Assembly: GCA_027012955.1 (NCBI GenBank)
Contig: JALUYL010000048.1
Coordinates: 1 to 58,248, forward strand
Reading direction: 5' to 3'
Length of the DNA stretch: 58,248 bases
DNA from: Sulfurovum sp.
GTDB taxonomy: Bacteria > Campylobacterota > Campylobacteria > Campylobacterales > Sulfurovaceae
Made by a program: the position numbers and the translations under genes. Below, piece by piece: positions 1 to 58,248 of the stretch. Positions within the stretch are counted from its first letter, which is position 1, and the number at the start of each line of letters is the position of its first letter. Under the pieces are notes generated by a model. That model was not told where the DNA came from. It searched no databases and saw only the letters and a list, made by a program, of their open reading frames with translations.

Positions 1-471
1 ATTTCACTTACTACAGAGGAGTTTGCTTCGTTAAACCTAGCTTGTGAGGATGTCTTTATAGTAGAAAATAAAATCACAATGCTCTCCTTTATGGATGTGA
101 AAAATGCCATCGTTATTTTCGGTAATGGCTATGGGGCAGGACGCATAAAAAATGCAAGGTGGTTAGAAAAGAAAAATATCTACTACTGGGGTGATATAGA
201 TATGGATGGTTTTGCTATACTTTCTCAAGTAAGAGGCTATTTTTCACAAACACAATCACTACTTATGAATAGTAAAACTATAGAGAAGTTTAAAGAGTTG
301 GCTGTAAGTAGTAGTGATCGAAGTTCTAAGCTGTTAGCATATTTGGATGATTCAGAGAAAGTTGTATATGAGAGGTTAGTTAATGATTATTATAGGGAGA
401 ACTTTCGACTTGAACAGGAGAGGATACCTTTTTCTTATGTGCAGGAAGAAGTGAATTTGACACAAAAATAG
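1..471 (+). CDS. jetD: JetD-like (DUF2220) C-terminal fragment, Wadjet anti-plasmid system
   Basis: The frame is open from base 1, so this is a gene cut by the window edge, not the 130-aa ORF starting at 79. The first residues in frame read VFIVENKITMLSF, followed by IFGNGYGAG and YYWGDIDMDGFAIL. This pattern of a VEN strand, a glycine-rich turn and a GDIDxxG acidic motif matches the Toprim-like C-terminal domain of DUF2220/JetD, the nuclease-like subunit of Wadjet (JetABCD) systems that act against plasmids. GDIDMDG carries the metal-binding acidic residues. The jetABC genes, if present, would lie upstream outside the window. An orphan DUF2220 protein is the alternative. Family call is fairly secure, system call is inferred. 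Confidence 0.7.
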   Translation: MSLTTEEFASLNLACEDVFIVENKITMLSFMDVKNAIVIFGNGYGAGRIKNARWLEKKNIYYWGDIDMDGFAILSQVRGYFSQTQSLLMNSKTIEKFKELAVSSSDRSSKLLAYLDDSEKVVYERLVNDYYRENFRLEQERIPFSYVQEEVNLTQK

Positions 472-504
472 TATTTGTATATAACAAAAAAGAAAGGATA
501 ATGC

Positions 505-768
505 ATGAAAGAACTTAAAAAAATACCAGAGTTTAAAAGTGAGTCAGAAGAGTCTGCTTTTTGGGATAAACATGATGTGACAGAGTATTTTGATATGAGT
601 AGAGCTAAACCTTTGCGTTTTGCAAACTTGAAGAAGACGACAAAGAGTATATCACTGCGTTTACCTGTCGATATGATTGAAGAGCTTAAAGTAAAAGCAA
701 ATGCTATGGATGTCCCTTATCAGTCTCTCATAAAAATGTTTTTAACAAATGCACTTAAGAGAGCATAA
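505..768 (+). CDS. CopG/BrnA-like ribbon-helix-helix antitoxin, orphan
   Basis: An 87-aa protein with the N-terminal pattern ExSAFWDKHDVTEYFD and a C-terminal KSISLRLPVDMIEELKVKA segment. This layout is that of BrnA/CopG-type antitoxins: an acidic linker that contacts the toxin, then a ribbon-helix-helix DNA-binding domain with the beta-strand SISLRLP. An AAAGGA ribosome site precedes the ATG at 505. No BrnT-type toxin ORF is visible on either side (jetD fragment upstream, rpmE downstream), so it is either an orphan antitoxin or a small repressor. It lies 33 nt after the jetD stop and could be cotranscribed with it. Confidence 0.65.
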   Translation: MKELKKIPEFKSESEESAFWDKHDVTEYFDMSRAKPLRFANLKKTTKSISLRLPVDMIEELKVKANAMDVPYQSLIKMFLTNALKRA

Positions 769-851
769 TACACCTTTAGTGTGAAAGAGTGAAAGTGTTG
801 TTTGTGCAGTGGTATCTAAGATGCTTTTATAAAAATTTAAACCTATTTTGC

Positions 852-857
852 TATAAT
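852..857 (+). promoter_or_regulatory. Probable -10 of the rpmE promoter, ~110-nt leader
   Basis: TATAAT within TGCTATAATTC, preceded by an AT-rich stretch without a good -35. It leaves about 110 nt of leader before the rpmE start. The leader contains a GTTGTC...GACAC partial inverted repeat. Ribosomal protein L31 genes often have autoregulatory leaders, so this UTR may be one, but I cannot assign it to a known motif. Confidence 0.4.
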
Positions 858-975
858 TCTGCCCTAATTGTTGTCTCAGAATGACTGTTGCAACGACACT
901 TTTTGAAAAAAAAGGAAGAGCTATAGGCTAGAGCAGATTAGTTATCTGTCACCAAATAAACTTTTAGGAAATACA

Positions 976-1176
976 ATGAGAAAAGAAATTCACCCAAATT
1001 ACGTAGAATGTAATGTAACATGTGCTTGTGGAAACAAGTTTGAAATTAGAACAGACAAAGCAGAAATGTCAATCGATATTTGTAATGAATGTCACCCATT
1101 CTTTACAGGTTCTGAGAAAATTCTTGATGCTGCTGGTAGAGTTGAGAAATTTAAAAGCAAATACAAATTGTCGTAA
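976..1176 (+). CDS. rpmE: 50S ribosomal protein L31
   Basis: A 66-aa protein beginning [20 protein letters not shown], characteristic of bacterial L31 (bL31). Cys residues at VTCACG and [11 protein letters not shown] form the zinc-binding C+ type arrangement, CxC...CxxC, so this is the zinc-containing paralogue. HPFFTG is the conserved family motif. The length is normal. The ATG follows TTTTAGGAAATACA, giving an AGGA ribosome site. It precedes rsmI, as often in Campylobacterota, with a stem-loop between them. The overlapping 70-aa frame at 1022 is a shadow. Confidence 0.97.
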
Positions 1177-1193
1177 GACTTCACGTATACTTT

Positions 1194-1210
1194 TGGGGAC
1201 ATCTGTCCCC
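1194..1210 (+). terminator. Stem-loop between rpmE and rsmI
   Basis: GGGGACA-TC-TGTCCCC forms a perfect 7-bp GC-rich stem right after rpmE. A T-rich stretch follows about 10 nt later. It could be a weak terminator or attenuator, or a small REP-like palindrome; the missing direct U-tract makes termination uncertain. Confidence 0.4.
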
Positions 1211-1243
1211 ACTCTTCATTTATTTATTGCCTAAAGGCACCTT

Positions 1244-2053
1244 ATGATTACATTTATCCCCACTCCTATCGGAAACCCACAAGACATTACTATTAGAGCG
1301 ATGAAGCTTTTTGAACAAGCAACACTTTTTTTGTGTGAAGATACACGCCAGACCAAACGGCTTTTACGCTTACTTGAAGAGCGGTTTGATATGACGTACC
1401 CTGATGTAGAGTTCTATAGTTTTAATGAGCATAATGGTCAAGAGAGACTAGATGAATTTGGTGAAACTTTTAAAGATAAAGAAGTGGTGTATGTGAGTGA
1501 TGCAGGTATGCCTGTTATCTCTGATCCTGGGCAGTTACTTGTGGCATATGCCCAAGAAAATGACCTAAAATATGATGTACTCCCTGGTGCGTCAGCAGTG
1601 ACTACAGCATACGCAGCCTCTGGCTTTGAAGAGGGTAAGTTTTTGTTTTATGCTTTTTTACCGCACAAGGGTAAAGAGCGTGCTTCAGCACTAGCAGAAG
1701 CGATGAATAATGGGTATAACACGGTACTGTACGAGTCTCCTCATCGTTTGGAAAAGCTTTTGGATGAAGTAGAAAGTATGGATGAAAACAGAGAACTTTT
1801 TTTAGCTAAAGAGATAAGTAAAAAATACCAAAACTACTACCGTGGTACAGCCAAATCTTTAAACGCACAGCTCAAAGAGCTCACCATACGTGGGGAATGG
1901 GTAGTGGTCATAAAAGCCAAAGCTCAAGCAGAGAAAAACCTTAGTTTTTCTGAAGTTTTACAGCTTGATTTGCCACCTAAACCTAAAGCCAAACTCTTGT
2001 CACAGCTTAGTGACAAGTCAGTTAAAGAGTGGTATAACGAACTCATAGGTTAG
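1244..2053 (+). CDS. rsmI: 16S rRNA (cytidine1402-2'-O)-methyltransferase
   Basis: A 269-aa SAM-dependent methyltransferase of the tetrapyrrole-methylase fold. The order of motifs is that of RsmI: TPIGNPQDITIRA at the N-terminus, CEDTRQTKRLL around residue 31, SDAGMPVISDPG around 86, PGASAVTTAYAASGF around 118, and FLPHKGKER. It methylates the 2'-OH of C1402 in the ribosomal decoding centre, together with RsmH which is not in the window. Length is slightly short of the E. coli protein at the C-terminus. It is followed after 41 nt by rlmB, so rRNA modification enzymes cluster here. Confidence 0.95.
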   Translation: MITFIPTPIGNPQDITIRAMKLFEQATLFLCEDTRQTKRLLRLLEERFDMTYPDVEFYSFNEHNGQERLDEFGETFKDKEVVYVSDAGMPVISDPGQLLVAYAQENDLKYDVLPGASAVTTAYAASGFEEGKFLFYAFLPHKGKERASALAEAMNNGYNTVLYESPHRLEKLLDEVESMDENRELFLAKEISKKYQNYYRGTAKSLNAQLKELTIRGEWVVVIKAKAQAEKNLSFSEVLQLDLPPKPKAKLLSQLSDKSVKEWYNELIG

Positions 2054-2094
2054 GATTAACCCCCTAAAAGCAAAAATTAGATAAAATCTATCTT

Positions 2095-2781
2095 ATGATA
2101 ATTTACGGAAAACAAGTCTGTCTTTATGCCTTAGAGCATAAAGAGGCATATATAAAAACAGTGTATGTGGCAAAGAAGAACATCCTTCCACAAGAGCTCT
2201 TTCACAAGTACCACGATAAGATTAAATTTTTAGAAGAGAAATGGGCACAGTCCATGGCTAAAGGTGGGAACCATCAAGGTATCTTGGTGGAGATGAATGT
2301 GTACAAACAAGCGGATTTCTCAACCATTAAAAAAAGTAGCTTCATTGTGATACTTGATGGTTTAACAGATGTGGGGAACATTGGTGCCATTGTACGTTCT
2401 GCGTATGCTTTGGGTGCAGATGCCATCATCGCTGCAGGAGTGAAACATCTTAACTTTGCAGCGATTGCGCGTACGAGTTCAGGGGCATTGTTAGATATGC
2501 CTTTCATGGTAGCTTCAAATGTACTGGACAATATTAATGAACTACAGCAAACAGGTTTTCAGCTGTATGGTGCTTCTATGGATGGTGAGAGTATTCATAC
2601 CTGCGAATTTGCCGAAAAACGTGTTTTAGTGATGGGTAGTGAAGGAAAAGGACTTTCAAAAAAAGTGGCTTCCAAGATAAATACAAAGGTCTCTATTGAG
2701 ATGCAACATGCTTTTGATTCACTCAATGTGAGTGCCGCAGCAGCGATTTTAATACACAGGATGGGTTATGCAGTTAAGTGA
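2095..2781 (+). CDS. rlmB: 23S rRNA 2'-O-methyltransferase, SpoU/TrmH family (RlmB-like)
   Basis: A 228-aa SPOUT methyltransferase. The three knot motifs are visible: LTDVGNIGAIVRSAYALGAD (motif 1, catalytic Asn/Arg), VMGSEGKGLS (motif 2) and SLNVSAAAAILIHR (motif 3). The short N-terminal domain fits RlmB, which methylates G2251 in the 23S P-loop, but TrmH-type tRNA specificity cannot be excluded from sequence alone. There is no strong ribosome site before the ATG. The end overlaps the next gene by 14 nt, indicating translational coupling. Confidence 0.88.
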   Translation: MIIYGKQVCLYALEHKEAYIKTVYVAKKNILPQELFHKYHDKIKFLEEKWAQSMAKGGNHQGILVEMNVYKQADFSTIKKSSFIVILDGLTDVGNIGAIVRSAYALGADAIIAAGVKHLNFAAIARTSSGALLDMPFMVASNVLDNINELQQTGFQLYGASMDGESIHTCEFAEKRVLVMGSEGKGLSKKVASKINTKVSIEMQHAFDSLNVSAAAAILIHRMGYAVK

Positions 2782-3712
2782 TATATTAGAAGAAAATAGT
2801 ATCAAGATGATAAGTCAACAGACTAAGATATCTGAAGAAAATCTTGACAGTCTTTTAGCTAAAAAATTTGAAAATTTAAAAAAAGTGAAAGCTTTAGGGT
2901 TTATCTCTATACTTGAGAGAGAATATAATGCTACCTTAACTGATATACGTGAGGAAGCCTATGCATATTATAGCCAATTGGGCGATGATAAAAGTATTAC
3001 TTTAGGTATGCCTATCGTTGAAGAAAAAAAGGGTACATCAAAATTATTTTTATTTATTGTCCTAGGACTTTTAGGGTATGCCACATGGTACTTTTTAACC
3101 CAGTTCGACAAAAAGCATTTAAGTGAGCTTATTCCTTTTATTGATGAAGAAACGATTGAGAGTTTTATCGGTGAGTCTGTAGATGGAGTTGAAGCGTTAA
3201 GTATCGTAAAGGTTGATGACGCAGAGACCGCAAATCAGCCTATAATCGATAAACCTATGGTCTCTGCAGTTGATGCATCTGCAGAAGTCAAAGTGGAAGA
3301 AACACCTTTGGCACCAACTGTCACAGTCAGTACAGAAGACAGTAGTGCAGTGGTAACAGAAACAGTCACAGACATGGCTCCTACCATAGAGATAGAAGAA
3401 TTACCTCTATCTGTAGAGGCGAATGTGTCTACGACGATGTCTATTGTTCCTGTGAGTCGTTTATGGTTTGGGGTGATAGATACTGAAACAAAAAAGAGGA
3501 AAAACTTCTCTATCTCAGATGCCTATACTTTAGATACGACAACAAATAGATGGCTTATCGCAACATCTTCAGCACCTTTTTCTTTGAAAAATTCTGAGGT
3601 GACACAAGCCTTTAATGATGCAAAAGAACATTATTTTAAGATAGATAAAGATGGAGCCGTAGAGCTCACAAAAAGTGATTATGTCAGCCTTGGTGGCTGG
3701 GCACAATGGTAA
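2768..3712 (+). CDS. RodZ-like single-pass membrane protein of unknown function
   Basis: 314 aa. Residues 1-80 form a helical domain resembling the HTH/RodZ N-terminal fold (repeated ISEENLDSLL, ALGFISILEREY). A single transmembrane segment, LFLFIVLGLLGYATWYFL, lies at about 96-114. It is followed by an acidic Thr/Val/Glu-rich linker (roughly 150-225) and a C-terminal beta-rich domain ending in LGGWAQW. This cytoplasmic HTH-TM-periplasmic order is like RodZ, which links MreB to the cell wall, but sequence identity is too weak to name it. It overlaps rlmB by 14 nt and is followed 30 nt later by the aminotransferase gene. Confidence 0.6.
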   Translation: MQLSDILEENSIKMISQQTKISEENLDSLLAKKFENLKKVKALGFISILEREYNATLTDIREEAYAYYSQLGDDKSITLGMPIVEEKKGTSKLFLFIVLGLLGYATWYFLTQFDKKHLSELIPFIDEETIESFIGESVDGVEALSIVKVDDAETANQPIIDKPMVSAVDASAEVKVEETPLAPTVTVSTEDSSAVVTETVTDMAPTIEIEELPLSVEANVSTTMSIVPVSRLWFGVIDTETKKRKNFSISDAYTLDTTTNRWLIATSSAPFSLKNSEVTQAFNDAKEHYFKIDKDGAVELTKSDYVSLGGWAQW

Positions 3713-3742
3713 ATACTACAGAATTTTTAAAGAGAGTACACA

Positions 3743-4969
3743 ATGTTTGATGAAATTCAATTTGATAAAATAAACCGACTACCAAAGTATCTCTTTGCTG
3801 AGATTAATGATTTGAAAATGAAATTAAGACGCGAAGGTGCAGATATCATCGATTTCTCTATGGGAAACCCTGATGCAGCTACGCCGCAACCCATTGTAGA
3901 CAAGCTTTGTGAAACAGCACAAAAGCCTCGAACACATAGGTATAGTGCGAGTAAAGGTATCTACAAACTCCGTTTAGCGATGAGTAATTGGTATAAACGT
4001 AAATATAACGCAGACCTAGACCCAGATACAGAAGTGGTAGCAACGATGGGAAGTAAAGAGGGGTATGTGCATCTCGTGCAGGCGATTGCAAACCCTGGTG
4101 ATGTGGCTATCGTGCCTGATCCCACATACCCTATCCACTCTCAGGCATTTATACTCGCAGGGGCAAATGTAGAGAAAATGGAGCTTGTCTTTGATGAAGA
4201 GACGTTTGTAGTAGATGAAGAGAAATTCTTAGCAGACGTCAGGGAAGCATTAGACAACTCCGTTCCTCAAGCAAAGTTTTTAGTGGTAAACTTTCCACAT
4301 AACCCAACTACAGCTACTGTGACGCCAGAGTTTTATGTGAAGTTAGTGGCACTTGCGAAAGAAAAGCGCTTTTACATCATCTCTGACATTGCCTATGCAG
4401 ATATCACTTTTGATGGCTATAAAACACCATCTATCATGGAAGTTGAGGGTGCGAAAGATGTGGCAGTAGAGTCATACACACTCTCAAAGTCTTACAATAT
4501 GGCAGGATGGAGAGTAGGGTTCATTGTGGGGAACAAAAAGCTTATTGGTGCACTTCAAAGCATTAAATCTTGGCTTGATTATGGGATGTTTACGCCTATT
4601 CAGGTTGCAGCTACTGTGGCGCTTGATGAGCATCACTATGTACCTGATGAGCAGATTATCCCTCGTTACCAAAAGCGTCGTGATGTAATGTTAGACGCTT
4701 TTGCCAATGCAGGTTGGAAGATGGGTAAACCAAATGCCTCTATGTTCATCTGGGGGAAAATCCCTGAAGTGGCACGTGATATGGGCAGTTTAGAATTTGC
4801 AAAACAGCTTCTTCTTAAAGCAGGTGTGGCTGTGAGTCCTGGTATTGGCTTTGGTAAGTATGGTGATGATTATGTGCGTATTGCCCTTATAGAAAACGAA
4901 AAACGTATCCGCCAAGCGGCAAAAAACATCAAGAAGTTCCTCAAAGAGCTTGAAGAAGAGAAGAAATAG
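3743..4969 (+). CDS. PLP-dependent aminotransferase, AlaC/LL-DAP aminotransferase type
   Basis: 408-aa class I/II aminotransferase. FSMGNPDAATP near the N-terminus contacts substrate, SKGIYKLRLAM and GSKEGYVHL are PLP-domain motifs, NFPHNPTT carries the PLP-ring Asn, and K249 in SYTLSKSYNMAGWRVGF is the Schiff-base lysine. The N-terminal motif DFSMGNPD and overall layout resemble AlaC, and Campylobacterota homologues are often labelled LL-diaminopimelate aminotransferase. It lies 2 nt before hom, with which it forms an operon of aspartate-family amino acid synthesis. The exact substrate is not settled by sequence. Confidence 0.85.
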   Translation: MFDEIQFDKINRLPKYLFAEINDLKMKLRREGADIIDFSMGNPDAATPQPIVDKLCETAQKPRTHRYSASKGIYKLRLAMSNWYKRKYNADLDPDTEVVATMGSKEGYVHLVQAIANPGDVAIVPDPTYPIHSQAFILAGANVEKMELVFDEETFVVDEEKFLADVREALDNSVPQAKFLVVNFPHNPTTATVTPEFYVKLVALAKEKRFYIISDIAYADITFDGYKTPSIMEVEGAKDVAVESYTLSKSYNMAGWRVGFIVGNKKLIGALQSIKSWLDYGMFTPIQVAATVALDEHHYVPDEQIIPRYQKRRDVMLDAFANAGWKMGKPNASMFIWGKIPEVARDMGSLEFAKQLLLKAGVAVSPGIGFGKYGDDYVRIALIENEKRIRQAAKNIKKFLKELEEEKK

Positions 4970-4971
4970 TT

Positions 4972-6234
4972 ATGGTAAAAATAGGAATACTCGGTGTCGG
5001 TACTGTAGGTGCTTCTGTAGCAAAGATATTAGAAGAAAATGCAGACATCATTGAAGCACGTGCGGGTAAGAAGATAGTTGCTAAGTCTGGTGTGGTGAAA
5101 AACCTTGCTAAAGACAGAGGCGTTTCTATCAAGCTATCTGACAATCCATTAGATGTGGTAAGTGACCCAGAGATAGACATCGTAGTAGAGCTTATGGGTG
5201 GGGTTGAAGAGCCATATGCCTTAGTAAAGAAAGCACTTGAAAATGGCAAAGCAGTTGTTACTGCAAACAAAGCACTTCTAGCCTACCACCGTTACGAACT
5301 CCAAGAGATAGCTGGAGACATACCTCTTATGTATGAAGCAAGTACGGCTGGAGGTATCCCTATTATCGGTGCTTTGCGCACGGGACTTTCTGCGAATCAT
5401 ATAGAGTCTATTCAAGGTATTATGAATGGTACGTGTAACTATATGCTTACTAACATGATAAACAATGGTGCAAAATATGAAGAGATACTCAAAGAGTCTC
5501 AAGAACTAGGCTACGCAGAAGCTGACCCTACGTTTGATGTGGGTGGGTTTGATGCGTCACACAAGCTACTCATCTTGGCAAGTATCGCGTATGGCATAGA
5601 TGCAAAACCAGAGGATATTCTCATAGAGGGGATAGAAAACATCACAAGTACCGATGTAGATTTTGCCAAAGAGTTCGGTTATGAGATTAAGTCTTTAGGT
5701 ATCGCTAAAAAAGTAGGTAATGGCGTAGAACTACGTGTACACGCAACGATGATACCTGCAGACTCTATGATAGCCAAAGTTGATGGTGTGATGAACGCTG
5801 TGACTGTAGTAGGTGACCGTGTAGGGGAGACCATGTATTATGGACCAGGTGCTGGTGGAGATGCCACAGCTTCTGCTGTTATCTCTGATATCGTAGACAT
5901 CGTACGTGGAAACCAAGGACCGATGCTAGGTTATAAAAAGGGCTTAGAGTCAGGACTTAAACTTCTACCTAAAGAAGACATCGTGACACAGTACTACCTT
6001 AGACTTGAGGTTGCAGATGAGAGTGGTGTATTAGCCAGTATCACATCAACACTTGGTGAGTTCGGCATTTCTATAGAAGCTATGTTACAAAAGCCTTCTA
6101 GCACTTTTGATAGAGCAAAACTTCTCTTCACTACGCACAAGTGTAAAGAGAGCGAGATGCAAGAGGCTATGACTGCACTTGGCAAGCTTGATGTTGTTCA
6201 TGGTGAGATTGCTATGATGAGGATTGAGAAGTAG
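4972..6234 (+). CDS. hom: Homoserine dehydrogenase
   Basis: 420 aa. It reduces aspartate semialdehyde to homoserine, the branch point to threonine and methionine. The N-terminal Rossmann motif GILGVGTVGASVAKIL, the catalytic segment ANKALLAYH, GIMNGTCNYML and the GYAEADPTFDVGGFDASHK motif are all present. The C-terminal ~75 residues (YYLRLEVADESGVLASITSTL) are an ACT domain, implying feedback control by threonine. The monofunctional, ACT-containing length is standard. It follows the aminotransferase gene by 2 nt, so the two are cotranscribed. Confidence 0.96.
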   Translation: MVKIGILGVGTVGASVAKILEENADIIEARAGKKIVAKSGVVKNLAKDRGVSIKLSDNPLDVVSDPEIDIVVELMGGVEEPYALVKKALENGKAVVTANKALLAYHRYELQEIAGDIPLMYEASTAGGIPIIGALRTGLSANHIESIQGIMNGTCNYMLTNMINNGAKYEEILKESQELGYAEADPTFDVGGFDASHKLLILASIAYGIDAKPEDILIEGIENITSTDVDFAKEFGYEIKSLGIAKKVGNGVELRVHATMIPADSMIAKVDGVMNAVTVVGDRVGETMYYGPGAGGDATASAVISDIVDIVRGNQGPMLGYKKGLESGLKLLPKEDIVTQYYLRLEVADESGVLASITSTLGEFGISIEAMLQKPSSTFDRAKLLFTTHKCKESEMQEAMTALGKLDVVHGEIAMMRIEK

Positions 6235-6259
6235 ATAAGGGGTAAATGATACGATTATA

Positions 6260-6287
6260 TTGACTAATCGCCTCATATTATGATACT
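6260..6287 (+). promoter_or_regulatory. Probable sigma70 promoter of the fic gene
   Basis: TTGACT and GATACT with a 16-nt spacer lie about 40 nt before the fic start. It begins an independent transcription unit after hom. Confidence 0.45.
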
Positions 6288-6321
6288 ATTATCCTAAATA
6301 AACGGTTCATTGGAGTAAAAT

Positions 6322-7455
6322 ATGGATAATCGTCCTCAAAAGTGGATATGGCAACACCCTGACTATCCACATTTTAACTATGATAAAACATCACTTATAG
6401 ACTTACTTGGACAAATAGAACATCATCATGGTATTTTGCATGGTATTTCAATGTCAATGAATCAAAAAGACATCCAATCTATAAAAATTGAAGCACTTAT
6501 AAATGAAGCTATTAATACTTCAGCCATTGAGGGTGAATATCTCAAAAGAGAGAGTGTAAGGGCATCTTTATATAAAAAACTTTTACAACATTTTGATGCC
6601 AAGAATGATACTTCTACCCATCAAACGGATGCCTTGGTAGAAGTATTGATAGATTGTAGCACCAACCAAACAAACTTGACGCAAGAGCGACTACATGGCT
6701 GGCATAATTGTCTTTTTGTCTCCTCGTATAACCTGTTATATAAAATACGAATTGCATCATTTAGAGAGCATGATGATATGCAGGTAGTCTCTGGAGCTAT
6801 GGGACATGAAAAAGTACATTATATTGCACCTCCCGCTAAATCTATAGACAAAGATATAAAGGTTCTTTTAGACTGGATAGAGGATTGTGATGAAAATATA
6901 TATATTAAAAGTGCTTTAGCACATCTATGGTTTGTTTCTATACACCCTTATGATGATGGCAATGGCAGGATAGCTAGAGCTATCACTGACTATATACTTT
7001 CTGGTAGCTCACAAGTAGATTTTAAACTTTATTCTCTCTCTACAGCTATCAAAAATAAGCGTACAGAGTATTATGCTATGTTAGATAAAACGACTAATCT
7101 TTTTATCAATAGAAATTTTGATTTTACTGAATGGATACACTGGCACTTAGAGACTGTCAAGCAAGCGATGATTGATGCACAAAAAGAGCTAGAGTATCTC
7201 CTGCAAAAGACGAGATTCTGGGATGCTCATAGGTTGGATGCTCTTAGTCCACGTCAAGTAAAAGTACTCAATAGGGTTCTAGATGTAGGTAATGAAAATT
7301 TTGAAGGTGGCATAAATACTAAAAAATACATGGCTATGACAAAAGTGAGTAAAGCCACTGCAGTAAGAGATATAAAAGAGTTGGTAGATAAAGGGTGCAT
7401 TGTTCAGATAGAAGGCAGTAGTGGCAGGAATGTTCGGTATGAGGTTGTTGTGTGA
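6322..7455 (+). CDS. Fic-family AMP-transferase with N-terminal inhibitory helix and C-terminal wHTH
   Basis: 377 aa. The Fic catalytic motif HPYDDGNGRIAR begins near residue 208, with the catalytic His and the DGNGR phosphate-binding loop intact, so AMPylation of protein hydroxyls is expected. The N-terminal TSAIEGE around residues 66-72 fits the (S/T)xxxE(G/N) inhibitory helix of class II Fic proteins, meaning the enzyme is self-inhibited. The last ~60 residues (SKATAVRDIKELVDKGCIVQ) form a winged helix-turn-helix. This three-part form (DUF4172-like, Fic, wHTH) is common near mobile defence genes; its target is unknown. It has its own promoter and precedes the R-M genes. Confidence 0.85.
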   Translation: MDNRPQKWIWQHPDYPHFNYDKTSLIDLLGQIEHHHGILHGISMSMNQKDIQSIKIEALINEAINTSAIEGEYLKRESVRASLYKKLLQHFDAKNDTSTHQTDALVEVLIDCSTNQTNLTQERLHGWHNCLFVSSYNLLYKIRIASFREHDDMQVVSGAMGHEKVHYIAPPAKSIDKDIKVLLDWIEDCDENIYIKSALAHLWFVSIHPYDDGNGRIARAITDYILSGSSQVDFKLYSLSTAIKNKRTEYYAMLDKTTNLFINRNFDFTEWIHWHLETVKQAMIDAQKELEYLLQKTRFWDAHRLDALSPRQVKVLNRVLDVGNENFEGGINTKKYMAMTKVSKATAVRDIKELVDKGCIVQIEGSSGRNVRYEVVV

Positions 7456-7510
7456 GGCTTATGTTTTTTGGGTAGAATATGATTTGAGAAAAAGTGATTA
7501 TAACAATGAT

Positions 7511-7567
7511 GAAAAAATATGACAATTTGACAGATTTTTAACAGTATTGTTTTAGATATGGCATACT
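7511..7567 (+). promoter_or_regulatory. Tandem ATATGACA-box promoter module, copy 1 (methyltransferase gene)
   Basis: ATATGACA (7517-7524) is followed directly by ATTTGACA (7525-7532), then GATTTTTA. After exactly 29 nt comes CATACT (7562-7567), preceded by TG one base upstream, a likely extended -10. There is no -35 consensus at the expected place. The same layout recurs at 14640 and 41005. Here the start codon at 7600 would be ~26 nt after the transcription start. Confidence 0.6.
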
Positions 7568-7599
7568 TTGGTTTAATAAGAGAATCAAGGGATGACATA

Positions 7600-8922
7600 A
7601 TGACTGCACATAATCTTTTTAACTACAATTCTTCGGAGGAACTTTTGAATAAATCTATGATTTCAAATATTACAATATGTTTGAGAACGATAGAATTATT
7701 TGCAGGTGTTGGTGGTTTTCGTATAGGATTAGAAAGAGCATCTACTTCTGAAAAACAATTTGATATTGTTTGGAGTAATCAATGGGAACCATCTACCAAG
7801 ATGCAACATGCATCTGATGTGTATATGGCAAGATTTGGATTTGATAATCACTCAAATGAAGATATATCAAAAGTACAAGTGAAAGATATACCAGAGCATG
7901 ATGTTTTGGTAGGTGGATTTCCTTGTCAGGACTATTCTGTAGCCTCTTCACTTAAAAATGCACATGGCATTGTTGGTAAAAAAGGGGTACTATGGTGGGA
8001 AATTTATCGTATTCTTTTAGAAAAAAAATTAAAAGCACCCAAATATCTTATTTTAGAGAACGTAGATAGGCTTTTAAAATCTCCTGCCTCACAGAGAGGT
8101 AGAGACTTTTCCATTATTCTCTCTTCATTGAATTCACTTGGATATGCTGTTGAATGGCGTGTAATAGATGCAAGTGAGTATGGTATGCCTCAACGTCGAA
8201 AACGTGTGTTTATTATGGCATATAAAAAAGGTACAAAATTATATCAAACTCTAGTAAAATCAAAACCTATAGATGTTTTGAATAAAGATGCAGTTCTAAC
8301 AAAAACATTTCCAATTAATCTTATTTTAGAAGAAACCATTATTTCAAATACACTTAGTAATGATTTAGTAGATATAACGAATAATTTTAATAAAGAAACA
8401 CCTAAAAAGAATGCTTTCTGGGAAAGTGGATATATGATTGATGGTGTTTATTATACAACTAGAGTGAATGCTAATTATCAAGGTAAATGTATCACTTTAG
8501 GTGATGTACTTATGGATGAAAAAGATGTACCTAAAGAGTTTTATATCAATCAAGATGAACTTGAAAAATGGCAGTATCAAAAAGGTGCTAAGTCTTTTGA
8601 ACGTACTAATAAAACAACAGGGCATACATATACTTACAGTGAAGGTAAGATGAGTTTCCCTGATGCATTAGATAGAGCTTCTCGAACTATTATTACAGGT
8701 GAAGGTGGAGCAAGTGCTTCACGTTTTAAGCATGTAGTTCATATAAATGGTAAATATAGACGACTAACACCTATAGAGTTAGAGAGACTTAATATGTTTC
8801 CAAATAACCATACAGCAGGAGTTATAGATACAAAAAGAGCTTTTTTGATGGGAAATGCCTTGGTTATTGGGATTGTTGAGAGGATTGGAAAAACATTGTT
8901 GGAGTCTATAGATAATGGATAA
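7600..8922 (+). CDS. DNA (cytosine-5)-methyltransferase, type II R-M
   Basis: 440 aa from the ATG at 7600, which has AAGGGATG upstream; the longer 7558 start has no ribosome site, and ATG 7657 is a further option. C5-methyltransferase motifs run in order: TIELFAGVGGFRIGLE (motif I, SAM binding), GGFPCQDYS (motif IV, catalytic Cys ~109), LENVDRLL (VI), EYGMPQRRKRVFI (VIII), and a C-terminal LTPIELERLNMFP...LMGNALVIGIV (IX/X). The target-recognition region lies at roughly 250-370. It overlaps the nuclease gene by 8 nt. The strongly AT-rich base use differs from the housekeeping genes, suggesting transfer. The target sequence cannot be read from the protein. Confidence 0.93.
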   Translation: MTAHNLFNYNSSEELLNKSMISNITICLRTIELFAGVGGFRIGLERASTSEKQFDIVWSNQWEPSTKMQHASDVYMARFGFDNHSNEDISKVQVKDIPEHDVLVGGFPCQDYSVASSLKNAHGIVGKKGVLWWEIYRILLEKKLKAPKYLILENVDRLLKSPASQRGRDFSIILSSLNSLGYAVEWRVIDASEYGMPQRRKRVFIMAYKKGTKLYQTLVKSKPIDVLNKDAVLTKTFPINLILEETIISNTLSNDLVDITNNFNKETPKKNAFWESGYMIDGVYYTTRVNANYQGKCITLGDVLMDEKDVPKEFYINQDELEKWQYQKGAKSFERTNKTTGHTYTYSEGKMSFPDALDRASRTIITGEGGASASRFKHVVHINGKYRRLTPIELERLNMFPNNHTAGVIDTKRAFLMGNALVIGIVERIGKTLLESIDNG

Positions 8923-9847
8923 AAGATCAGATAGAGTACAGCCAGTTAGATTGTCACCAGATTTTTTCCCTTTAGATATACATAAATCTATGTTTATTAA
9001 TGATTTGATGATAACTATTCCTTCTAGCTATGTAAAAATGTGGGGTGATGTGCTTTTAGCTAGATGTAAGAAGGGGATATGGGAAGTCAATATTCAGTAT
9101 ACATCACCAAAAGAATTAGGTAGAGAAAATTATATTTTTCCTGCAAAATTAACTTTATCTGATATTAAAAAAAGAAATAAAGAAAGCTCATTCCGATTAA
9201 AGTGGGATAATGAATTTGCAGTACAAGTTGCAAAAGACTATCCAAAAAGTTTTGTAAGAGCTTTAGAGTTTCATATTGGAGATGAGTACTATAAAAAATT
9301 AAGATATACAGAGTTCGACATTGGTGGATTTAAAGAACAGCTACAAGTAAAAATTAAATGGAAAGATGATAAACCAACTATTGTCATTAAAGAATTCTTT
9401 AGAGTTAAAGATGAGTCTCAAGGTTTTCCTAAAGTATTTAAGGAACTTAGTTCTTATTTGATAGCAGATTATCTTTTGAGTTCAGAAGATGAACTTTTAA
9501 GAAGAATTCAAATTACTGATTGGAAAAAAAGAATAGAAATAACGAAAGAAGTGAATGAAAATAATATTTATATATTATTGAATAGAGAGGAGAAAAAAGT
9601 TTATTTTGGTGAAACCAAACAATCATTATCTCAGAGATATCCACTCACACAAAAACATCATTCATTTGAAAATTGGAATGAATATTCTATCATTCAACTA
9701 CCTCCTGAAACTTCTAATCATACTAGATTACTTATAGAACGTGTATTAATAGCAGTCGGATCAAAATTATTTCCAAATTTTATTGTAAAAGAAGCTCCTG
9801 TTTTAGATAGGGAAAATGGACTTGAATTGCAGAATAAGAAAAAATAA
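8915..9847 (+). CDS. GIY-YIG-type restriction endonuclease (putative)
   Basis: 310 aa, overlapping the methyltransferase by 8 nt. The C-terminal third carries a GIY-YIG nuclease pattern: NIYILLN (first Tyr strand), VYFGET (second strand), SLSQRY (Arg), KHHSFENW (His) and LLIERVLI (metal-binding Glu). The N-terminal ~200 residues (SPDFFPLDIHKSMFINDLM, WKKR) likely provide DNA recognition. GIY-YIG type II enzymes such as Eco29kI share this pairing with a C5-methyltransferase, so the role as cognate nuclease is inferred from motif plus context. The gene is AT-rich like its partner. Specificity is unknown. Confidence 0.75.
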   Translation: MDKRSDRVQPVRLSPDFFPLDIHKSMFINDLMITIPSSYVKMWGDVLLARCKKGIWEVNIQYTSPKELGRENYIFPAKLTLSDIKKRNKESSFRLKWDNEFAVQVAKDYPKSFVRALEFHIGDEYYKKLRYTEFDIGGFKEQLQVKIKWKDDKPTIVIKEFFRVKDESQGFPKVFKELSSYLIADYLLSSEDELLRRIQITDWKKRIEITKEVNENNIYILLNREEKKVYFGETKQSLSQRYPLTQKHHSFENWNEYSIIQLPPETSNHTRLLIERVLIAVGSKLFPNFIVKEAPVLDRENGLELQNKKK

Positions 9848-9901
9848 ATAAAATATCCTAAAATGATATAATATAAACATATAAATACTAGGAAGGTAAA
9901 A

Positions 9902-10222
9902 GTGACAAATCATGTAGTAAATTATAATCAACTCATAAAAGATTGCTTTTGGGAATATAGTATGAGCAGTGATGATATTTTAGCTTTAGCAAAAAGTGAT
10001 GATTTGAAAGAGCAAGAATTTCTTTTTGAAAAACTTCTTCTAAATAGTACACGACTTTTTAAAAGTATGGAAATTTTTGACAGAGAAAGTCTAAGTCACT
10101 TGATTAGCATGTATGCTGTACCAAAGTTTAATCACGACTTTATAGCACGTAGAAAAAACATGCTCGAATATTATTTCCTAGATAAGCCATTGACAGTAAA
10201 TGAGTTAAAATGGACAGCATAG
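9902..10222 (+). CDS. Partner/antitoxin of an AbiEii-like toxin (putative)
   Basis: 106 aa starting at GTG 9902, supported by AGGAAGGTAAAA upstream; a TATAAT at about 9869 could be the promoter. The protein is helical, with no domain I recognise (IKDCFWEYSMSSDDILALAKS, then a C-terminal segment ending in KPLTVNELKW). Its 13-nt overlap with the AbiEii-type nucleotidyltransferase gene and the small size suggest a cognate antitoxin. It is not a typical AbiEi with a winged helix. Function is by context only. Confidence 0.6.
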   Translation: MTNHVVNYNQLIKDCFWEYSMSSDDILALAKSDDLKEQEFLFEKLLLNSTRLFKSMEIFDRESLSHLISMYAVPKFNHDFIARRKNMLEYYFLDKPLTVNELKWTA

Positions 10223-10851
10223 ATTACAGAAAACTATATGCATTACAAGACAAAGTCCTGGATGTTGTTTTTACTGTGGAAGATGAATTTTATCTTACTG
10301 GAGGAACAGCACTCTCTAGGTTTTATCAAGAAAAAAGATATTCTGATGATTTAGATTTTTTTACAAACAGCTCTAGCAGATTTAACTATGCAGTAAAAAA
10401 TATTATCAACGAGCTATCGAAATTTTTTGAGGTAGAATATGAACTAGAGTCCAGAGATTTTATTAGAGTAAAAATCAATAACTTACTTCAAGTTGATTTC
10501 GTGAATGATAGAGTGCCTAGGTATAAAGAACCTAGTATTTTAAAAAATGGGTATAAAATAGATACTATAGAAAATATATTGAGTAATAAAATTACAGCGG
10601 TGATTGGTAGAGATAACCCTAAAGATATTTTTGATATATATCTCATTTCTAAATTTTATACTATAGATTGGACTGAGATATTAGAATCTGCAGGAGAGAA
10701 ATCAGTTTTTAACTTTGATGATTTGATTATTCGGTTAAAAAGCTTTCCTGCCTCACTTTTACAAAATATTAATGTGATAGATAAAGATTTTTTAGATAAC
10801 TTTCAAGATGAGTTTGCAAAAATAATAGAAACAATACAAAAGGAAAACTAA
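10210..10851 (+). CDS. AbiEii-type nucleotidyltransferase toxin (DUF1814)
   Basis: 213 aa. The pattern FYLTGGTALSRFYQEKRYSDDLDFF is the GGTxLS...SxDLDF nucleotidyltransferase signature of AbiEii/MenT toxins. It is followed by VKINNLLQVDFVNDR (third acidic residue) and the conserved KITAVIGRDNPKDIFDIYLI. Such toxins modify tRNA or other targets and cause growth arrest, often as abortive phage defence. The upstream 106-aa partner overlaps it by 13 nt, and it follows the R-M genes, extending the defence island. The downstream yajQ begins 1 nt after its stop, yet base use changes there, marking the island border. Confidence 0.82.
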   Translation: MDSIDYRKLYALQDKVLDVVFTVEDEFYLTGGTALSRFYQEKRYSDDLDFFTNSSSRFNYAVKNIINELSKFFEVEYELESRDFIRVKINNLLQVDFVNDRVPRYKEPSILKNGYKIDTIENILSNKITAVIGRDNPKDIFDIYLISKFYTIDWTEILESAGEKSVFNFDDLIIRLKSFPASLLQNINVIDKDFLDNFQDEFAKIIETIQKEN

Positions 10852-10852
10852 C

Positions 10853-11350
10853 ATGGCAAAAGACCACTATTTCGACATAACCGCAAAGCTAGACATGATG
10901 GAGATGAAGAATGCTATCGTGATGGCAGAGAAAGAGGTAGCAACGCGTTTTGACTTTAAGGGTGTGAAGGCTGAGATAAATTTGAATGAACAGGCAAAGA
11001 CACTCTCTTTGAGTTCTTCTACAGACTCTAAGATAGATGCACTTAAAGACATACTTATCTCTAAACTCATCAAACGTAACATCGCAGGGAAATCTCTCGA
11101 AGAGGTGAAGACTGAGGGTATAAGTGGCGGAAACACGAAAGTGATTTACCGCATCGTAGATACCATAGACAAAGATGAAGCCAAGCAGATAGTTAAAGCT
11201 ATAAAAGCGATGAAAGTAAAAGTGACTCCTTCTATACAGGGTGATGAAGTACGTGTGTCAGGTAAGAAGATAGATGATTTACAGGCTGTGATGGCTGAGG
11301 TGAAGACGCTTGATTTGAAGGCACCGTTGGTGTTTGGGAATTTTAAATAA
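10853..11350 (+). CDS. yajQ: YajQ-family nucleotide-binding protein
   Basis: 165 aa with the family start DHYFDITAKLDMMEMKNAIVMAEKEV, the central TRFDFKG motif, and the end VSGKKIDDLQAVMAEVK. The protein is two ferredoxin-like domains; family members bind cyclic di-GMP or nucleotides and affect biofilm and virulence in other bacteria. The start ATG is 1 nt after the AbiEii stop with AAAGGAAAAC as ribosome site. The conserved length suggests an intact core gene to the right of the inserted defence island. Confidence 0.92.
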   Translation: MAKDHYFDITAKLDMMEMKNAIVMAEKEVATRFDFKGVKAEINLNEQAKTLSLSSSTDSKIDALKDILISKLIKRNIAGKSLEEVKTEGISGGNTKVIYRIVDTIDKDEAKQIVKAIKAMKVKVTPSIQGDEVRVSGKKIDDLQAVMAEVKTLDLKAPLVFGNFK

Positions 11351-11353
11351 TTT

Positions 11354-11447
11354 GTAGGGTGCGTTTGCTAACGTACCACATAATAAAACTTGCAATAACA
11401 CTTTTACCGCAAGGGTTATAAAAGGTGCTGTGGCAACAGCACCCTAC
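11354..11447. repeat. GTAGGG/CCCTAC palindromic element, copy A
   Basis: 94 bp bounded by GTAGGGTGC and GCACCCTAC. Each end makes its own hairpin: GGTGCGTTTGCTAACGTACC at the left and GGTGCTGT-GGCA-ACAGCACC at the right. Related copies lie at 20837, 51342 and 53347. It fills the gap between the convergent yajQ and the Cys-rich ORF and may also act as a two-way terminator. Confidence 0.7.
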
Positions 11448-11453
11448 CAAGAT

Positions 11454-11705
11454 TTATGATGAACAGTGCCCACCACCACAGCATCCGCCTGTGCTCTCTT
11501 GAGGTTTTGCTTCTACTCTTATGGTAAACGTGTCACCTGTCTCTTGGGTGTAAAACATATGCTTTTGACAGAATGTTTGGTTCATATGGCTCTCCATGAG
11601 TTTTGCTTCCATAAGCGCATCATCTTTACTTGCAAAGCTTTGATTATTTTGAAAGTCTGATTTTTTAAAGCACCCACACTCTTTTTCTACATTTATTGTA
11701 AACAT
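11454..11705 (-). CDS. Small cysteine-rich protein, putative metal binding
   Basis: 83 aa on the minus strand, with AAAGGATAAC as ribosome site. The N-terminus has KECGCFKKSDF, and the C-terminus ends in TGGCCGGGHCSS, a Cys/His/Gly tail typical of metal-handling proteins. The middle is rich in charged and Met residues (ALMEAKLMESHMNQTFCQKH). It is divergent from the formate-dehydrogenase-like gene with 112 nt between starts. I do not recognise a named family; a role in metal or sulfur delivery to the adjacent molybdoenzyme is only a guess. Confidence 0.6.
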   Translation of the reverse strand: MFTINVEKECGCFKKSDFQNNQSFASKDDALMEAKLMESHMNQTFCQKHMFYTQETGDTFTIRVEAKPQESTGGCCGGGHCSS

Positions 11706-11817
11706 TGTTATCCTTTAGGTATAATTTGTTCGATAATAACCAACTTATATTAAATAAACTTGATTTTAAGTGTAATTAGGATAAATTTAGTCTTATTAGG
11801 TTTCATAAGGGCAAAAA

Positions 11818-13947
11818 ATGACAAAAAAAAATGATGCAGCAAAAGAACAATCACGTAGAGAGATAGAAAGTGTTTGTACCTATTGTGGTGTAGGGTGTGA
11901 CATCACTGGTGTGGTAGAAAACAATAAAATAGTCAAGATGTATGCCCAAAAAGATGGTGTAGTATCTGAAGGAAACCTTTGTATCAAAGGGAAGTACGGC
12001 TATGACTTTGTGGACTCTAAAGACCGTATACGTGAGCCTCGTGTACGTAAAACTTTTTTAGATAAAAACCCACACATCAAAGATGCTTTTGCAGACAAGC
12101 TTGAACCCTTTAACGATGCGTTTTTGACGTGTGATGTGGATACTGCTACAAGCATCGCTACCATGAAGCTAGATGAAATTAAAAAGAAGTATGGTGGAGA
12201 CAGTTTTTGTGCCATAGGAGGTGCTAGAACGTCATGTGAGGGAGCTTATGCCTTTCAGAAATTCTGTCGTGAAACGATGGACTCTCCACACGTAGACAAC
12301 TGTGCAAGAGTTTGTCACTCTCCAAGCCTTAAGGGGATGCGTGCCACTATGGGTGAGGGTGCAGCGACCAACCCATACAATGACATCTATGAGACTGAGT
12401 TTATGGTGGTCATAGGTTCTAATACGATGGAAGCGCACCCTATCATCGCAAACCGTATCATCAACGTGGCAAAACAGAACAATAACCTAGCAGTCATAGA
12501 TGTACGTGAGACAAAACTTGCGAAACTTGCAAAGCATAACTGTGTCATCCCTTTTGAATCTAACTTGCTTATGCTTAACATGATGGCGTATGTGATTATC
12601 GATGAAGAGTTGTATGACCAGAGTTTTATAGACAACCGTACCAAAGGCTTTGATGCTTTTAAAGAGAAAATACTTAATGACCCTTATGCCAACCCAGAGT
12701 TTTTCAAAAAAGTAGAAGGGTATGAGTACCTAGCGAAGATGATTCCTAACATCGCCAGAGAATATGCGGTGAAAAAATCTATGATTTTCTGGGGACTTGG
12801 GATTACGCAAAACCTAGATGGCTCTTATGCAGTGATGGCGATAACACATCTCGCACTAATGACAGGAAATGTAGGTAAAACAGGGGCAGGACTTATGCCT
12901 TTACGTGGACAGAATAACGTACAAGGTGCTTGTGATATGGGATGTTTACCATACTTTGCACCAGACTATCAAAAGCCAAAGGTTGAAGGACTCATGACCC
13001 CACAGCTGATGGATGGTATGTTAGAGGGGCGTATTAAAGCGTTAATCGCTATGGGCGAAGACATTACGCACATTCACCCCAACATAAACAAAATAGATAA
13101 AGCTATGGATGAACTGGAGTTCTGTATGGTACAGGACTTATTTATGGTAGATGTGACAAAGAAAGCAGATATCGTTATAGGGGTAAAATCTGCCTATGAA
13201 AAAACAGGTGTCTATGTCAACGCAATGCGTAGACTACATCTCTCCCAGCCCATCGTAGAGTCTGACTTGCCAGATGATTGGGAGGTACTTACTCAGATGG
13301 CAGAAAAATTAGGTGATGGTAAAAACTTCAACTTCAAAACCAGTGAAGATGTATGGAACGAGGTACGTGAAGTAGCGCCTATACGTTTCTCAGGTGCAAA
13401 CTACTACAGACTAGCGCGTCACCGAAAGCGTGGTATGCAATGGCCTATTTATAATGAAGACACACCTATCTTGCATTTGTTGGACTTCCGTACTGAAGAT
13501 GGTCTAGGTAAGTATGTGTATAAACAGTATGAACCACGCGGACAAGTGCAAGAGATACTTGGTGGTACATTCTTTAAAGATGGTTATGAGGGTTACTACC
13601 TTACCACTGGACGTACACTAGCACATTACAATAATGCTGCACAAACAAAGCAGACCAATAAACTTCTCAGTAAATATGATGAAGATTTGTTGTTGGCACC
13701 ACTGGAAGATGAAGTGAAACTAGGCAACAAAGTCATACTCAAGTCAGAGTATGGAGAGAGTGAAGCCCTTACTGTGAAATTTACAAATAAAGTCAAATCG
13801 CGTACACTATTTTGTACCTTCCACCACGCAAAAAGCCGCCTCAACGCAGTCTTTGGAGACGAAGCCGATGAACTCATCTGGACAGCACGCTTTAAGTCCA
13901 TTAAAGTAGACATCATCCCTGTTGGGGATGAAGTGGCTTGTGGGTAG
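11818..13947 (+). CDS. Molybdopterin oxidoreductase, formate dehydrogenase-H-like (Cys form)
   Basis: 709 aa, close to the 715 aa of FdhF. The N-terminal VCTYCGVGCDITG...GNLCIKGKYGYDF binds one 4Fe-4S cluster (CxxCxxxC-x~27-C). DNCARVCHSPSLKG provides the Mo ligand, here Cys (TGT) where FdhF has selenocysteine, followed by the catalytic His. MPLRGQNNVQGACDMG and the C-terminal dinucleotide-binding region (TTGRTLAHYNNAAQT) are FdhA/F-like. It oxidises formate or, in reverse, reduces CO2. There is no Tat signal, so it is cytoplasmic. No adjacent FeS or membrane subunit is present, so its electron partner is unknown; a nitrate-reductase role is less likely. Confidence 0.82.
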   Translation: MTKKNDAAKEQSRREIESVCTYCGVGCDITGVVENNKIVKMYAQKDGVVSEGNLCIKGKYGYDFVDSKDRIREPRVRKTFLDKNPHIKDAFADKLEPFNDAFLTCDVDTATSIATMKLDEIKKKYGGDSFCAIGGARTSCEGAYAFQKFCRETMDSPHVDNCARVCHSPSLKGMRATMGEGAATNPYNDIYETEFMVVIGSNTMEAHPIIANRIINVAKQNNNLAVIDVRETKLAKLAKHNCVIPFESNLLMLNMMAYVIIDEELYDQSFIDNRTKGFDAFKEKILNDPYANPEFFKKVEGYEYLAKMIPNIAREYAVKKSMIFWGLGITQNLDGSYAVMAITHLALMTGNVGKTGAGLMPLRGQNNVQGACDMGCLPYFAPDYQKPKVEGLMTPQLMDGMLEGRIKALIAMGEDITHIHPNINKIDKAMDELEFCMVQDLFMVDVTKKADIVIGVKSAYEKTGVYVNAMRRLHLSQPIVESDLPDDWEVLTQMAEKLGDGKNFNFKTSEDVWNEVREVAPIRFSGANYYRLARHRKRGMQWPIYNEDTPILHLLDFRTEDGLGKYVYKQYEPRGQVQEILGGTFFKDGYEGYYLTTGRTLAHYNNAAQTKQTNKLLSKYDEDLLLAPLEDEVKLGNKVILKSEYGESEALTVKFTNKVKSRTLFCTFHHAKSRLNAVFGDEADELIWTARFKSIKVDIIPVGDEVACG

Positions 13948-14012
13948 AGGTTAAGAATCCAATTAAAAATAAAGTAGAGTAATTCTACACATTAACTCCA
14001 CATAAAAGGGCG

Positions 14013-14018
14013 TATACT
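14013..14018 (+). promoter_or_regulatory. Probable -10 before the P460-like gene
   Basis: GCGTATACTTC contains a TATACT hexamer, 30 nt before the start codon. A GTAGA-GTAAT-TCTAC stem lies just upstream and may end the formate-dehydrogenase transcript. Confidence 0.35.
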
Positions 14019-14048
14019 TCATTAATCTTTAAATTGAAAGGAAATAAA

Positions 14049-14600
14049 ATGAAAGATTTTAGAAAAGTATTAGCTCTACTTGCAGTGGCAGGCTCAGTGG
14101 TATTAATGAGTGGCTGTTCCCCTATGAAAAGTATGATGGGTATCGTTTTTGGAACAGACGATGATATCGCTTATGGTAATCAATTATGGCAGAAGATGGA
14201 AGATAAAGGTTTTAATAGCGTGAACTCTTCAGTGCATGTGGGAACAGAACCCCATGGAAATATATTGGAGGTCATTGAAGGTAAAATTGACGGGAAAACA
14301 GTGATTGTTAAACGTAATTATAGAGGTGAAGGATTGACAGTTGAGCAAGTAAAAGCAGATCGTCAAAAATATCTAAAAGCCATTACCGTGATGGCAAAAA
14401 GAGAGAGTGGATATGACAGTGACAATCAGGATTGGTTTTGGGTAAAGTATAAACCAGATGGTACATATTTTAATAAAATGGGTATAATCCCAATGGTTGG
14501 GCGTGTAGCAAAAGGTAAATCAATTGGATGTATCGCGTGTCACGCAAAATCATCAAATTATCGATTTACACCTAAATCAATGATTAAAGAATTACATTAA
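14049..14600 (+). CDS. Haem lipoprotein, cytochrome P460 / cytochrome c'-beta-like
   Basis: 183 aa from the ATG at 14049, which has AAAGGAAATAAA before it; the 14034 start lacks this. Residues 1-22 are a lipoprotein signal ending in LMSGCS, so it is anchored at Cys in the envelope. One haem motif, CIACH, sits near the C-terminus (161-165), and the preceding QDWFWVKYKPDGT block resembles the cytochrome P460/c'-beta family, which oxidises hydroxylamine or binds NO. In a genome with nap and nor this suggests a role in N-oxide handling. It is monocistronic. The family call rests on motif order and not on a search. Confidence 0.65.
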   Translation: MKDFRKVLALLAVAGSVVLMSGCSPMKSMMGIVFGTDDDIAYGNQLWQKMEDKGFNSVNSSVHVGTEPHGNILEVIEGKIDGKTVIVKRNYRGEGLTVEQVKADRQKYLKAITVMAKRESGYDSDNQDWFWVKYKPDGTYFNKMGIIPMVGRVAKGKSIGCIACHAKSSNYRFTPKSMIKELH

Positions 14601-14638
14601 TAATCATTCTACTACTCCAAAATAAATGAGTATTCGAG

Positions 14639-14695
14639 GTAAAAATATGACAATATGACATATTTTTACCTTCTTCCCCTTTTTTGTGCCATACT
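14639..14695 (+). promoter_or_regulatory. Tandem ATATGACA-box promoter module, copy 2 (ORF6N gene)
   Basis: Two perfect ATATGACA boxes (14645-14652 and 14653-14660) lie within GGTAAAAATATG...CATATTTTTACC, a 12-nt perfect palindrome. Then follow 29 nt and CATACT (14690-14695) with an upstream TG. Same architecture as at 7511 and 41005. Confidence 0.6.
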
Positions 14696-14712
14696 ACTTA
14701 CATACTAAACCT

Positions 14713-14733
14713 AAGGTCACAAATTGTGACCTT
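14713..14733. promoter_or_regulatory. Palindromic operator in the ORF6N leader
   Basis: AGGTCACAAATTGTGACCT, extended by one A/T pair on each side, is a perfect 21-nt dyad (8-nt arms around AAATT). It lies between the -10 and the start codon of the ORF6N gene, ideally placed for autorepression. Confidence 0.6.
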
Positions 14734-14748
14734 AAAGATGGAGTAGCT

Positions 14749-15261
14749 ATGCATGAATTAACAATACCCATACATCATAAAATCTATACACTTCGTGGTA
14801 AGCAGATAATGCTCGATGAAGATTTGGCAGAATTGTATGAAGTAGAGACAAGAAGATTAAATGAACAAGTAAAAAGAAATAGTGAAAGATTTCCAGATGA
14901 TTTTATGTTTCAATTGACAAAAAATGAGTATGAAAACTTGAAGTCGCAATTTGCGATATCAAGTTTAGAAGAGCATGGGGGTAGAAGAAAAATGCCTTAT
15001 GCTTTTACAGAAAATGGTGTCTATATGCTTTCAGCTGTACTCAAAAGCAAGGTTGCCATCGAGGTGAGTATAGAGATTATGCGTACCTTTACGAAACTTA
15101 GAGAGTTTACTTTGCACTATAATGCCTTAGCCAAACAACTCATAGAACTCGAACGCAAAAATGACAAGAAGTTTAAAGAGGTGTTTCATATTTTAGATAC
15201 TTTGGTGAATGAGACAAAAAAGACAGATGAAAAAGTGATGGGGTTTATACGTGATGCGTGA
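14749..15261 (+). CDS. ORF6N-domain DNA-binding protein
   Basis: 170 aa using the ATG at 14749 (GATGGAG ribosome site); the ORF-track start at 14686 lies upstream of the palindrome and overlaps the -10, so it is rejected. The N-terminal ~90 residues are the ORF6N domain: IYTLRGKQIMLDEDLAELYEVETRRLNEQVKRNSERFPDDFMFQL, with the conserved AFTENGVYMLSAVL. The C-terminus is a coiled-coil-like helix (YNALAKQLIELERKNDKKFKEV). These are phage-type antirepressor/regulatory proteins found in bacteria and phages. The gene overlaps yraN by 8 nt. Its role in the host is unknown. Confidence 0.88.
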   Translation: MHELTIPIHHKIYTLRGKQIMLDEDLAELYEVETRRLNEQVKRNSERFPDDFMFQLTKNEYENLKSQFAISSLEEHGGRRKMPYAFTENGVYMLSAVLKSKVAIEVSIEIMRTFTKLREFTLHYNALAKQLIELERKNDKKFKEVFHILDTLVNETKKTDEKVMGFIRDA

Positions 15262-15598
15262 ACTTCCCAAACTTTTCGGAGACCAAAGTGAGACCCTTGC
15301 GACACAGTTTTTAGAACAAGAGGGTTTTGTGATTTTGGAGCGTAACTACTTTGCCAGAAAACTTGGCGAGATTGACATCATCGCTCAGCAAGAGGATGTG
15401 CTTCATTTTATAGAGGTTAAGAGTGGGAAGTCTGATACTTTTGACCCTGTGTATAATGTAACACCTGCGAAGCTTCGCAAAGTCATCAACTCTGCACAGT
15501 ACTACTTAAAAGTCAAACAGTTAGATTTGGCTTTTAGTATAGATGCCTTGATAGTACGTGGTGATGAGGTGGAATTTATAGAGAATGTTACGCTATAA
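15254..15598 (+). CDS. yraN: YraN-family (UPF0102) endonuclease-like protein
   Basis: About 114 aa, beginning at GTG 15251 or ATG 15254, within the end of the ORF6N gene. The pattern GDQSETLATQFLEQEGFVILERNYFARKLGEIDIIAQQEDVLHFIEVKSGKS is the UPF0102 core, a PD-(D/E)xK-like nuclease fold with E-x-D and E-V-K. Family members are near-universal in bacteria and linked to recombination or DNA uptake, without firm function. The overlap with a regulatory gene of phage type is unusual for yraN. Confidence 0.9.
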   Translation: MRELPKLFGDQSETLATQFLEQEGFVILERNYFARKLGEIDIIAQQEDVLHFIEVKSGKSDTFDPVYNVTPAKLRKVINSAQYYLKVKQLDLAFSIDALIVRGDEVEFIENVTL

Positions 15599-15625
15599 TC
15601 TTATTAAATTATTTTAAGGTATTCC

Positions 15626-16414
15626 ATGCAACTTACAGCTAAACAATTGGCACAATTTAACAAAGATGGTTTTATTGTTTTGCGTGATTTTTTAGATGCA
15701 AAAAGTTGTGATAATATCTTAAGAATGGCACAGATACACCTCGATGCCAAGATAGAACCCATAGAGACAGAGATAGGCTATGACAGTAGAGATAAAGAGT
15801 ATCGTACTTCTGTGACGGATTATAATTCTCATGCAAAAGAAGAGCATATTATTGTGCGTAGATTACGTCAGGTGTATGACCGTGATGCTCTGTTTAAGGC
15901 ATGGATGGAAAATATAAAAATTCGTCCTATTTTGCAACAAGTACTAGACGACCAAGTGGTCATAACTACGGCGCACCATAACTCCATTATGACGAAGATG
16001 CCTTTTTACAGTACGGCTACAGCTTGGCATCAAGACAGACGTTATTGGCGATACAGTGATGACAACTTGGTCAGTGTATGGTTGGCTCTGGATGATGAAC
16101 ATATGGAGAATGGGGTCTTAGAGTTTATTCCAGGTAGTCACACCATGAAGTTTTCCCCAGAGCAGTTTGATGATAAAGAGTATTTTTCAGAAATAAAAGA
16201 AGAGAATAAAAAAATCATAGCTACAAAAGTTTCGACTGATTTACACAAAGGGGATGTCGTGTTGTTTCACTCTCTTTTGCTGCATAGAGCCAATGAAAAT
16301 AGTACAGATAAGCCTAAAATATCTTTTGTCTATACGGTTAAAGGGAAAAAAACAGATGCTATAGAAAATACACGCTCTTCCGAGTTTCCTGAAATAACAT
16401 TAGAAAGACTTTAA
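15626..16414 (+). CDS. Phytanoyl-CoA dioxygenase (PhyH) family protein
   Basis: 262-aa Fe(II)/2-oxoglutarate-dependent oxygenase. TAWHQDRRYWRYSDDNLVSVWLALDD gives the HxD half of the iron facial triad. The later FHSLLLHRANENST provides the distal His and the 2-oxoglutarate-binding Arg. GVLEFIPGSH is the conserved PhyH strand. Substrate cannot be deduced; bacterial relatives hydroxylate lipids, amino acids or secondary metabolites. A TATAAT at about 15594-15599 probably promotes it, overlapping the end of yraN. No pathway partners lie beside it. Confidence 0.82.
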   Translation: MQLTAKQLAQFNKDGFIVLRDFLDAKSCDNILRMAQIHLDAKIEPIETEIGYDSRDKEYRTSVTDYNSHAKEEHIIVRRLRQVYDRDALFKAWMENIKIRPILQQVLDDQVVITTAHHNSIMTKMPFYSTATAWHQDRRYWRYSDDNLVSVWLALDDEHMENGVLEFIPGSHTMKFSPEQFDDKEYFSEIKEENKKIIATKVSTDLHKGDVVLFHSLLLHRANENSTDKPKISFVYTVKGKKTDAIENTRSSEFPEITLERL

Positions 16415-16514
16415 TTAAGAGTTATTTAGTCTGAATAATACACAGATACTACACAACTTTATGGATATTATAAAAAATATAAGTAACGACAATACTTTTA
16501 TAATGAAATTACGC

Positions 16515-16520
16515 TATAAT
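16515..16520 (+). promoter_or_regulatory. -10 of the trxA promoter
   Basis: ACGCTATAATTT, with TATAAT 31 nt before the trxA start; the same GCTATAAT form is seen before rpmE and PhyH. Confidence 0.45.
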
Positions 16521-16550
16521 TTTTGAAATCACAACACAAAGGAATTAAAT

Positions 16551-16868
16551 ATGGCAAAATATGTAGAATTAACAAATGACAATTTTGATGCAACAATCGC
16601 TGAAGGCGTAACAATGGTAGACTTCTGGGCTCCATGGTGTGGACCTTGTAGAATGATTGCTCCAGTTATCGAAGAATTGGCTGAAGATTTTGACGGTAAA
16701 GCAACTATCTGTAAAGTAAACACAGATGAGCAACAAGATATCGCAGTTAAATATGGTATCAGATCTATCCCTGCTATTCTTTTCTTCAAAGATGGTGAAA
16801 TGGTAGACCAAATGGTTGGTGCAGCTTCTAAAGATGCATTTGCTGAAAAAATCAACGCAATACTATAA
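16551..16868 (+). CDS. trxA: Thioredoxin
   Basis: 105 aa with the active site WAPWCGPCRM at residues 28-37 and the cis-proline loop IRSIPAILFF. It is the small disulfide reductant for ribonucleotide reductase, peroxiredoxins and others, reduced by TrxB encoded next. The AAAGGAATTAAAT ribosome site decides the start. Codon use is that of a highly expressed gene. A stem-loop after the gene separates it from trxB, which has its own promoter. Confidence 0.98.
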   Translation: MAKYVELTNDNFDATIAEGVTMVDFWAPWCGPCRMIAPVIEELAEDFDGKATICKVNTDEQQDIAVKYGIRSIPAILFFKDGEMVDQMVGAASKDAFAEKINAIL

Positions 16869-16880
16869 GTTATGCGTTTA

Positions 16881-16901
16881 AAGAGGGATTTCCCCTCTTT
16901 G
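16881..16901 (+). terminator. Stem-loop after trxA
   Basis: AAAGAGGG-ATTT-CCCCTCTTT hairpin 12 nt after the trxA stop; a T-rich tract follows only loosely. Likely terminator. Confidence 0.55.
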
Positions 16902-16982
16902 CTACACCTCTTTTACACTAACTCTCAATATACTCAAAAAATAAATTATTAACCAAGTTAGGCTTATACAAGAAGTCTAGTG

Positions 16983-16988
16983 TATAAT
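16983..16988 (+). promoter_or_regulatory. -10 of the trxB promoter
   Basis: TAGTGTATAATTTGG, with TATAAT 38 nt before the start of trxB. It drives trxB-dapB-purF, which are joined by overlaps. Confidence 0.45.
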
Positions 16989-17026
16989 TTGGTTAATTAT
17001 TTACATTTCTCTTTTAAGGATTTAAA

Positions 17027-17968
17027 ATGTTAGATTGTGCGATTATCGGTGGTGGACCAGCGGGCTTAACAGCAGGGCTTTATGCAACACGTGGTGGACT
17101 GCAAAATGTTACCATGTTTGAGATGGGTATGCCTGGGGGGCAGATTACACAGAGTTCTGAGATAGAGAACTATCCAGGGTTTTTTGAACACGACAAAACA
17201 GGTATGGACTTTATGGATACTTGGCAAAAACAGTGTTTCCACTTTGGTCTAAAGCACGAGATGAAAAAAGTGGAAAATGTAGCCAAGACGGGTGAACATT
17301 TTACTGTGACACTTGAAGGTGGAGATACAGTAGAAGCGATGACAGTCATCGTCTGTACCGGTTCTACACCAAAACGCGCAGGCTTTAACGGTGAAGATAC
17401 ATTTTTTGGAAAAGGTGTCAGCACTTGTGCAACTTGTGATGGATTCTTTTATAAAGACAAACCAGTCACTGTACTAGGTGGTGGGGATACTGCACTTGAA
17501 GAAGCATTTTTCCTTTCAAATATCTGTTCAGATGTGTATGTGGTACACAGACGTGATGAGTTTAGAGCAGCCCCTCCGACGCTAGATAGAGTGATGAGAA
17601 AAGAGAATATACATCTAGTCACAGACTCTGTGATAGAAGAGGCGTATGGTGATGCTATGGGACTTCAAGGTGTGAAGATAAAAAATACAAAAACAGATGC
17701 GATTACAGACATGGCAAACACTGGACTTTTTGTATTTGTCGGACATAATGTGCGTAATGAAGTGCTCAAAGATGAAAATGGCGCGTTCATCTGCAAGATG
17801 AATGACTGGGGGCAAATGATTGTTGATCTTTCCATGAAAACATCTGTACCTGGGCTTTTTGCAGCCGGTGACATACGTATAGAAGCACCAAAACAGGTGG
17901 TATCGGCTGCTGGAGATGGCTCCATCGCAGCACTACAAGTAATTTCATATATTCAGGAGCAACAATAA
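17027..17968 (+). CDS. trxB: Thioredoxin reductase
   Basis: 313-aa flavoprotein. FAD-binding [20 protein letters not shown] is at the N-terminus, the redox-active CATCDG at about 133-138, the NADPH motif [18 protein letters not shown] near 150, and the FAD-closing [23 protein letters not shown] near 285. It transfers electrons from NADPH to thioredoxin. Standard length. Its last base is the first base of the dapB start, so the two are coupled. Confidence 0.97.
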
Positions 17969-18735
17969 TGGCTAAAGTCGGAATAGTCGGTAGTACAGGT
18001 AGGGTGGGTAATCTTCTTATAGATGCTTTGTTACATGATGATGTCTTGCCTTTAAGTGCAGTACATGTATTTGATGAGATAAAAAGAGATTTACCGAGTG
18101 ATGTACTTGTGACAAATAGTATGAAAGTACTTTTGGAAAACTGTGACATCGTTATAGACTTTTCAGCCCCCGCAGCAACACAAGCACTGTGTGAAGCCAC
18201 ACTTGAAAACCCAACACCTTTGGTGATAGCAACCACAGGGTTTACTGAACATCAGCAAAACCTCATGGCAGAGGCATCAAAAAAGATGCCAGTGCTTTAT
18301 GCATCAAATATGTCTGCAGGGATTGCACTGCTTAAACAACTGGTTGAAAAAGTATCTGCAACTTTAGAGGACTTTGACATCGAAATTGTGGAGCAGCACC
18401 ATAAGCATAAAGTAGATGCACCAAGTGGTACAGCACTTACTTTAGGTGAATTTGCCGCTAAAGGAAGAGGACTGGATTTAGATAAAGTACGAGTATCTGG
18501 CAGAGATGGTCAGATAGGTGCTAGAACCAAAGATGAGATAGCTGTAATGGCATTACGTGGTGGTGACATCGTGGGACGTCATACAGTTGGGTTTTACAAT
18601 GATGGTGAGTTTTTAGAGCTTAACCATACCGCTACAAGTAGAGAGACATTCTCTAAAGGTGCTATAAGAGCAGCAAAATGGTTAGTCAACCAAGAGAGTG
18701 GACTTTACTCTATCAATGACTGTTTAGGAATATAA
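17968..18735 (+). CDS. dapB: 4-hydroxy-tetrahydrodipicolinate reductase
   Basis: 255 aa. The N-terminal GIVGSTGRVGNLLIDALL binds the nicotinamide cofactor, VIDFSAPAATQAL and ATTGFTEHQ are the DapB core, and EQHHKHKVDAPSGTALTLGE holds the catalytic His pair and Lys. The enzyme makes tetrahydrodipicolinate for lysine and peptidoglycan. It overlaps trxB by one base and precedes purF by one nt; this mixed trxB-dapB-purF operon is a known arrangement in related genomes as far as I recall. Confidence 0.96.
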   Translation: MAKVGIVGSTGRVGNLLIDALLHDDVLPLSAVHVFDEIKRDLPSDVLVTNSMKVLLENCDIVIDFSAPAATQALCEATLENPTPLVIATTGFTEHQQNLMAEASKKMPVLYASNMSAGIALLKQLVEKVSATLEDFDIEIVEQHHKHKVDAPSGTALTLGEFAAKGRGLDLDKVRVSGRDGQIGARTKDEIAVMALRGGDIVGRHTVGFYNDGEFLELNHTATSRETFSKGAIRAAKWLVNQESGLYSINDCLGI

Positions 18736-18736
18736 T

Positions 18737-20107
18737 ATGTGTGCAATCGTCGGAGTTTATGGAGCAAAAAAAGCTTCAACAGTAGCGTATTATTCGCTTT
18801 TCTCTATGCAACATCGTGGGCAAGAGGCTACTGGTATCTCTGTAGCAAACGGTGAGAAGATTAAGCTTTATAAAAAAAGAGGAATGGTTGCAGATGTATT
18901 TTCTCAAACTACACTCGACAGTTTAGATGGTGGATGTGCGGTGGGGCACAACCGTTACTCCACAGCAGGGAGTGAATCTGCAGGTGATGCTCAACCCGTA
19001 TTTGCCAAATACAAACTGGGTGAAATTTCTGTAGTACATAATGGTAACCTTGTGAATAAACTAGAAGTACGTAATGAACTCATAGGCAAAGGGGCTATTT
19101 TTCAGACAGATATGGATACGGAAAATATTATCCATCTGATTGCCAAATCGCAAAAAGACTCTTTGGAAGATCGCATTAAAGATATGCTAACCAAGATAGA
19201 AGGGGCATACTGTCTAGCGATTCAGAGTCGTTCTAAAATGTTTGTCATACGTGACCGTTTTGGTATTCGTCCTCTCAGCCTTGGTAAGTTAAAAGATGGT
19301 GGATACATCGTAGCTTCGGAGACTTGTGCTTTTGACCTTGTAGGTGCAGAGTTTGTACGTGATGTGAAACCAGGTGAAATGCTTATTTTTGAAGAAGGCA
19401 AAGAACCATCATCACAAATGATATTTGAACCAGACTATCATCCCTGTGCATTTGAATATATCTATTTTGCTCGACCAGACTCTATCATCGATGGTAAAAA
19501 TGTCTATGAAATGCGTTTGGAAATGGGTAAAAAGTTGGCAAAAGAGGTTCCTTGTAACGTTGACCTTGTGCTACCTGTGCCAGACTCTGGTGTGGCAGCA
19601 GCTAAAGGCTATGCTGATGGGCTTGGTGTACCTTTTGAGATGGGTATCGTACGTAATCATTATGTGGGGCGTACCTTCATTGAGCCAACCCAAGAGATAC
19701 GTGATTTAAAAGTGAAACTAAAGCTTTCTCCTGTAAAGCATCTTATTAAAGGTAAAAGAGTTGCTATTATTGATGACTCTCTTGTACGTGGTACAACATC
19801 AAAGCAGATAGTACGTATGCTTAAAGAGGCAGGAGCAAAAGAGGTACATATGCGTATCGCTGCACCTGAGATAAAGTTTCCTTGTCGTTACGGGATAGAT
19901 ACACCAACAAAAGATGAGCTCATCTCTACGAAATTTACACCAGAAGAGATAGCTGCTAATATGGGTGCAGATTCACTTGGATTTTTATCGATAGAAGGAC
20001 TTAAAGCGTCTTTGGGTGAGGATAGACAGTATTCATTGGTAAGTTTTGATGGAAAGTATTTCGCTGGTGGAAATGCAGACACTCCAGGTTGTGCTGGAGG
20101 GTGTTAA
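18737..20107 (+). CDS. purF: Amidophosphoribosyltransferase
   Basis: 456 aa, starting MCAIVGVYG, so Cys2 becomes the N-terminal nucleophile of the glutaminase domain without a long propeptide. GHNRYSTAGS and NGNLVNKLEVRNEL are glutaminase motifs; the PRPP-binding loop is VAIIDDSLVRGTTSKQIV. It commits PRPP and glutamine to purine synthesis. Cysteines at FPCRYGID and in the C-terminal PGCAGGC are placed like the cluster ligands of 4Fe-4S PurF types, which I could not confirm. It ends the trxB-dapB-purF operon and faces hisIE. Confidence 0.96.
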   Translation: MCAIVGVYGAKKASTVAYYSLFSMQHRGQEATGISVANGEKIKLYKKRGMVADVFSQTTLDSLDGGCAVGHNRYSTAGSESAGDAQPVFAKYKLGEISVVHNGNLVNKLEVRNELIGKGAIFQTDMDTENIIHLIAKSQKDSLEDRIKDMLTKIEGAYCLAIQSRSKMFVIRDRFGIRPLSLGKLKDGGYIVASETCAFDLVGAEFVRDVKPGEMLIFEEGKEPSSQMIFEPDYHPCAFEYIYFARPDSIIDGKNVYEMRLEMGKKLAKEVPCNVDLVLPVPDSGVAAAKGYADGLGVPFEMGIVRNHYVGRTFIEPTQEIRDLKVKLKLSPVKHLIKGKRVAIIDDSLVRGTTSKQIVRMLKEAGAKEVHMRIAAPEIKFPCRYGIDTPTKDELISTKFTPEEIAANMGADSLGFLSIEGLKASLGEDRQYSLVSFDGKYFAGGNADTPGCAGGC

Positions 20108-20116
20108 ATCAGGTTG

Positions 20117-20140
20117 TGTGTTTACCAATCGGTAAACACA
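20117..20140. terminator. Bidirectional terminator between purF and hisIE
   Basis: TGTGTTTACC-AATC-GGTAAACACA is a perfect 10-bp stem, with a downstream T-run (TTATTTTTTAG) on the plus strand. It sits between convergent genes. Confidence 0.75.
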
Positions 20141-20151
20141 TAGTATAAATG

Positions 20152-20820
20152 TTATTTTTTAGTACGACTCTCTTTTTCTGTAATCCCAGACATTCCAAAT
20201 CTTCTTGCTAACTCTTGTTTGACTCTATCTGGTGAGATATCTCTGTACCCTAAACCTACTAGTGTATGGTAGAGAAGGTCAGCAGATTCGTAGATGACTT
20301 GTTCATCACTCTCCTCATCTATAGCGACACAGACTTCCTCTGCCTCTTCACGAATTTTACTTAGCATGAGTGCTTTGTCATCTAAGAGTTTTTTCGTCCA
20401 TGATTTTTGTTCCGTTGGTGCATTTTTGCGTTCAAGTATGGTATGATAAAGAGTATCAACCACACCATAGATAGCATCGGTATCTACCTCTTTGTCAAGG
20501 ATGATTTTATCTTGTATGACAGAGGTAAAGAAACAGCTTTTACGTCCTGTATGACAGGCAACACCATTTTGTTTGATTTTGAGTATGACCGTGTCGGCAT
20601 CGCAGTCAAGCAGTACATCTTTCACTTCTTGGGTATGATTAGAGCTTTCACCTTTTTTCCAGATACGTTGTTTGCTACGGCTGAAGTAGTGTGCATACCC
20701 AGTTTCCAATGTGAGAGTGTAAGCCTCTTTATTCATGTAGGCAAGCATAAGTATTTCATTGGTTTCATTGTCTTGTGCAATGGCAGGGATGAGGGGATTT
20801 TTGTTCCAGTCGATGTTCAT
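20152..20820 (-). CDS. hisIE: Bifunctional phosphoribosyl-AMP cyclohydrolase / phosphoribosyl-ATP pyrophosphatase
   Basis: 222 aa from the ATG at 20820, preceded by GGAGAAACCATC; the ORF-track start at 20856 lies inside a palindromic repeat and is rejected. The HisI domain has MLAYMNKEAYTLTLETG, YFSRSKQRIWKKGESSNHTQ and LLDCDADT...CHTGRKSCFF metal-binding motifs. The HisE domain follows with LLDDKALMLSKIREEAEEVCVA and ESADLLYHTLVGL. It catalyses steps 2 and 3 of histidine synthesis. Other his genes are not nearby. It is the last gene of a minus-strand series after the SPFH gene. Confidence 0.95.
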   Translation of the reverse strand: MNIDWNKNPLIPAIAQDNETNEILMLAYMNKEAYTLTLETGYAHYFSRSKQRIWKKGESSNHTQEVKDVLLDCDADTVILKIKQNGVACHTGRKSCFFTSVIQDKIILDKEVDTDAIYGVVDTLYHTILERKNAPTEQKSWTKKLLDDKALMLSKIREEAEEVCVAIDEESDEQVIYESADLLYHTLVGLGYRDISPDRVKQELARRFGMSGITEKESRTKK

Positions 20821-20836
20821 GATGGTTTCTCCATGT

Positions 20837-20910
20837 GTAGGGTGTTGTGCCCTCACAACACCGTTAAATTATTGAGGTTAGAGTTGGTGTTGTCAGGGAC
20901 AACACCCTAC
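20837..20910. repeat. GTAGGG/CCCTAC palindromic element, copy B
   Basis: 74 bp bounded by GTAGGGTGTTGT and ACAACACCCTAC, each end forming a hairpin around CCC or AGG. It lies between the SPFH gene and hisIE, reaching to 16 nt from the hisIE start. Sister of copies at 11354, 51342 and 53347. Confidence 0.75.
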
Positions 20911-20914
20911 GGGA

Positions 20915-22006
20915 CTACTGTTGTCCCATTAAACGTTGTTGTTTACCTTTGGCATCTACCCAAATGTTAGGTACCGCACCACCAGGTGTTAGGAATATTT
21001 GTGCGTCTTTGTTGACTTTAAGGGCTTCATTGAACTTACCTTGTGTCTTAATCTGTTCTAGTTGCAGAAGTTGCTCTGTGAGTGAGTTAGAGATAAGCTT
21101 ATTTGCTTTTGCTTGAGATTCGGCTTCGATACGAATCTTGTCTGCCTCACCTTGTGCCTCAATACGGTTTTTTTGTGCTACACCTTTTGCTACTTCAGCG
21201 GCTCTAAGTGCTTGCTCTATGGCTTTTGCTTTTTCTTGTACGGCAATGGTTACATCTTGTTTTGCAATTTGTACTTTTTCAATTTGGTCTTTAATTTTTG
21301 GCGGTAGGTTAATGGTTCTCAGTTCTACAGACTCAAGTACAACAGGTTTGTTGGGAAGTGAATCAACACTCTCTTTAACTTTGACTTCAATTGCAGCTGC
21401 AATTTGGTTACGCATTTCTGGGAGTTGTTCTGCTGTGTATTGGCCTACAACATCACGTACTACTTCTCTTACTTTAGAGTTAATGATTTTCTCTTCCCAG
21501 CTTGAACCCCATTTTTCTATGGTTGCTGGTGCTGACTCAGGTTTCAGTCTATACTGCACAGCGATGTCGATATTTACGGTAAGACCTCTTTTATCTAGTA
21601 CTGTAATGGCAGGGTTTCTACGTAATCCACCTTCAAAACCTCTGTAGTTATCACCTAAAGCACCTGTATTTATGTTAGAGTAAGTAATGAGTCTGATACG
21701 TGTGTTTACAGGGATAATTTTTTGAAGTACAGGGATGAAAAAGTGAAGCCCAGCCTTAAGTGGTTTCTCTTCAAATTTACCAGTGTTGATTTTAATCCCT
21801 ACTTCCCCAGAGTTAATGATGGTAAAAGGTTTAAATGCAATAAGTGCAAAAACTATCACCACAAGGATGATAATAAATGGTGCACCTTTGCCCATGTTAC
21901 CAAGAGGGTTATTAAAATCATTCCCTCCACCGTTGTTATTTGAATTATTATTCATATTGTTGCTTGTTTTTTTCTTTTTAAAATAGTCGTTCATATCTGC
22001 GGGCAT
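20915..22006 (-). CDS. SPFH/prohibitin-family membrane protein
   Basis: 363 aa. An Asn-rich, low-complexity N-terminus (NNMNNNSNNNGGG) is followed by one transmembrane segment (APFIIILVVIVFALIAF, about residues 42-58). The SPFH/band-7 domain comes next (NSGEVGIKINTGKFEEKPLKAGLHFFIPVLQKI), then a long helical flotillin-like stretch (AEVAKGVAQKNRIEAQGEADKIRIEAES). Prohibitin-like proteins form ring assemblies at the inner membrane and modulate FtsH proteolysis. The gene is 9 nt downstream of ilvE on the same strand, so they are cotranscribed. Confidence 0.88.
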   Translation of the reverse strand: MPADMNDYFKKKKTSNNMNNNSNNNGGGNDFNNPLGNMGKGAPFIIILVVIVFALIAFKPFTIINSGEVGIKINTGKFEEKPLKAGLHFFIPVLQKIIPVNTRIRLITYSNINTGALGDNYRGFEGGLRRNPAITVLDKRGLTVNIDIAVQYRLKPESAPATIEKWGSSWEEKIINSKVREVVRDVVGQYTAEQLPEMRNQIAAAIEVKVKESVDSLPNKPVVLESVELRTINLPPKIKDQIEKVQIAKQDVTIAVQEKAKAIEQALRAAEVAKGVAQKNRIEAQGEADKIRIEAESQAKANKLISNSLTEQLLQLEQIKTQGKFNEALKVNKDAQIFLTPGGAVPNIWVDAKGKQQRLMGQQ

Positions 22007-22015
22007 TAAAGTTCC

Positions 22016-22936
22016 TTAGTTGATATAGGTTAAGTGTTGGATGTAGTCAGGGTTTTTACCTGCCACGACATCAAAATAAGCTGTCTGTAGTCTCTCAGTG
22101 ATAGGTCCACGTGAGCCTGCACCTATAACCCTTGCATCTATCTCACGTACAGGGGTTACTTCTGCGGCAGTACCAGTCAAGAAACACTCATCTGCGATGT
22201 ATGTTTCTTCACGTGAGATACGTTTTCTAATGACTTCTATGCCCATGTCTCCAGCCAAATCTATAACGGTTTGTTGCGTGATGGACTCTAGTGTATTGTC
22301 CGATGGTGGAGAGATGAGTTTACCGTCTCTTACCATGAAGAAACATGCGCCACTTGCTTCAGCGATGTAGCCTTGGTCATCACGTAAAAGTGCTTCGTCA
22401 TACCCAGCTTCCACTGCTTCATATTTAGCCATTTGTGAGTTAAGGTAGTTTGCTACAGCTTTGGCTTTACCCATGCCTGAAGTGTTTGGGGTACGTGTCA
22501 TAGAAGAAATTTTAAGACGGATACCTTTTTTAAGACCCTCTTCACCAAGATACGCTCCCCATTCCCATGCAGAAATAGAAACTTGTACAGGACACTCTTT
22601 ATGGTAGAGACCCATCACACCATAGCCAAGATATACAAGTGGTCTGATGTATGCACCATTAAAGAGTTCATTTTCCTGAAGTAGTTTGACTTGTGCAGCG
22701 TTAAGTTCTTCTATGGTGTAAGGTACATCCATCAGTGTCATTTTAGATGAGTTGAGTAGTCTTTGTGTGTGCTCAGGTAGTTTAAAAATGGCACATCTTC
22801 CATCTACTGTTTTGTAGGCTTTGGTGCCTTCTATGGCACCATTACCATAATGTAGCGTGTGTGTAAGAACGTGTACTTTCGCATCGTCCCAAGGTGTAAG
22901 TTCACCATCCATCCAAATATATTTTACTTTATCCAT
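22016..22936 (-). CDS. ilvE: Branched-chain amino acid aminotransferase
   Basis: 306-aa fold-type IV PLP enzyme. Motifs include KYIWMDGELTPWDDAKVHVLTHTLHYGNGAIEG at the N-terminus, the PLP lysine in KAVANYLNSQMAKYEA, GYDEALLRDDQGYIAEASGACFF and EECFLTGTAAEVTPV-type GTAAEVTPVREID. It catalyses the last step of leucine, isoleucine and valine synthesis. It heads a minus-strand unit with the SPFH gene and hisIE; a 258-bp inverted-repeat element lies just upstream. Confidence 0.96.
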   Translation of the reverse strand: MDKVKYIWMDGELTPWDDAKVHVLTHTLHYGNGAIEGTKAYKTVDGRCAIFKLPEHTQRLLNSSKMTLMDVPYTIEELNAAQVKLLQENELFNGAYIRPLVYLGYGVMGLYHKECPVQVSISAWEWGAYLGEEGLKKGIRLKISSMTRTPNTSGMGKAKAVANYLNSQMAKYEAVEAGYDEALLRDDQGYIAEASGACFFMVRDGKLISPPSDNTLESITQQTVIDLAGDMGIEVIRKRISREETYIADECFLTGTAAEVTPVREIDARVIGAGSRGPITERLQTAYFDVVAGKNPDYIQHLTYIN

Positions 22937-23003
22937 GTGTTATACTCCGAGCTAAGCTATAAGCTTAGCAAATTTAATGGATTATTTTATCTAAAAAGTT
23001 GTT

Positions 23004-23261
23004 AAGGGAAGCTCTAAGATAGGTGATACCCACAACATCTCTAGCTTTTGTCTAGGCTAGGCACTCTTTTGAAACCCTAGCCGTAGCTAAGGTGAAAAAG
23101 AGTAACAACGCATAGGCGAAAGCTAGTGCTGCCCGAAGGGTGGGCTTTGCAAACGCAATCTTGCACAAGATATTTACTTCGTCTTAGCTATGGCTAGGAC
23201 TCATAAATCTCTTGCACAACCTTACATTTGCGTGGGTATCACCTATCTTAGAGATTCCCTT
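23004..23261. repeat. 258-bp element with 28-bp terminal inverted repeats
   Basis: This accounts for nearly all of the 335-nt gene-free stretch 22937-23271. The left end AAGGGAAGCTCTAAGATAGG and the right end CCTATCTTAGAGATTCCCTT are reverse complements with one mismatch, and the match continues inward through GTGATACCCA. The inside is rich in smaller dyads (for example ACTCTTTT...AAAAAGAGT) and contains CTTTGCAAACGCAA, also present in the hairpin at 39981. There is no ORF of note inside and no clear target duplication. It may be a MITE or a structured RNA. Confidence 0.65.
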
Positions 23262-23271
23262 GAATAGTTGG

Positions 23272-23460
23272 TTATGCGAAACGTAAGAAGAGACCAATGA
23301 GAAGTGAAAGTAAGATAGTCACTGAGACAACCATGATATTGCGCCATTTGTTTGAAAGTGGCATAAACTTTTCTATGCCCTCTACAATTTTCATGGCAGG
23401 GAATGCCATAAATACAAGCATAACAATGGCAAAAACAAGGGTGAGTACTAGGTTAAGCAA
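23272..23460 (-). CDS. Small two-helix membrane protein
   Basis: 62 aa consisting mostly of two hydrophobic helices: LVLTLVFAIVMLVFMAFPAM and NIMVVSVTILLSLLIGLFLRF, joined by a short loop (EGIEKFMPLSNKW). No family recognised. It starts 2 nt after the stop of the 128-aa gene, so the two are an operon. Both its reading frame and tight spacing support it being real despite the small size. Confidence 0.65.
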   Translation of the reverse strand: MLNLVLTLVFAIVMLVFMAFPAMKIVEGIEKFMPLSNKWRNIMVVSVTILLSLLIGLFLRFA

Positions 23461-23462
23461 TT

Positions 23463-23849
23463 TTAATGTACCGCATAATAGCTATGAATAAAGGTGAGTT
23501 CTTTGTCTGTCTGAAGAGGGATACTTGCCTGTGTCGACCCATTGTTGTCATGTATGATGAGTGTATTGTTCTCAACATTTAAATGTTGTTTTCCCCATGT
23601 ACGTTCGAGTCTTTCAAACTCTTTGAAAACGGTCATATTGGTTGGCTTTTCTTCAAACTTTTTATCTTCTTTACTTTTAATGGTAAGCCCACCTAGACGT
23701 TTATCAAGATAGTAAGGACTATACTTTTGCACCGCTTTATAGATACGTTCATTTTTCGCAGTAGGCTTACTTGAGATAAATGCCAAAATAGCCAAACCAA
23801 AAAAAGCGGCAAAGAGTGCGAAGGGAAGATATTTTCTTAGAGATTGCAT
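23463..23849 (-). CDS. Membrane-anchored protein of unknown function
   Basis: 128 aa. A N-terminal membrane anchor (YLPFALFAAFFGLAILAFIS, residues 7-26) is followed by a soluble, charged domain (KNERIYKAVQKYSPYYLDKRLGGL ... FIHSYYAVH), probably periplasmic. It is followed directly by the 62-aa two-helix protein. The start is divergent from the FNR-box-controlled gene at 23982, with about 130 nt between. Function unknown. Confidence 0.65.
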   Translation of the reverse strand: MQSLRKYLPFALFAAFFGLAILAFISSKPTAKNERIYKAVQKYSPYYLDKRLGGLTIKSKEDKKFEEKPTNMTVFKEFERLERTWGKQHLNVENNTLIIHDNNGSTQASIPLQTDKELTFIHSYYAVH

Positions 23850-23900
23850 AGTATAACCTTATATTTTCAAGTAGTATAGAATTTTTTAACCTATAAACAC

Positions 23901-23914
23901 TTGATGAATATCAA
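23901..23914. promoter_or_regulatory. Crp/Fnr-family site upstream of the 121-aa membrane protein
   Basis: TTGAT-GAAT-ATCAA, a perfect dyad. Its centre (23907.5) is about 42 nt before the start predicted from TATGAT at 23938-23943, the class II activator position. Confidence 0.75.
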
Positions 23915-23981
23915 CAGCTAAACCCAAATATCTATGGTATGATTTGTCATTAACACAAAAATCTTGCTAAAAGGTGGAAAC

Positions 23982-24347
23982 ATGTATAACTTTTTTTATT
24001 TGGAAGGTGCCTATCTTATATTAGGTGCTTTTGCACTGCTTATTACACTGTTTGTAACGACTAGACCTTTTATGTCTAAAGGTGCTGTGAAAAAAGGCTT
24101 ATTTTGGGTCTCTTCCGTCATTGCCGTGATGGTTGCTGCACATTATACGATCACTAGCAATCGTATGACCGAAGTTGCTTCTGCATTTGACCAAGATAAG
24201 ATAATTATTTGTGAAAGTAGAGCAACACGAAAAGTCGCACAAACTGTTTTGATCCAAAAATCCAACGAATGGTTGCTCAAAGATAATAACTTTATTTCTC
24301 CTAATTTTAGCAGACCTTTTTTTATCGCAAGATGTATTGTAAAATAA
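23982..24347 (+). CDS. Membrane protein in the denitrification region, unknown
   Basis: 121 aa from the ATG at 23982 (AAAGGTGGAAAC ribosome site); the track start at 23964 is a TTG inside that site. Two hydrophobic helices, LEGAYLILGAFALLITLFVTT and GLFWVSSVIAVMVAAHYTI, precede a soluble C-terminal region with two Cys (IICESRAT and IARCIVK). No family recognised. A TTGAT-N4-ATCAA site upstream places it under the same control as nor and nap, so a role in nitrate/NO respiration is inferred from regulation and position. Confidence 0.65.
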   Translation: MYNFFYLEGAYLILGAFALLITLFVTTRPFMSKGAVKKGLFWVSSVIAVMVAAHYTITSNRMTEVASAFDQDKIIICESRATRKVAQTVLIQKSNEWLLKDNNFISPNFSRPFFIARCIVK

Positions 24348-24404
24348 TGCATCTTTGCCAACTATCTCAATTGTAACTTTTGTTATACATTATTTCTCCT
24401 TTCC

Positions 24405-24418
24405 TTGATACAAATCAA
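24405..24418. promoter_or_regulatory. Crp/Fnr-family site of the nor operon
   Basis: TTGAT-ACAA-ATCAA perfect dyad with centre 24411.5. A -10-like GATAATAC begins at 24441, which puts the site near -41.5, as in class II activation. Confidence 0.8.
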
Positions 24419-24510
24419 GCTATCTACTTCCCAAACAAGCGATAATACTCTTATGCCCTAGGAGTCCTTATGGATATTCTTTTGCAAATAGACATTTAAC
24501 AGGAGCCAAA

Positions 24511-24933
24511 ATGGATACGTTGATAGTAAGACCAGAGATAGCGTTAGATCAATTCTTACCTATCTTTGTCGAATCAACATTAGTACTGGTATTTGGAGTG
24601 GGATATGCAGCAGTTATTACACTCTCCAAAATGGGTTATTTTTCCAAAAAATGGATGACTGTTGGATATCTATTTTGGGTATTACAAACATACTTCTTGT
24701 ATGACTTTGCTGTGCTTATCCAGAGTAACCACTTTACGATGAAAGTCCTCATGGTTACGATGGTAATCTATCTTTTTGTGCCACATCTTTACTTTCATTT
24801 AGTAGATGAGGCAGAACGAAGATATGGTGATAGTGATGATATGATAGAAGATATAAAATGCGACCAGTCGTATGAGCCAACTGCTGAAGTTATCGAAGAG
24901 TATACCTTCAGGTGTGACTCAGCGTCAGCGTAG
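24511..24933 (+). CDS. Three-helix membrane protein at the head of the nor operon
   Basis: 140 aa with a CAGGAGCC ribosome site. Three hydrophobic helices (FVESTLVLVFGVGYAAVITL, MTVGYLFWVLQTYFLYDFAVLI, VLMVTMVIYLFVPHLYFHLV) are followed by an acidic tail. I do not recognise a family; its position before norC and the FNR-type site suggest an assembly or electron-transfer accessory. The last ~25 residues (CDQSYEPTAEVIEEY...) are encoded by a repeat whose relative lies intergenically at 48978, so the original stop was probably lost by repeat insertion. Confidence 0.7.
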   Translation: MDTLIVRPEIALDQFLPIFVESTLVLVFGVGYAAVITLSKMGYFSKKWMTVGYLFWVLQTYFLYDFAVLIQSNHFTMKVLMVTMVIYLFVPHLYFHLVDEAERRYGDSDDMIEDIKCDQSYEPTAEVIEEYTFRCDSASA

Positions 24934-24959
24934 TTTTTTGGGCTTTGCTCAAAAAACGT
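24861..24959 (+). repeat. CGACNNGTCG repeat, copy R1 (inside the end of a gene)
   Basis: Starts CGACCAGTCGTATGAGCC, shares AACTGCTGAAGTT and CTCAGCG.CAGCGTAG with the copy at 48978, and ends in the hairpin TTTTTTGGGC-TTT-GCTCAAAAAA. It has about 22 nt that R2 lacks. It supplies the final codons and stop of the 140-aa gene and ends 30 nt before norC. Confidence 0.75.
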
Positions 24960-24988
24960 CAATAAATAATAAATAGGAGGGAATACAC

Positions 24989-25663
24989 ATGGCAAATAAA
25001 AATGTTTCAGTTTGGTCGAGCATTTCGTTTTGGCGTCGTTCTGCGGCTTGGGTAACTGGGTTTGCAGCTATATTGCTAGTTTGGCTTACATTTGATTCTG
25101 TAGGGCAGATTAGTATGGGAACAGATGCTGATTTACAAAAGGCAGTGGCTGAAAAAAAAGAGACAAGAAGAGTCCCCGCACCTACGGTCATCAATTATAA
25201 AATTGGTTATGCAATGGATGCAAAAAGAGGACATGAGGTGCCAACAATTGGTGAAAAAGAACTATTTTTTGGAAAAGAGTGGAGTGAAAAAGATGCAGCT
25301 GCATTGCTGCATCTCGGTAAACTGACTTCTCAGGCAAAGAACTGTATGGATTGTCATACGCTTTTAGGTAATGGTGCATATTATGCGCCAGATCTTACCA
25401 AGGCATGGCTGGATCCTAATTGGGAAAAGTTTATGTACTTTGGGCAGAAAACAAAAGAAGAGGGTATAGCTTACTTTTTGCAACATCCAGCTAAGAGTGG
25501 TGTTCATACACGAAAAATGCCAAATCTTGGTATCACAGCAGAAGAAGCAAAGGGATTGGTAGCATTTCTCAAACATATGAGTAGCATTGATACCAATGGT
25601 TTCCCTAGAAACTTCTCAAAAACTGTGAATCAATTCAAAACAGGAGGCTCAAATGCTCACTAG
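24989..25663 (+). CDS. norC: Nitric oxide reductase cytochrome c subunit
   Basis: 224 aa. An N-terminal membrane anchor (SAAWVTGFAAILLVWLTF, about 13-31) is followed by a periplasmic domain. The single haem c motif is CMDCH (residues 119-123), and HTRKMPNLGI provides the distal Met. LGNGAYYAPDLTKAW is a NorC signature. It passes electrons to NorB. A strong AGGAGGG site precedes the ATG. It overlaps norB by 11 nt. Confidence 0.95.
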   Translation: MANKNVSVWSSISFWRRSAAWVTGFAAILLVWLTFDSVGQISMGTDADLQKAVAEKKETRRVPAPTVINYKIGYAMDAKRGHEVPTIGEKELFFGKEWSEKDAAALLHLGKLTSQAKNCMDCHTLLGNGAYYAPDLTKAWLDPNWEKFMYFGQKTKEEGIAYFLQHPAKSGVHTRKMPNLGITAEEAKGLVAFLKHMSSIDTNGFPRNFSKTVNQFKTGGSNAH

Positions 25664-27101
25664 TATTAAAACAAATCACTTTGAAGGTAATAAGTCAAAA
25701 GAACTGGGGATGATGTATTTTAGAGTAGCGATGATACTCTTTGGTGCACAACTACTTTTCGGACTTGTGGCAGCGTTTCAGTTTATTTTTCCAGGTTTCT
25801 TATTTGAAGTACTTGATTTCTCTGTAGCGAGAATGGTACACATCAATGCCTTGGTTGTGTGGATGCTCTATGCCATGATAGGTTCAGTGTATTTTTTAAT
25901 GCCAGATGAAACTGGGGTTGAAACAGTAAACATTGGACTTGGAAAACTCGCGTTTTGGGTACTGACCGCAGCAGTAACTGTGGTGGTACTTGTGTTTATT
26001 CTTGTGCAAGTAGGTCCAGGTACAGAGTCATCAATCTGGCTTATCAACGAAGGTAGAGAGTATCTTGAAGCACCACGTTGGGCAGATATCGGCATTGTAG
26101 TTGTAGTATTGACATTTTATTGGAATGTTTTTGCTACGTTTATGAAAGCCAAAGTCAAAACAGGTGTGATGCAGGTACTTGTGGCTGACCTTATGGCACT
26201 TGCGGGTCTTTACCTTGCAGGTATGTTCTTTACAGACAATATCTCCATGGATCAGTACTGGTGGTGGTGGGTAATACACCTTTGGGTTGAAGCAACATGG
26301 GAAGTATTTGTGGGTGCATTAGCAGCGTATGCACTGATTAAAATTATTGGTGCTAAACGTGAAATCGTTGAAATGTGGTTGTGGATTGAAGTATTGATGC
26401 TTTTTGGATCAGGTATTTTAGGTCTAGGTCACCACTATTTCTGGATTGGAACACCTGAGTATTGGTGGGAAATTGGGGCACTGTTCTCTGCACTAGAACC
26501 AGTACCATTGGTAGCAATGTTTGTTCACGTACTCTATGACTGGGGTAAAGAGCAAGGTGCTGCACATGCAAGAGGTGAAACAGGATCTATTATGAAAAAT
26601 GGTCCAGCGATGTCTTGGATAGTATTGAATGCCTTTGGTAACTTCTTGGGTGCAGGTATATGGGGATTCTTCCATACGCTACCTCAAGTGAATATCTATA
26701 CGCATGGTACACAGTTTACAGCGGCACATGGTCACTTGGCATTCTTTGGAGCGTATGCAACTATCTTGGTAGGAATGATGTATATGGGTATTCAAAATGC
26801 CTATGGTATCAAGATTATGAAAGCAACATTCAAGTCTAAAATGGGTGTCTTCCTTATTGCCTTTGGTGTGATGGGAATGACGATTGCCTTGACGATTGCA
26901 GGATATGAACAAGTACTCATCGAAAGGGCAGAACTTGGTGCAGGATGGAATGCGTTCTTTACTGCACAAAATATGCCTTGGTACGTTCAAGCGCAACTTT
27001 GGAGAGCCATTATGGGTGTGGTAACCTTTGTAGGGTTTATCTATCTTGTCTGGGATATGCTGACCATTGGTAAAGCACAGGCTGGACAAACAGAGAATTA
27101 A
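25653..27101 (+). CDS. norB: Nitric oxide reductase large subunit (cNOR)
   Basis: 482-aa integral membrane protein of the haem-copper oxidase superfamily with about 12 helices. Conserved His-bearing helices are visible: ARMVHINALVVWML, WWWWVIHLWVEATWEVFVGAL (with the Glu of the NO site), ILGLGHHYFWIGTP and FTAAHGHLAFFGAYATI. It reduces two NO to N2O at a haem b3/non-haem iron centre. It is the short cNOR form, without the qNOR N-terminal extension, matching the adjacent norC. Regulated with the 140-aa gene and norC from the TTGAT-N4-ATCAA promoter. Confidence 0.96.
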   Translation: MLTSIKTNHFEGNKSKELGMMYFRVAMILFGAQLLFGLVAAFQFIFPGFLFEVLDFSVARMVHINALVVWMLYAMIGSVYFLMPDETGVETVNIGLGKLAFWVLTAAVTVVVLVFILVQVGPGTESSIWLINEGREYLEAPRWADIGIVVVVLTFYWNVFATFMKAKVKTGVMQVLVADLMALAGLYLAGMFFTDNISMDQYWWWWVIHLWVEATWEVFVGALAAYALIKIIGAKREIVEMWLWIEVLMLFGSGILGLGHHYFWIGTPEYWWEIGALFSALEPVPLVAMFVHVLYDWGKEQGAAHARGETGSIMKNGPAMSWIVLNAFGNFLGAGIWGFFHTLPQVNIYTHGTQFTAAHGHLAFFGAYATILVGMMYMGIQNAYGIKIMKATFKSKMGVFLIAFGVMGMTIALTIAGYEQVLIERAELGAGWNAFFTAQNMPWYVQAQLWRAIMGVVTFVGFIYLVWDMLTIGKAQAGQTEN

Positions 27102-27127
27102 GAAAACGCAGTACTACTGCATATAAG

Positions 27128-27149
27128 AGGAGAGGCATGGTCCTCTCTT
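27128..27149 (+). terminator. Stem-loop after norB
   Basis: GAGAGG-CATGGT-CCTCTC followed by TTTATTT. Likely a terminator or attenuator between norB and the 50-aa ORF. Confidence 0.45.
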
Positions 27150-27169
27150 TATTTACATAAGGAGTAAAT

Positions 27170-27322
27170 ATGTTATTTGAATCATTTACAGATGTTGTTC
27201 CAAGTTTTTTTGGATGGCTCAATCAAGGGCCAATGACATTGACAATATTTTTACATACATTGGTTATCTTACCGATGTTTTGGATTTATCAAAGTGAAAA
27301 AAAGAAATTAAATAGCAAGTGA
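27170..27322 (+). CDS. 50-aa single-helix membrane protein after norB
   Basis: Too short for the ORF track. It has a good ribosome site (AAGGAGTAAAT) and reads MLFESFTDVVPSFFGWLNQG, then the helix PMTLTIFLHTLVILPMFWIY and a basic tail (QSEKKKLNSK). This amphipathic start plus one helix and Lys-rich end looks like a small oxidase-type accessory subunit. The position 68 nt after norB suggests a role in NOR stability; no family is recognised. Confidence 0.6.
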   Translation: MLFESFTDVVPSFFGWLNQGPMTLTIFLHTLVILPMFWIYQSEKKKLNSK

Positions 27323-27389
27323 TATAGCGCATCTTAAAGAGAGAAAAGAGTACCATTTAATGATACATCTCTTAAAGGATGCCAAATAG

Positions 27390-28715
27390 ATGAATATTAT
27401 GATTGCAGGGGCAGGGACTGTCGGTTACAGTCTTGCCCAAACACTCTCGTATACCCATAATGTCATGGTGATAGATAAAGATATCAACAAGCTCAACAAG
27501 CTAGATGAAGATATCGACATCTTAACATTACATGGAGATATAGAAAATCCAAAAAATTACCAATCTTTGACATTAGACAGTCTTGACCTTTTTATCGCAG
27601 TGACAGATTCGGATGAAGCAAATTTACTCTCTACACTCATCATAGAAGATGCAGTTGAAGTGAAAAAAAAGATTATACGACTTAAAAATGAGGGGTTTTT
27701 AACCAGTCATATTTTAGAAAAACTCTCCATTGACTACGCAGTATTTCCCGACATTACAACAGCCAACAAGGTCAAGGCACTTCTGGCATTTCCCAAAGCA
27801 AATAACGTTAAATCTTTTCACCAAACCAAACATAAATTGATTTCGATTCGTGTGCAATACGAAGAGGATAGCGTTTATACTGTAGATATGCTCAATAATG
27901 ATGAGGTATCTATCGTAGGGGTAGAACGTGAAAAGTCATTTTTTATGCCTGAGTCACATACTGAAGTGTTAAATGATGATTTAGTATATCTCTTTGGTAC
28001 GCCTGAAGCGATAGAAGCACTTTCGTTAAAGTTAGATAAAAAGATGCCTACCAAGATAAAAAAGATTGTGATATTTGGTGCCAATACGCTCGCACAAAAG
28101 ATTGCTAAAGTGTTATTGGATAAAAAATTAGAAATCAAAATGATTGAGAAAAATATAGACTACTGTAAAGAGGCTTCAGCATTTCTACAAGGTAAAGTAA
28201 CCATCATTAATTCTTCTCATGAAGACCATCACCTTTTTGAAGATGAGGGGCTTAAAAATGCAGATATGGTCATTGCCGCAGCACAAAATGATGAAAAAAA
28301 TATAGTGAAGTGCATCGAAGCAAAAGAACATGGCATACAAAAAGTTGTCGCAGTAAACAATGACAAAGACTATTACAACCTCATGCATAAGATGGGGGTC
28401 GTTGTTGTGAGAGGGAGTAAAGCAGGGGCACATTATGCCATTTTAGAAAAGATATCATCGAGTTCTATTATCACACAAAGACATTTTTGTGGAGGGAGAG
28501 GGTTGTTGTTTATCCGTAAAATATATGCGAACTCTATGTTGATAGGAAAAACACCTCATAAAATCAGTGCAGACATTGCGACAGTGCTTGTGTTGAGAGA
28601 AGAAAAAAATTATACACTCGATACCATTGAAAGTTTTATGCAGGGAGACAGCATTGTGACTTTTGGTATGTGTGAAAATAAAGAAGAGATAGAACAGTGG
28701 ATATATACGCTTTAA
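27390..28715 (+). CDS. trkA: Trk potassium uptake, NAD-binding regulatory subunit
   Basis: 441 aa. It has two tandem RCK units: an N-terminal Rossmann motif MNIMIAGAGTVGYSLAQTL and a second one near KIVIFGANTLAQKIAKVLL (about residue 225), each followed by a smaller TrkA-C ligand domain. It sits on the cytoplasmic face and gates TrkH in response to NAD(H)/ATP. Overlaps trkH by 19 nt. No FNR-type site is seen before it, so it seems unrelated to the nor/nap control despite lying between them. Confidence 0.93.
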   Translation: MNIMIAGAGTVGYSLAQTLSYTHNVMVIDKDINKLNKLDEDIDILTLHGDIENPKNYQSLTLDSLDLFIAVTDSDEANLLSTLIIEDAVEVKKKIIRLKNEGFLTSHILEKLSIDYAVFPDITTANKVKALLAFPKANNVKSFHQTKHKLISIRVQYEEDSVYTVDMLNNDEVSIVGVEREKSFFMPESHTEVLNDDLVYLFGTPEAIEALSLKLDKKMPTKIKKIVIFGANTLAQKIAKVLLDKKLEIKMIEKNIDYCKEASAFLQGKVTIINSSHEDHHLFEDEGLKNADMVIAAAQNDEKNIVKCIEAKEHGIQKVVAVNNDKDYYNLMHKMGVVVVRGSKAGAHYAILEKISSSSIITQRHFCGGRGLLFIRKIYANSMLIGKTPHKISADIATVLVLREEKNYTLDTIESFMQGDSIVTFGMCENKEEIEQWIYTL

Positions 28716-30151
28716 AAAATATTTTTAAATTTGTCTCCACGATTGGTATGGCATTGAGTCTATTTTTTACAACAGTACTCATGGTAGGTTTGATATATGA
28801 TGAAAATATGAAGCTTTTTTTCTACTTTGATACAGGCTTGTTTATTTTAAATCTTTTGGTATTTTTGTCGCTAAAAAAACATAAGATGAAACTCAGCATT
28901 AAGGGTGGTATTCTTTCTGTCAATCTTATTTGGTTACTTTTAGGTGTGGCAGGTACCATACCACTTATGCTCTACACAGAAGCCAACTTTGCTGATGCTT
29001 TTTTTGAATCAGTCAGTGGGTTTACTACCACAGGTGCAACCATCTTTTCTGATATAGAATCTTTACCAAAGTCCATACTCTATCTACGAAGCCTGATGCA
29101 TTGGCTGGGCGGTATGGGGATTATTGTCTTAGGAGTAGGGTTGTTCTCACTCATTAACCCAAGTGGGTCTATGACCCTGTTTAAAGCAGAATCCACTGGG
29201 ATTAAAATGGAAAAGATGACCCCTAAAGTGAAAGATACTGCCATGAGACTGTGGGGCATTTATATACTCTTTACCCTTGTGGATGCAGTGGCGCTTAAAG
29301 TAGCAGGTATGAGTTTTTTTGATGCGATTAACCATGCCTTCTCCACCATATCTACAGGAGGATTTTCTACGAAAAATGCCTCTTTGGGTTACTATCATTC
29401 TAGTCTCATTGTCTGGATAACTACATTTTTTATGATACTTTCAGGTATCAACTTTCTTGCACACCTAAAACTTTTTTCTTCTGGTAGGTTTGATGGATAC
29501 AAACGAGAAGAAGTGCTTTGGTATTTGGGTATTTTTATCATACTCTCTTTGCTACTTGGCAGTGCAGATATTGTCATAGACAAAGATAACCAATTTCATG
29601 CCTTTACCCACGCTTTCTTTACGATAGCCTCAGTACTTACCACCACAGGTTTTGCCACACTCGATTATGCTCAGTGGGGGCATGTAGCTATTACGGTGAT
29701 TTTTATAGCGATGCTTATAGGGGGGAATGCAGGTTCAACTGCAGGTGGGGTGAAAGTCATACGTTACATTGTTTTGTTTAAAAATATCACTTTACAGTTT
29801 AAAAAGATACTCCACCCCAATGCGATTGTGGGGGTATTTATAGATGGACAAAGAACAAGCTCTCAAACTATTAGCTCCACCACAGGGTTTATCGTGCTTT
29901 TTGTCATGACCAATATGTTGATTACACTCTACCTTTTTGCCAGAGGGTTTGATGCTATGACGGCTGTCTCTACTGCGGTGGCAACGGTGGGAAATATAGG
30001 TCCGGGATTTTCTCTCACTGGTCCTTCTGAGAATTATGCATTTTTTAGCGATGCAGATAAAATGGTACTCTCTATGGCGATGATTATAGGAAGGCTTGAA
30101 TTTTATACGGTATTTTTACTCTTTAGCCGTGATTTTTGGAAAAAGTTTTGA
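28697..30151 (+). CDS. trkH: Trk potassium transporter membrane subunit
   Basis: 484-aa channel-like transporter starting at GTG 28697 inside trkA. The four selectivity-filter-like repeats are visible: SGFTTTGATIF, STISTGGFSTKN, SVLTTTGFATLD and ATVGNIGPGF. About 10 transmembrane helices. The GGNAGSTAGGVKVIRY loop is the conserved TrkH intramembrane region. It moves K+ under control of TrkA. The coupled overlap argues for equal expression. Confidence 0.95.
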   Translation: MDIYALKNIFKFVSTIGMALSLFFTTVLMVGLIYDENMKLFFYFDTGLFILNLLVFLSLKKHKMKLSIKGGILSVNLIWLLLGVAGTIPLMLYTEANFADAFFESVSGFTTTGATIFSDIESLPKSILYLRSLMHWLGGMGIIVLGVGLFSLINPSGSMTLFKAESTGIKMEKMTPKVKDTAMRLWGIYILFTLVDAVALKVAGMSFFDAINHAFSTISTGGFSTKNASLGYYHSSLIVWITTFFMILSGINFLAHLKLFSSGRFDGYKREEVLWYLGIFIILSLLLGSADIVIDKDNQFHAFTHAFFTIASVLTTTGFATLDYAQWGHVAITVIFIAMLIGGNAGSTAGGVKVIRYIVLFKNITLQFKKILHPNAIVGVFIDGQRTSSQTISSTTGFIVLFVMTNMLITLYLFARGFDAMTAVSTAVATVGNIGPGFSLTGPSENYAFFSDADKMVLSMAMIIGRLEFYTVFLLFSRDFWKKF

Positions 30152-30228
30152 TTGACGTATATCATATGTTTTTATATCATCATTATTAGAGGTATAATAA
30201 AGAGTGAGAATACTTTGTAAGACTATGT

Positions 30229-30234
30229 TATAAT
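30229..30234 (+). promoter_or_regulatory. -10 of the Crp/Fnr regulator gene
   Basis: TATAAT in GTTATAATTTC, 29 nt before the ATG at 30263. The following Crp/Fnr box overlaps the expected start of transcription. Confidence 0.6.
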
Positions 30235-30237
30235 TTC

Positions 30238-30251
30238 TTGATTTATATCAA
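30238..30251. promoter_or_regulatory. Crp/Fnr-family site overlapping the regulator's own transcription start
   Basis: TTGAT-TTAT-ATCAA perfect dyad placed immediately downstream of the -10 at 30229. This position is that of a repressor, so the regulator likely limits its own synthesis. Confidence 0.75.
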
Positions 30252-30262
30252 GGATATCGTAT

Positions 30263-30916
30263 ATGTATTGTATTAAAGATTTACCACTTTTCTCAGGCTT
30301 AAATGACCAGCAGTTGACGCGACTACAGTCAGAACTCCACATTCACCAGTATGACAAAGAGAGTATTGTCTTTTATGAAGGCGATGAGAGTGAGTACCTT
30401 TACATCTTACTCGATGGCTCCGTAAGACTCTATAAAACAGCGCCCAAGGGCAACCAAATACATATGCATAACTTTCAAGCTCCCGAAGCCATAGCACTTT
30501 TTGTGGCATTTGAAAATATACCTTTTCCTGCAACCTGCGAACTCTTAACTGATGGACACATAGGCTTACTCCCTCTTAATAAATTTCGTGATTGTCTGAA
30601 TGATATACAGTTTTCGTCTTCTTTGGTAAAAGCACTCTCTAAACGTATGAAACTTTTGGCTACACTGCTGCATAAAGAAACCATCTACTCTACAGAAGCA
30701 AAGATAGCAGACATCCTCTATACTAACCCCAGTATCTTTGAACGTCTTAAAAATAATGAAATAGCCTACATGCTAAACATGACACCCGAAACACTCTCGC
30801 GCATCTTGACTAAGTTTAAAAAAGAAGAAGTGATTAAGATAGATGAACATGTAGTGACTATCTTGGATGAAGAAGCCTTACGATATGTCATTGAAACCAA
30901 TACCATGCAAAAGTAA
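30263..30916 (+). CDS. Crp/Fnr-family transcriptional regulator of nitrate/NO respiration
   Basis: 217 aa. Residues ~10-110 form the effector beta-barrel (GDESEYLYILLDGSVRLYKTAPKGNQ). A dimerisation helix follows, then the C-terminal HTH with NNEIAYMLNMTPETLSRILTKFKKE. The recognition helix keeps E-x-x-S-R, which in Fnr reads the TTGAT half-site. There are only three scattered Cys, so no Fnr-type FeS cluster; NO or nitrate sensing as in NssR/Dnr/NnrR types is plausible. TTGAT-N4-ATCAA boxes in front of nap, nor, the porin and this gene point to those as targets. Comparable in role to NssR of Campylobacter. Confidence 0.88.
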   Translation: MYCIKDLPLFSGLNDQQLTRLQSELHIHQYDKESIVFYEGDESEYLYILLDGSVRLYKTAPKGNQIHMHNFQAPEAIALFVAFENIPFPATCELLTDGHIGLLPLNKFRDCLNDIQFSSSLVKALSKRMKLLATLLHKETIYSTEAKIADILYTNPSIFERLKNNEIAYMLNMTPETLSRILTKFKKEEVIKIDEHVVTILDEEALRYVIETNTMQK

Positions 30917-31021
30917 CATCAATTCTATTGAACATATTGTCGCTATAAATAAACAATTTTCTTCGTCAATTATTTCTATTTTTTCATAAATATATTTAAA
31001 TAATTAAAATCATATATTTTT

Positions 31022-31035
31022 TTGATATATATCAA
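31022..31035. promoter_or_regulatory. Crp/Fnr-family site upstream of the porin gene
   Basis: TTGAT-ATAT-ATCAA perfect dyad, centre 31028.5; TATGCT at about 31058 would be the -10, so the site is near -41. Confidence 0.75.
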
Positions 31036-31100
31036 TGAATCCTATTTTTGATAGTGTTATGCTGATAATGTATATGATTTCCAATAGTTAAGGAGGAAAA

Positions 31101-32387
31101 ATGTCATTCACTCAATCTAAAGTTTTCAAAAAAGCACTCTTACTCTCAGTGGTAAGTTCACAAATAATTTTTGCAGGAGGAGAGATTAACCCCGTGGAAG
31201 AGACGGCACTTGCCCCTATAACAGAGTCATTTTCTTTTCTTTCAAATGTGCAGGCACATGGAGAGTTGCGTCCTCGTTATGAGTATGTCAATACAAATAA
31301 TGCAACAGGTAATGCAAGTGCCTTTACCAATAGACTTATGTTGGGGGTCAGTGCAGATTTATTGAATGTAAATGGTTTATCTGTCTATTTGGAAGCCATT
31401 AATGTAGCTGGTTCTGGTAATTATTGGGATTTATCTGCCAGTGATTCTGATAGAGGTGTCTACAATGTAGTGGCAGACCCTTCTCAAACACGTATTACTC
31501 AAGCCTATGTCGATTATGCTTTTTCGGACTCTTTACTGAGAGCAGGACGCCAAGGGGTGAACCTGGACAATCAACGTTTCATTGGTACGGTAAACTGGAG
31601 ACAAATGCCTCAGACCTATGATGCAGTAGCATTTTCAAACCACTCCATCGAGGGGCTTTCTCTTATGGCAGCGTATGTATGGCATGTGAATACCATTTTT
31701 ACGAATGACTCAGTACTTCCTAATGGCACACCTAAATCTTCAGGCTTTGATACAGGAACAGTTTTACTCCATGCAACATATAAAATAAATGATGCCTTTG
31801 CGCTTACTGCATATGATTACATGATAGAGGATGTACATGATACGTATGGTATCGCAGCGACTGGTAAGTTTGCATTGGGTGGAGGTACAGGGTTGTCTTA
31901 TCGTGCAGAGTATGCAAAACAGACTGACCCAACATTTAATAAACTAACCACTAATAAGACAGCAGATGCTGAGTATTATAACATTGAAGCTACGCTTAAT
32001 ATGAGTGGTTTTTTAGCAGGTGTAAGATATGAAGTTTTAGGTGCTGGGAATGGTGGTAATGCTGCCTTTAGTACACCTCTTGCGACACTCCATGGGCAAA
32101 ATGGTTGGGCTGACATGTTCTTAGGGACACCAACTAACGGTCTTGTAGATGTGAATGGTATGATAGGGTACAAAGCAAAAGGTTTTGGTGTAGCTAAAAT
32201 AGTCTACCATGATTTCTCTAGTGACAGAGGAAGTATAAATTATGGTACAGAGATAGATGTACTTTATAAAAATAAAATTTCAGCAGTGAAAGGGCTTTCT
32301 GGACTCCTAAAAGCGTCATTTTATAATGCAGATACTTTTAAAGTAGACACTACAAAATATTGGGTAATGCTTGATTACAAATTTTAA
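31101..32387 (+). CDS. Outer-membrane porin, Opr/alginate-export type
   Basis: 428 aa with a signal peptide (ALLLSVVSSQIIFAGG). The mature protein is built of alternating beta-strands: HGELRPRYEYVNTNNATGNASAFTNRLMLGV, TQAYVDYAFSDSLLRAGRQGVNLDNQRFIGTVNWRQMPQTYDAV, and ends in WVMLDYKF with a terminal Phe, the outer-membrane insertion signal. The family is found near nap genes in vent epsilonproteobacteria as far as I know. Its FNR-type box and the position before napA imply a role in anion or nitrate entry under denitrifying conditions. A strong AAGGAGG site precedes the start. Confidence 0.8.
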   Translation: MSFTQSKVFKKALLLSVVSSQIIFAGGEINPVEETALAPITESFSFLSNVQAHGELRPRYEYVNTNNATGNASAFTNRLMLGVSADLLNVNGLSVYLEAINVAGSGNYWDLSASDSDRGVYNVVADPSQTRITQAYVDYAFSDSLLRAGRQGVNLDNQRFIGTVNWRQMPQTYDAVAFSNHSIEGLSLMAAYVWHVNTIFTNDSVLPNGTPKSSGFDTGTVLLHATYKINDAFALTAYDYMIEDVHDTYGIAATGKFALGGGTGLSYRAEYAKQTDPTFNKLTTNKTADAEYYNIEATLNMSGFLAGVRYEVLGAGNGGNAAFSTPLATLHGQNGWADMFLGTPTNGLVDVNGMIGYKAKGFGVAKIVYHDFSSDRGSINYGTEIDVLYKNKISAVKGLSGLLKASFYNADTFKVDTTKYWVMLDYKF

Positions 32388-32587
32388 TATTCATAACGCA
32401 TAGTTTTCTATGCGTTAGTGACTTCAATATATTAGACTTCTCACTTCCTTGAGTTTTGCAAGAAGTCTATTCTCCCCTTTCCTTTCTTTTTCATCAAATT
32501 TATTTATTGACTTTTGACTGTTAAATAGAATTATTTATCCACCAAAATACTTTGATTATTCATCAGCGTGATTGTATACATGCATAA

Positions 32588-32601
32588 TTGATATACATCA
32601 A
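32588..32601. promoter_or_regulatory. Crp/Fnr-family site of the nap operon
   Basis: TTGAT-ATAC-ATCAA perfect dyad, centre 32594.5. TATTCT near 32625 would serve as -10, giving the class II spacing. It leaves a ~28-nt leader to napA. Confidence 0.8.
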
Positions 32602-32662
32602 TTATAGTATAGGATTATCGTGATATTCTTAAAATGTATATTAATTTTAATAAGGAGGAACA

Positions 32663-35500
32663 ATGTCATTAAATAGACGTGATTTTTTGAAAAATTCAGC
32701 AGCAGTGGCAGCAGCAGGTGCGGTAGGTATTACTGTCCCACAAGAAGCTGAGGCAGCAGCAAAACAAGCTGAATCTAAATGGAGATGGGACAAGGCGGCT
32801 TGTCGTTTCTGTGGTACTGGTTGTGGGATTATGCTTGCGACGAAGAATGGTAGAATCGTTGCAGTAAAAGGTGATCCTGCAGCTCCAGTAAATAGAGGAC
32901 TGAATTGTATTAAGGGTTACTTTAATGCGAAGATTATGTATGGGGCAGACAGACTTAAAACACCACTGCTTCGTATGAATGATAAAGGTGAATTCGATAA
33001 AAAAGGTAAGTTTAAAGCAGTAAGCTGGAAACGTGCCTTTGATGAGATGGAACTTAACATTAGAAAAGCACTGAAGGCGTCTGGTCCTGAAGGTGTGGGT
33101 ATTTTTGCTTCTGGACAGTACACTCTTATGGAAGGGTACGCTGCACAGAAAATGATGAAAGCAGGTTTCCGTTCTAATGCTATCGACCCCAATGCAAGAC
33201 ACTGTATGGCATCTGCGGTTGTTGGTTTCTATCAAACCTTTGGTATTGATGAGCCATCAGGATGTTATGATGATATTGAATTGACAGATACGATTATCTC
33301 ATGGGGTTCAAACATGGCAGAGATGCACCCTATTTTATGGTCAAGGGTCACAGATAGAAAACTCTCTAACCCAGACAAAGTAAAAGTAGTCAATATCACA
33401 ACATATCGAACCAGAAGTTCAGATTTGGCAGATATGGAGATTATCTTTACCCCAAATACTGACTTGGTATTGTGGAATTATATTGCACGTGAAATCGTTA
33501 TGAGAGATGATAAAGAAAAAATTATCGATTGGGATTTTGTGAAAGAGCATATGGTCTTTGCAACAGGTCCTGCGAACATTGGGTATGGTATGAGACGTGC
33601 AGGTGAAAAATCTATCACACCAGTCAATGCAGATGGTTCAGCTGGTAAGTATTCTGCACTTGAGATGCAAACGATTAACAAAGAGATGTCTAAAGTACTT
33701 TCTGAAGATGAAGGAACAGCATTGGCTCCGTATGGTTACAAAGCTGGTGAGACTATGAAAAATACAGCAGGTACGCTCAATCACTGGGAAATCTCTTTTG
33801 AAGAGTATAAAAAGTCTTTAGAGCCATATACACTTGAGTATACTGCTAGGGTAACCAAAGGTGATAAAAATGAGGACATCGAAGCATTTAAGAAAAAACT
33901 TCAAAAACTGGCGGATCTCTACATAGAGAAAAACAGAAAAGTGGTAAGTTTTTGGACGATGGGTATGAATCAACATACACGTGGTACATGGGTTAACACA
34001 CTTTCATACAATGTACACTTTATGTTGAATAAGCAAGCTAAACCAGGTTCTGGGGCATTCTCACTTACGGGTCAACCATCTGCGTGTGGTACGGCTAGAG
34101 AAGTAGGAACATTCTGTCACAGACTTCCTGCTGACTTGATGGTAAAAAACCCTAAGCATAGAAAAATAGCAGAGAAAAAATGGTCAATTCCAGAGGGTAC
34201 ACTGAACCCTGTAGGTAACCAACACATTATGAAAATTCATAGAGATATCGAAGATGGTGTCATTAAATTTGCATGGGTTAATGTATGTAATGCTTACCAA
34301 GATTCTGGGTCAGCCTCTCACTGGATAAAAGCAGCGCGTGAGATGGATAACTTTATCGTTACTTCTGACGGATACCCTGGTATTTCAGCAAAAGTATCGG
34401 ATTTGGTACTTCCATCGGCGATGATTTATGAAAAATGGGGTGCCTATGGAAATGCAGAACGTCGTACACAGCACTGGAGACAACAAGTACTTCCTATAGG
34501 TGACGCGATGTCAGATACCTGGCAGTGGGTTGAACTTTCTAAACGCTTTACTGTTAAAGATTTATGGGGTAAATATACACTTAGAAATAAAAAAGTATTA
34601 CCTGATGTCATTAAAGATGCATTAAAAATGGGATATACAGAAGATACAACAATGTATGACATCCTCTTTGCTAATAAAAAAGCAAAATCATACAAGATAG
34701 ACATGAAGAAATTCCCTCAACAAGGTTACGACAACTCAGAGTGTTTGGGTGACAGTAGAAATGTTAAAGGCTCAGATGGTAAAGTATTTAAGGGGTATGG
34801 ATTTATGCTCCATGAGTATCTCTTTGAAGAGTATGCAAGTTTTGGTAGAGGACATGGACATGACCTCGCACCATTTAATGTGTACCATAAAGTAAGAGGA
34901 CTCAAGTGGCCGGTTGTTGATGGTAAAGAGACGCATTGGAGATTTAATGTCAAGTATGACCCCTATGCAGCAAAAGCAGCTAAAGAAGCTGGCTTAAAAG
35001 ACTTTGCGTTCTATGGACCATTGGCTAAGGCATTGGCACAGGGTGATCTTAAAGGTATTAAAGACAAAAACAAAAAGTCACTTAAAAATAAAGCCAAAAT
35101 CTATGCAAGACCATACATGGAGCCACCTGAAACACCAGATAAAGAGTACGATACATGGCTCTGTACAGGGCGTGTACTAGAACATTGGCACTCAGGTACG
35201 ATGACGATGAGAGTTCCTGAACTCTTCAGGGCTGTTCCTGAAGCACTCTGTTACATGAATCCAAAAGATGCCAAAGCAAAAGGCTTCAAGCAAGGTAGTT
35301 TGATTTGGATAGATTCACGTCGTGGTAAAGTCAAAGCAAGAGTGGAGACACGTGGACGTAACAGACCACCACAAGGACTTGTATTTGTACCTTGGTTTGA
35401 TGAAAAAGTCTTTATCAACAAAGTATGTCTTGATGCGACATGTCCCATGTCTAAACAAACTGACTACAAAAAATGTGCAGTCAAACTCACTAAGGCATAA
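32663..35500 (+). CDS. napA: Periplasmic nitrate reductase catalytic subunit
   Basis: 945 aa. A Tat signal ([20 protein letters not shown]) exports the folded enzyme. [12 protein letters not shown]...GLNCIKGY binds the 4Fe-4S cluster, and [13 protein letters not shown] carries the Cys that ligates Mo of the bis-MGD cofactor. [17 protein letters not shown] and [21 protein letters not shown] are NapA-type. Reduces nitrate to nitrite in the periplasm. The length, with insertions relative to the ~830 aa E. coli protein, matches the epsilonproteobacterial form. An AAGGAGG site gives strong translation. First gene of the nap operon. Confidence 0.98.
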
Positions 35501-35505
35501 CAGAT

Positions 35506-36330
35506 ATGGCACACTCTGACGGCAGAAGAAACTTTATGGCGACAACCTTACAAAGCGTAGGGCTTGCTGCACTTGGTGGAATGTTGTGGAGTGGATATAC
35601 GGACAGTGTCAAAGCATCACCTTTGGTACTCAGACCTCCTGGTGCATTGAGCGAAAAAGATTTTTTAAGGGCATGTATCAAGTGTGGGCTATGTGCAGAG
35701 GCTTGTGTCAATAGAGAAACCAATAGAGATACACAAACAGGAGAACAACGTGAAGGTACGCTAAAAATGGCAAAAGGAGGCGACTCCTTACTCATTGGTA
35801 CCCCTTATTTTGTACCTCTTGAAGTACCTTGTTATATGTGTGAAGATATCCCTTGTGTGCCTGTATGCCCATCGGGAGCTTTAGATATGCCTAGTTTGCT
35901 CAATGAAAAGAAAGAGCTAGACATTAATAAAGCATCTATGGGCTTGGCCGTAGTACACAAAGAGTCATGTATCTCTTTTTGGGGTATACAGTGTGATGCT
36001 TGTTATAGAGCGTGTCCATTGTTAGATAGTGCGATTACGATTGAGTATCAAAAAAATGAGAGAACAGGTAAGCATGCCTATTTGTTACCGATAGTACATG
36101 ATGATGCATGTACTGGCTGTGGTCTTTGTGAAAAAGCATGTGTGACTGAAAAACCAGCGATTTTCGTGTTGCCAAATGCGGTTGCCAAAGGTAAAGTAGG
36201 TGACCATTACGTCAAAGGTTGGGATGCAAAGGACCAAGAACGTGTAGGCAATGCAAAAGCGATACATACACAGACAGAGCGAAGTGAAAAATCGCCTTCT
36301 GACTATCTCAATATGGAGGTAGAGTACTAA
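35506..36330 (+). CDS. napG: NapG quinol-dehydrogenase FeS protein
   Basis: 274 aa. GRRNFMAT at the N-terminus is a twin-arginine motif. Four 4Fe-4S cluster motifs follow: CIKCGLCAEAC, CYMCEDIPCVPVCPSGAL, CISFWGIQCDACYRACP and CTGCGLCEKAC. With NapH it forms the electron entry from menaquinol that replaces NapC. Starts 5 nt after napA and shares one base with napH (G/ATG overlap TAATG). Confidence 0.96.
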   Translation: MAHSDGRRNFMATTLQSVGLAALGGMLWSGYTDSVKASPLVLRPPGALSEKDFLRACIKCGLCAEACVNRETNRDTQTGEQREGTLKMAKGGDSLLIGTPYFVPLEVPCYMCEDIPCVPVCPSGALDMPSLLNEKKELDINKASMGLAVVHKESCISFWGIQCDACYRACPLLDSAITIEYQKNERTGKHAYLLPIVHDDACTGCGLCEKACVTEKPAIFVLPNAVAKGKVGDHYVKGWDAKDQERVGNAKAIHTQTERSEKSPSDYLNMEVEY

Positions 36331-37139
36331 TGAAAAATATGAAGTATCTACTCCTTAGACGGACAACACAGAGTGGAATTTTGTTTCTTTATTTTGCTGC
36401 AAATGCCTATGGTTGGCATATCTTAGAAGGCACCTTTGGTACTTCTATGCTCTTTGGTATTATCCCTCTGGCAGATCCGTACAATACCTTGCAGGTACTC
36501 GCAACAGGGTTTGTTTTAGGTTCGGATGTACTTTTAGGTGCAGTGATTATCACACTGTTTTATTTTGTGGTAGGTGGTCGTGCATTTTGTTCATGGGTTT
36601 GTCCTATCAACATGGTGACAGACTTGGCAAACTGGCTTAGACGTACATTGAACCTTGACAAAGAAGAGGTCAATTACCGTTTTTTAAAACGAAGTGCTAG
36701 GTATTGGCTTATGGTAGTAGGTCTTATTGTCTCAGCACTTGTAGGTGTGGCAGCGTTTGAAGTGTTTTCTCCTATTACCATCATGCAAAGAGGGATAGTC
36801 TTTGGTTTTGGTATGGGTGGGGCAGTTGTCCTTGCCATTTTCCTTTTTGACCTCTTTGGAGTGAAGAATGGATGGTGTGGACATTTGTGTCCTCTTGGTG
36901 CTGCATACTCTGTGATAGGAAGTCAAAGCCTTGTGAAAGTAAAGCATAACCATGAGAACTGTACTAACTGTATGGATTGTAAAGTCGTGTGTCCAGAAAA
37001 TCAGGTCTTACATATGATAAACAAGTCAAGCATTGCTGTAAGTGACGGTGAATGTACCAACTGTGGTAGATGTGTAGATGTGTGCAATGATGATGCATTG
37101 GAATTTGGAATTAGAAGTTTTACGAAACAGAGTCGTTAA
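36330..37139 (+). CDS. napH: NapH membrane quinol dehydrogenase subunit
   Basis: 269 aa with four to five helices. The cytoplasmic-side CSWVCPINMVTD and CGHLCPLGAAYS motifs (CxxxCP) are the NapH signature, and two 4Fe-4S motifs close the protein: CTNCMDCKVVCP and CTNCGRCVDVCN. It oxidises menaquinol and passes electrons to NapG. Overlaps napG by 1 nt. No napC is found in the operon, consistent with NapGH being the sole route here. Confidence 0.96.
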   Translation: MKNMKYLLLRRTTQSGILFLYFAANAYGWHILEGTFGTSMLFGIIPLADPYNTLQVLATGFVLGSDVLLGAVIITLFYFVVGGRAFCSWVCPINMVTDLANWLRRTLNLDKEEVNYRFLKRSARYWLMVVGLIVSALVGVAAFEVFSPITIMQRGIVFGFGMGGAVVLAIFLFDLFGVKNGWCGHLCPLGAAYSVIGSQSLVKVKHNHENCTNCMDCKVVCPENQVLHMINKSSIAVSDGECTNCGRCVDVCNDDALEFGIRSFTKQSR

Positions 37140-37161
37140 CAAAAATTATAGGAGGAAATAG

Positions 37162-38127
37162 ATGAAAAAAATAGTAAAAACCGTAGCAATTGGGGCATTA
37201 CTCGCTTCAACAAGTGCGTATGCTGTAGGTACTGCTGCCTGTGCAGGATGTCATGGGCAGTATTTTGAAAAAGCAGCATTGGGTAAATCGAAGATAGTCA
37301 AAGATATGCCACTCAAAGATATCGTGAAAGCACTTAAAGGCTACAAAGCAGGTACGTATGGTGGTGCGATGAAGCAAGTTATGGTGAACCAAGTGAAAGA
37401 TTTGAAAGAATCAGATATAGAGGCACTCTCTTTACTGATGAAAATCGAACATGGTACCCAAACAGAAAAAGCAACCACACATGCCGCTGCCGCTGCAGTA
37501 GCCGCTGCAGGGGGATCGTATATTGACCTTAATGCAGATGCTTCAGATGAGATGAGAATTGAGCAAGAAGATTTAGGAAATAGAAATACAGTTTCAGAAA
37601 AAGCACTGGGTCTTAGAAAGACTGCACTTGGAGATGAATCTGATACTACAGGGGTTAAAACAGACTATGATCGACCAGCTCCTGGACAAGCAAAACGCTT
37701 TGAAAGAGCCTATAAAGATGCGCCACCGATGATTCCTCATTCTGTGGATGGATTATTGCCAATTACCAGAGAAAACAATCAATGTCTTGGATGTCACTTG
37801 CCTGAAGTAGCAAAAAGTATGGGTGCAACACCTATCCCTGTGACACACTTTACAAACTACAGACCATTGACTGCTATGAATGATGGTTATGTGGTTAAGG
37901 GTGGAGAAGTACTTGGTTATGATATACAAAATACATCAGATATTAAGCTAGCCAAAGCAAAAAAATCTGATAGCTTGTATCAAGGTCGTTTTAACTGTAC
38001 ACAATGTCATGCCCCACAATCTAAAACAAAAACAGATGTGGCAAATACATTTAAACCAGACTTTGGTGACAGTACATTTAAAGCACACTCAAACTTGGCT
38101 GATGCTATGAATGAAGGTGTTGAATAG
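37162..38127 (+). CDS. napB: NapB fused to an N-terminal cytochrome c domain (three haems)
   Basis: 321 aa, about twice the usual NapB length. A signal peptide (AIGALLASTSAYA) is followed by a class I cytochrome c553-like domain with CAGCH at 27-31 and a Met (KIEHGT region). An Ala-rich linker (THAAAAAVAAAGG, about 111-125) joins it to a complete diheme NapB: RPAPPGQ-like RPAPGQAKRF, PPMIPHSVDG, CLGCH at 208-212 and CTQCH at 279-283. The NapB part receives electrons from NapGH and passes them to NapA. The extra haem domain may bridge this transfer. An AGGAGGAAATAG site decides the start. Confidence 0.92.
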   Translation: MKKIVKTVAIGALLASTSAYAVGTAACAGCHGQYFEKAALGKSKIVKDMPLKDIVKALKGYKAGTYGGAMKQVMVNQVKDLKESDIEALSLLMKIEHGTQTEKATTHAAAAAVAAAGGSYIDLNADASDEMRIEQEDLGNRNTVSEKALGLRKTALGDESDTTGVKTDYDRPAPGQAKRFERAYKDAPPMIPHSVDGLLPITRENNQCLGCHLPEVAKSMGATPIPVTHFTNYRPLTAMNDGYVVKGGEVLGYDIQNTSDIKLAKAKKSDSLYQGRFNCTQCHAPQSKTKTDVANTFKPDFGDSTFKAHSNLADAMNEGVE

Positions 38128-38666
38128 TGCAAAAAAAGGTTAGTGAAGTTGAACGTAGAAATTTTTTTACAGCACTAAAAAAACCTTTACAGCAAAATAA
38201 GGAAAACTCACCCTTAGTGGTGAGACCTCCTTATGGCTTAAACGAATCTCTTTTTCAGAGTGAGTGCGTAACGTGTGAAAGTAAAGCATGTGTGACTTCT
38301 TGTGATGAACAGATTATAATGATACAGGCAGATGGTATACCTATGCTTAACTTTGTAAAAAGTGGGTGTACTTTTTGTGAAGAGTGTGCCCATGCATGTG
38401 AACCCAATGTCCTAAATTTGAACCATACGCATACGGCTGAAAAACTCAATGCTACATTTCGCATAAGTACAGAGGGATGTGTGGCACATAATGGTGTGAT
38501 ATGCTTTTCATGTAAAGAACCTTGCATTGATGATGCTATACTCTTTAATGGTATGTTTAACCCTGTCATAGACATGGACAAGTGTACAGGCTGTGGATTT
38601 TGTCTGGGTAGATGCCCTACACTTGCCATAGATTTTACACCAACGATAGTAAAGGAACTTTCTTGA
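38127..38666 (+). CDS. napF: NapF cytoplasmic FeS protein
   Basis: 179 aa starting at GTG 38127, overlapping the napB stop by one base. It has four cysteine clusters: CVTCESKACVTSC, CTFCEECAHACEP, CVAHNGVICFSCKEPC and CTGCGFCLGRCP, with no export signal (VERRNFFTAL resembles but lacks a hydrophobic Tat core). NapF interacts with NapA before export and supports cofactor insertion or energises the system. The downstream ORF begins with a TTG overlapping its stop. Confidence 0.92.
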   Translation: MQKKVSEVERRNFFTALKKPLQQNKENSPLVVRPPYGLNESLFQSECVTCESKACVTSCDEQIIMIQADGIPMLNFVKSGCTFCEECAHACEPNVLNLNHTHTAEKLNATFRISTEGCVAHNGVICFSCKEPCIDDAILFNGMFNPVIDMDKCTGCGFCLGRCPTLAIDFTPTIVKELS

Positions 38667-39007
38667 ATTTAAAAACACAGTATCCAAAGCTCTTCTCTAA
38701 TCTCTTGGAAGAGGTAGATGAAGTACGTTACTTGGTCGTAGTAGATAAAAACTTTAACGATGTTGACTCAGATGAATTTGACGCGATTGATCCTGAAGAT
38801 TATAATTATCTTGTCTATATTACTGAACGTTTGCAAGATGCTATGGGAGAAGAGAAGATGGTTACATTCATAAAACAACTCGAAGCCCATAAAGATGTGG
38901 TACTTTTTTACCTTTCGGAGACAGATTTATATGGTATTCAAACCGATTTAGAGGATGAGGCGATTGAAAAAATGGTTTTGGATATTGTAGAGAGTGTTCT
39001 TGCATGA
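38663..39007 (+). CDS. nap-operon protein of unknown function
   Basis: 114 aa from TTG 38663 (AAAGGAAC site, TTGA overlap with the napF stop); the track start at 38612 lies deep within napF and lacks a ribosome site. The sequence is acidic and alpha/beta in pattern (LEEVDEVRYLVVVDKNFNDVD, MVTFIKQLEAHKDVVLFYLSET). No metal motif or membrane segment. It ends in an ATGA overlap with napL, so it is expressed as part of the operon. Family unknown to me; possibly a chaperone. Confidence 0.7.
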   Translation: MNLKTQYPKLFSNLLEEVDEVRYLVVVDKNFNDVDSDEFDAIDPEDYNYLVYITERLQDAMGEEKMVTFIKQLEAHKDVVLFYLSETDLYGIQTDLEDEAIEKMVLDIVESVLA

Positions 39008-39963
39008 TAAAATATTTGATAGCTTTAGTGCTAAGCATTGTTTGTGTGTACGCAACACCTGTGTTGAGCCCTGCTTGGCAGCTTGATGTGAATGCCAGTG
39101 TAAAAGATATGGTCTTACACAATGGTACTTTGGTGATGGGCACAGACAATGGTACATTAAAAGTGTATGACCTGAAAGAAAAAAAGTTTACAAAGACGAT
39201 TACTTTACCCAAAGTAAAAGATTTTATGGGTGATTTGATGCCTCCTAAAGTTTTTTCTGTAGATGCTATAGAGAGTAAATATGTACTTCTTAGTGACAGT
39301 GGAGAGGGTGGCTATGTCAATGTATGGATACACGAAGCAGACAAAACCACACAAATCATCTCCTCTAAAGACAAAAAAGTGATAGTTAAAGTACGATTTA
39401 TTGATGCGACACATCTGCTGTTTGGGTATTTGAGTAATGAAGTAGGACTTTATGATTTAGAAAATCATAAAGAGCTTTATACAGTACAATTAAGTGAATC
39501 TAAATTTTCTGACTTTGCATTGAATGAAACGAAGAAGCAAGTGGTTTTTGCTTGTGAAAGTGGTGTGTTGAATGTGGTAGATGTATTGACAGGGAAAGTG
39601 CTTAAGGTGCTTCAGGGGCAAAATCTCGATAACGTACACATGGTAGATTTTAAAAAAGATACTGTCAGTGCTGCAGGACAAGACAGGCGAGCAGCACTGT
39701 ATGATGTCAATACAGGAAAAGGAAGTTATATACCGAGTGACTTTTTCATCTATGCTACAGGGCTTAGTCCTAGTGCAAAAAAGGTGGCATTTACCATGGA
39801 TGAAGAGAATATCATTACAGTATATAATCGCAACGATAAGTCAAAAATAGTAGAACTTAAAGGGCAACATAGTACATTAAATAGTATAATATTTGAAGAT
39901 GAAGATACGGTATTTGCTTCGGCCAATAACAGTGTAGTGATGATGTGGAAATTACAAGAATAG
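39004..39963 (+). CDS. napL: NapL, periplasmic WD40-like propeller protein
   Basis: 319 aa with a signal peptide (YLIALVLSIVCVYATP). Repeated four-strand blades (VKDMVLHNGTLVMGTDNGTLKVYDL, ALYDVNTGKG, TVYNRNDKSKIVELKGQHSTLNSIIFEDEDTVFASANNSVVMMW) form a beta-propeller. NapL occurs in epsilonproteobacterial nap operons and has a modest effect on nitrate reduction; its exact role is unknown. ATGA overlap with the preceding ORF. It is followed by a long hairpin before napD. Confidence 0.88.
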   Translation: MIKYLIALVLSIVCVYATPVLSPAWQLDVNASVKDMVLHNGTLVMGTDNGTLKVYDLKEKKFTKTITLPKVKDFMGDLMPPKVFSVDAIESKYVLLSDSGEGGYVNVWIHEADKTTQIISSKDKKVIVKVRFIDATHLLFGYLSNEVGLYDLENHKELYTVQLSESKFSDFALNETKKQVVFACESGVLNVVDVLTGKVLKVLQGQNLDNVHMVDFKKDTVSAAGQDRRAALYDVNTGKGSYIPSDFFIYATGLSPSAKKVAFTMDEENIITVYNRNDKSKIVELKGQHSTLNSIIFEDEDTVFASANNSVVMMWKLQE

Positions 39964-39980
39964 TATATTTTTAGTGTATC

Positions 39981-40069
39981 GGTAAACTCCTGTGTATTTT
40001 ATACTTTGCAAACGCAAGCGTCCTCTTCGAGGATGATGATGCAAAATATAAAATACACAGAATTTTACC
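39981..40069. repeat. 89-nt long hairpin between napL and napD
   Basis: The arms GGTAAA...CTGTGTATTTTATACTTTGCA and their reverse complement match at about 27 of 30 positions. The loop holds AACGCAAGCG and a second small stem CCTC-TTC-GAGG. TTTGCAAACGCAA is shared with the element at 23004. It sits in the middle of the nap operon and may protect or attenuate the transcript, or be a mobile palindrome. Confidence 0.75.
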
Positions 40070-40101
40070 TTAATGTGTAGATAAAATATGAGGAATAAAT
40101 T

Positions 40102-40464
40102 ATGAATATATCAAGCATAGTAGTACAAGTGAAACCAGAAAATTATGATATGGTGAAAGCAGAGTTGGAAGCATCGGGTGTATGTGAATATCATTTTGGA
40201 GAGAAAGAAAAAGGGAAGATGATAGTCACAGTAGAGGGGCAAGGTGTAGAAGAGGAGATTAAAAAACTCGTACATATTCAAACAACAAAAGGTGTACTTG
40301 CTGCAGATATGATGCAAACCTATCAGGAAGAGCTGGATGATGCCATTAAAGAGTTAAATGCAGCAGATGCAGTACCAGAAGTACTGGCAGATGAAAATAT
40401 AGATATCCGTGACATTAAGTACAATGGTGACTTAAAGAAAAAAGACTTTATGGGTGGCGTGTAA
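40102..40464 (+). CDS. napD: NapD chaperone
   Basis: 120 aa. The N-terminal ISSIVVQVKPENYDMVKAELEASGVCEYHF and VEGQGVEEEIKKLVHIQTTKGVLAADMMQTYQEE match the NapD ferredoxin-like fold that binds the NapA Tat signal and checks cofactor loading. The C-terminus extends ~30 residues beyond the usual core. A GAGGAATAAATT site precedes the start. It is followed with 1 nt spacing by an unknown ORF. Confidence 0.9.
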   Translation: MNISSIVVQVKPENYDMVKAELEASGVCEYHFGEKEKGKMIVTVEGQGVEEEIKKLVHIQTTKGVLAADMMQTYQEELDDAIKELNAADAVPEVLADENIDIRDIKYNGDLKKKDFMGGV

Positions 40465-40465
40465 G

Positions 40466-40783
40466 ATGGTCGTGATAGAGTCTGTTATAAAGTCAAACCC
40501 CTTAGGACGTTGGTACATAGAACTCTCAGATGCTATGAAAGAAGAGAGTGAAGAGAATGCAAGAGTCATTTGCCTTGACATCAACGAATATGCTCAGAAA
40601 ATAGAGATGATGGGTGAAGAGTATGGCGGTGAAGTTGAAGTAGCATGGTCAACAGAAGATAACGTTACTCCCGAGCAGATAAATGAAGTACGTATGCAGA
40701 TTATGGCGTATGAAGCCGAACTGGAAGCCCAAAAAGCAAATGCCACACATATGCCAGACGGTACCCCAAACTTTAATGCCTAA
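40466..40783 (+). CDS. nap-operon acidic protein of unknown function
   Basis: 105 aa from ATG 40466, one base after the napD stop; the GTG at 40454 is inside napD. It reads MVVIESVIKSNPLGRWYIEL and is strongly acidic (KEESEENARVICLDINEYAQKIEMMGEEYGGEVEVAW). The central EYAQKIEMMGEEYGGEVEVAWS resembles an alpha/beta unit. The tail THMPDGTPNF is unusual. No known domain. Its position suggests a role with NapD in maturation. Confidence 0.65.
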   Translation: MVVIESVIKSNPLGRWYIELSDAMKEESEENARVICLDINEYAQKIEMMGEEYGGEVEVAWSTEDNVTPEQINEVRMQIMAYEAELEAQKANATHMPDGTPNFNA

Positions 40784-41009
40784 GTTTATAAAAGAGATCT
40801 ACGGTGTAGGCATTCTTTTCTTCTACTACATGAAATACATCATCCTCTTGGGGTGGCCTCTGTTACGCTTTGGACTAGACTACAAAGAGAATATTATTAT
40901 GAATATCTTATGGGTCTTTTGTCTGATTCTTTTTATCAAAGATATGGTCTATAAGTTTGTGTTAAAAAAGAGTTATTGTGAAGAGGGGTCTTGTTCTTCT
41001 AAAAGATAA
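40776..41009 (+). CDS. Small membrane protein ending the nap operon
   Basis: 77 aa from ATG 40776, overlapping the previous stop by 8 nt; the 40683 start of the track is a shadow reading into the upstream gene. Two hydrophobic stretches (YGVGILFFYYMKYIILLGWPLL and IIMNILWVFCLILFIKDMVY) precede a tail SYCEEGSCSSKR with two Cys. Function unknown. The frame and overlaps support that it is real. Immediately after it begins the palindromic promoter module of the methyltransferase gene. Confidence 0.6.
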   Translation: MPKFIKEIYGVGILFFYYMKYIILLGWPLLRFGLDYKENIIMNILWVFCLILFIKDMVYKFVLKKSYCEEGSCSSKR

Positions 41010-41062
41010 AAATATGACAATATGACAGATTTTTATCTTTCTAATCACTAAGAGTGTATAAT
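41005..41062 (+). promoter_or_regulatory. Tandem ATATGACA-box promoter module, copy 3 (methyltransferase gene)
   Basis: Two perfect ATATGACA boxes (41012-41019 and 41020-41027) lie inside AAAGATAAAAAT...ATTTTTATCTTT, a perfect 12-nt dyad. Then 29 nt follow to TATAAT (41057-41062). The arms differ from those of copy 2 but remain complementary. Start codon 30 nt after the -10. Confidence 0.65.
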
Positions 41063-41091
41063 ACTTTCACTATATACTTCAAAGGAAAATA

Positions 41092-42189
41092 ATGGGTGAG
41101 TCACAATCTACTATAGCATTATCAAATCATCTCTCATCACTCATACAACCTTTACGTGTATACCAAAGTATAGAACTCTTTGCTGGTGCAGGTGGCATGG
41201 CTCTTGGCATGGAAAAAGCAGGTTTACATCATCTTTTACTCAATGATTTTGACCGTTATGCGACACAAACACTCAAAAAAAACAGACCACATTGGGATGT
41301 AATACATGGTGATGTAGGAGAGATTGATTTTAAACCCTACAAAGGAAAAGTAGATGTACTTACAGGGGGATTTCCTTGTCAGACCTTTTCTTATGCAGGT
41401 AAAAAAATGGGGATGGAAGATACCCGTGGAACACTTTTTTATGAGTTTGCACGTGCCCTTAAAGAGAGTGAACCTAAACTCTTTTTAGCAGAAAATGTAA
41501 AAGGCCTTTTTTCTCACGATAAAGGGCGTACCTTACAAACGATGGTTGAGGTTTTTGAGTCTATGGGCTATGAAGTCTTAGAGCCTAGAGTCCTTAAAGC
41601 GATTCATTATCATGTCCCTCAAAAGCGCGAAAGAGTGTTTATTGTGGGTATTAAAAAAGAGTATGCTTCTAAAGTGACATTTGAATGGCCCAAAGCCAGT
41701 GAAAAGTTATACACGTTAAAAGATGCACTCAAAAAAGGAGAACTTTTTACTTGTGATGTTCCTCTGTCACAAGGACAAGAATATCCTGAAAAAAAGAAAA
41801 AAGTACTTGACCTTATACCTGCTGGTGGTTACTGGAGAGATTTACCTTTGAAGCTTCAAAAAGAGTATATGATGAAAAGTTTTTATTTGGGTGGAGGAAA
41901 GACAGGTATTGCTAGGCGTATATCATGGGACGAAGCGTGTCTTACGCTTACTTGTTCCCCCGCACAGAAACAAACTGAACGTTGTCATCCTGAAGAAACA
42001 CGACCGTTTCAAGTACGTGAATATGCGAGAATACAAACATTCCCTGATGAGTGGATATTTGAAGGTTCAATGACACAGCAATATAAGCAGATAGGCAATG
42101 CAGTTCCTGTAAATTTGGCTTTTGCACTAGGTATTTCACTTATAAACACACTCAATCAAATTGAAAAGTTAGAAAATGCCAAAATATAA
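41092..42189 (+). CDS. DNA (cytosine-5)-methyltransferase, second R-M system
   Basis: 365 aa. SIELFAGAGGMALGMEKAG (motif I), GGFPCQTFSYAGKKMG (motif IV with catalytic Cys), LAENVKGLFSHD (VI), YHVPQKRERVFIVGI (VIII) and ARIQTFPDEW...QIGNAVPVNLAFALG (IX/X) are in order. It overlaps the Eco47II-type nuclease by 14 nt. With that nuclease family the likely target is of GGNCC/GGWCC type, methylating an internal C; this is inferred from the partner and not from the recognition domain. An AAAGGAAAATA site precedes the ATG. Confidence 0.95.
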   Translation: MGESQSTIALSNHLSSLIQPLRVYQSIELFAGAGGMALGMEKAGLHHLLLNDFDRYATQTLKKNRPHWDVIHGDVGEIDFKPYKGKVDVLTGGFPCQTFSYAGKKMGMEDTRGTLFYEFARALKESEPKLFLAENVKGLFSHDKGRTLQTMVEVFESMGYEVLEPRVLKAIHYHVPQKRERVFIVGIKKEYASKVTFEWPKASEKLYTLKDALKKGELFTCDVPLSQGQEYPEKKKKVLDLIPAGGYWRDLPLKLQKEYMMKSFYLGGGKTGIARRISWDEACLTLTCSPAQKQTERCHPEETRPFQVREYARIQTFPDEWIFEGSMTQQYKQIGNAVPVNLAFALGISLINTLNQIEKLENAKI

Positions 42190-42922
42190 TTTAGGTTTTA
42201 TCAGTGATGAAGATTTATTTACGCATGTCAAAGAGACCGTGGAGAAATATCGTTTTACGATTGATTTGAAAAAGTTTAATAAAAATTTGATTGACCCTAT
42301 AAAGCTTACGTTTGATAGTAAAATTTATGGAAAAAGCTTGGAAGAGACTATCGAACTTGAAATTATCCGACAGATGGATAAATCAAATACCAATCATATT
42401 GGCTATTTTCATCAAAATATTTTTAAGTATATTGATAGTGATTGGGAAGTGCCAGATTATGGTTTTGATCTTATAAATAAAAAAGAAAAAATGTATGTAG
42501 AGATGAAAAATAAACATAATACAATGAATTCTTCCTCTTCACAAAAAACCTATATGAAAATGCAAGGTATGTTACTTGATGATGCACAAAATCGATGTAT
42601 GTTAGTAGAAATCATCGCTAAAAAGAGTCAAAATATACCTTGGCAGGTTTCATTGGATGGTCTGTCTCGTAAACATGAATATATTAGACGTGTCTCTATA
42701 GACAAGTTTTATGAAATTGTCACTGGTGATCGTATGGCATTTAAGTTACTTTGTGAATCTTTGCCAAAGGTTTTAGATGATGTAATAAGTACTTTAGAAC
42801 AAACATCTATACAAAATAGTGTTTTTGAAGAATTGAGTGTAATTTCTCCAAATTTACTAGCGAGTTTGTATCAACTTTCTTTTTCAAAATATGAAGGTTT
42901 TGATAGTCTAGTATTTGAATAA
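42176..42922 (+). CDS. Eco47II/Sau96I-family type II restriction endonuclease
   Basis: 248 aa. The core YVEMKNKHNTMNSSSSQKTYMKMQ is the family signature of Eco47II-type enzymes, with the PD-(D/E)xK-like VPDYGFDLIN...MYVEMKNK catalytic residues. These nucleases cut GGNCC-like sites. Length is typical (~240). It overlaps the methyltransferase by 14 nt. A_T-rich composition fits horizontal origin. No separate controller gene is seen. Confidence 0.9.
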   Translation: MPKYNLGFISDEDLFTHVKETVEKYRFTIDLKKFNKNLIDPIKLTFDSKIYGKSLEETIELEIIRQMDKSNTNHIGYFHQNIFKYIDSDWEVPDYGFDLINKKEKMYVEMKNKHNTMNSSSSQKTYMKMQGMLLDDAQNRCMLVEIIAKKSQNIPWQVSLDGLSRKHEYIRRVSIDKFYEIVTGDRMAFKLLCESLPKVLDDVISTLEQTSIQNSVFEELSVISPNLLASLYQLSFSKYEGFDSLVFE

Positions 42923-43016
42923 CATAAGATAAAGTACTCAGTCTAATAAGTTTAAGTTATCTGTTATATTTCTTTTGCTAATATTCCGTATTCAAAAAAA
43001 TACAAGGGATTCAACA

Positions 43017-43853
43017 ATGAAAAAAATGATTACAACATCTGTAGCAGTGGCTGCATTATTGACAGGCGCGTATGCTGAGACTGCACCAGTGGCACAGACT
43101 AAAGAGGTAGCTAAAACAGTAGAAAAATCAAGCTCTGATTTTGATATGAACTCTATGGTAAAAGACATGAAAGATACAATGATTAGCATGAGTAAAGATG
43201 CTAAAGACACACTTACAGGTCTTAAAGATGGTGCAGTTGAAACAACTAAATCAGCTGAGAGAACTGTGACTACAGTAAGTAAAAATGGTAAAGACACAAC
43301 AGTAAAAGTATCTGACGATATCAAAACTGTAGAAGTAGCAAATGCAACTGACTCTAGAGACACTGTGGTTTCTGTATCTACAGATACTAAAGATGCTATG
43401 GCAAACACAACAAAAGACCTTAAAGATTCTGCAACTATCGCTTCTAAAGAGATGAAAGATTCTGCTTTGGCTGTATCTGCTGATGCAAGTACTTCTGTAA
43501 AAACAGTATCTAATGACATAACAGCTTCTGTAAAACATGTTTCTGCAGATGTAAACAATACAATGAGTACAGTGTCAAACGACTCTGCATCTTCAGTGAA
43601 AACAGTATCTAACGACTCTGCATCTTCAGTAAAATCTGTATCTAACAACTCTTCAGAGTCTGTAAAAACAGTTGCTACAAATGCTAACGACAGTGTAAAA
43701 ACAGCTTCAAATGACACAAGTGCTTCAGTAAAATCAGTAAACGACAATGCTTCTGTATCTGTTAAATCTGTATCTACCAGTGCTTCTGACTCAGTTAAAT
43801 CTGTTTCAACAAATGCAAATGATGCAACAAAAACAGTTTCAAAAGACATCTAA
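43017..43853 (+). CDS. Secreted repetitive amphipathic-helix protein (11-mer repeats)
   Basis: 278 aa from ATG 43017; the track start at 42975 lacks a ribosome site. A signal peptide (MITTSVAVAALLTGAYA) precedes a body made of degenerate 11-residue repeats of the type SVKTVSNDSAS, from about residue 110 to the end, with an earlier KDAKDTLTGLKDG set. Such 11-mers form long amphipathic helices as in apolipoprotein-like and LEA proteins. It contains almost no aromatics and no Cys. Role unknown: periplasmic stress protection, surface or lipid binding are possible. The regular codons leave the opposite strand open too. Confidence 0.8.
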   Translation: MKKMITTSVAVAALLTGAYAETAPVAQTKEVAKTVEKSSSDFDMNSMVKDMKDTMISMSKDAKDTLTGLKDGAVETTKSAERTVTTVSKNGKDTTVKVSDDIKTVEVANATDSRDTVVSVSTDTKDAMANTTKDLKDSATIASKEMKDSALAVSADASTSVKTVSNDITASVKHVSADVNNTMSTVSNDSASSVKTVSNDSASSVKSVSNNSSESVKTVATNANDSVKTASNDTSASVKSVNDNASVSVKSVSTSASDSVKSVSTNANDATKTVSKDI

Positions 43854-43859
43854 GTTTGA

Positions 43860-43883
43860 CAAACAACTCTTTTGAGTTGTTTG
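43860..43883 (+). terminator. Terminator after the repeat protein
   Basis: CAAACAACTC-TTTT-GAGTTGTTTG perfect 10-bp stem followed by CATTTTAACC. Confidence 0.75.
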
Positions 43884-44014
43884 CATTTTAACCACTCCAC
43901 TTTTTTCCTCTTACTTCTTCTTCATTTTTATAATTTTAATACACATCATTAGCTATAATAAAACACTAAAGGGCACCTCATTATTAGAAGTACCCTAAAT
44001 CCTATGAGGTAAAC

Positions 44015-45463
44015 ATGTTTAAAATTTTTAGCAACACATCAGATATCGCAGAAGCGAAAATATTTTTTGGATCAAATGAAGAGATAAAAGAGAAACTAGA
44101 CGCACGTAAAAGCCCTTTTGACAACAGTGTGGTGAGTACAGCACCTGTGTGTGATGAAGATGATACTATTATGGCACTTCATATCGCACAACGTGCGGCA
44201 AAAGAAGCAGGAAAATCTCCTCTTTCGCAACGTATTTTATGGCTTGAAGATGTAGCCAAAAGACTTGCCGAAGAGAAAGAAGCTTTTGCGATGATGCTCG
44301 CACGAGAAGTTGCCAAGCCTGTAGCCTTTGGACGCATAGAAGTGGAGCGCTGTGTGGAGACCATACGTGTGACTGCGATGGAACTGGCAAACCTTCATGG
44401 AGAGACTATTCCCACAGATATTATGCCAAGTGGCAAAAAGACATTGGCATACTATAGACGTGAACCTGTAGGAGTGGTAGCGTGTATTACCCCTTTTAAT
44501 TTTCCTCTTAATCTTATAGCCCATAAGATAGCACCAGCACTAGGTGCAGGAAATGCTGTGGTACTTAAACCCACACCTGAAGCACCGATGGTAGCCTATA
44601 TGTTTGCAAAACTTTTTGTGGACTCTGAGTATGCTATAACTGATGCCCTCTCTGTCGTGTATGGTGATGCTGAAGTGGGTTCTACTTTGGTGACATCTGA
44701 CATCCCTAGAGTCATTTCATTTACAGGGTCTGTACCTGTAGGAAACATCATTACAAAACAAGCAGGTATCAAAAAAGTGAGCTTGGAACTTGGTGGTAAT
44801 GCTGCAAGTTACATCGACAAAAGTGCAGACTTAGCAGTCGCTGCCAAACGCTGTGCATTTGGCGCATTTTATAACTCTGGACAAGTATGTATCTCTTTAC
44901 AGCGTATCTATGTAAATGAAGAGGTGTATGAAGTATTTGCAGAACATGTGGCAAGAGAAACGAACTTGTTAAAAGTGGGGTCACCTTATGAAGAAGATAC
45001 ATTTATGGGCCCACTCATCGATGAAGCCTCTAAAAGCAGAGCTAAAACTTGGATAGCCTCAGCACAAAATGAAGGTGCGAAGGTGATAGCTGGGGGGACA
45101 GAAATAGATGGCATCTTTGCTCCTACCGTGATGGCAGATGTTACAGATGAGATGAAAATCATTTGTGAAGAAGTCTTTGCGCCTATCGTCTCTTTGGTAA
45201 GTGTGCCAAGTTATGAGGTAGCCATAGAAAAGATGAATAACTCACCCTATGGGTTACAATTTTCCATCTTTACCAATGACTTACGTATGACACAGGCATT
45301 TATAGACGATGCACAGTGTGGGGGTGTTGTGATAAATGACATTCCTACCTTACGCTTTGATGTACAACCCTATGGAGGTACCAAGCTTTCTGGAGTAGGG
45401 CGTGAAGGACCAAAATGGGCACTGGAAGAGTTTACAGAAGTAAAATCAGTAGTTATTTGTTAA
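44015..45463 (+). CDS. NAD(P)-dependent aldehyde dehydrogenase
   Basis: 482 aa. TPFNFPLNLIAHKIAPALGAGNAVVLKP (cofactor-binding), FTGSVPVGNII, the general-base Glu in LELGGNAAS, the nucleophilic Cys in FYNSGQVCISLQR, and EEVFAPIVSL are all present. It oxidises an aldehyde to the acid; close relatives act on lactaldehyde, succinate semialdehyde or glyceraldehyde-3-phosphate, and no substrate can be fixed. It has its own unit between two unrelated genes. TGAGGTAAAC precedes the ATG. Confidence 0.9.
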   Translation: MFKIFSNTSDIAEAKIFFGSNEEIKEKLDARKSPFDNSVVSTAPVCDEDDTIMALHIAQRAAKEAGKSPLSQRILWLEDVAKRLAEEKEAFAMMLAREVAKPVAFGRIEVERCVETIRVTAMELANLHGETIPTDIMPSGKKTLAYYRREPVGVVACITPFNFPLNLIAHKIAPALGAGNAVVLKPTPEAPMVAYMFAKLFVDSEYAITDALSVVYGDAEVGSTLVTSDIPRVISFTGSVPVGNIITKQAGIKKVSLELGGNAASYIDKSADLAVAAKRCAFGAFYNSGQVCISLQRIYVNEEVYEVFAEHVARETNLLKVGSPYEEDTFMGPLIDEASKSRAKTWIASAQNEGAKVIAGGTEIDGIFAPTVMADVTDEMKIICEEVFAPIVSLVSVPSYEVAIEKMNNSPYGLQFSIFTNDLRMTQAFIDDAQCGGVVINDIPTLRFDVQPYGGTKLSGVGREGPKWALEEFTEVKSVVIC

Positions 45464-45487
45464 TTTTATGTAGCTTTGCTATAGTGT

Positions 45488-45493
45488 TATAAT
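45488..45493 (+). promoter_or_regulatory. -10 before the DUF420 gene
   Basis: GTGTTATAATTATT contains TATAAT, 21 nt before the ATG at 45514. Confidence 0.4.
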
Positions 45494-45513
45494 TATTTTA
45501 TAGGGAGTCTTTC

Positions 45514-45993
45514 ATGGATTATATGTTTCAACCAGGTTTTTTAGGTACACGTGCGCCATTTTTTATGGATTTTGTAGTGATTATGGTAGCACTGCTACCT
45601 TTACTTGTAGCGATAGCTATCTCTTTTGCTAAAAAGAGAAACTATCGCGCACATGCTTTTGCTCAGACACTGTTGTATATTGTTGCGGTAGTTGTTGTAG
45701 GGTACTTTGAGTATGGTGTTCGTTTAGGTGGAGGATATGAGGGGTTTGTGCAAGGCTCTTCAGTTTCCCATAACTATGCATTGTATGTACTTATTTTTCA
45801 TATTGCAGTAGCTATCATCGGGTTTATTGTCTGGACACATACACTTCTCACGGCAAGAAAAGACAGTAAAAACCATACTTTACCAGGACTCTACTCAGCA
45901 GCACACAGAAAAGCAGGAAAACGAGCCTTTATGTGGATAGTAGCCACTGCTATCACGGGTATTTGGGTCTATATTTTACTCTTTATGGTGTGA
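45514..45993 (+). CDS. DUF420-type membrane protein
   Basis: 159 aa with four hydrophobic helices (FFMDFVVIMVALLPLLVAIAISF, AFAQTLLYIVAVVVVGYFEYGV, YALYVLIFHIAVAIIGFIVWTHTLL, AFMWIVATAITGIWVYILLFMV). Conserved His are in HAFAQ, SHNYALYVLIFHI, WTHTLL and AAHRKAGK, as in DUF420/CtaM-like proteins involved in cytochrome oxidase maturation or redox sensing. The TGATG overlap couples it to the DUF523 gene. Confidence 0.75.
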   Translation: MDYMFQPGFLGTRAPFFMDFVVIMVALLPLLVAIAISFAKKRNYRAHAFAQTLLYIVAVVVVGYFEYGVRLGGGYEGFVQGSSVSHNYALYVLIFHIAVAIIGFIVWTHTLLTARKDSKNHTLPGLYSAAHRKAGKRAFMWIVATAITGIWVYILLFMV

Positions 45994-46436
45994 TGAAAAC
46001 GATTGCTATTTCTGCCTGTCTTTTAGGCGAAAAATGTCGTTATGATGCCAGTGACAATAAACAAGAAACGCTCATAACAAAACTCAAAGGACATACGCTC
46101 ATTCCTTTTTGTCCAGAAGACTTTGCTTTTGGTGCACCTCGACCTACGATGGATTTGATACAAACGAGCACAGGAGACAGAGCACTATCGAACACGATGG
46201 GTGAAGATTTGTCCTCCCCTGTGATAGACTATGCCAAAAACTTTTTTGATACACATCCAAACATTGACCTTGTGATAGGCAAAGATAGAAGTCCCTCGTG
46301 CGGAGTCTGCTCAGCGCGACTATATGATGTGAAAAAGACCCTGCTCTCCTCTTCTGAAGCTGGGCTCATGATGAAAGAAGCCATAAAAAGAAATATCCGA
46401 TGCATAGATGCAGAAGATTATGAGGATATAAAATGA
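45993..46436 (+). CDS. DUF523 family protein
   Basis: 147 aa using ATG 45993, which overlaps the previous stop (TGATG); the 45933 track start is within DUF420. The motif ISACLLGEKCRYDASDN at the N-terminus and IGKDRSPSCG are the family's conserved Cys sites. The function is unproven; the Cys pattern suggests a metal or FeS centre. ATGA overlap with the protease gene. Confidence 0.85.
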   Translation: MKTIAISACLLGEKCRYDASDNKQETLITKLKGHTLIPFCPEDFAFGAPRPTMDLIQTSTGDRALSNTMGEDLSSPVIDYAKNFFDTHPNIDLVIGKDRSPSCGVCSARLYDVKKTLLSSSEAGLMMKEAIKRNIRCIDAEDYEDIK

Positions 46437-47872
46437 AATTACTCTTTACTTTGGTGTTAAGTACACTATTTTTAACTGCCAATACACATTCTGAAGACAG
46501 TACTAAGCAAGCTATCGTCAAGATATACACTACCGCCCAAATACCAAACTATCAGGTTCCCTGGTCAAGTACCATGCAAAGCTACACAGGGTCTGGTGCC
46601 ATCATAGAAGGTGGGTATATCTTAACCAATGCCCATGTGGTTGCCAATCAAGCCTTTATCGAGGTACAACGTTACGGACAGAGAAAACGCTATATTGCCA
46701 AAGTCTATGCGGTATCACACCAAGCAGACTTGGCACTGCTTAAAGTGGAAGAGGAGGCATTCTTTAAAGGGGTGACCCCTTTAAGTTTTGGTTCTCTGCC
46801 TGAAGTAGAACAGAAGATTGTTGTCTATGGTTACCCTATGGGAGGTTCTACACTCTCTGCGACAATTGGTGTGGTTTCACGTGTGGAGCATCATGTCTAT
46901 GCACACAGTGGTGAGTCTTTTTTAGCTGTGCAGGTAGATGCTGCAGTAAACCCAGGAAACTCTGGTGGTCCAGCACTCTCTCATGGTAAGATAGTTGGTG
47001 TGGTGATGCAGGTCATTACCAAGTCTCAAAACATTGGTTACTTGGTACCTGTGAGTATGGTCAAACATTTTATAGACGATATGAAAGACGGAAAGTATGA
47101 CGGTATGGCAGACATCGGTCTTGGTACGCAAAAACTGGAAAACCCAGCCATAAGAAGCTACTATGGACTGGACGATAACATCTCAGGAAAACTCATCAAT
47201 AAAGTGGTACATAACTCAACGCTTAATGGCATACTTAAAGAAGGTGACATTCTTACAGCTGTAGATGGACACAACATAGAAGACGATGGTACAGTAGAAT
47301 TTAGACAGCATGAGTATACGTACTTTCATTATTTTATAGATGCGTATCAAATGGGTCAGAGTGTTGGACTTGATATTATACGAGATAAGAAGGCTATGCA
47401 TGTAGAGGCACTTCTTAAGAATACAGCAGATGATATGTACTTGGTAAAAACCACACGCTATGACACGATGCCTACCTATTTTATATTGGGTGGATACATA
47501 TTTTCTCCATTGACCAGAAACCTCATACTCTCTACAAACAGAAATCGTCTAAAACTCTCTTACTTGGCATCGAAATGGCAAGAAGAAGACAAGAGTGAAG
47601 TGGTTGTGTTGCTTAAGGTGTTGGCTTCAGATATGAGCAGAGGTGACAACGACTTTGGTATGTGGCCTATCGATAAAGTCAATGGACAAACATTCAAAAA
47701 CTTTAAAGAGTTTTATGAAAAGGTCAATGCTGTTACCGATAAGTACTTGGTTCTTGAAGATAAAGATGGGGTGAAAGTGATAATAGACCGCCAAGAGGCA
47801 AAAGCCAAGCAGCGTAACATTCTTAAAAAGTACAACATTGAGTTTGATAAATCTATCGATTTAAGACCGTAG
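46433..47872 (+). CDS. DegP/HtrA-like periplasmic serine protease with divergent PDZ part
   Basis: 479 aa with a signal peptide (LLFTLVLSTLFLTANTHS). The catalytic triad is visible: His in LTNAHVVANQ, Asp in QADLALLKV and Ser in NPGNSGGPAL. After residue ~200 come two PDZ-like portions (LINKVVHNSTLNGILKEGDILTAVDGHNIED and INKVNGQTFKNF). It resembles the plant-type Deg9/bacterial subfamily more than classical DegP. Envelope protein quality control is likely. It is the third gene of the DUF420-DUF523-protease set joined by overlaps. Confidence 0.85.
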   Translation: MKLLFTLVLSTLFLTANTHSEDSTKQAIVKIYTTAQIPNYQVPWSSTMQSYTGSGAIIEGGYILTNAHVVANQAFIEVQRYGQRKRYIAKVYAVSHQADLALLKVEEEAFFKGVTPLSFGSLPEVEQKIVVYGYPMGGSTLSATIGVVSRVEHHVYAHSGESFLAVQVDAAVNPGNSGGPALSHGKIVGVVMQVITKSQNIGYLVPVSMVKHFIDDMKDGKYDGMADIGLGTQKLENPAIRSYYGLDDNISGKLINKVVHNSTLNGILKEGDILTAVDGHNIEDDGTVEFRQHEYTYFHYFIDAYQMGQSVGLDIIRDKKAMHVEALLKNTADDMYLVKTTRYDTMPTYFILGGYIFSPLTRNLILSTNRNRLKLSYLASKWQEEDKSEVVVLLKVLASDMSRGDNDFGMWPIDKVNGQTFKNFKEFYEKVNAVTDKYLVLEDKDGVKVIIDRQEAKAKQRNILKKYNIEFDKSIDLRP

Positions 47873-47893
47873 GGGTGCCCCTTGTGGGTACCC
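47869..47893. terminator. GC-rich palindrome between convergent genes
   Basis: GTAGGGGTGCCCC-TTGT-GGGTACCC region forms a stem at the end of the protease gene, facing the minus-strand 71-aa ORF. It begins with GTAGGG, as the palindromic family does, and may serve as a shared terminator. Confidence 0.45.
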
Positions 47894-47894
47894 G

Positions 47895-48110
47895 TTATTC
47901 ATACGTCTTAAACTGTTCCAACCACGCTTTGTCTTCTTCACTCAGTGTGCCCACACGTTCAAGTAGTTTTGCTTTGGTATTGATGAGATCTTCTACCGAT
48001 AAATATGCTAAAAGTGCAGGATTGATAGTAGACTCTTCTCTACCATACGCGATAAGTTTTTCTATATCTGCAAGTAATTTTTCTTTGTTTTGTTCATTTT
48101 CTATATTCAT
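47895..48110 (-). CDS. Small helical protein of unknown function
   Basis: 71 aa, charged and helical: NIENEQNKEKLLADIEKLIAYGREE then LLAYLSVEDLINTKAKLLERVG and ending LSEEDKAWLEQF. No Cys, no membrane segment. No family recognised. It is convergent with the protease gene. The start is followed upstream by a long hairpin element at 48142. Confidence 0.55.
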   Translation of the reverse strand: MNIENEQNKEKLLADIEKLIAYGREESTINPALLAYLSVEDLINTKAKLLERVGTLSEEDKAWLEQFKTYE

Positions 48111-48141
48111 TCTGTTATACTATCAGAAATAAATAAAATGA

Positions 48142-48213
48142 TTGGAAGTGGAGAGTTTACTCCCACCTTTATATAACAGATTAATTCAGTGGGACTAAAG
48201 TCGCCACTTCCAA
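48142..48213. repeat. 72-nt palindrome with 25-nt arms
   Basis: The arms TTGGAAGTGGAGAGTTTACTCCCAC and GTGGGA...CCACTTCCAA are complementary at 22 of 25 positions, separated by 22 nt. The right arm contains ACTAAAGTCGCCACTTCC, a form that looks REP-like. It lies between divergent genes (71-aa ORF and the peroxiredoxin) and ends 17 nt before the peroxiredoxin start, so it may affect both. Confidence 0.75.
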
Positions 48214-48230
48214 AACTATAAGGATTTACA

Positions 48231-48698
48231 ATGCTAGAAACAGGTGATGCAGTACCAGACTTTTGTCTGCCAAACCAAGATGAAGAAGAGATATGTCTAC
48301 GAGACATTAAAGGCAGATGGATAGTCCTTTACTTTTACCCAAAAGACAACACCCCCGGATGCACCACGGAAGCCTGTGATTTTACCGAAGCACTACCAAA
48401 CTTTGAAGCGCTTGATGCCATCGTCCTTGGCGTAAGTCCAGACTCTCCTAAAAAACACAGAAACTTCATAGAGAAAAAAGATCTCAAAATCACACTACTC
48501 GCAGATGAAGACAAAGACCTATGTAACACTTTTGGCATTTGGCAACTTAAAAAGTTTATGGGGAAAGAATACATGGGTGTAGTGCGTTCAACATTTATTA
48601 TCAACCCAGAGGGCAAAATAGCTGCTGCTTGGGATAAGGTGAGAGTTAAAAATCATGTGGATGAGGTGAAAGAAAGATTGGAAGAGTTACAAGCCTAA
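48231..48698 (+). CDS. bcp: Bcp/PrxQ-type thioredoxin-dependent peroxiredoxin
   Basis: 155 aa. DNTPGCTTEACDF contains the peroxidatic Cys (CTTEAC, with the resolving Cys five residues later, as in the typical BCP/PrxQ). VLGVSPDSPKKHRNF and VVRSTFIINPEG follow as in the family. It reduces peroxides using thioredoxin. An ATAAGGATTTACA site precedes the ATG. The 72-nt palindrome lies just upstream. Confidence 0.94.
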   Translation: MLETGDAVPDFCLPNQDEEEICLRDIKGRWIVLYFYPKDNTPGCTTEACDFTEALPNFEALDAIVLGVSPDSPKKHRNFIEKKDLKITLLADEDKDLCNTFGIWQLKKFMGKEYMGVVRSTFIINPEGKIAAAWDKVRVKNHVDEVKERLEELQA

Positions 48699-48703
48699 AA
48701 TGA

Positions 48704-48727
48704 AGGTGTTGTAACTTTTCAACACCT
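48704..48727 (+). terminator. Stem-loop after bcp
   Basis: AGGTGTTG-TAACTTTT-CAACACCT, an 8-bp stem. An A-run and CCCCTTTT follow, so termination is plausible in both directions. Confidence 0.6.
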
Positions 48728-48766
48728 AAAAAATCCCCTTTTATAAAATCTTAAAAAACATTTCGG

Positions 48767-49086
48767 TATAATCGCGTTCCTTATTCTTTTGTGAATAATG
48801 GAAAATACACATGTAGTTATTCCTTGCACGGTTGTGTGATACTTCTTTTAGTATGAACATTGAGGACTACAGCGGATTAAACCTAGTGATGAAGCATTGC
48901 TTCTAACACAGCCTAAGTTATGTTCTATGGATTTATAAAATCTATAATAGATGACTTAGGCTGCAATAAATAGAATACGACTGGTCGTATGAGCCAACTG
49001 CTGAAGTTGTCTCAGCGACAGCGTAGCTTTGTTTGGCTTTGCCAAAAAAACGTTCTATTAAATAGCATATATGTCAAGGAGACAAA
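48767..49086 (+). promoter_or_regulatory. rpsB promoter and long structured leader
   Basis: The gene-free stretch 48699-49086 holds the bcp terminator, TATAAT at 48767-48772 and a leader of ~308 nt. Within it are a small TTATTC...GAATAA stem, a GTAGT...ACTAC pairing, and a strong hairpin 48909-48963 (CAGCCTAAGT with ACTTAGGCTG). The R2 repeat at 48978 ends it. S2 leaders are autoregulated in several bacteria, but this one does not match a motif I know. Confidence 0.45.
48978..49053 (+). repeat. CGACNNGTCG repeat, copy R2 (rpsB leader)
   Basis: Starts CGACTGGTCGTATGAGCC, then AACTGCTGAAGTTG and CTCAGCGACAGCGTAG, ends in TTTGTTTGGC-TTT-GCCAAAAAAA. It is intergenic here, in contrast to R1 at 24861. 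Both copies end shortly before a start codon. Confidence 0.75.
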
Positions 49087-50139
49087 ATGGTAACAATGAA
49101 AGACCTATTGGAGTGTGGAGTACACTTCGGACACCAAACTAGAAGATGGAATCCAAAAATGAAAAAATTCATTTTCGGTGCAAGAAAAAACATCTATATT
49201 ATCGACCTTCAAAAAACACTTAGATACTTCAAATATACTTACAATGTAGTAAGAGACGCAGCAGCTGAAGGGCAAACTGTACTTTTCGTAGGAACTAAAA
49301 AACAAGCACGTCAAGCAGTAAAAGAGCACGCTGAGAGATGTGGTATGCCTTACGTTGCTACAAGATGGTTAGGTGGAATGTTAACAAACTACCCAACAAT
49401 GAAAAAATCTATCAGAAAACTTGAAATCATCGAGCAAATGGAAGAAAATGGTCAACTTGAGATGTTGACTAAAAAAGAAGCATTGATGCTTTTAAGAAAA
49501 AAAGAGAAACTCTCTTCATACCTTGAAGGTTTCAGACACATGAAAAAACTCCCAGAGTTGATGTTTGTTATCGATGCTGTTAAAGAACACATCGCAGTAA
49601 AAGAAGCAAAAAGAATGGGAATGAAAGTTGTTGCACCACTTGACACTAACTGTGACCCAGATGTTATCGATTACCCAATCCCAGGAAACGATGATGCTAT
49701 CCGTTCAATCAACCTTTTCTGTAAAGAAATGGCTGAAGCAATCATCGAAGGTAAAGCAGCATACGCTGAAGCTAACGGCGATGTAGCTGACGAAGTACCT
49801 GCAGGTGAAATCGAAGAAGTTATGGCAGAAGCAGCAGCTGAAGAAGCGGCAGCGCCAGCAACTGAAACTGAAGTAGCTAAACTTGTAGAAGAAAAAGCAG
49901 CTCCTAAAGCAGCTAAAGAAGCAACAAAAACAGCATCAGATAAAACAGGTGATGATCTTACTAAAATCGTTGGTGTTGGTAAAGTATACCAAGGAAAACT
50001 CAATGACGAAGGTTTCTACACATTTGACGATGTAGCAAACATGACAGAAGCACAGATTCAAGTTATGGAAGACAAATACTCTTTCAAAGGCGACTTTAAA
50101 GACGCTGTAGCATCTGCAAAAGAATTGGCAAAGGCGTAA
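49087..50139 (+). CDS. rpsB: 30S ribosomal protein S2 with C-terminal helix-hairpin-helix extension
   Basis: 350 aa against the usual 230-265. Residues 1-230 are S2: [70 protein letters not shown]. An Ala/Glu-rich linker ([18 protein letters not shown]) leads to a C-terminal domain, [37 protein letters not shown], with the [12 protein letters not shown] helix-hairpin-helix pattern. The extension is unusual; its role (nucleic-acid contact, assembly) is unknown. The gene pairs with tsf 2 nt downstream. Confidence 0.96.
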
Positions 50140-50141
50140 TC

Positions 50142-51194
50142 ATGGCAAACTTCGGACCTAAAGACATTAAAAAACTCAGAGAGATGACTGATGCTGGAAT
50201 GATGGATTGTAAAAAAGCACTTGCTGAGTCTGATGGAGACATGGACAAAGCAGTGGCTTGGTTACGTGACAAAGGTATGGGTGCTGCAGCTAAAAAAGCT
50301 GGTAAAGTAGCCGCTGAAGGCGCTATCGGTATAAAAGTTGAAGGGTTAAAAGCTGTGATTGTTGAGATTAACTCTCAAACAGACTTTGTTGCTCAAAACG
50401 ACAAATTTGTAGCACTTATGTCAGATGTTGTAAACCATGCATTTGACAATAGTCTTGCAGATGCAGAAGCTATCAATGCATCTACTATTAATGGTGAGCC
50501 ATTTGCAGAGTACCTTTCTCAGCAAGTAGCAACTATCGGTGAAAAACTTGTGGTTAGACGTTCTGCACTTATCGATGCAGATGACAACACAGCTGTAAAC
50601 GGTTATGTTCACTCTAACAAGCAAAATGGTGTTATCATCGAAGCTAAATGTGAATCTGCAGAAGTTGCTGAAGCGATGACTCCAGTACTGAAAGAGATCG
50701 CAATGCATGCAGCGGCTATGAGTCCATCTACACTCTCTTACAAAGACTTTGATGCATCATATGTAGCAGAAGAGACTAAAGGTAGAATTGTTGCTATCGA
50801 AAAAGAGAATGAAGAGCTTGTAAGACTTGGTAAAACGCTTAAAAATGTACCAGAGTACATCTCTATGAGTCAACTGACTGACGCAGTTATGGCAGAAGTA
50901 GAAGTGGCACTTAAAGCTGAGCTTGCAGCTGAAGGTAAACCAGAAAAAATCTGGGACAGAATCCTTCCAGGTAAAATCGCAAGATTTATCTCTGACAACA
51001 CAACACTTGACCAAGAACAATGTCTTCTTGATCAAAAATTTGTAATGGATGACAGCAAAACAGTTGCTGAGTACATCGCAGAAAAATCAGCTGGTAAAGC
51101 TGAAATCACAAACTTCGTTAGACTAGAAGTGGGTGAAGGTATTGAAGTGGAAGAAGAAGATTTCGCAGCAGAAGTAGCCGCGCAAATGAACTAG
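50142..51194 (+). CDS. tsf: Elongation factor Ts
   Basis: 350 aa. MANFGPKDIKKLREMTDAGMMDCKKALAESDGDMDKAVAWLRDKG is the N-terminal UBA-like domain, and EINSQTDFVAQNDKFVAL the conserved TDFVA motif contacting EF-Tu. It exchanges GDP for GTP on EF-Tu. Follows rpsB by 2 nt, the universal gene pair. Length is slightly above average because of a second core insertion. Confidence 0.97.
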   Translation: MANFGPKDIKKLREMTDAGMMDCKKALAESDGDMDKAVAWLRDKGMGAAAKKAGKVAAEGAIGIKVEGLKAVIVEINSQTDFVAQNDKFVALMSDVVNHAFDNSLADAEAINASTINGEPFAEYLSQQVATIGEKLVVRRSALIDADDNTAVNGYVHSNKQNGVIIEAKCESAEVAEAMTPVLKEIAMHAAAMSPSTLSYKDFDASYVAEETKGRIVAIEKENEELVRLGKTLKNVPEYISMSQLTDAVMAEVEVALKAELAAEGKPEKIWDRILPGKIARFISDNTTLDQEQCLLDQKFVMDDSKTVAEYIAEKSAGKAEITNFVRLEVGEGIEVEEEDFAAEVAAQMN

Positions 51195-51223
51195 TTCTTC
51201 TATTTTACTGCATCTTTGAGGGA

Positions 51224-51258
51224 GTTTGTTCAGTCATGTACTGAACGTACACTCCTTC
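51224..51258 (+). terminator. Stem-loop after tsf
   Basis: GGAGTTTGTTCAGT-CATGT-ACTGAAC...ACTCC forms a long hairpin 30 nt after tsf. A U-tract is missing, so it may be another palindromic element. Confidence 0.5.
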
Positions 51259-51341
51259 ACAACAACGTTGATTCTGTGTGATGGCAATCACACACCCTAC
51301 ACAATTTGATTATACATTAAAATTGTATCTTTATAAAAGCT

Positions 51342-51418
51342 GTAGGGGGCGATTGCTATCGCACCAATACGAATAAAATAAAATCATCACATCAAAATCA
51401 CCCCCTACATTTTTTTAT
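51342..51418. repeat. GTAGGG/CCCTAC palindromic element, copy D
   Basis: 77 bp bounded by GTAGGGGGCGAT and ATCACCCCCTAC-type ends; the left end hairpin is GGCGAT-TGCT-ATCGCACC. Another half-copy, TGTGTGAT-GGCA-ATCACACACCCTAC, precedes it at 51275-51300. Together they fill the 255-nt gap between tsf and the ABC gene. Confidence 0.65.
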
Positions 51419-51449
51419 GTTAAAATACCTCTAATTTATTTTAAGGTTT

Positions 51450-52103
51450 ATGATGTCTCAATCTCTTTTGGAAGCTCGTGGTATTACACATAGTTTCGAC
51501 TATACACTTTTTACAGATATTAACTTCAGTTTGGCTCCTTCTGAAAGTGCAGCGATAGTAGGGCGTAGTGGGTCTGGAAAGTCTACCTTACTACATATTT
51601 TTTCTACCTTTATGAAGCCTGATGAGGGGAAAGTTACCCTCTTTGGAGAAAACCTTTATAGTCTCAATGACGATGAGATAGAAGCCTTACGCCGTTATGA
51701 TGTGGGGATTATCTTTCAGTTTCATTACCTCTTTAAGGGAATGTCTGCGATGGAGAACATCGAAGTGGCAAGTATGCTTAGTGGTGAAGCTATCGAAGAT
51801 GCCATTTTGGAAAAACTTGAAATTAAAGAACTTATGACTAAAAAAGTAGGGGAGCTCTCTGGTGGTCAGCAACAGCGTGTTTCTATAGCCAGAGTGCTTA
51901 GTAAAAAACCACGTATCATTTTTGCAGATGAGCCTACGGGAAACCTCGATCAAGAGACAGCAGAACTTGTGATGGATGTACTTTTAGATTACATCAAAGA
52001 GACAGGCGCAGGACTTTTACTTGTGACACACGATGCAAGCATGGCGACACGCTGTGACAAGACTTATAGACTTGGAGACAAAGTCTTAAAAGAGGAAGTA
52101 TGA
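51450..52103 (+). CDS. LolD-like ABC transporter ATPase
   Basis: 217 aa. Walker A GRSGSGKST, Q-loop IIFQFHYLF, signature LSGGQQQRVSIARVL, Walker B RIIFADEPTGNLD and H-loop LLVTHD are all intact. The subfamily is that of LolD/FtsE/MacB ATPases (lipoprotein release or similar). No membrane subunit lies in the window; only a 42-aa one-helix ORF overlaps its stop. The start ATG is TTTATGATG, with AAGG upstream. Confidence 0.85.
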   Translation: MMSQSLLEARGITHSFDYTLFTDINFSLAPSESAAIVGRSGSGKSTLLHIFSTFMKPDEGKVTLFGENLYSLNDDEIEALRRYDVGIIFQFHYLFKGMSAMENIEVASMLSGEAIEDAILEKLEIKELMTKKVGELSGGQQQRVSIARVLSKKPRIIFADEPTGNLDQETAELVMDVLLDYIKETGAGLLLVTHDASMATRCDKTYRLGDKVLKEEV

Positions 52104-52228
52104 AGATAGATATCTTCCATGCTGGATACACTGTGGCGATGATTTTACTTGCCTTTGTTGCTGCGCTTGTGGTGACAAAGACACTTGGGAAATATTTTTC
52201 TAAAGAAAATAAAAAAGATGAAGGGTAG
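52100..52228 (+). CDS. 42-aa single-helix membrane protein after the LolD-like gene
   Basis: Too short for the track. It begins ATGA overlapping the ABC ATPase stop, with AGAGGAAG as ribosome site, and reads MKIDIFHAGYTVAMILLAFV, then a helix ending LVVTKTLGKYF and a Lys-rich tail. Its stop is 1 nt from the end of the convergent prfB. Coupling suggests a partner of the ATPase, but it is too small for a permease. Confidence 0.55.
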   Translation: MKIDIFHAGYTVAMILLAFVAALVVTKTLGKYFSKENKKDEG

Positions 52229-52229
52229 A

Positions 52230-53324
52230 TTACTTTGCCTGTGCGATAAGCACACCTTCTAAAAGTTTATCTATATCTCCATCGAGTATGGCATCGACAT
52301 TGGTATAAGGGATGTTTGAACGGGTGTCTTTGACTTGTTGGTAGGGTTGGAGTACGTAAGAGCGTATTTGGTGCCCCCATCCGATTTCAGATTTTTCGAC
52401 ACCATCAATGGCAGCTTGTTTTTTCGCCATTTCGTATTCAAAAAGACGAGACTTTAGCATTTTAAGTGCAGAGGCTTTGTTCTTGTGCTGACTTCTATCA
52501 TTTTGACACTGTACGATGACATTGGTAGGGATGTGTGTGATGCGTATGGCTGAGTCAGTGGTGTTGACATGTTGCCCTCCAGCTCCAGATGAACGGTAGG
52601 TGTCTATACGGATGTCTTTGTCTTCTATGACGATGTCGATATCATCGTCTATCTCTGGTGAAACCATGACAGAAGAGAAAGAGGTATGACGTTTGGCGTT
52701 AGAGTCAAATGGGCTGATGCGTACAAGTCTATGGATGCCATTTTCCACCTTGAGATACCCGTAGGCGTTTTCACCTTTGACCATAAATGAGACATCTTTG
52801 ATACCTGCTTCTTCTCCAGCTTGGTAGTCTAGACTTTCAACTTTAAAACCACGACGCTCTGCCCAACGTAAGTACATACGGTAAAGCATGTTCGCCCAGT
52901 CTTGACTCTCTGTTCCTCCAGCTCCTGGGTGTATGGAGACGATGGCATTGTTACCATCATGTTCTCCACTAAGCATCATCTGTACTTCTAAGGCATTGGT
53001 ACGTTCTTGTAGGCTATTTGCCTCTTCATAAAGCATTTCAAGTGTCTCTTCATCTTTTTCCGACTTTGCCATCTCGAAGTATTCTAAGGCGTCCACTACG
53101 GCATCATTGGCATCTGTGTAGGTAGCCAGTATACGCTCTGTTTTTGTTTTTTCTTGTGACACTTTACCTGCATTGGCAGCATCGTTCCAAAAGTCTTGGT
53201 CTTGTTGCATCTGTTCTATCTCATCTAGTCTCGCTTGTAATACCTCAGGCTTGACAATATTTTTGATATTGTCCATTTTGATGCTGAGTGATTTGAGTAG
53301 TTCGCTGTATTCGTATGCATCCAT
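52230..53324 (-). CDS. prfB: Peptide chain release factor 2
   Basis: 364 aa from the ATG at 53324 ([13 protein letters not shown]), preceded by AAGGAA; the track's first Met at 53345 has no ribosome site. The catalytic GGQ lies in [20 protein letters not shown], and the preceding domain has a [13 protein letters not shown] segment. It terminates at UGA and UAA. The usual +1 programmed frameshift site is absent, as in other epsilonproteobacteria: the frame is continuous. The palindromic element at 53347 abuts its start. Confidence 0.95.
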
Positions 53325-53346
53325 GTGAAAAAGTTCCTTTTTCATT

Positions 53347-53431
53347 GTAGGGTGCTATGCCCTCACAGCACCAAATCAATAGTGGTACAATGGAAAATAG
53401 GCTTTTGGTGTTGTCAGGGACAACACCCTAC
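53347..53431. repeat. GTAGGG/CCCTAC palindromic element, copy C
   Basis: 85 bp bounded by GTAGGGTGCTATG and GACAACACCCTAC. Right half (GGTGTTGTCAGGGACAACACC) is identical to that of copy B. It lies between divergent prfB and panC, 22 nt before the prfB start. Confidence 0.75.
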
Positions 53432-53483
53432 AGTAATATTTAGGTAGAATTTTACCAAATAAAAGCAAAATAGAGGGTTAGAG

Positions 53484-54308
53484 ATGATTATCGCACATAC
53501 GATAGAAGCATTAGAAGAAGCTAAAAAAACATTGTCAGGAAGCATAGGCTTTGTGCCAACCATGGGCGCATTACATCAAGGGCATCTCTCTCTCATTCAG
53601 CAAGCACGAAAAGAAAATGACCATCTCATCGTGTCTATCTTTGTGAACCCCACGCAGTTTTTAGAAGGAGAAGATCTCGATGCCTACCCACGTAAAGACG
53701 AAGCAGATATCAAGATATGCCAACTTGCAAAGGTAGACATACTTTTTATGCCAAGTATCGATGTGATGTATGAAGAGGATGAACTCTGCATAGGTGCACC
53801 TGCATGTAGAGGGTATGTTCTTGAAGGTGAAAAACGCCCAGGTCACTTTGATGGCATGCTACAAGTTGTGATGAAGTTACTAAATCTCTCTAATGCAACG
53901 AGAGCATATTTTGGGAAAAAAGATGCCCAACAGTTAGCCCTTATTTCCCAAATGGTAAAAAATTATTTTATGGATGTTAACATCATCCCTTGTGAGATAG
54001 TAAGAGATGAACAAGGACTTGCTTTAAGTTCACGTAATGTCTATTTGCAAGGTGATGAAAAAGAACGAGCACTTTGTCTTTCACGTGCACTAAAACGTGC
54101 TACAAAGATGGTGATGAAAGGTGAGTTGGATGTACAAACCATCCAAAAAGAGATGAGAGAAGTACTCAGTGAAGCAGACAGTGTGGAGTATGTCGCCATT
54201 GTCGATAGAAGCTTTAAAAGTCTGGAAAAAGTGGAGATAGGTAATACCATTATCTTAGTGGCTGCATGGGTTGGGAAACCTAGACTTATAGACAATCTTT
54301 GGGTGTAA
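53484..54308 (+). CDS. panC: Pantothenate synthetase
   Basis: 274 aa. [18 protein letters not shown] (HIGH-like signature), [27 protein letters not shown] and [10 protein letters not shown] are the conserved PanC motifs; [11 protein letters not shown] ends it. It joins pantoate and beta-alanine with ATP. AGAGGGTTAGAG precedes the ATG. Not in an operon with panB or panD here. Confidence 0.96.
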
Positions 54309-54397
54309 TATTCGGAATTTATCTATATTGGTTTCTGAAAATAAAGAGGGATAAATATTATGTGGTATAATTGTAAAAATACATAAAGGAGTCTCTT

Positions 54398-54625
54398 GTG
54401 CAATTAACAATAAATGTAAAAGATGCTGTGGCTGACAAAGTATTGTATCTACTTGAAAGCTTAAAGTCTGATATCCAAATCATTAAAAAGCAACCAACAT
54501 CCCCAATAGAGATTGACACAATCTCTAAAGATGACTCAGATTATGATGATGTATTAAAGGCGAGAAAAGAGAGGGCTAATCATCCTGAAGCGTATGTTTC
54601 TCTCAATGAAGTGAATTGGGGATAA
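54398..54625 (+). CDS. Antitoxin of a RelE/ParE-type module
   Basis: 75 aa, GTG start with an AAAGGAG site; TATAAT at 54366-54371 promotes it. The N-terminal MQLTINVKDAVADKVLYLLESL looks like a short DNA-binding or dimer strand-helix, and the rest is an acidic, disordered toxin-binding tail (DTISKDDSDYDDVLKARKERANHPEAYVSLNEVNW). It is next to a ParE-like gene, so the antitoxin assignment is mostly contextual. Confidence 0.75.
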   Translation: MQLTINVKDAVADKVLYLLESLKSDIQIIKKQPTSPIEIDTISKDDSDYDDVLKARKERANHPEAYVSLNEVNWG

Positions 54626-54627
54626 GC

Positions 54628-54891
54628 TTGTATCGTCTCAAACTACATAAAAGAGTTGTCAAATTTATAGAAAGTAGAAATCCTAAAGATAAACTGAGAA
54701 TAAAAGAGAAGTTCTTGTATCTGCAAAATAATCCCTATCCTTCCAATCCTCAAACGGATACAAAAAATATGTCGAACAGCACTAACGGATTTAGGCTGAG
54801 AGTTGGAAATTACAGATTTTTATACGATGTTGTCGAAGATGAGTTAATTATCTACATTGAAAAAGCGGATAATCGTGGAGATATTTACTAA
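54628..54891 (+). CDS. RelE/ParE-type toxin
   Basis: About 87 aa from TTG 54628 with GGGGAT as ribosome site; TTG 54616 within the antitoxin is the other option. The pattern LHKRVVKFIESRNPKDKLRIKEKFLYLQNNPYP ... RLRVGNYRFLYDVVEDELIIYIEKADNRGDIY is the RelE fold, with conserved RVGNYRFLYDV and the C-terminal HR.D-like NRGDIY. It probably cleaves mRNA at the ribosome or poisons gyrase; sequence does not tell which. Confidence 0.85.
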   Translation: MYRLKLHKRVVKFIESRNPKDKLRIKEKFLYLQNNPYPSNPQTDTKNMSNSTNGFRLRVGNYRFLYDVVEDELIIYIEKADNRGDIY

Positions 54892-54945
54892 GATAAACTG
54901 GAAAAAACTTTAAAAGAGTATCTGAACCTTGTTATTTAAAACTTT

Positions 54946-55491
54946 TTAGCGAAACCTTTTAAAAACCCGTTCAAAATCTAAACTAACATTACAAGTCGTT
55001 TCTTCAAAGTCGTAACGCTCTTGTAAAAAATCACCCTCTTTATCATATTTTGAGTCTTTAATTTTGTAGACTTTGGCTCTTAGGTCATCGGGGTAGACTA
55101 AAATGTAGTAGCTGACTTTTTCTTTTTCATAGATCTCAAATTTATACTTTTCGTCTCTCTTGGCTGTAGATTTTGAGATAATCTCAACAACAATCTCTGG
55201 TGCTTTAGTAAGGTAGCTTTCATTGGTCTCACCACAAGTAAGCACAATGTCAGGTCTTAAAACAGTGTCGTCACTTACCTTATAGTCAATCTCCCCTAAA
55301 ACTTCACATTTGGTACACTCTTCTATCTGCTCTCTTAGATTATAGATTATTTCACTTGCTAAACTCTGATGCTTTATCATAGGGGCAGGTGCCATAGAAA
55401 GAGGAATCCCATCTATAAGCTCCCACTTTCCTTCCCACTCTTTGTAGTCAGCATAAGTGTAGTATTCGATAGCTTGTGCTAATGGCGACAT
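54946..55491 (-). CDS. Uma2-family (DUF820) putative nuclease
   Basis: 181 aa. YADYKEWEGKWELIDGIPLSMAPAP at the N-terminus and LRPDIVLTCGE...APEIVVEIISKSTAKRDEKYKFEIYEKEKVSYYILVYP are the Uma2 core, which has the PD-(D/E)xK nuclease fold (D in RPDIV, E in VVEI, K in STAKRDEK). The function of the family is poorly known; it is abundant in cyanobacteria and some other bacteria. It is isolated on the minus strand between two TA modules. Confidence 0.85.
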   Translation of the reverse strand: MSPLAQAIEYYTYADYKEWEGKWELIDGIPLSMAPAPMIKHQSLASEIIYNLREQIEECTKCEVLGEIDYKVSDDTVLRPDIVLTCGETNESYLTKAPEIVVEIISKSTAKRDEKYKFEIYEKEKVSYYILVYPDDLRAKVYKIKDSKYDKEGDFLQERYDFEETTCNVSLDFERVFKRFR

Positions 55492-55554
55492 GAGTTTCCC
55501 CTTTGATTTTAGATAACTATATTATAGCACAAAGTATGATTGGGCTTATTTATA

Positions 55555-55588
55555 GGAAAAACTATAAAAAACGACACAACCTGTCGTT
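55555..55588 (+). repeat. ACGACA-dyad repeat, copy A
   Basis: GGAAAAACTATAAAAA then the dyad AACGACA-CAACC-TGTCGTT. A second copy, with CCACC in the loop and 11 extra nt, lies at 56687-56730 in the same orientation. They stand outside the two 122-bp repeats, giving A-REP-HigBA-REP-A'. Confidence 0.65.
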
Positions 55589-55602
55589 ATGTGGGTTTTT
55601 TG

Positions 55603-55724
55603 TTTTTCTCGTTCCCATCCGTCCTCGGTGGTAACGCATACTCCAATATGAACTAAAAAATAACGCTCTAGCTATACAAATACTCATATGTATTCCCACG
55701 CAGGAGCGATGGGAACGAGAGTAA
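55603..55724. repeat. 122-bp CTCGTTCCC repeat, left copy flanking HigBA
   Basis: Identical over 122 bp to 56558-56679. Ends CTCGTTCCCATC and GATGGGAACGAG are perfect inverted repeats. This is the CTCGTTCCCA type of REP/BIME-like palindrome. It contains no ORF, but its right end holds the ATG of the 49-aa ORF. Confidence 0.9.
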
Positions 55725-55858
55725 CACTTTTAAATAAAGAGGAAGAAAAATTTATAGTAAAACTACAACAGCTTATTGCTACCAGGATAGAACAAATGAT
55801 GCACTCTGCCGATGAGCTATTGACACTATTATCATATTGTGATAATATATCTATATGA
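55709..55858 (+). CDS. 49-aa ORF coupled to higB
   Basis: Not in the track. It begins in the repeat (GGAGCGATG, ribosome site CAGGAGCG) and reads EEEKFIVKLQQLIATRIEQM, ending LLTLLSYCDNISI with an ATGA overlap onto higB. It looks like the C-terminal part of a longer protein truncated by the repeat insertion, or a small leader. Amphipathic helix content is high. Function unknown. Confidence 0.45.
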   Translation: MGTRVTLLNKEEEKFIVKLQQLIATRIEQMMHSADELLTLLSYCDNISI

Positions 55859-56136
55859 TTAAATCGTTCAAATGCAAAGAAGCCGAAAAAATATATTGGG
55901 GCAAAAGCAGCAGAAAGCTTCCCGTAGACATACATAAGCGTGCCAAAATAAAATTGGATATGCTGGAAGCGGCACAGGAAAAATTGGATCTGAAATCACC
56001 GCCGTCAAATCATCTCGAAGAGCTCAAAGGTGATTATAACGGTTTTTTGAGCATTCGAATTAACAAACAGTTTCGTTTGGTATTCCGTTTTGAAAACGGC
56101 AATGCCTACGATGTACATATTATTGACTATCACTAA
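55855..56136 (+). CDS. higB: HigB-type toxin
   Basis: 93 aa: MIKSFKCKEAEKIYWGKSSRKLP, then LDMLEAAQEKLDLKSPPSNHLEELKGDYNGFLSIRINKQFRLVFRF. This is the HigB/RelE fold with the conserved LxG...SIRINxQxRxxF motif, and the C-terminal HIIDYH tail. It is a ribosome-dependent mRNA interferase. It precedes the antitoxin (toxin-first order typical of higBA) and is followed by it after 11 nt. The unit lies between perfect 122-bp direct repeats. Confidence 0.9.
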   Translation: MIKSFKCKEAEKIYWGKSSRKLPVDIHKRAKIKLDMLEAAQEKLDLKSPPSNHLEELKGDYNGFLSIRINKQFRLVFRFENGNAYDVHIIDYH

Positions 56137-56147
56137 AGGATATAAGC

Positions 56148-56444
56148 ATGACAGCAGTTAGACCATCCACGCATCCGGGAATCATCCTAAAAGAAGAATT
56201 TGCAGAGCCACTAGAGCTTACGCAGGCAAAAATGGCAGAAGACCTTGGAGTAGGCATCAAAACACTGAGTGAACTCTACAATGAAAAAAGAGGTATTTCG
56301 GCACTGATGGCACTTAAACTTGCACGCTATTTTGGCACCACTCCACAATTCTGGATGAATCTGCAGGACAATTATGACCTTTATCAGGCATATCAGAAAA
56401 CTGCACACAAAATCAACAGTGTGCCTGTACTTGAAACAGCCTAA
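56148..56444 (+). CDS. higA: HigA-type antitoxin, XRE HTH
   Basis: 98 aa. RPSTHPGIILKEEFAEPLELTQAKMAEDLGVGIKTLSELYNEKRGISALMALKLARYFGTTPQFWMNLQDNYDL is the HigA family signature: an N-terminal HPG motif and an XRE-type helix-turn-helix that also represses the operon. It neutralises HigB. An AAAGGATATAAGC site decides the start. Confidence 0.92.
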   Translation: MTAVRPSTHPGIILKEEFAEPLELTQAKMAEDLGVGIKTLSELYNEKRGISALMALKLARYFGTTPQFWMNLQDNYDLYQAYQKTAHKINSVPVLETA

Positions 56445-56557
56445 CTTCGAGATACCAACTCCAAATCTTCAAAGCCTATGGTGTTGGACTCTTCTTTTTT
56501 GTTGTGTATTTTAGTAGTAGATTTTTAAAGCTCATCAAACGTATCCTCGACCATTTT
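56445..56557. other. Gene-free stretch after higA
   Basis: 113 nt before the right-hand 122-bp repeat, the first part of the 328-nt gap up to 56773. I see no ORF, no strong hairpin and no promoter here; a T-run (CCATTTTTTTTT) meets the repeat. The rest of the gap is the 122-bp repeat and the A' dyad. Confidence 0.5.
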
Positions 56558-56679
56558 TTTTTCTCGTTCCCATCCGTCCTCGGTGGTAACGCATACTCCA
56601 ATATGAACTAAAAAATAACGCTCTAGCTATACAAATACTCATATGTATTCCCACGCAGGAGCGATGGGAACGAGAGTAA
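56558..56679. repeat. 122-bp CTCGTTCCC repeat, right copy flanking HigBA
   Basis: Base-for-base the same as 55603-55724 and in the same orientation. The two copies bracket an 833-bp block with the 49-aa ORF tail, higB and higA. Perfect identity implies recent duplication or ongoing recombination between them. Confidence 0.9.
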
Positions 56680-56686
56680 TTTACAA

Positions 56687-56730
56687 GAAAAACTATAAAA
56701 ACTTTTCAAAAACGACACCACCTGTCGTTT
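56687..56730 (+). promoter_or_regulatory. ACGACA-dyad repeat, copy A', at a promoter
   Basis: GAAAAACTATAAAAAC then AAACGACA-CCACC-TGTCGTTT, 8 nt upstream of CATACT (56739-56744). The dyad overlaps the -35 region of the 206-aa gene, so it may be an operator. Confidence 0.5.
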
Positions 56731-56772
56731 GTCTATGCCATACTACCTTATCTTAAAACATAAGGAGTCAAC

Positions 56773-57393
56773 ATGTTACCATTAGTATTAGGCGGTATCG
56801 CACTTGCGGCGGTGGGGTATGGGGTGAAAGAGTTTTGTGAGAGTGAAGGATGTCCTTCAGACGAGAACGATACTTCTTCTCGACCTTCCCCAAATGAAAG
56901 ATTTGATAGCTTTCAAAAAAGTAGAGTTGCATTGCACGGGGAAGAGCTTCAAAGACTGAGGGTATTACTTATGAAGGTCACACATACTGATGAAAAGTAT
57001 GTGCTAGATGATGCAGTAAGTTTCCAAAAAGAGAAGCTTAAAGAGGGTGTGCTCTATGAAGATGTTGAGCTTTATATGGGTATGTGTAAAGCATCTATCG
57101 CAAAGGCTACACGACTGGCAGATGACTACATAGTCAATATCGAGACCATGCTTTATTTCTCCTGTGACTATGCGGACTACGGAAAGCCTGAAAAGAAAAT
57201 CATCAAAAAAGCGTACAAGCTCATAAATGCGACACAAAAGCTACTCGTTTTACCGTTACTAGACAAAGATGATAGGTTAAACATAGACATTATTAAGCCA
57301 CTAAAAGCATACGAATATTTTTTAGAAAAATACAAAGTGCATAGTGCTACATCTCCTTTTTCACTGATGTCACACAACGCATTGTTAAAGTAA
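56773..57393 (+). CDS. Membrane-anchored protein of unknown function
   Basis: 206 aa with an AAGGAG site. The N-terminus LPLVLGGIALAAVGYGVKEF is one membrane-associated helix, followed by a Ser/Pro/Asp-rich linker with CESEGCPSDEND and a helical domain (EELQRLRVLLMKVT, EDVELYMGMCKASIAKATRLADDYI, KAYKLINATQKLLVLPLLD). No family recognised. It begins a small cluster with a zinc-ribbon protein and a TerB-like protein. Expression is probably regulated through the upstream dyad. Confidence 0.6.
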   Translation: MLPLVLGGIALAAVGYGVKEFCESEGCPSDENDTSSRPSPNERFDSFQKSRVALHGEELQRLRVLLMKVTHTDEKYVLDDAVSFQKEKLKEGVLYEDVELYMGMCKASIAKATRLADDYIVNIETMLYFSCDYADYGKPEKKIIKKAYKLINATQKLLVLPLLDKDDRLNIDIIKPLKAYEYFLEKYKVHSATSPFSLMSHNALLK

Positions 57394-57435
57394 AAAAGCG
57401 TATACTTTACACGACTAAAATATAGGGATAAAAAG

Positions 57436-57618
57436 ATGCCAATAGCACCTGCACCATACAAGCTTAAGTGTACCAAATGCGGACACAGTAAGATAGTCAA
57501 AATAAAAAGTGATGCCCTTGGCATGGAAGACATCTTAGCCATGTCTACTATTTGCTCCAAATGTAAGGGTGAGATGGAACGGGTTTCGATGGGTGTTTTT
57601 GATAGGTTTTTTAAATAA
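57436..57618 (+). CDS. Zinc-ribbon protein, 60 aa
   Basis: MPIAPAPYKLKCTKCGHSKI then ...AMSTICSKCKGEMERVSMGVFDRFF. Two CxxC knuckles (CTKC and CSKC) about 28 residues apart form a zinc ribbon. A GCGTATACTTT -10 lies upstream, and AGGGATAAAAAG precedes the ATG. Function unknown, possibly a nucleic acid- or protein-binding small zinc protein. The cysteines support it being a true gene. Confidence 0.75.
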   Translation: MPIAPAPYKLKCTKCGHSKIVKIKSDALGMEDILAMSTICSKCKGEMERVSMGVFDRFFK

Positions 57619-57647
57619 TTCAATACAGTAAATTAAGGAGAAATAAA

Positions 57648-58046
57648 ATGTTTTTAAACAGATTAAAGAAAAAAGAGAAAATAGCTTTTTTAGAGTTAGC
57701 TCATCATATTGCAAGAAGTGATGATGATTTTAGTGAAGACCAAAAAATAATTATTGAAAAATACTGTATGGAGATGCAGATAGATGACATTGATTATGAT
57801 GAAGAGAACTTTGATATCTATAATACACTTGATAATATAAAAAGTGAACAAAGCAGAAAAATTGTATTGCTTGAGATTATGGCTTTAATTTACTCAGATA
57901 ATTTTTTACATGAAGAGGAGAGAAAAGTACTTGAAAAGGTTCTTGAAGAGTTTGACTTAAACTACAATCTGTCTATTGTGTATACAGAATGGGCTAAGAC
58001 AATGCTATCTCTTTACAAGCAAGGTAATGCCTTGATAAACTTATAG
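57648..58046 (+). CDS. TerB-like acidic helical protein
   Basis: 132 aa. RLKKKEKIAFLELAHHIARSDDDFSEDQKIIIEKYC at the N-terminus and LLEIMALIYSDNFLHEEERKVLEKVLEEF resemble the TerB fold: two helical hairpins with acidic DDDFS and SDNFLHEEE loops that bind metal. TerB-like proteins occur in tellurite-resistance and membrane-linked stress systems. A TTAAGGAGAAATAAA site gives strong translation. It lies 29 nt after the zinc-ribbon gene. Confidence 0.7.
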   Translation: MFLNRLKKKEKIAFLELAHHIARSDDDFSEDQKIIIEKYCMEMQIDDIDYDEENFDIYNTLDNIKSEQSRKIVLLEIMALIYSDNFLHEEERKVLEKVLEEFDLNYNLSIVYTEWAKTMLSLYKQGNALINL

Positions 58047-58055
58047 GTTGTTAAT

Positions 58056-58160
58056 ATGTCCAAATTAGATAAAAAGCATAAATACATTTCAAAAAAAGAG
58101 AAAGAAACAATACAAACACTCCAGAGCCACTTGCAAATTCAAACCCACCCAAGTGACTAA
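58056..58160 (+). CDS. 34-aa basic ORF at the window end
   Basis: Not in the track. It reads MSKLDKKHKYISKKEKETIQ, and ends QTHPSD; it is Lys-rich and starts 9 nt after the TerB-like stop, with GGTTGT as a weak ribosome site. Small size makes it uncertain. The remaining ~90 nt to the window end are AT-rich with no feature that I can support. Confidence 0.35.
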   Translation: MSKLDKKHKYISKKEKETIQTLQSHLQIQTHPSD

Positions 58161-58248
58161 TTTTTCCTCATAGTAATTTTTGAGCTTAAAAAAATCATTA
58201 CAAGGTAAAATCTCTGATATTCTACCTCTAATTTGCTAATTATCTATA

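Follow-up and report, generated by a model that had tools for sequence, protein, structure and literature searches.

The DNA analyzed here, hereafter the window, is a 58,248-nucleotide contig (C48) of a 1.716 Mb Sulfurovum MAG that is 76% complete. Sulfurovum is a common sulfur-oxidizing nitrate reducer of vents and sediments. According to a 2019 review of respiration, regulation in the free-living Campylobacterota is poorly understood (PMC6682613). The window carries nap and nor genes, a porin gene and the gene for a Crp/Fnr-family protein, together with five exact copies of the palindrome TTGAT-N4-ATCAA. These start at 23901, 24405, 30238, 31022 and 32588, exactly as an earlier note on this DNA had placed them, and all five lie between genes, as it had also stated. 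In the features below, all transcription starts were predicted from -10 boxes, and the names of the nap accessory genes, like those of the genes on contigs C23, C26, C80 and C102, come from our reading of the sequence.

23463..23849, minus strand: orf128, predicted target, no family match; a homologue in locus L141 has a site at the same offset
23873..23878, minus strand: -10 box TATACT of the orf128 promoter, 29.5 nt from the center of the 23901 site (matched 42-mer G000:C48:23873-23914:-)
23901..23914, no strand: putative operator TTGATGAATATCAA between the divergent orf128 (minus) and orf121 (plus)
23938..23943, plus strand: -10 box TATGAT of the orf121 promoter, 30.5 nt from the center of the 23901 site
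23982..24347, plus strand: orf121, membrane protein, predicted target, no family match
24405..24418, no strand: putative operator TTGATACAAATCAA of the orf140-norC-norB operon
24441..24446, plus strand: -10 box GATAAT of the nor operon, 29.5 nt from the center of the 24405 site
24511..24933, plus strand: orf140, small membrane protein before norC; homologues with the same site in loci L141, L154 and L171
24989..25663, plus strand: norC-like cytochrome c
25653..27101, plus strand: norB-like heme-copper oxidase family subunit (PF00115)
30229..30234, plus strand: extended -10 element TGTTATAAT of the regulator gene, hexamer TATAAT
30238..30251, no strand: putative operator TTGATTTATATCAA covering the predicted +1 of the regulator gene and adjoining the ribosome-binding site with its 3' edge
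30263..30916, plus strand: 217-aa Crp/Fnr-family regulator (Nss/DNR-like), helix P175-E-T-L-S-R180
31022..31035, no strand: putative operator TTGATATATATCAA of the porin gene
31058..31063, plus strand: -10 box TATGCT of the porin promoter, 29.5 nt from the center of the 31022 site
31101..32387, plus strand: Opr/OprD-like outer-membrane porin
32588..32601, no strand: putative operator TTGATATACATCAA of the nap operon
32624..32629, plus strand: -10 box TATTCT of the nap promoter, 29.5 nt from the center of the 32588 site
32663..35500, plus strand: napA, catalytic subunit of the periplasmic nitrate reductase (NF010055, 1415 bits)
35506..38666, plus strand: napG, napH, napB and napF-like genes after napA

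Five perfect palindromes contrast with a chance expectation of 0.13 (mean of 100 dinucleotide-preserving shuffles of the window; maximum 2). When one mismatch is allowed the window has 14 matches against 5.25 expected, so that the signal resides in the perfect sites. Four of the sites are centered at -41.5 or -42.5 relative to the predicted starts, which is the class II activator position. This agrees with the earlier claim that they lie about 41 nt before the predicted starts of a membrane-protein gene, the nor operon, the porin gene and napA. The membrane-protein gene is indeed found downstream of the 23901 site (orf121), but the site also faces the divergent orf128, which had gone unmentioned and whose minus-strand -10 box is the best one there. 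As predicted from these boxes, the site serves the divergent pair in both directions. The genes had been described as a denitrification regulon, and this description holds for nap and nor. A search of this MAG (76% complete) gave no match to nirS, and hence only nap and nor are demonstrated, not the full pathway; “denitrification” here means nap plus nor. The nosZ profile PF18764 had no match even in the controls, so its silence carries no weight.

Pattern searches of the whole MAG revealed 15 perfect palindromes in 1.716 Mb, 10 of them outside the window; chance would give about 4 in the whole genome. Six of these 10 are within coding sequences and lack a consistent -10 box. The other four are intergenic, and in each a -10-like hexamer begins at a distance of exactly 29.5 nt from the center of the site. 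Contig C96 has two perfect sites, one before a second porin gene and one before napA. Perfect sites at C80:18471 (a PAS-protein locus) and C102:16996 (a small secreted protein) both have a -10 box at +29.5, and a search for one-mismatch sites combined with a -10 box adds an FmdE-like/hemerythrin operon (C23) and ccoNO (C26). The regulon is thus “local” in its five window sites, as first described, but not in its extent, since equally placed sites occur elsewhere in the same genome. The genome-wide scan did not find the sites to be equally frequent at unrelated promoters, the observation that the earlier note had named as evidence against a regulon.

The nearest relatives, as given by a scan of genome contigs, are from Sulfurovum; no Wolinella or Nitrosophilus locus was among those returned. 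TTGAT-N4-ATCAA is present 91 times in a set of 88 related loci (non-redundant, 1.23 Mb in all), against around 4 for permuted half-sites (0 to 16 for each of the 19 other orderings of the letters, median 2) and 3 to 11 for each of the other spacers from 0 to 9. When the window is included, 88 of 96 sites are intergenic. The motif TANNNT begins at +29.5 in 79 site-gene pairs and in around 6, on average, at other offsets. Perfect sites precede napA (14 cases), the regulator gene (7), nor orf140 (4) and the porin gene (3), and in relatives genes of siroheme/heme d1 type, cytochrome c peroxidase, cytochromes and NrdD are also found behind such sites. In an alignment of ten napA promoters both half-sites are invariant and much of the surrounding DNA is variable. 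Many Sulfurovum genomes, G013, G019, G023, G033 and G034 among them, also have sites flanked on both sides by -10 boxes at the same offset.

The number of sites in a genome follows the presence of the regulator. Among 37 Sulfurovum genomes, the 22 with a close homologue of the regulator (E<1e-60, a cut that we set) have a median of 7 composite matches of site and -10 box, compared with 1 in the 15 genomes without it (p=2e-5 by the Mann-Whitney test, and p=7e-4 when only genomes with a completeness of 90% or more are counted). Nearly half of the regulator homologues (44/92, short contigs being scored as unlinked) are at most 10 kb from nap or nor, and homologues adjoin either napA, often at 180 to 190 nt, or orf140-norCB. 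The sites, their geometry, their conservation and this linkage of the regulator gene to nap and nor are direct observations.

The regulator itself has the PF00027 domain and the Crp helix-turn-helix PF13545, both above cut-off. Its recognition helix reads T-P-E-T-L-S-R, in which E176, S179 and R180 do not vary among 15 diverse homologues, and the form P-E-T-L/F-S-R is invariant throughout the family. No cysteine is found among the invariant or near-invariant columns of the alignment of these 15 homologues. Both the E-x-x-S-R helix and the absence of the FNR cluster cysteines, on which the earlier note had relied, are therefore borne out across relatives. Just one further Crp/Fnr protein came to light in the MAG (on C87); it has the helix S-R-S-V-V-S-R, and we disfavor it as the controller of the sites since this helix lacks the glutamate.

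Could the sites be something other than the operators of this protein? In an A+T-rich genome palindromes may arise by chance, and the 6 of 15 genome-wide perfect sites within coding regions do look random. Yet the excess in the window, the specificity for one half-site and one spacer in the related loci, and the fixed spacing to the -10 box refute a chance origin of the set, to which we give practically no weight. A second possibility is that the sites are read by another Crp/Fnr paralogue with the same helix, missing from the MAG, or that two such proteins share them and sense different nitrogen oxides, as NssA, NssB and NssC of Wolinella do. The MAG is 76% complete, so a paralogue may be missing; genomes G007, G008, G012 and G021 each encode two or more such proteins; and a second clade (45 members), with the helix P-E-T-F-S-R, is also found near nap with the same sites. 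Against this, only one protein with a P-E-T-x-S-R helix was found in the 76%-complete MAG, and G018, the closest relative and near-complete (99%), encodes just one homologue and still has a perfect napA site, which argues against a need for two regulators. We regard a second reader as possible but unlikely, and favor the protein encoded in the window.

The remaining site, at 30238, is of a different kind. It starts 3 nt past the TATAAT hexamer and ends 12 nt before the ATG of the regulator gene, which with the predicted promoter is a repressor position. The earlier note had it overlapping the start of this gene in such a position, which is right for the predicted transcription start and not for the start codon. 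The clade to which the regulator belongs has 15 members (support 100/100), and 13 of them have the self-operator within 2 mismatches, following TATGnTATAA/CT at a distance of 3 to 4 nt and in most cases reaching the GGA of the ribosome-binding site. Of the exceptions, L053 has no recognizable self-operator and L122, which is divergent, has only a 3-mismatch match. No palindrome within 1 mismatch was found upstream of the gene in any of 57 sister sequences. The arrangement fits steric autorepression. An RNA hairpin in the leader of the regulator gene was considered and dropped, because most of its left arm would precede the predicted +1. The palindrome is symmetric and repression is read from its position, so the site could instead activate something or be incidental. 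This seems improbable to us: in six orthologues with perfect sites it lies 10 to 13 nt before the ATG and behind the -10 box, the window has no divergent gene on that side, the upstream neighbor being on the plus strand and pointing towards the site, and 13 of the 15 clade members keep the site while the flanking DNA is not kept. We met no description of a self-operator across the +1 in the literature cited here on these regulators. We lean, with some reserve, to a scenario in which the nap-linked Nss-type regulators of one Sulfurovum clade gained an operator of their own, fused to the extended -10 element and the ribosome-binding site, and so became negatively autoregulated master switches of nap and nor, while the sister clade with the same helix lacks the self-operator.

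Taken together, motif, geometry, helix and conservation support the earlier proposal that one non-FeS Crp/Fnr protein likely activates nitrate and NO reduction and represses itself. We consider it highly likely that the five palindromes are operators of a single Nss/DNR-type protein (30263 to 30916) that activates nap, nor, the porin gene and the divergent pair. We infer that this protein is the binder, and likewise which way it acts at each promoter and what signal it answers to. The active dimer would bind at -41.5 and activate, in class II fashion, the nap and nor operons, the porin gene close by and the divergent gene pair adjoining nor. On its own promoter, the dimer would sit across the +1 just behind the extended -10 element and block its own transcription, generating negative feedback. 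If NssA/B/C of Wolinella are a guide, the signal could be nitrate, NO or some other nitrogen oxide. Very probably, then, the regulator and its five sites turn on the genes of nitrate and NO respiration and turn down the regulator gene. This offers a precise regulon, with a clear site, a promoter geometry, an autoregulatory loop and a list of uncharacterized target genes.

How does this compare with known systems? FNR of the E. coli type and the regulator share the same DNA half-site and class II geometry, but FNR has FeS cluster cysteines whereas the regulator has none at invariant positions. Autorepression of fnr is known. DNR of Pseudomonas, a denitrification activator, is like the regulator a non-FeS Crp/Fnr protein. 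The helix in the DNR structure 3dkw, PETFSR, is of the same type, and the regulator combines a P-E-T-[LF]-S-R helix with a TTGAT-type site, although overall similarity is low (phmmer E=4e-9). DNR senses NO via heme, which should not be assumed for the Sulfurovum regulator. The DNR box resembles TTGAT-N4-ATCAA (PMC1274295). The earlier note had also likened the system to NssR/NnrR-type regulation. NssR of Campylobacter jejuni is another Campylobacterota Crp/Fnr protein that controls genes related to nitrogen oxides, and the likeness holds for this function. It does not hold for DNA specificity. By rules published for this family, residues 180 and 181 are linked to site bases 3 and 6. NssR, with A180/Q181, reads TTAAC-N4-GTTAA (PMC1274295). 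The Sulfurovum protein has P175/E176 instead, which is consistent with a TTGAT site, and the window has no TTAAC palindrome and the 1.23 Mb of related loci just one, against 91 of TTGAT. Half-site counts and helix residues thus reject an NssR-type specificity (PMC1274295), and the match is to DNR and to the Nss regulators with TTGA-N6-TCAA sites. In Wolinella succinogenes, NssA, NssB and NssC raise the nitrate, nitrite and N2O reductases upon nitrate, NO and N2O (PMC6682613). In Nitrosophilus labii two such genes (NIL_RS03760 and NIL_RS03815) lie next to nap and nor, and there are exact TTGA-N6-TCAA sites that start 48 to 49 nt before the transcription starts of napA, norE and nosB (PMC11539149). 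The Sulfurovum locus shares with N. labii a regulator gene beside nap/nor and a TTGA-N6-TCAA site centered near -41.5 of nap and nor, and with the Nss-type regulators a Campylobacterota host and the Crp/Fnr family (PF00027, PF13545). By published description and site, the regulator matches the Nss-type regulators of Wolinella and Nitrosophilus. Sulfurovum differs from these systems in having one regulator gene linked to both nap and nor, and a perfect site over the +1 of its own promoter. The wiring is conserved, its kind has been described before in bacteria related to Sulfurovum, and the Nss picture is extended, not overturned.

The predicted operator of the Nss/DNR-like regulator, TTGAT-N4-ATCAA, also occurs beyond the window. 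In about 10 related loci, a perfect site lies at -41.5 before genes of one family of 111-119 aa proteins, which conserves the motifs C-PP-PMVNAM and NHKKPMGLL and includes:

L057:6593-6934, minus strand, 111-119 aa family member
L139:12526-12885, 111-119 aa family member
L157:10559-10894, 111-119 aa family member

The one member scanned had no Pfam match, and we predict that this uncharacterised family belongs to the regulon. Pfam and NCBIfam matches were likewise absent from all three small proteins near norCB: orf128 (23463-23849, minus strand), orf121 (23982-24347, plus strand) and orf140 (24511-24933, plus strand). Homologues of the three, with the same sites, are kept in locus L141, and that of orf140 occurs with its site in L154 and L171. 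In genome G012, the regulator gene is duplicated in tandem (L051:8015-9823), and each copy carries a self-operator, with one mismatch in one of the two.

The MAG itself carries a second porin-napA-napB segment (L173, G000:C96:1-6243), about 85% identical to window positions 30974-38233 and preceded by the end of purF (79% identity). It lacks napG and nearly all of napH and retains both operators and both -10 boxes. Either the contig comes from another Sulfurovum within the bin, or the segment is a paralogous nap cluster in decay.

Elsewhere in the MAG (L177, G000:C23), TTGACCTACATCAA, with TATAAT at +29.5 from the site centre, lies upstream of an operon. As named only by reading the sequence, its genes are FmdE-like, hemerythrin and DUF2249-like, and it also encodes a multi-pass membrane protein. 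This is probably a nitrogen-oxide response operon.

Follow-up and report, generated by a model that had tools for sequence, protein, structure and literature searches.

Two perfect copies of a 122-bp repeat enclose a toxin-antitoxin (TA) pair in a Sulfurovum genome, raising the question of whether the enclosed segment is a cassette in its own right or a product of rearrangement around the repeats. The window analysed here is a whole contig of 58,248 bp (C48), belonging to a 1.72-Mb MAG of 110 contigs that is 76% complete.

The repeats as members of a REPIN/RAYT family

The repeats lie at 55603-55724 and 56558-56679 and are 100% identical over 122 bp (126 bp with one mismatch), confirming with exact coordinates the identical copies around higBA described in the original prediction. 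A perfect repeat of this length cannot have arisen by chance within 58 kb. The terminal inverted repeats that had been noted in them are present as well, and each copy folds as a hairpin-forming palindrome (MFE -18.2, z = -3.8, with 0 of 200 shuffles equally stable). Each consists of two inverted REP hairpins of about 33 nt (CTCG-TTCCCA..TGGGAA-TGCAT) around a short spacer, about 112 bp from end to end: in the left copy the REPs are at 55608-55640 (+) and 55687-55719 (-), and in the right copy at 56563-56595 (+) and 56642-56674 (-), the elements as wholes being assigned to neither strand. This architecture identifies the 122-bp repeats as REPINs, a class of miniature elements that are non-autonomous and consist of an inverted pair of REP hairpins.

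A scan of the genome for the repeat, proposed along with the original prediction, found a family dispersed in the MAG itself and in congeners. Elements or fragments of this type are present on contigs C88, C50, C14, C82, C19 and C47, the full-length ones being 69-79% identical, and pairs of plus- and minus-strand REPs spanning about 112 bp recur on C88, C50 and C14 and also in congeners. The two REPINs of the window are 100% identical to each other, while the next full copy in the genome is about 79% identical. Among 60 relatives, 23 have REPIN matches (E <= 0.001). The copy number is low, with fewer than about 10 places in the Sulfurovum MAG. One congener (G022:C72, locus L031, 1501-1963) carries two REPINs in the same orientation, 78% identical and about 0.45 kb apart, in what appears to be the tail of a coding region and without TA genes; among the matches listed, no other full REPINs besides those of the window were noticed as a close direct pair.

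Like the elements of the REPIN/RAYT (TnpA-REP) system (PMC3116915, PMC2817692, PMC3733652), those of the window are inverted REP doublets of about 110 bp that would form single-strand hairpins, are dispersed in the genome, and have cognate RAYT genes flanked by the same REPs. GTAG and CGTC tags define two super-families, both of which were reported in Sulfurovum sp. NBC37-1 (PMC3733652). Unlike the described elements, the window family is tagged with CTCG (kept in 83 of 101 REP hits), has a low copy number, and includes two identical copies that bracket a TA module at gene-truncation junctions. As the tag is neither GTAG nor CGTC, the assignment to REPINs rests on the architecture and the RAYT, outside both super-families.

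The cognate transposase gene was first seen, exactly between inverted copies of the window-type REP, in two other Sulfurovum genomes (G018:C59 and G034:C1). Relatives of this 177-aa RAYT were found in 34 of the 78 Sulfurovum genomes searched, many of them decayed. In nearly all of the closest full-length genes, inverted REPs lie about 16-21 bp beyond the stop codon and 55-105 bp ahead of the start, while at about 70% identity or less flanking REPs are often missing. REPs are concentrated at these genes, with 37 hits in 92 kb around RAYT loci versus 7 in 149 kb of control loci around other genes. The protein retains the motifs NHxH and YIHxNPVKRG, and its sole PDB match is E. coli TnpA-REP (4er8, E 1.1e-3); the Pfam Y1_Tnp score is below cut-off (19.6 versus 23 bits). 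A CTCG-tagged REPIN/RAYT family is documented in Sulfurovum, its transposase genes identified through their flanking REPs, and the REPINs of the window descend from this family of IS200/IS605-like HUH transposases. The original prediction of a REP-type element served by a transposase in trans is borne out by these congeners. The RAYT/TnpA-REP search that it called for thus succeeded in part: a cognate RAYT flanked by the same REP occurs in congeners but had no match in the MAG itself, which lacks about a quarter of the genome.

Y1_Tnp genes on C13, C70 and C84 of the MAG were considered as the cognate RAYT and rejected, having no REP core motif nearby and no close match to the 177-aa protein. 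A separate Sulfurovum genome (G097) has 31 matches to Y1_Tnp (IS200-like transposase), far above its relatives.

The enclosed genes

The enclosed TA genes are both intact, with higB (93 aa, 55855..56136, +; PF05015, 1e-21; PDB 6f8s, 3e-15, and HigB 4mct, 6e-8) followed by higA, encoding an HTH antitoxin (98 aa, 56148..56444, +; TIGR02607, 2e-27). The promoter/operator region ahead of them (55820..55854, +; TTGACA ... TATCATATTGTGATA) is conserved with other Sulfurovum higBA loci. Based on these matches, the pair is predicted to be a HigBA toxin-antitoxin module with ordinary proteins. Like type II HigBA modules it is toxin-first, with a HigB-like toxin, a HigA HTH antitoxin and an inverted-repeat promoter; unlike other such modules it has a REPIN bracket, its sole oddity.

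The original prediction placed a 49-aa ORF together with higB and higA in the cassette. While the two TA genes stand, the ORF is what remains of a truncated hipA, its C-terminal tail (55722..55858, +), which runs into the higBA promoter, and it is no TA component. A 46-residue query (55718-55855) matches the C-termini of 428-459-residue ORFs of congeners outside the window (E 1.2e-5 in G087, 1.4e-4 in G074 and 4.7e-4 in G061), and the protein hit in G087 is HipA (HipA_C 9e-46, Couple_hipA 6e-18).

The nearest relatives of the higBA pair, in G002 (83%), G009 (84%) and G077 (87%, over partial length), have in common with the window only the DNA from 55820 to 56440 (to 56392 in G077) and no REPs are found around them. 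In G002 and G009 the pair has a def-like gene on one side and a comM-like gene on the other. None of 80 higB relatives in named genomes is bracketed by REPINs, and no second copy of the REPIN-higBA-REPIN unit was found in the MAG or the genus. The spacers on either side of higBA have no convincing match elsewhere, a search of plasmid DNA gave no match, and phage hits are to distant HigB proteins only, at most 50% identical.

Further afield, a 69%-identical higB homologue adjoins a REP in Sulfuricurvum sp. (DZBC01000205.1, locus L209, near 2850 and 3680), where higBA is enclosed by a pair of GGGGACAGG-type repeats of 60 bp that are 98% identical and look like RAYT/TIRtron ends. In Holophagae (L227) and Marinobacter (L257), higBA relatives are flanked by attC-like direct repeats of integron type. 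Given these cases, higBA modules recur between direct repeats of differing kinds. Like the TA cassettes of integrons, the window pair lies between direct, palindromic repeats, but by inspection its REPIN ends read 5' GTT..AAC 3', in the opposite sense to attC (RYYYAAC..GTTRRRY), and both the repeat ends and the REP hairpins differ from the attC consensus.

WYL relics and the surrounding island

Outside the REPINs, two ACGACA dyads in the same orientation, also part of the original prediction, are indeed present at 55571-55588 and 56712-56729, within longer stretches that are 84-91% similar. They are unrelated to the REP family and lie outside the repeat system. The 206-aa gene that follows the second dyad in the window has homologues preceded by a dyad of the form ACGACA-N5-TGTCG(T) in the promoter position, with a TATACT-like box shortly after it; this dyad stands directly behind an intact WYL-regulator gene on C79 of the MAG and in G090 and G087, with a weaker form in G074. 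Three intact loci supplied a profile spanning the 3' end of the WYL gene and the dyad; run on the window, it found exactly three clear sites (54890-54930, 55558-55588 and 56681-56730; next best 4.7 bits; best of 10 shuffles 8.0). Relic 1 (54890..54930, +; DKLEKTLKEYLNL; nhmmer 21.1 bits, E 1e-5) is the 3' end of a WYL-regulator gene. Relic 2, or A (55548..55588, +; 17.5 bits), is a WYL 3'-end remnant with an orphan ACGACA-CAACC-TGTCGT operator dyad that, judged against intact promoters, has lost its -10 box. Relic 3, or A' (56679..56730, +; 20.4 bits), is a WYL 3'-end remnant with the dyad ACGACA-CCACC-TGTCGT; it belongs to the promoter that precedes the 206-aa gene and is conserved upstream of homologues on C79 and in G090, G087 and G074. 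As the profile matches at both places, A and A' are what is left of lost WYL genes, namely their ends, together with the operators. They share a derived base (CTAT for CTAG/TTAG), and therefore appear to be copies of one another.

Two other explanations of the dyads were rejected. They are not REP-linked or att-like sites, given that a similar dyad precedes the 206-aa homologues and, with TTATACT, an 81-aa DUF4258-like gene on C47 (the fourth copy in the MAG). Nor do they belong to the Uma2 gene, the five closest Uma2 relatives being without an upstream dyad. The 206-aa gene (56773..57393, +) is the first of a WYL-type operon, with homologues behind intact WYL genes on C79 and in G087 and G090; in the genome search its protein matched three congeners and one paralogue in the MAG, and the related-locus scan with it gave no match. 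The dyad promoter (with TATACT), placed between a WYL gene and a small-protein gene that heads an operon, was seen on C79 (L153, 9171-10614) and C47 (L327), at 56712 in the window, and at G087:C37 and G090:C83. Such dyad-promoter operons carry dynamin-like GTPases and HerA/DUF87-like ATPases and are a candidate WYL-controlled, defence-like regulon.

The relics belong to a larger accessory region. In 27 of the 28 relatives with enough sequence to be informative, the gene immediately after panC is a convergent one for an FtsI-like penicillin-binding protein (a name denoting sequence resemblance only), a larger empty site. In the window, panC is followed by a small ORF with a ParE-like toxin gene (54398..54891, +; PF05016 ParE_toxin 6e-5, above cut-off), relic 1, a Uma2-family gene (54946..55491, -; PF05685, 7e-24), A, the left REPIN, the hipA tail, higBA, the right REPIN and A'; the 206-aa gene, a Zn-ribbon gene and TerB come next, and the contig ends 1.6 kb past the right REPIN. 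The ftsI-like gene of the MAG lies on C47; after it come a YefM-YoeB pair, the DUF4258-like gene behind the same dyad promoter, and dynamin-like GTPases. The simplest inference is that the ends of C48 and C47 are one accessory island split by assembly. Beside the YefM-YoeB pair, C47 (L327, reverse-oriented 5640-5672) also carries a decayed REPIN core without outer arms.

Origin of the bracket

At its right edge each REPIN meets a plus-strand gene of which only the 3' tail is left: homology to hipA starts at that edge of the left REPIN, and WYL homology at A' starts at that edge of the right one. Each REPIN thus abuts an amputated gene tail, which places the pair at deletion junctions. While this anatomy is read directly from the DNA, how and in what order the events took place is inferred. 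We lean, with some reserve, towards the REPINs marking deletion junctions in a zone of toxin-antitoxin and defence-gene turnover, with the bracket a by-product. The REPINs would have inserted in, or been joined to, genes of a fast-changing island with a turnover of TA modules and WYL-controlled operons. Most of hipA and a WYL gene may then have been lost with the other DNA between REPIN copies, through recombination by RecA or cleavage by RAYT, and a recent duplication or gene conversion could have left two identical REPINs around an ordinary higBA that chanced to survive. Against this, the pre-deletion state is seen in no genome, and since relics 2 and 3 appear to be copies of one another an additional duplication is needed. 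With no cognate RAYT found in the incomplete MAG, recent activity in the lineage is no more than a possibility, and a possible assembly error at a 122-bp repeat in a fragmented MAG is a further point against deletion.

The self-contained A-REP-cassette-REP-A unit of the original prediction gained no support: the A dyads are conserved promoters with WYL relics, the left part is a hipA tail, the spacers are unmatched elsewhere in such a unit, and the closest higBA relatives are without REPINs. A gain of higBA by homologous recombination between an incoming REPIN-higBA and a resident REPIN, reversibly converting A-REPIN-A' into A-REPIN-higBA-REPIN-A', nevertheless fits the order and orientation of the elements and the presence of higBA at unrelated sites in the genus, as at the def-like/comM-like site. 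Incoming and resident REPINs would normally differ, however, as do the other copies in the MAG (about 79% or less), yet the two here are identical; the cassette holds a hipA tail cut at a REPIN edge, and no donor with a REPIN-bracketed higBA was found. We regard such a gain as unlikely.

More doubtful is an assembly artefact, in which the higBA segment was wrongly joined to another REPIN locus. A 122-bp repeat can exceed assembly k-mers, the MAG is split into 110 contigs, and the contig end is close to the right REPIN, but the unique flanks fit together as a single island, the other end of which lies on C47. A composite REPIN transposon is, in our view, slightly less credible still. Its ends would be the outer REPs (55608, +, and 56674, -), with a RAYT in trans moving the 1.07-kb segment and higBA as cargo, a design like that of REP-RAYT-REP units; the outer REPs have the orientation of those flanking RAYT genes, and the Sulfuricurvum higBA also adjoins a REP and lies between near-identical 60-bp repeats. 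Against such a transposon, no second copy of the unit was found in the MAG or genus, the MAG yielded no cognate RAYT, the nearest higBA relatives lack REPs, and the G022 pair, 78% identical and without TA genes, is the only other close direct full-REPIN pair among the matches listed. That REPIN pairs in general are composite elements, their outer REPs recognised by a RAYT in trans, capturing and moving TA genes as composite IS transposons do, is the least probable proposal and a very improbable one, although if true it would revise the picture of REPINs as miniature elements devoid of cargo.

The locus is best read as a repeat-associated genome rearrangement around a common TA pair, and not as a new mobile element. 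In an island of TA and dynamin/WYL defence-like genes, REPIN copies coincide with gene truncation points, making them candidate hot spots for deletion and reshuffling. The arrangement would also permit the loss of higBA by recombination between the repeats that the original prediction foresaw. With 122 bp of perfect homology, RecA could delete higBA cleanly and leave one REPIN, and, owing to the lability of the antitoxin, the toxin would likely punish cells that lose the module, selecting against its loss.
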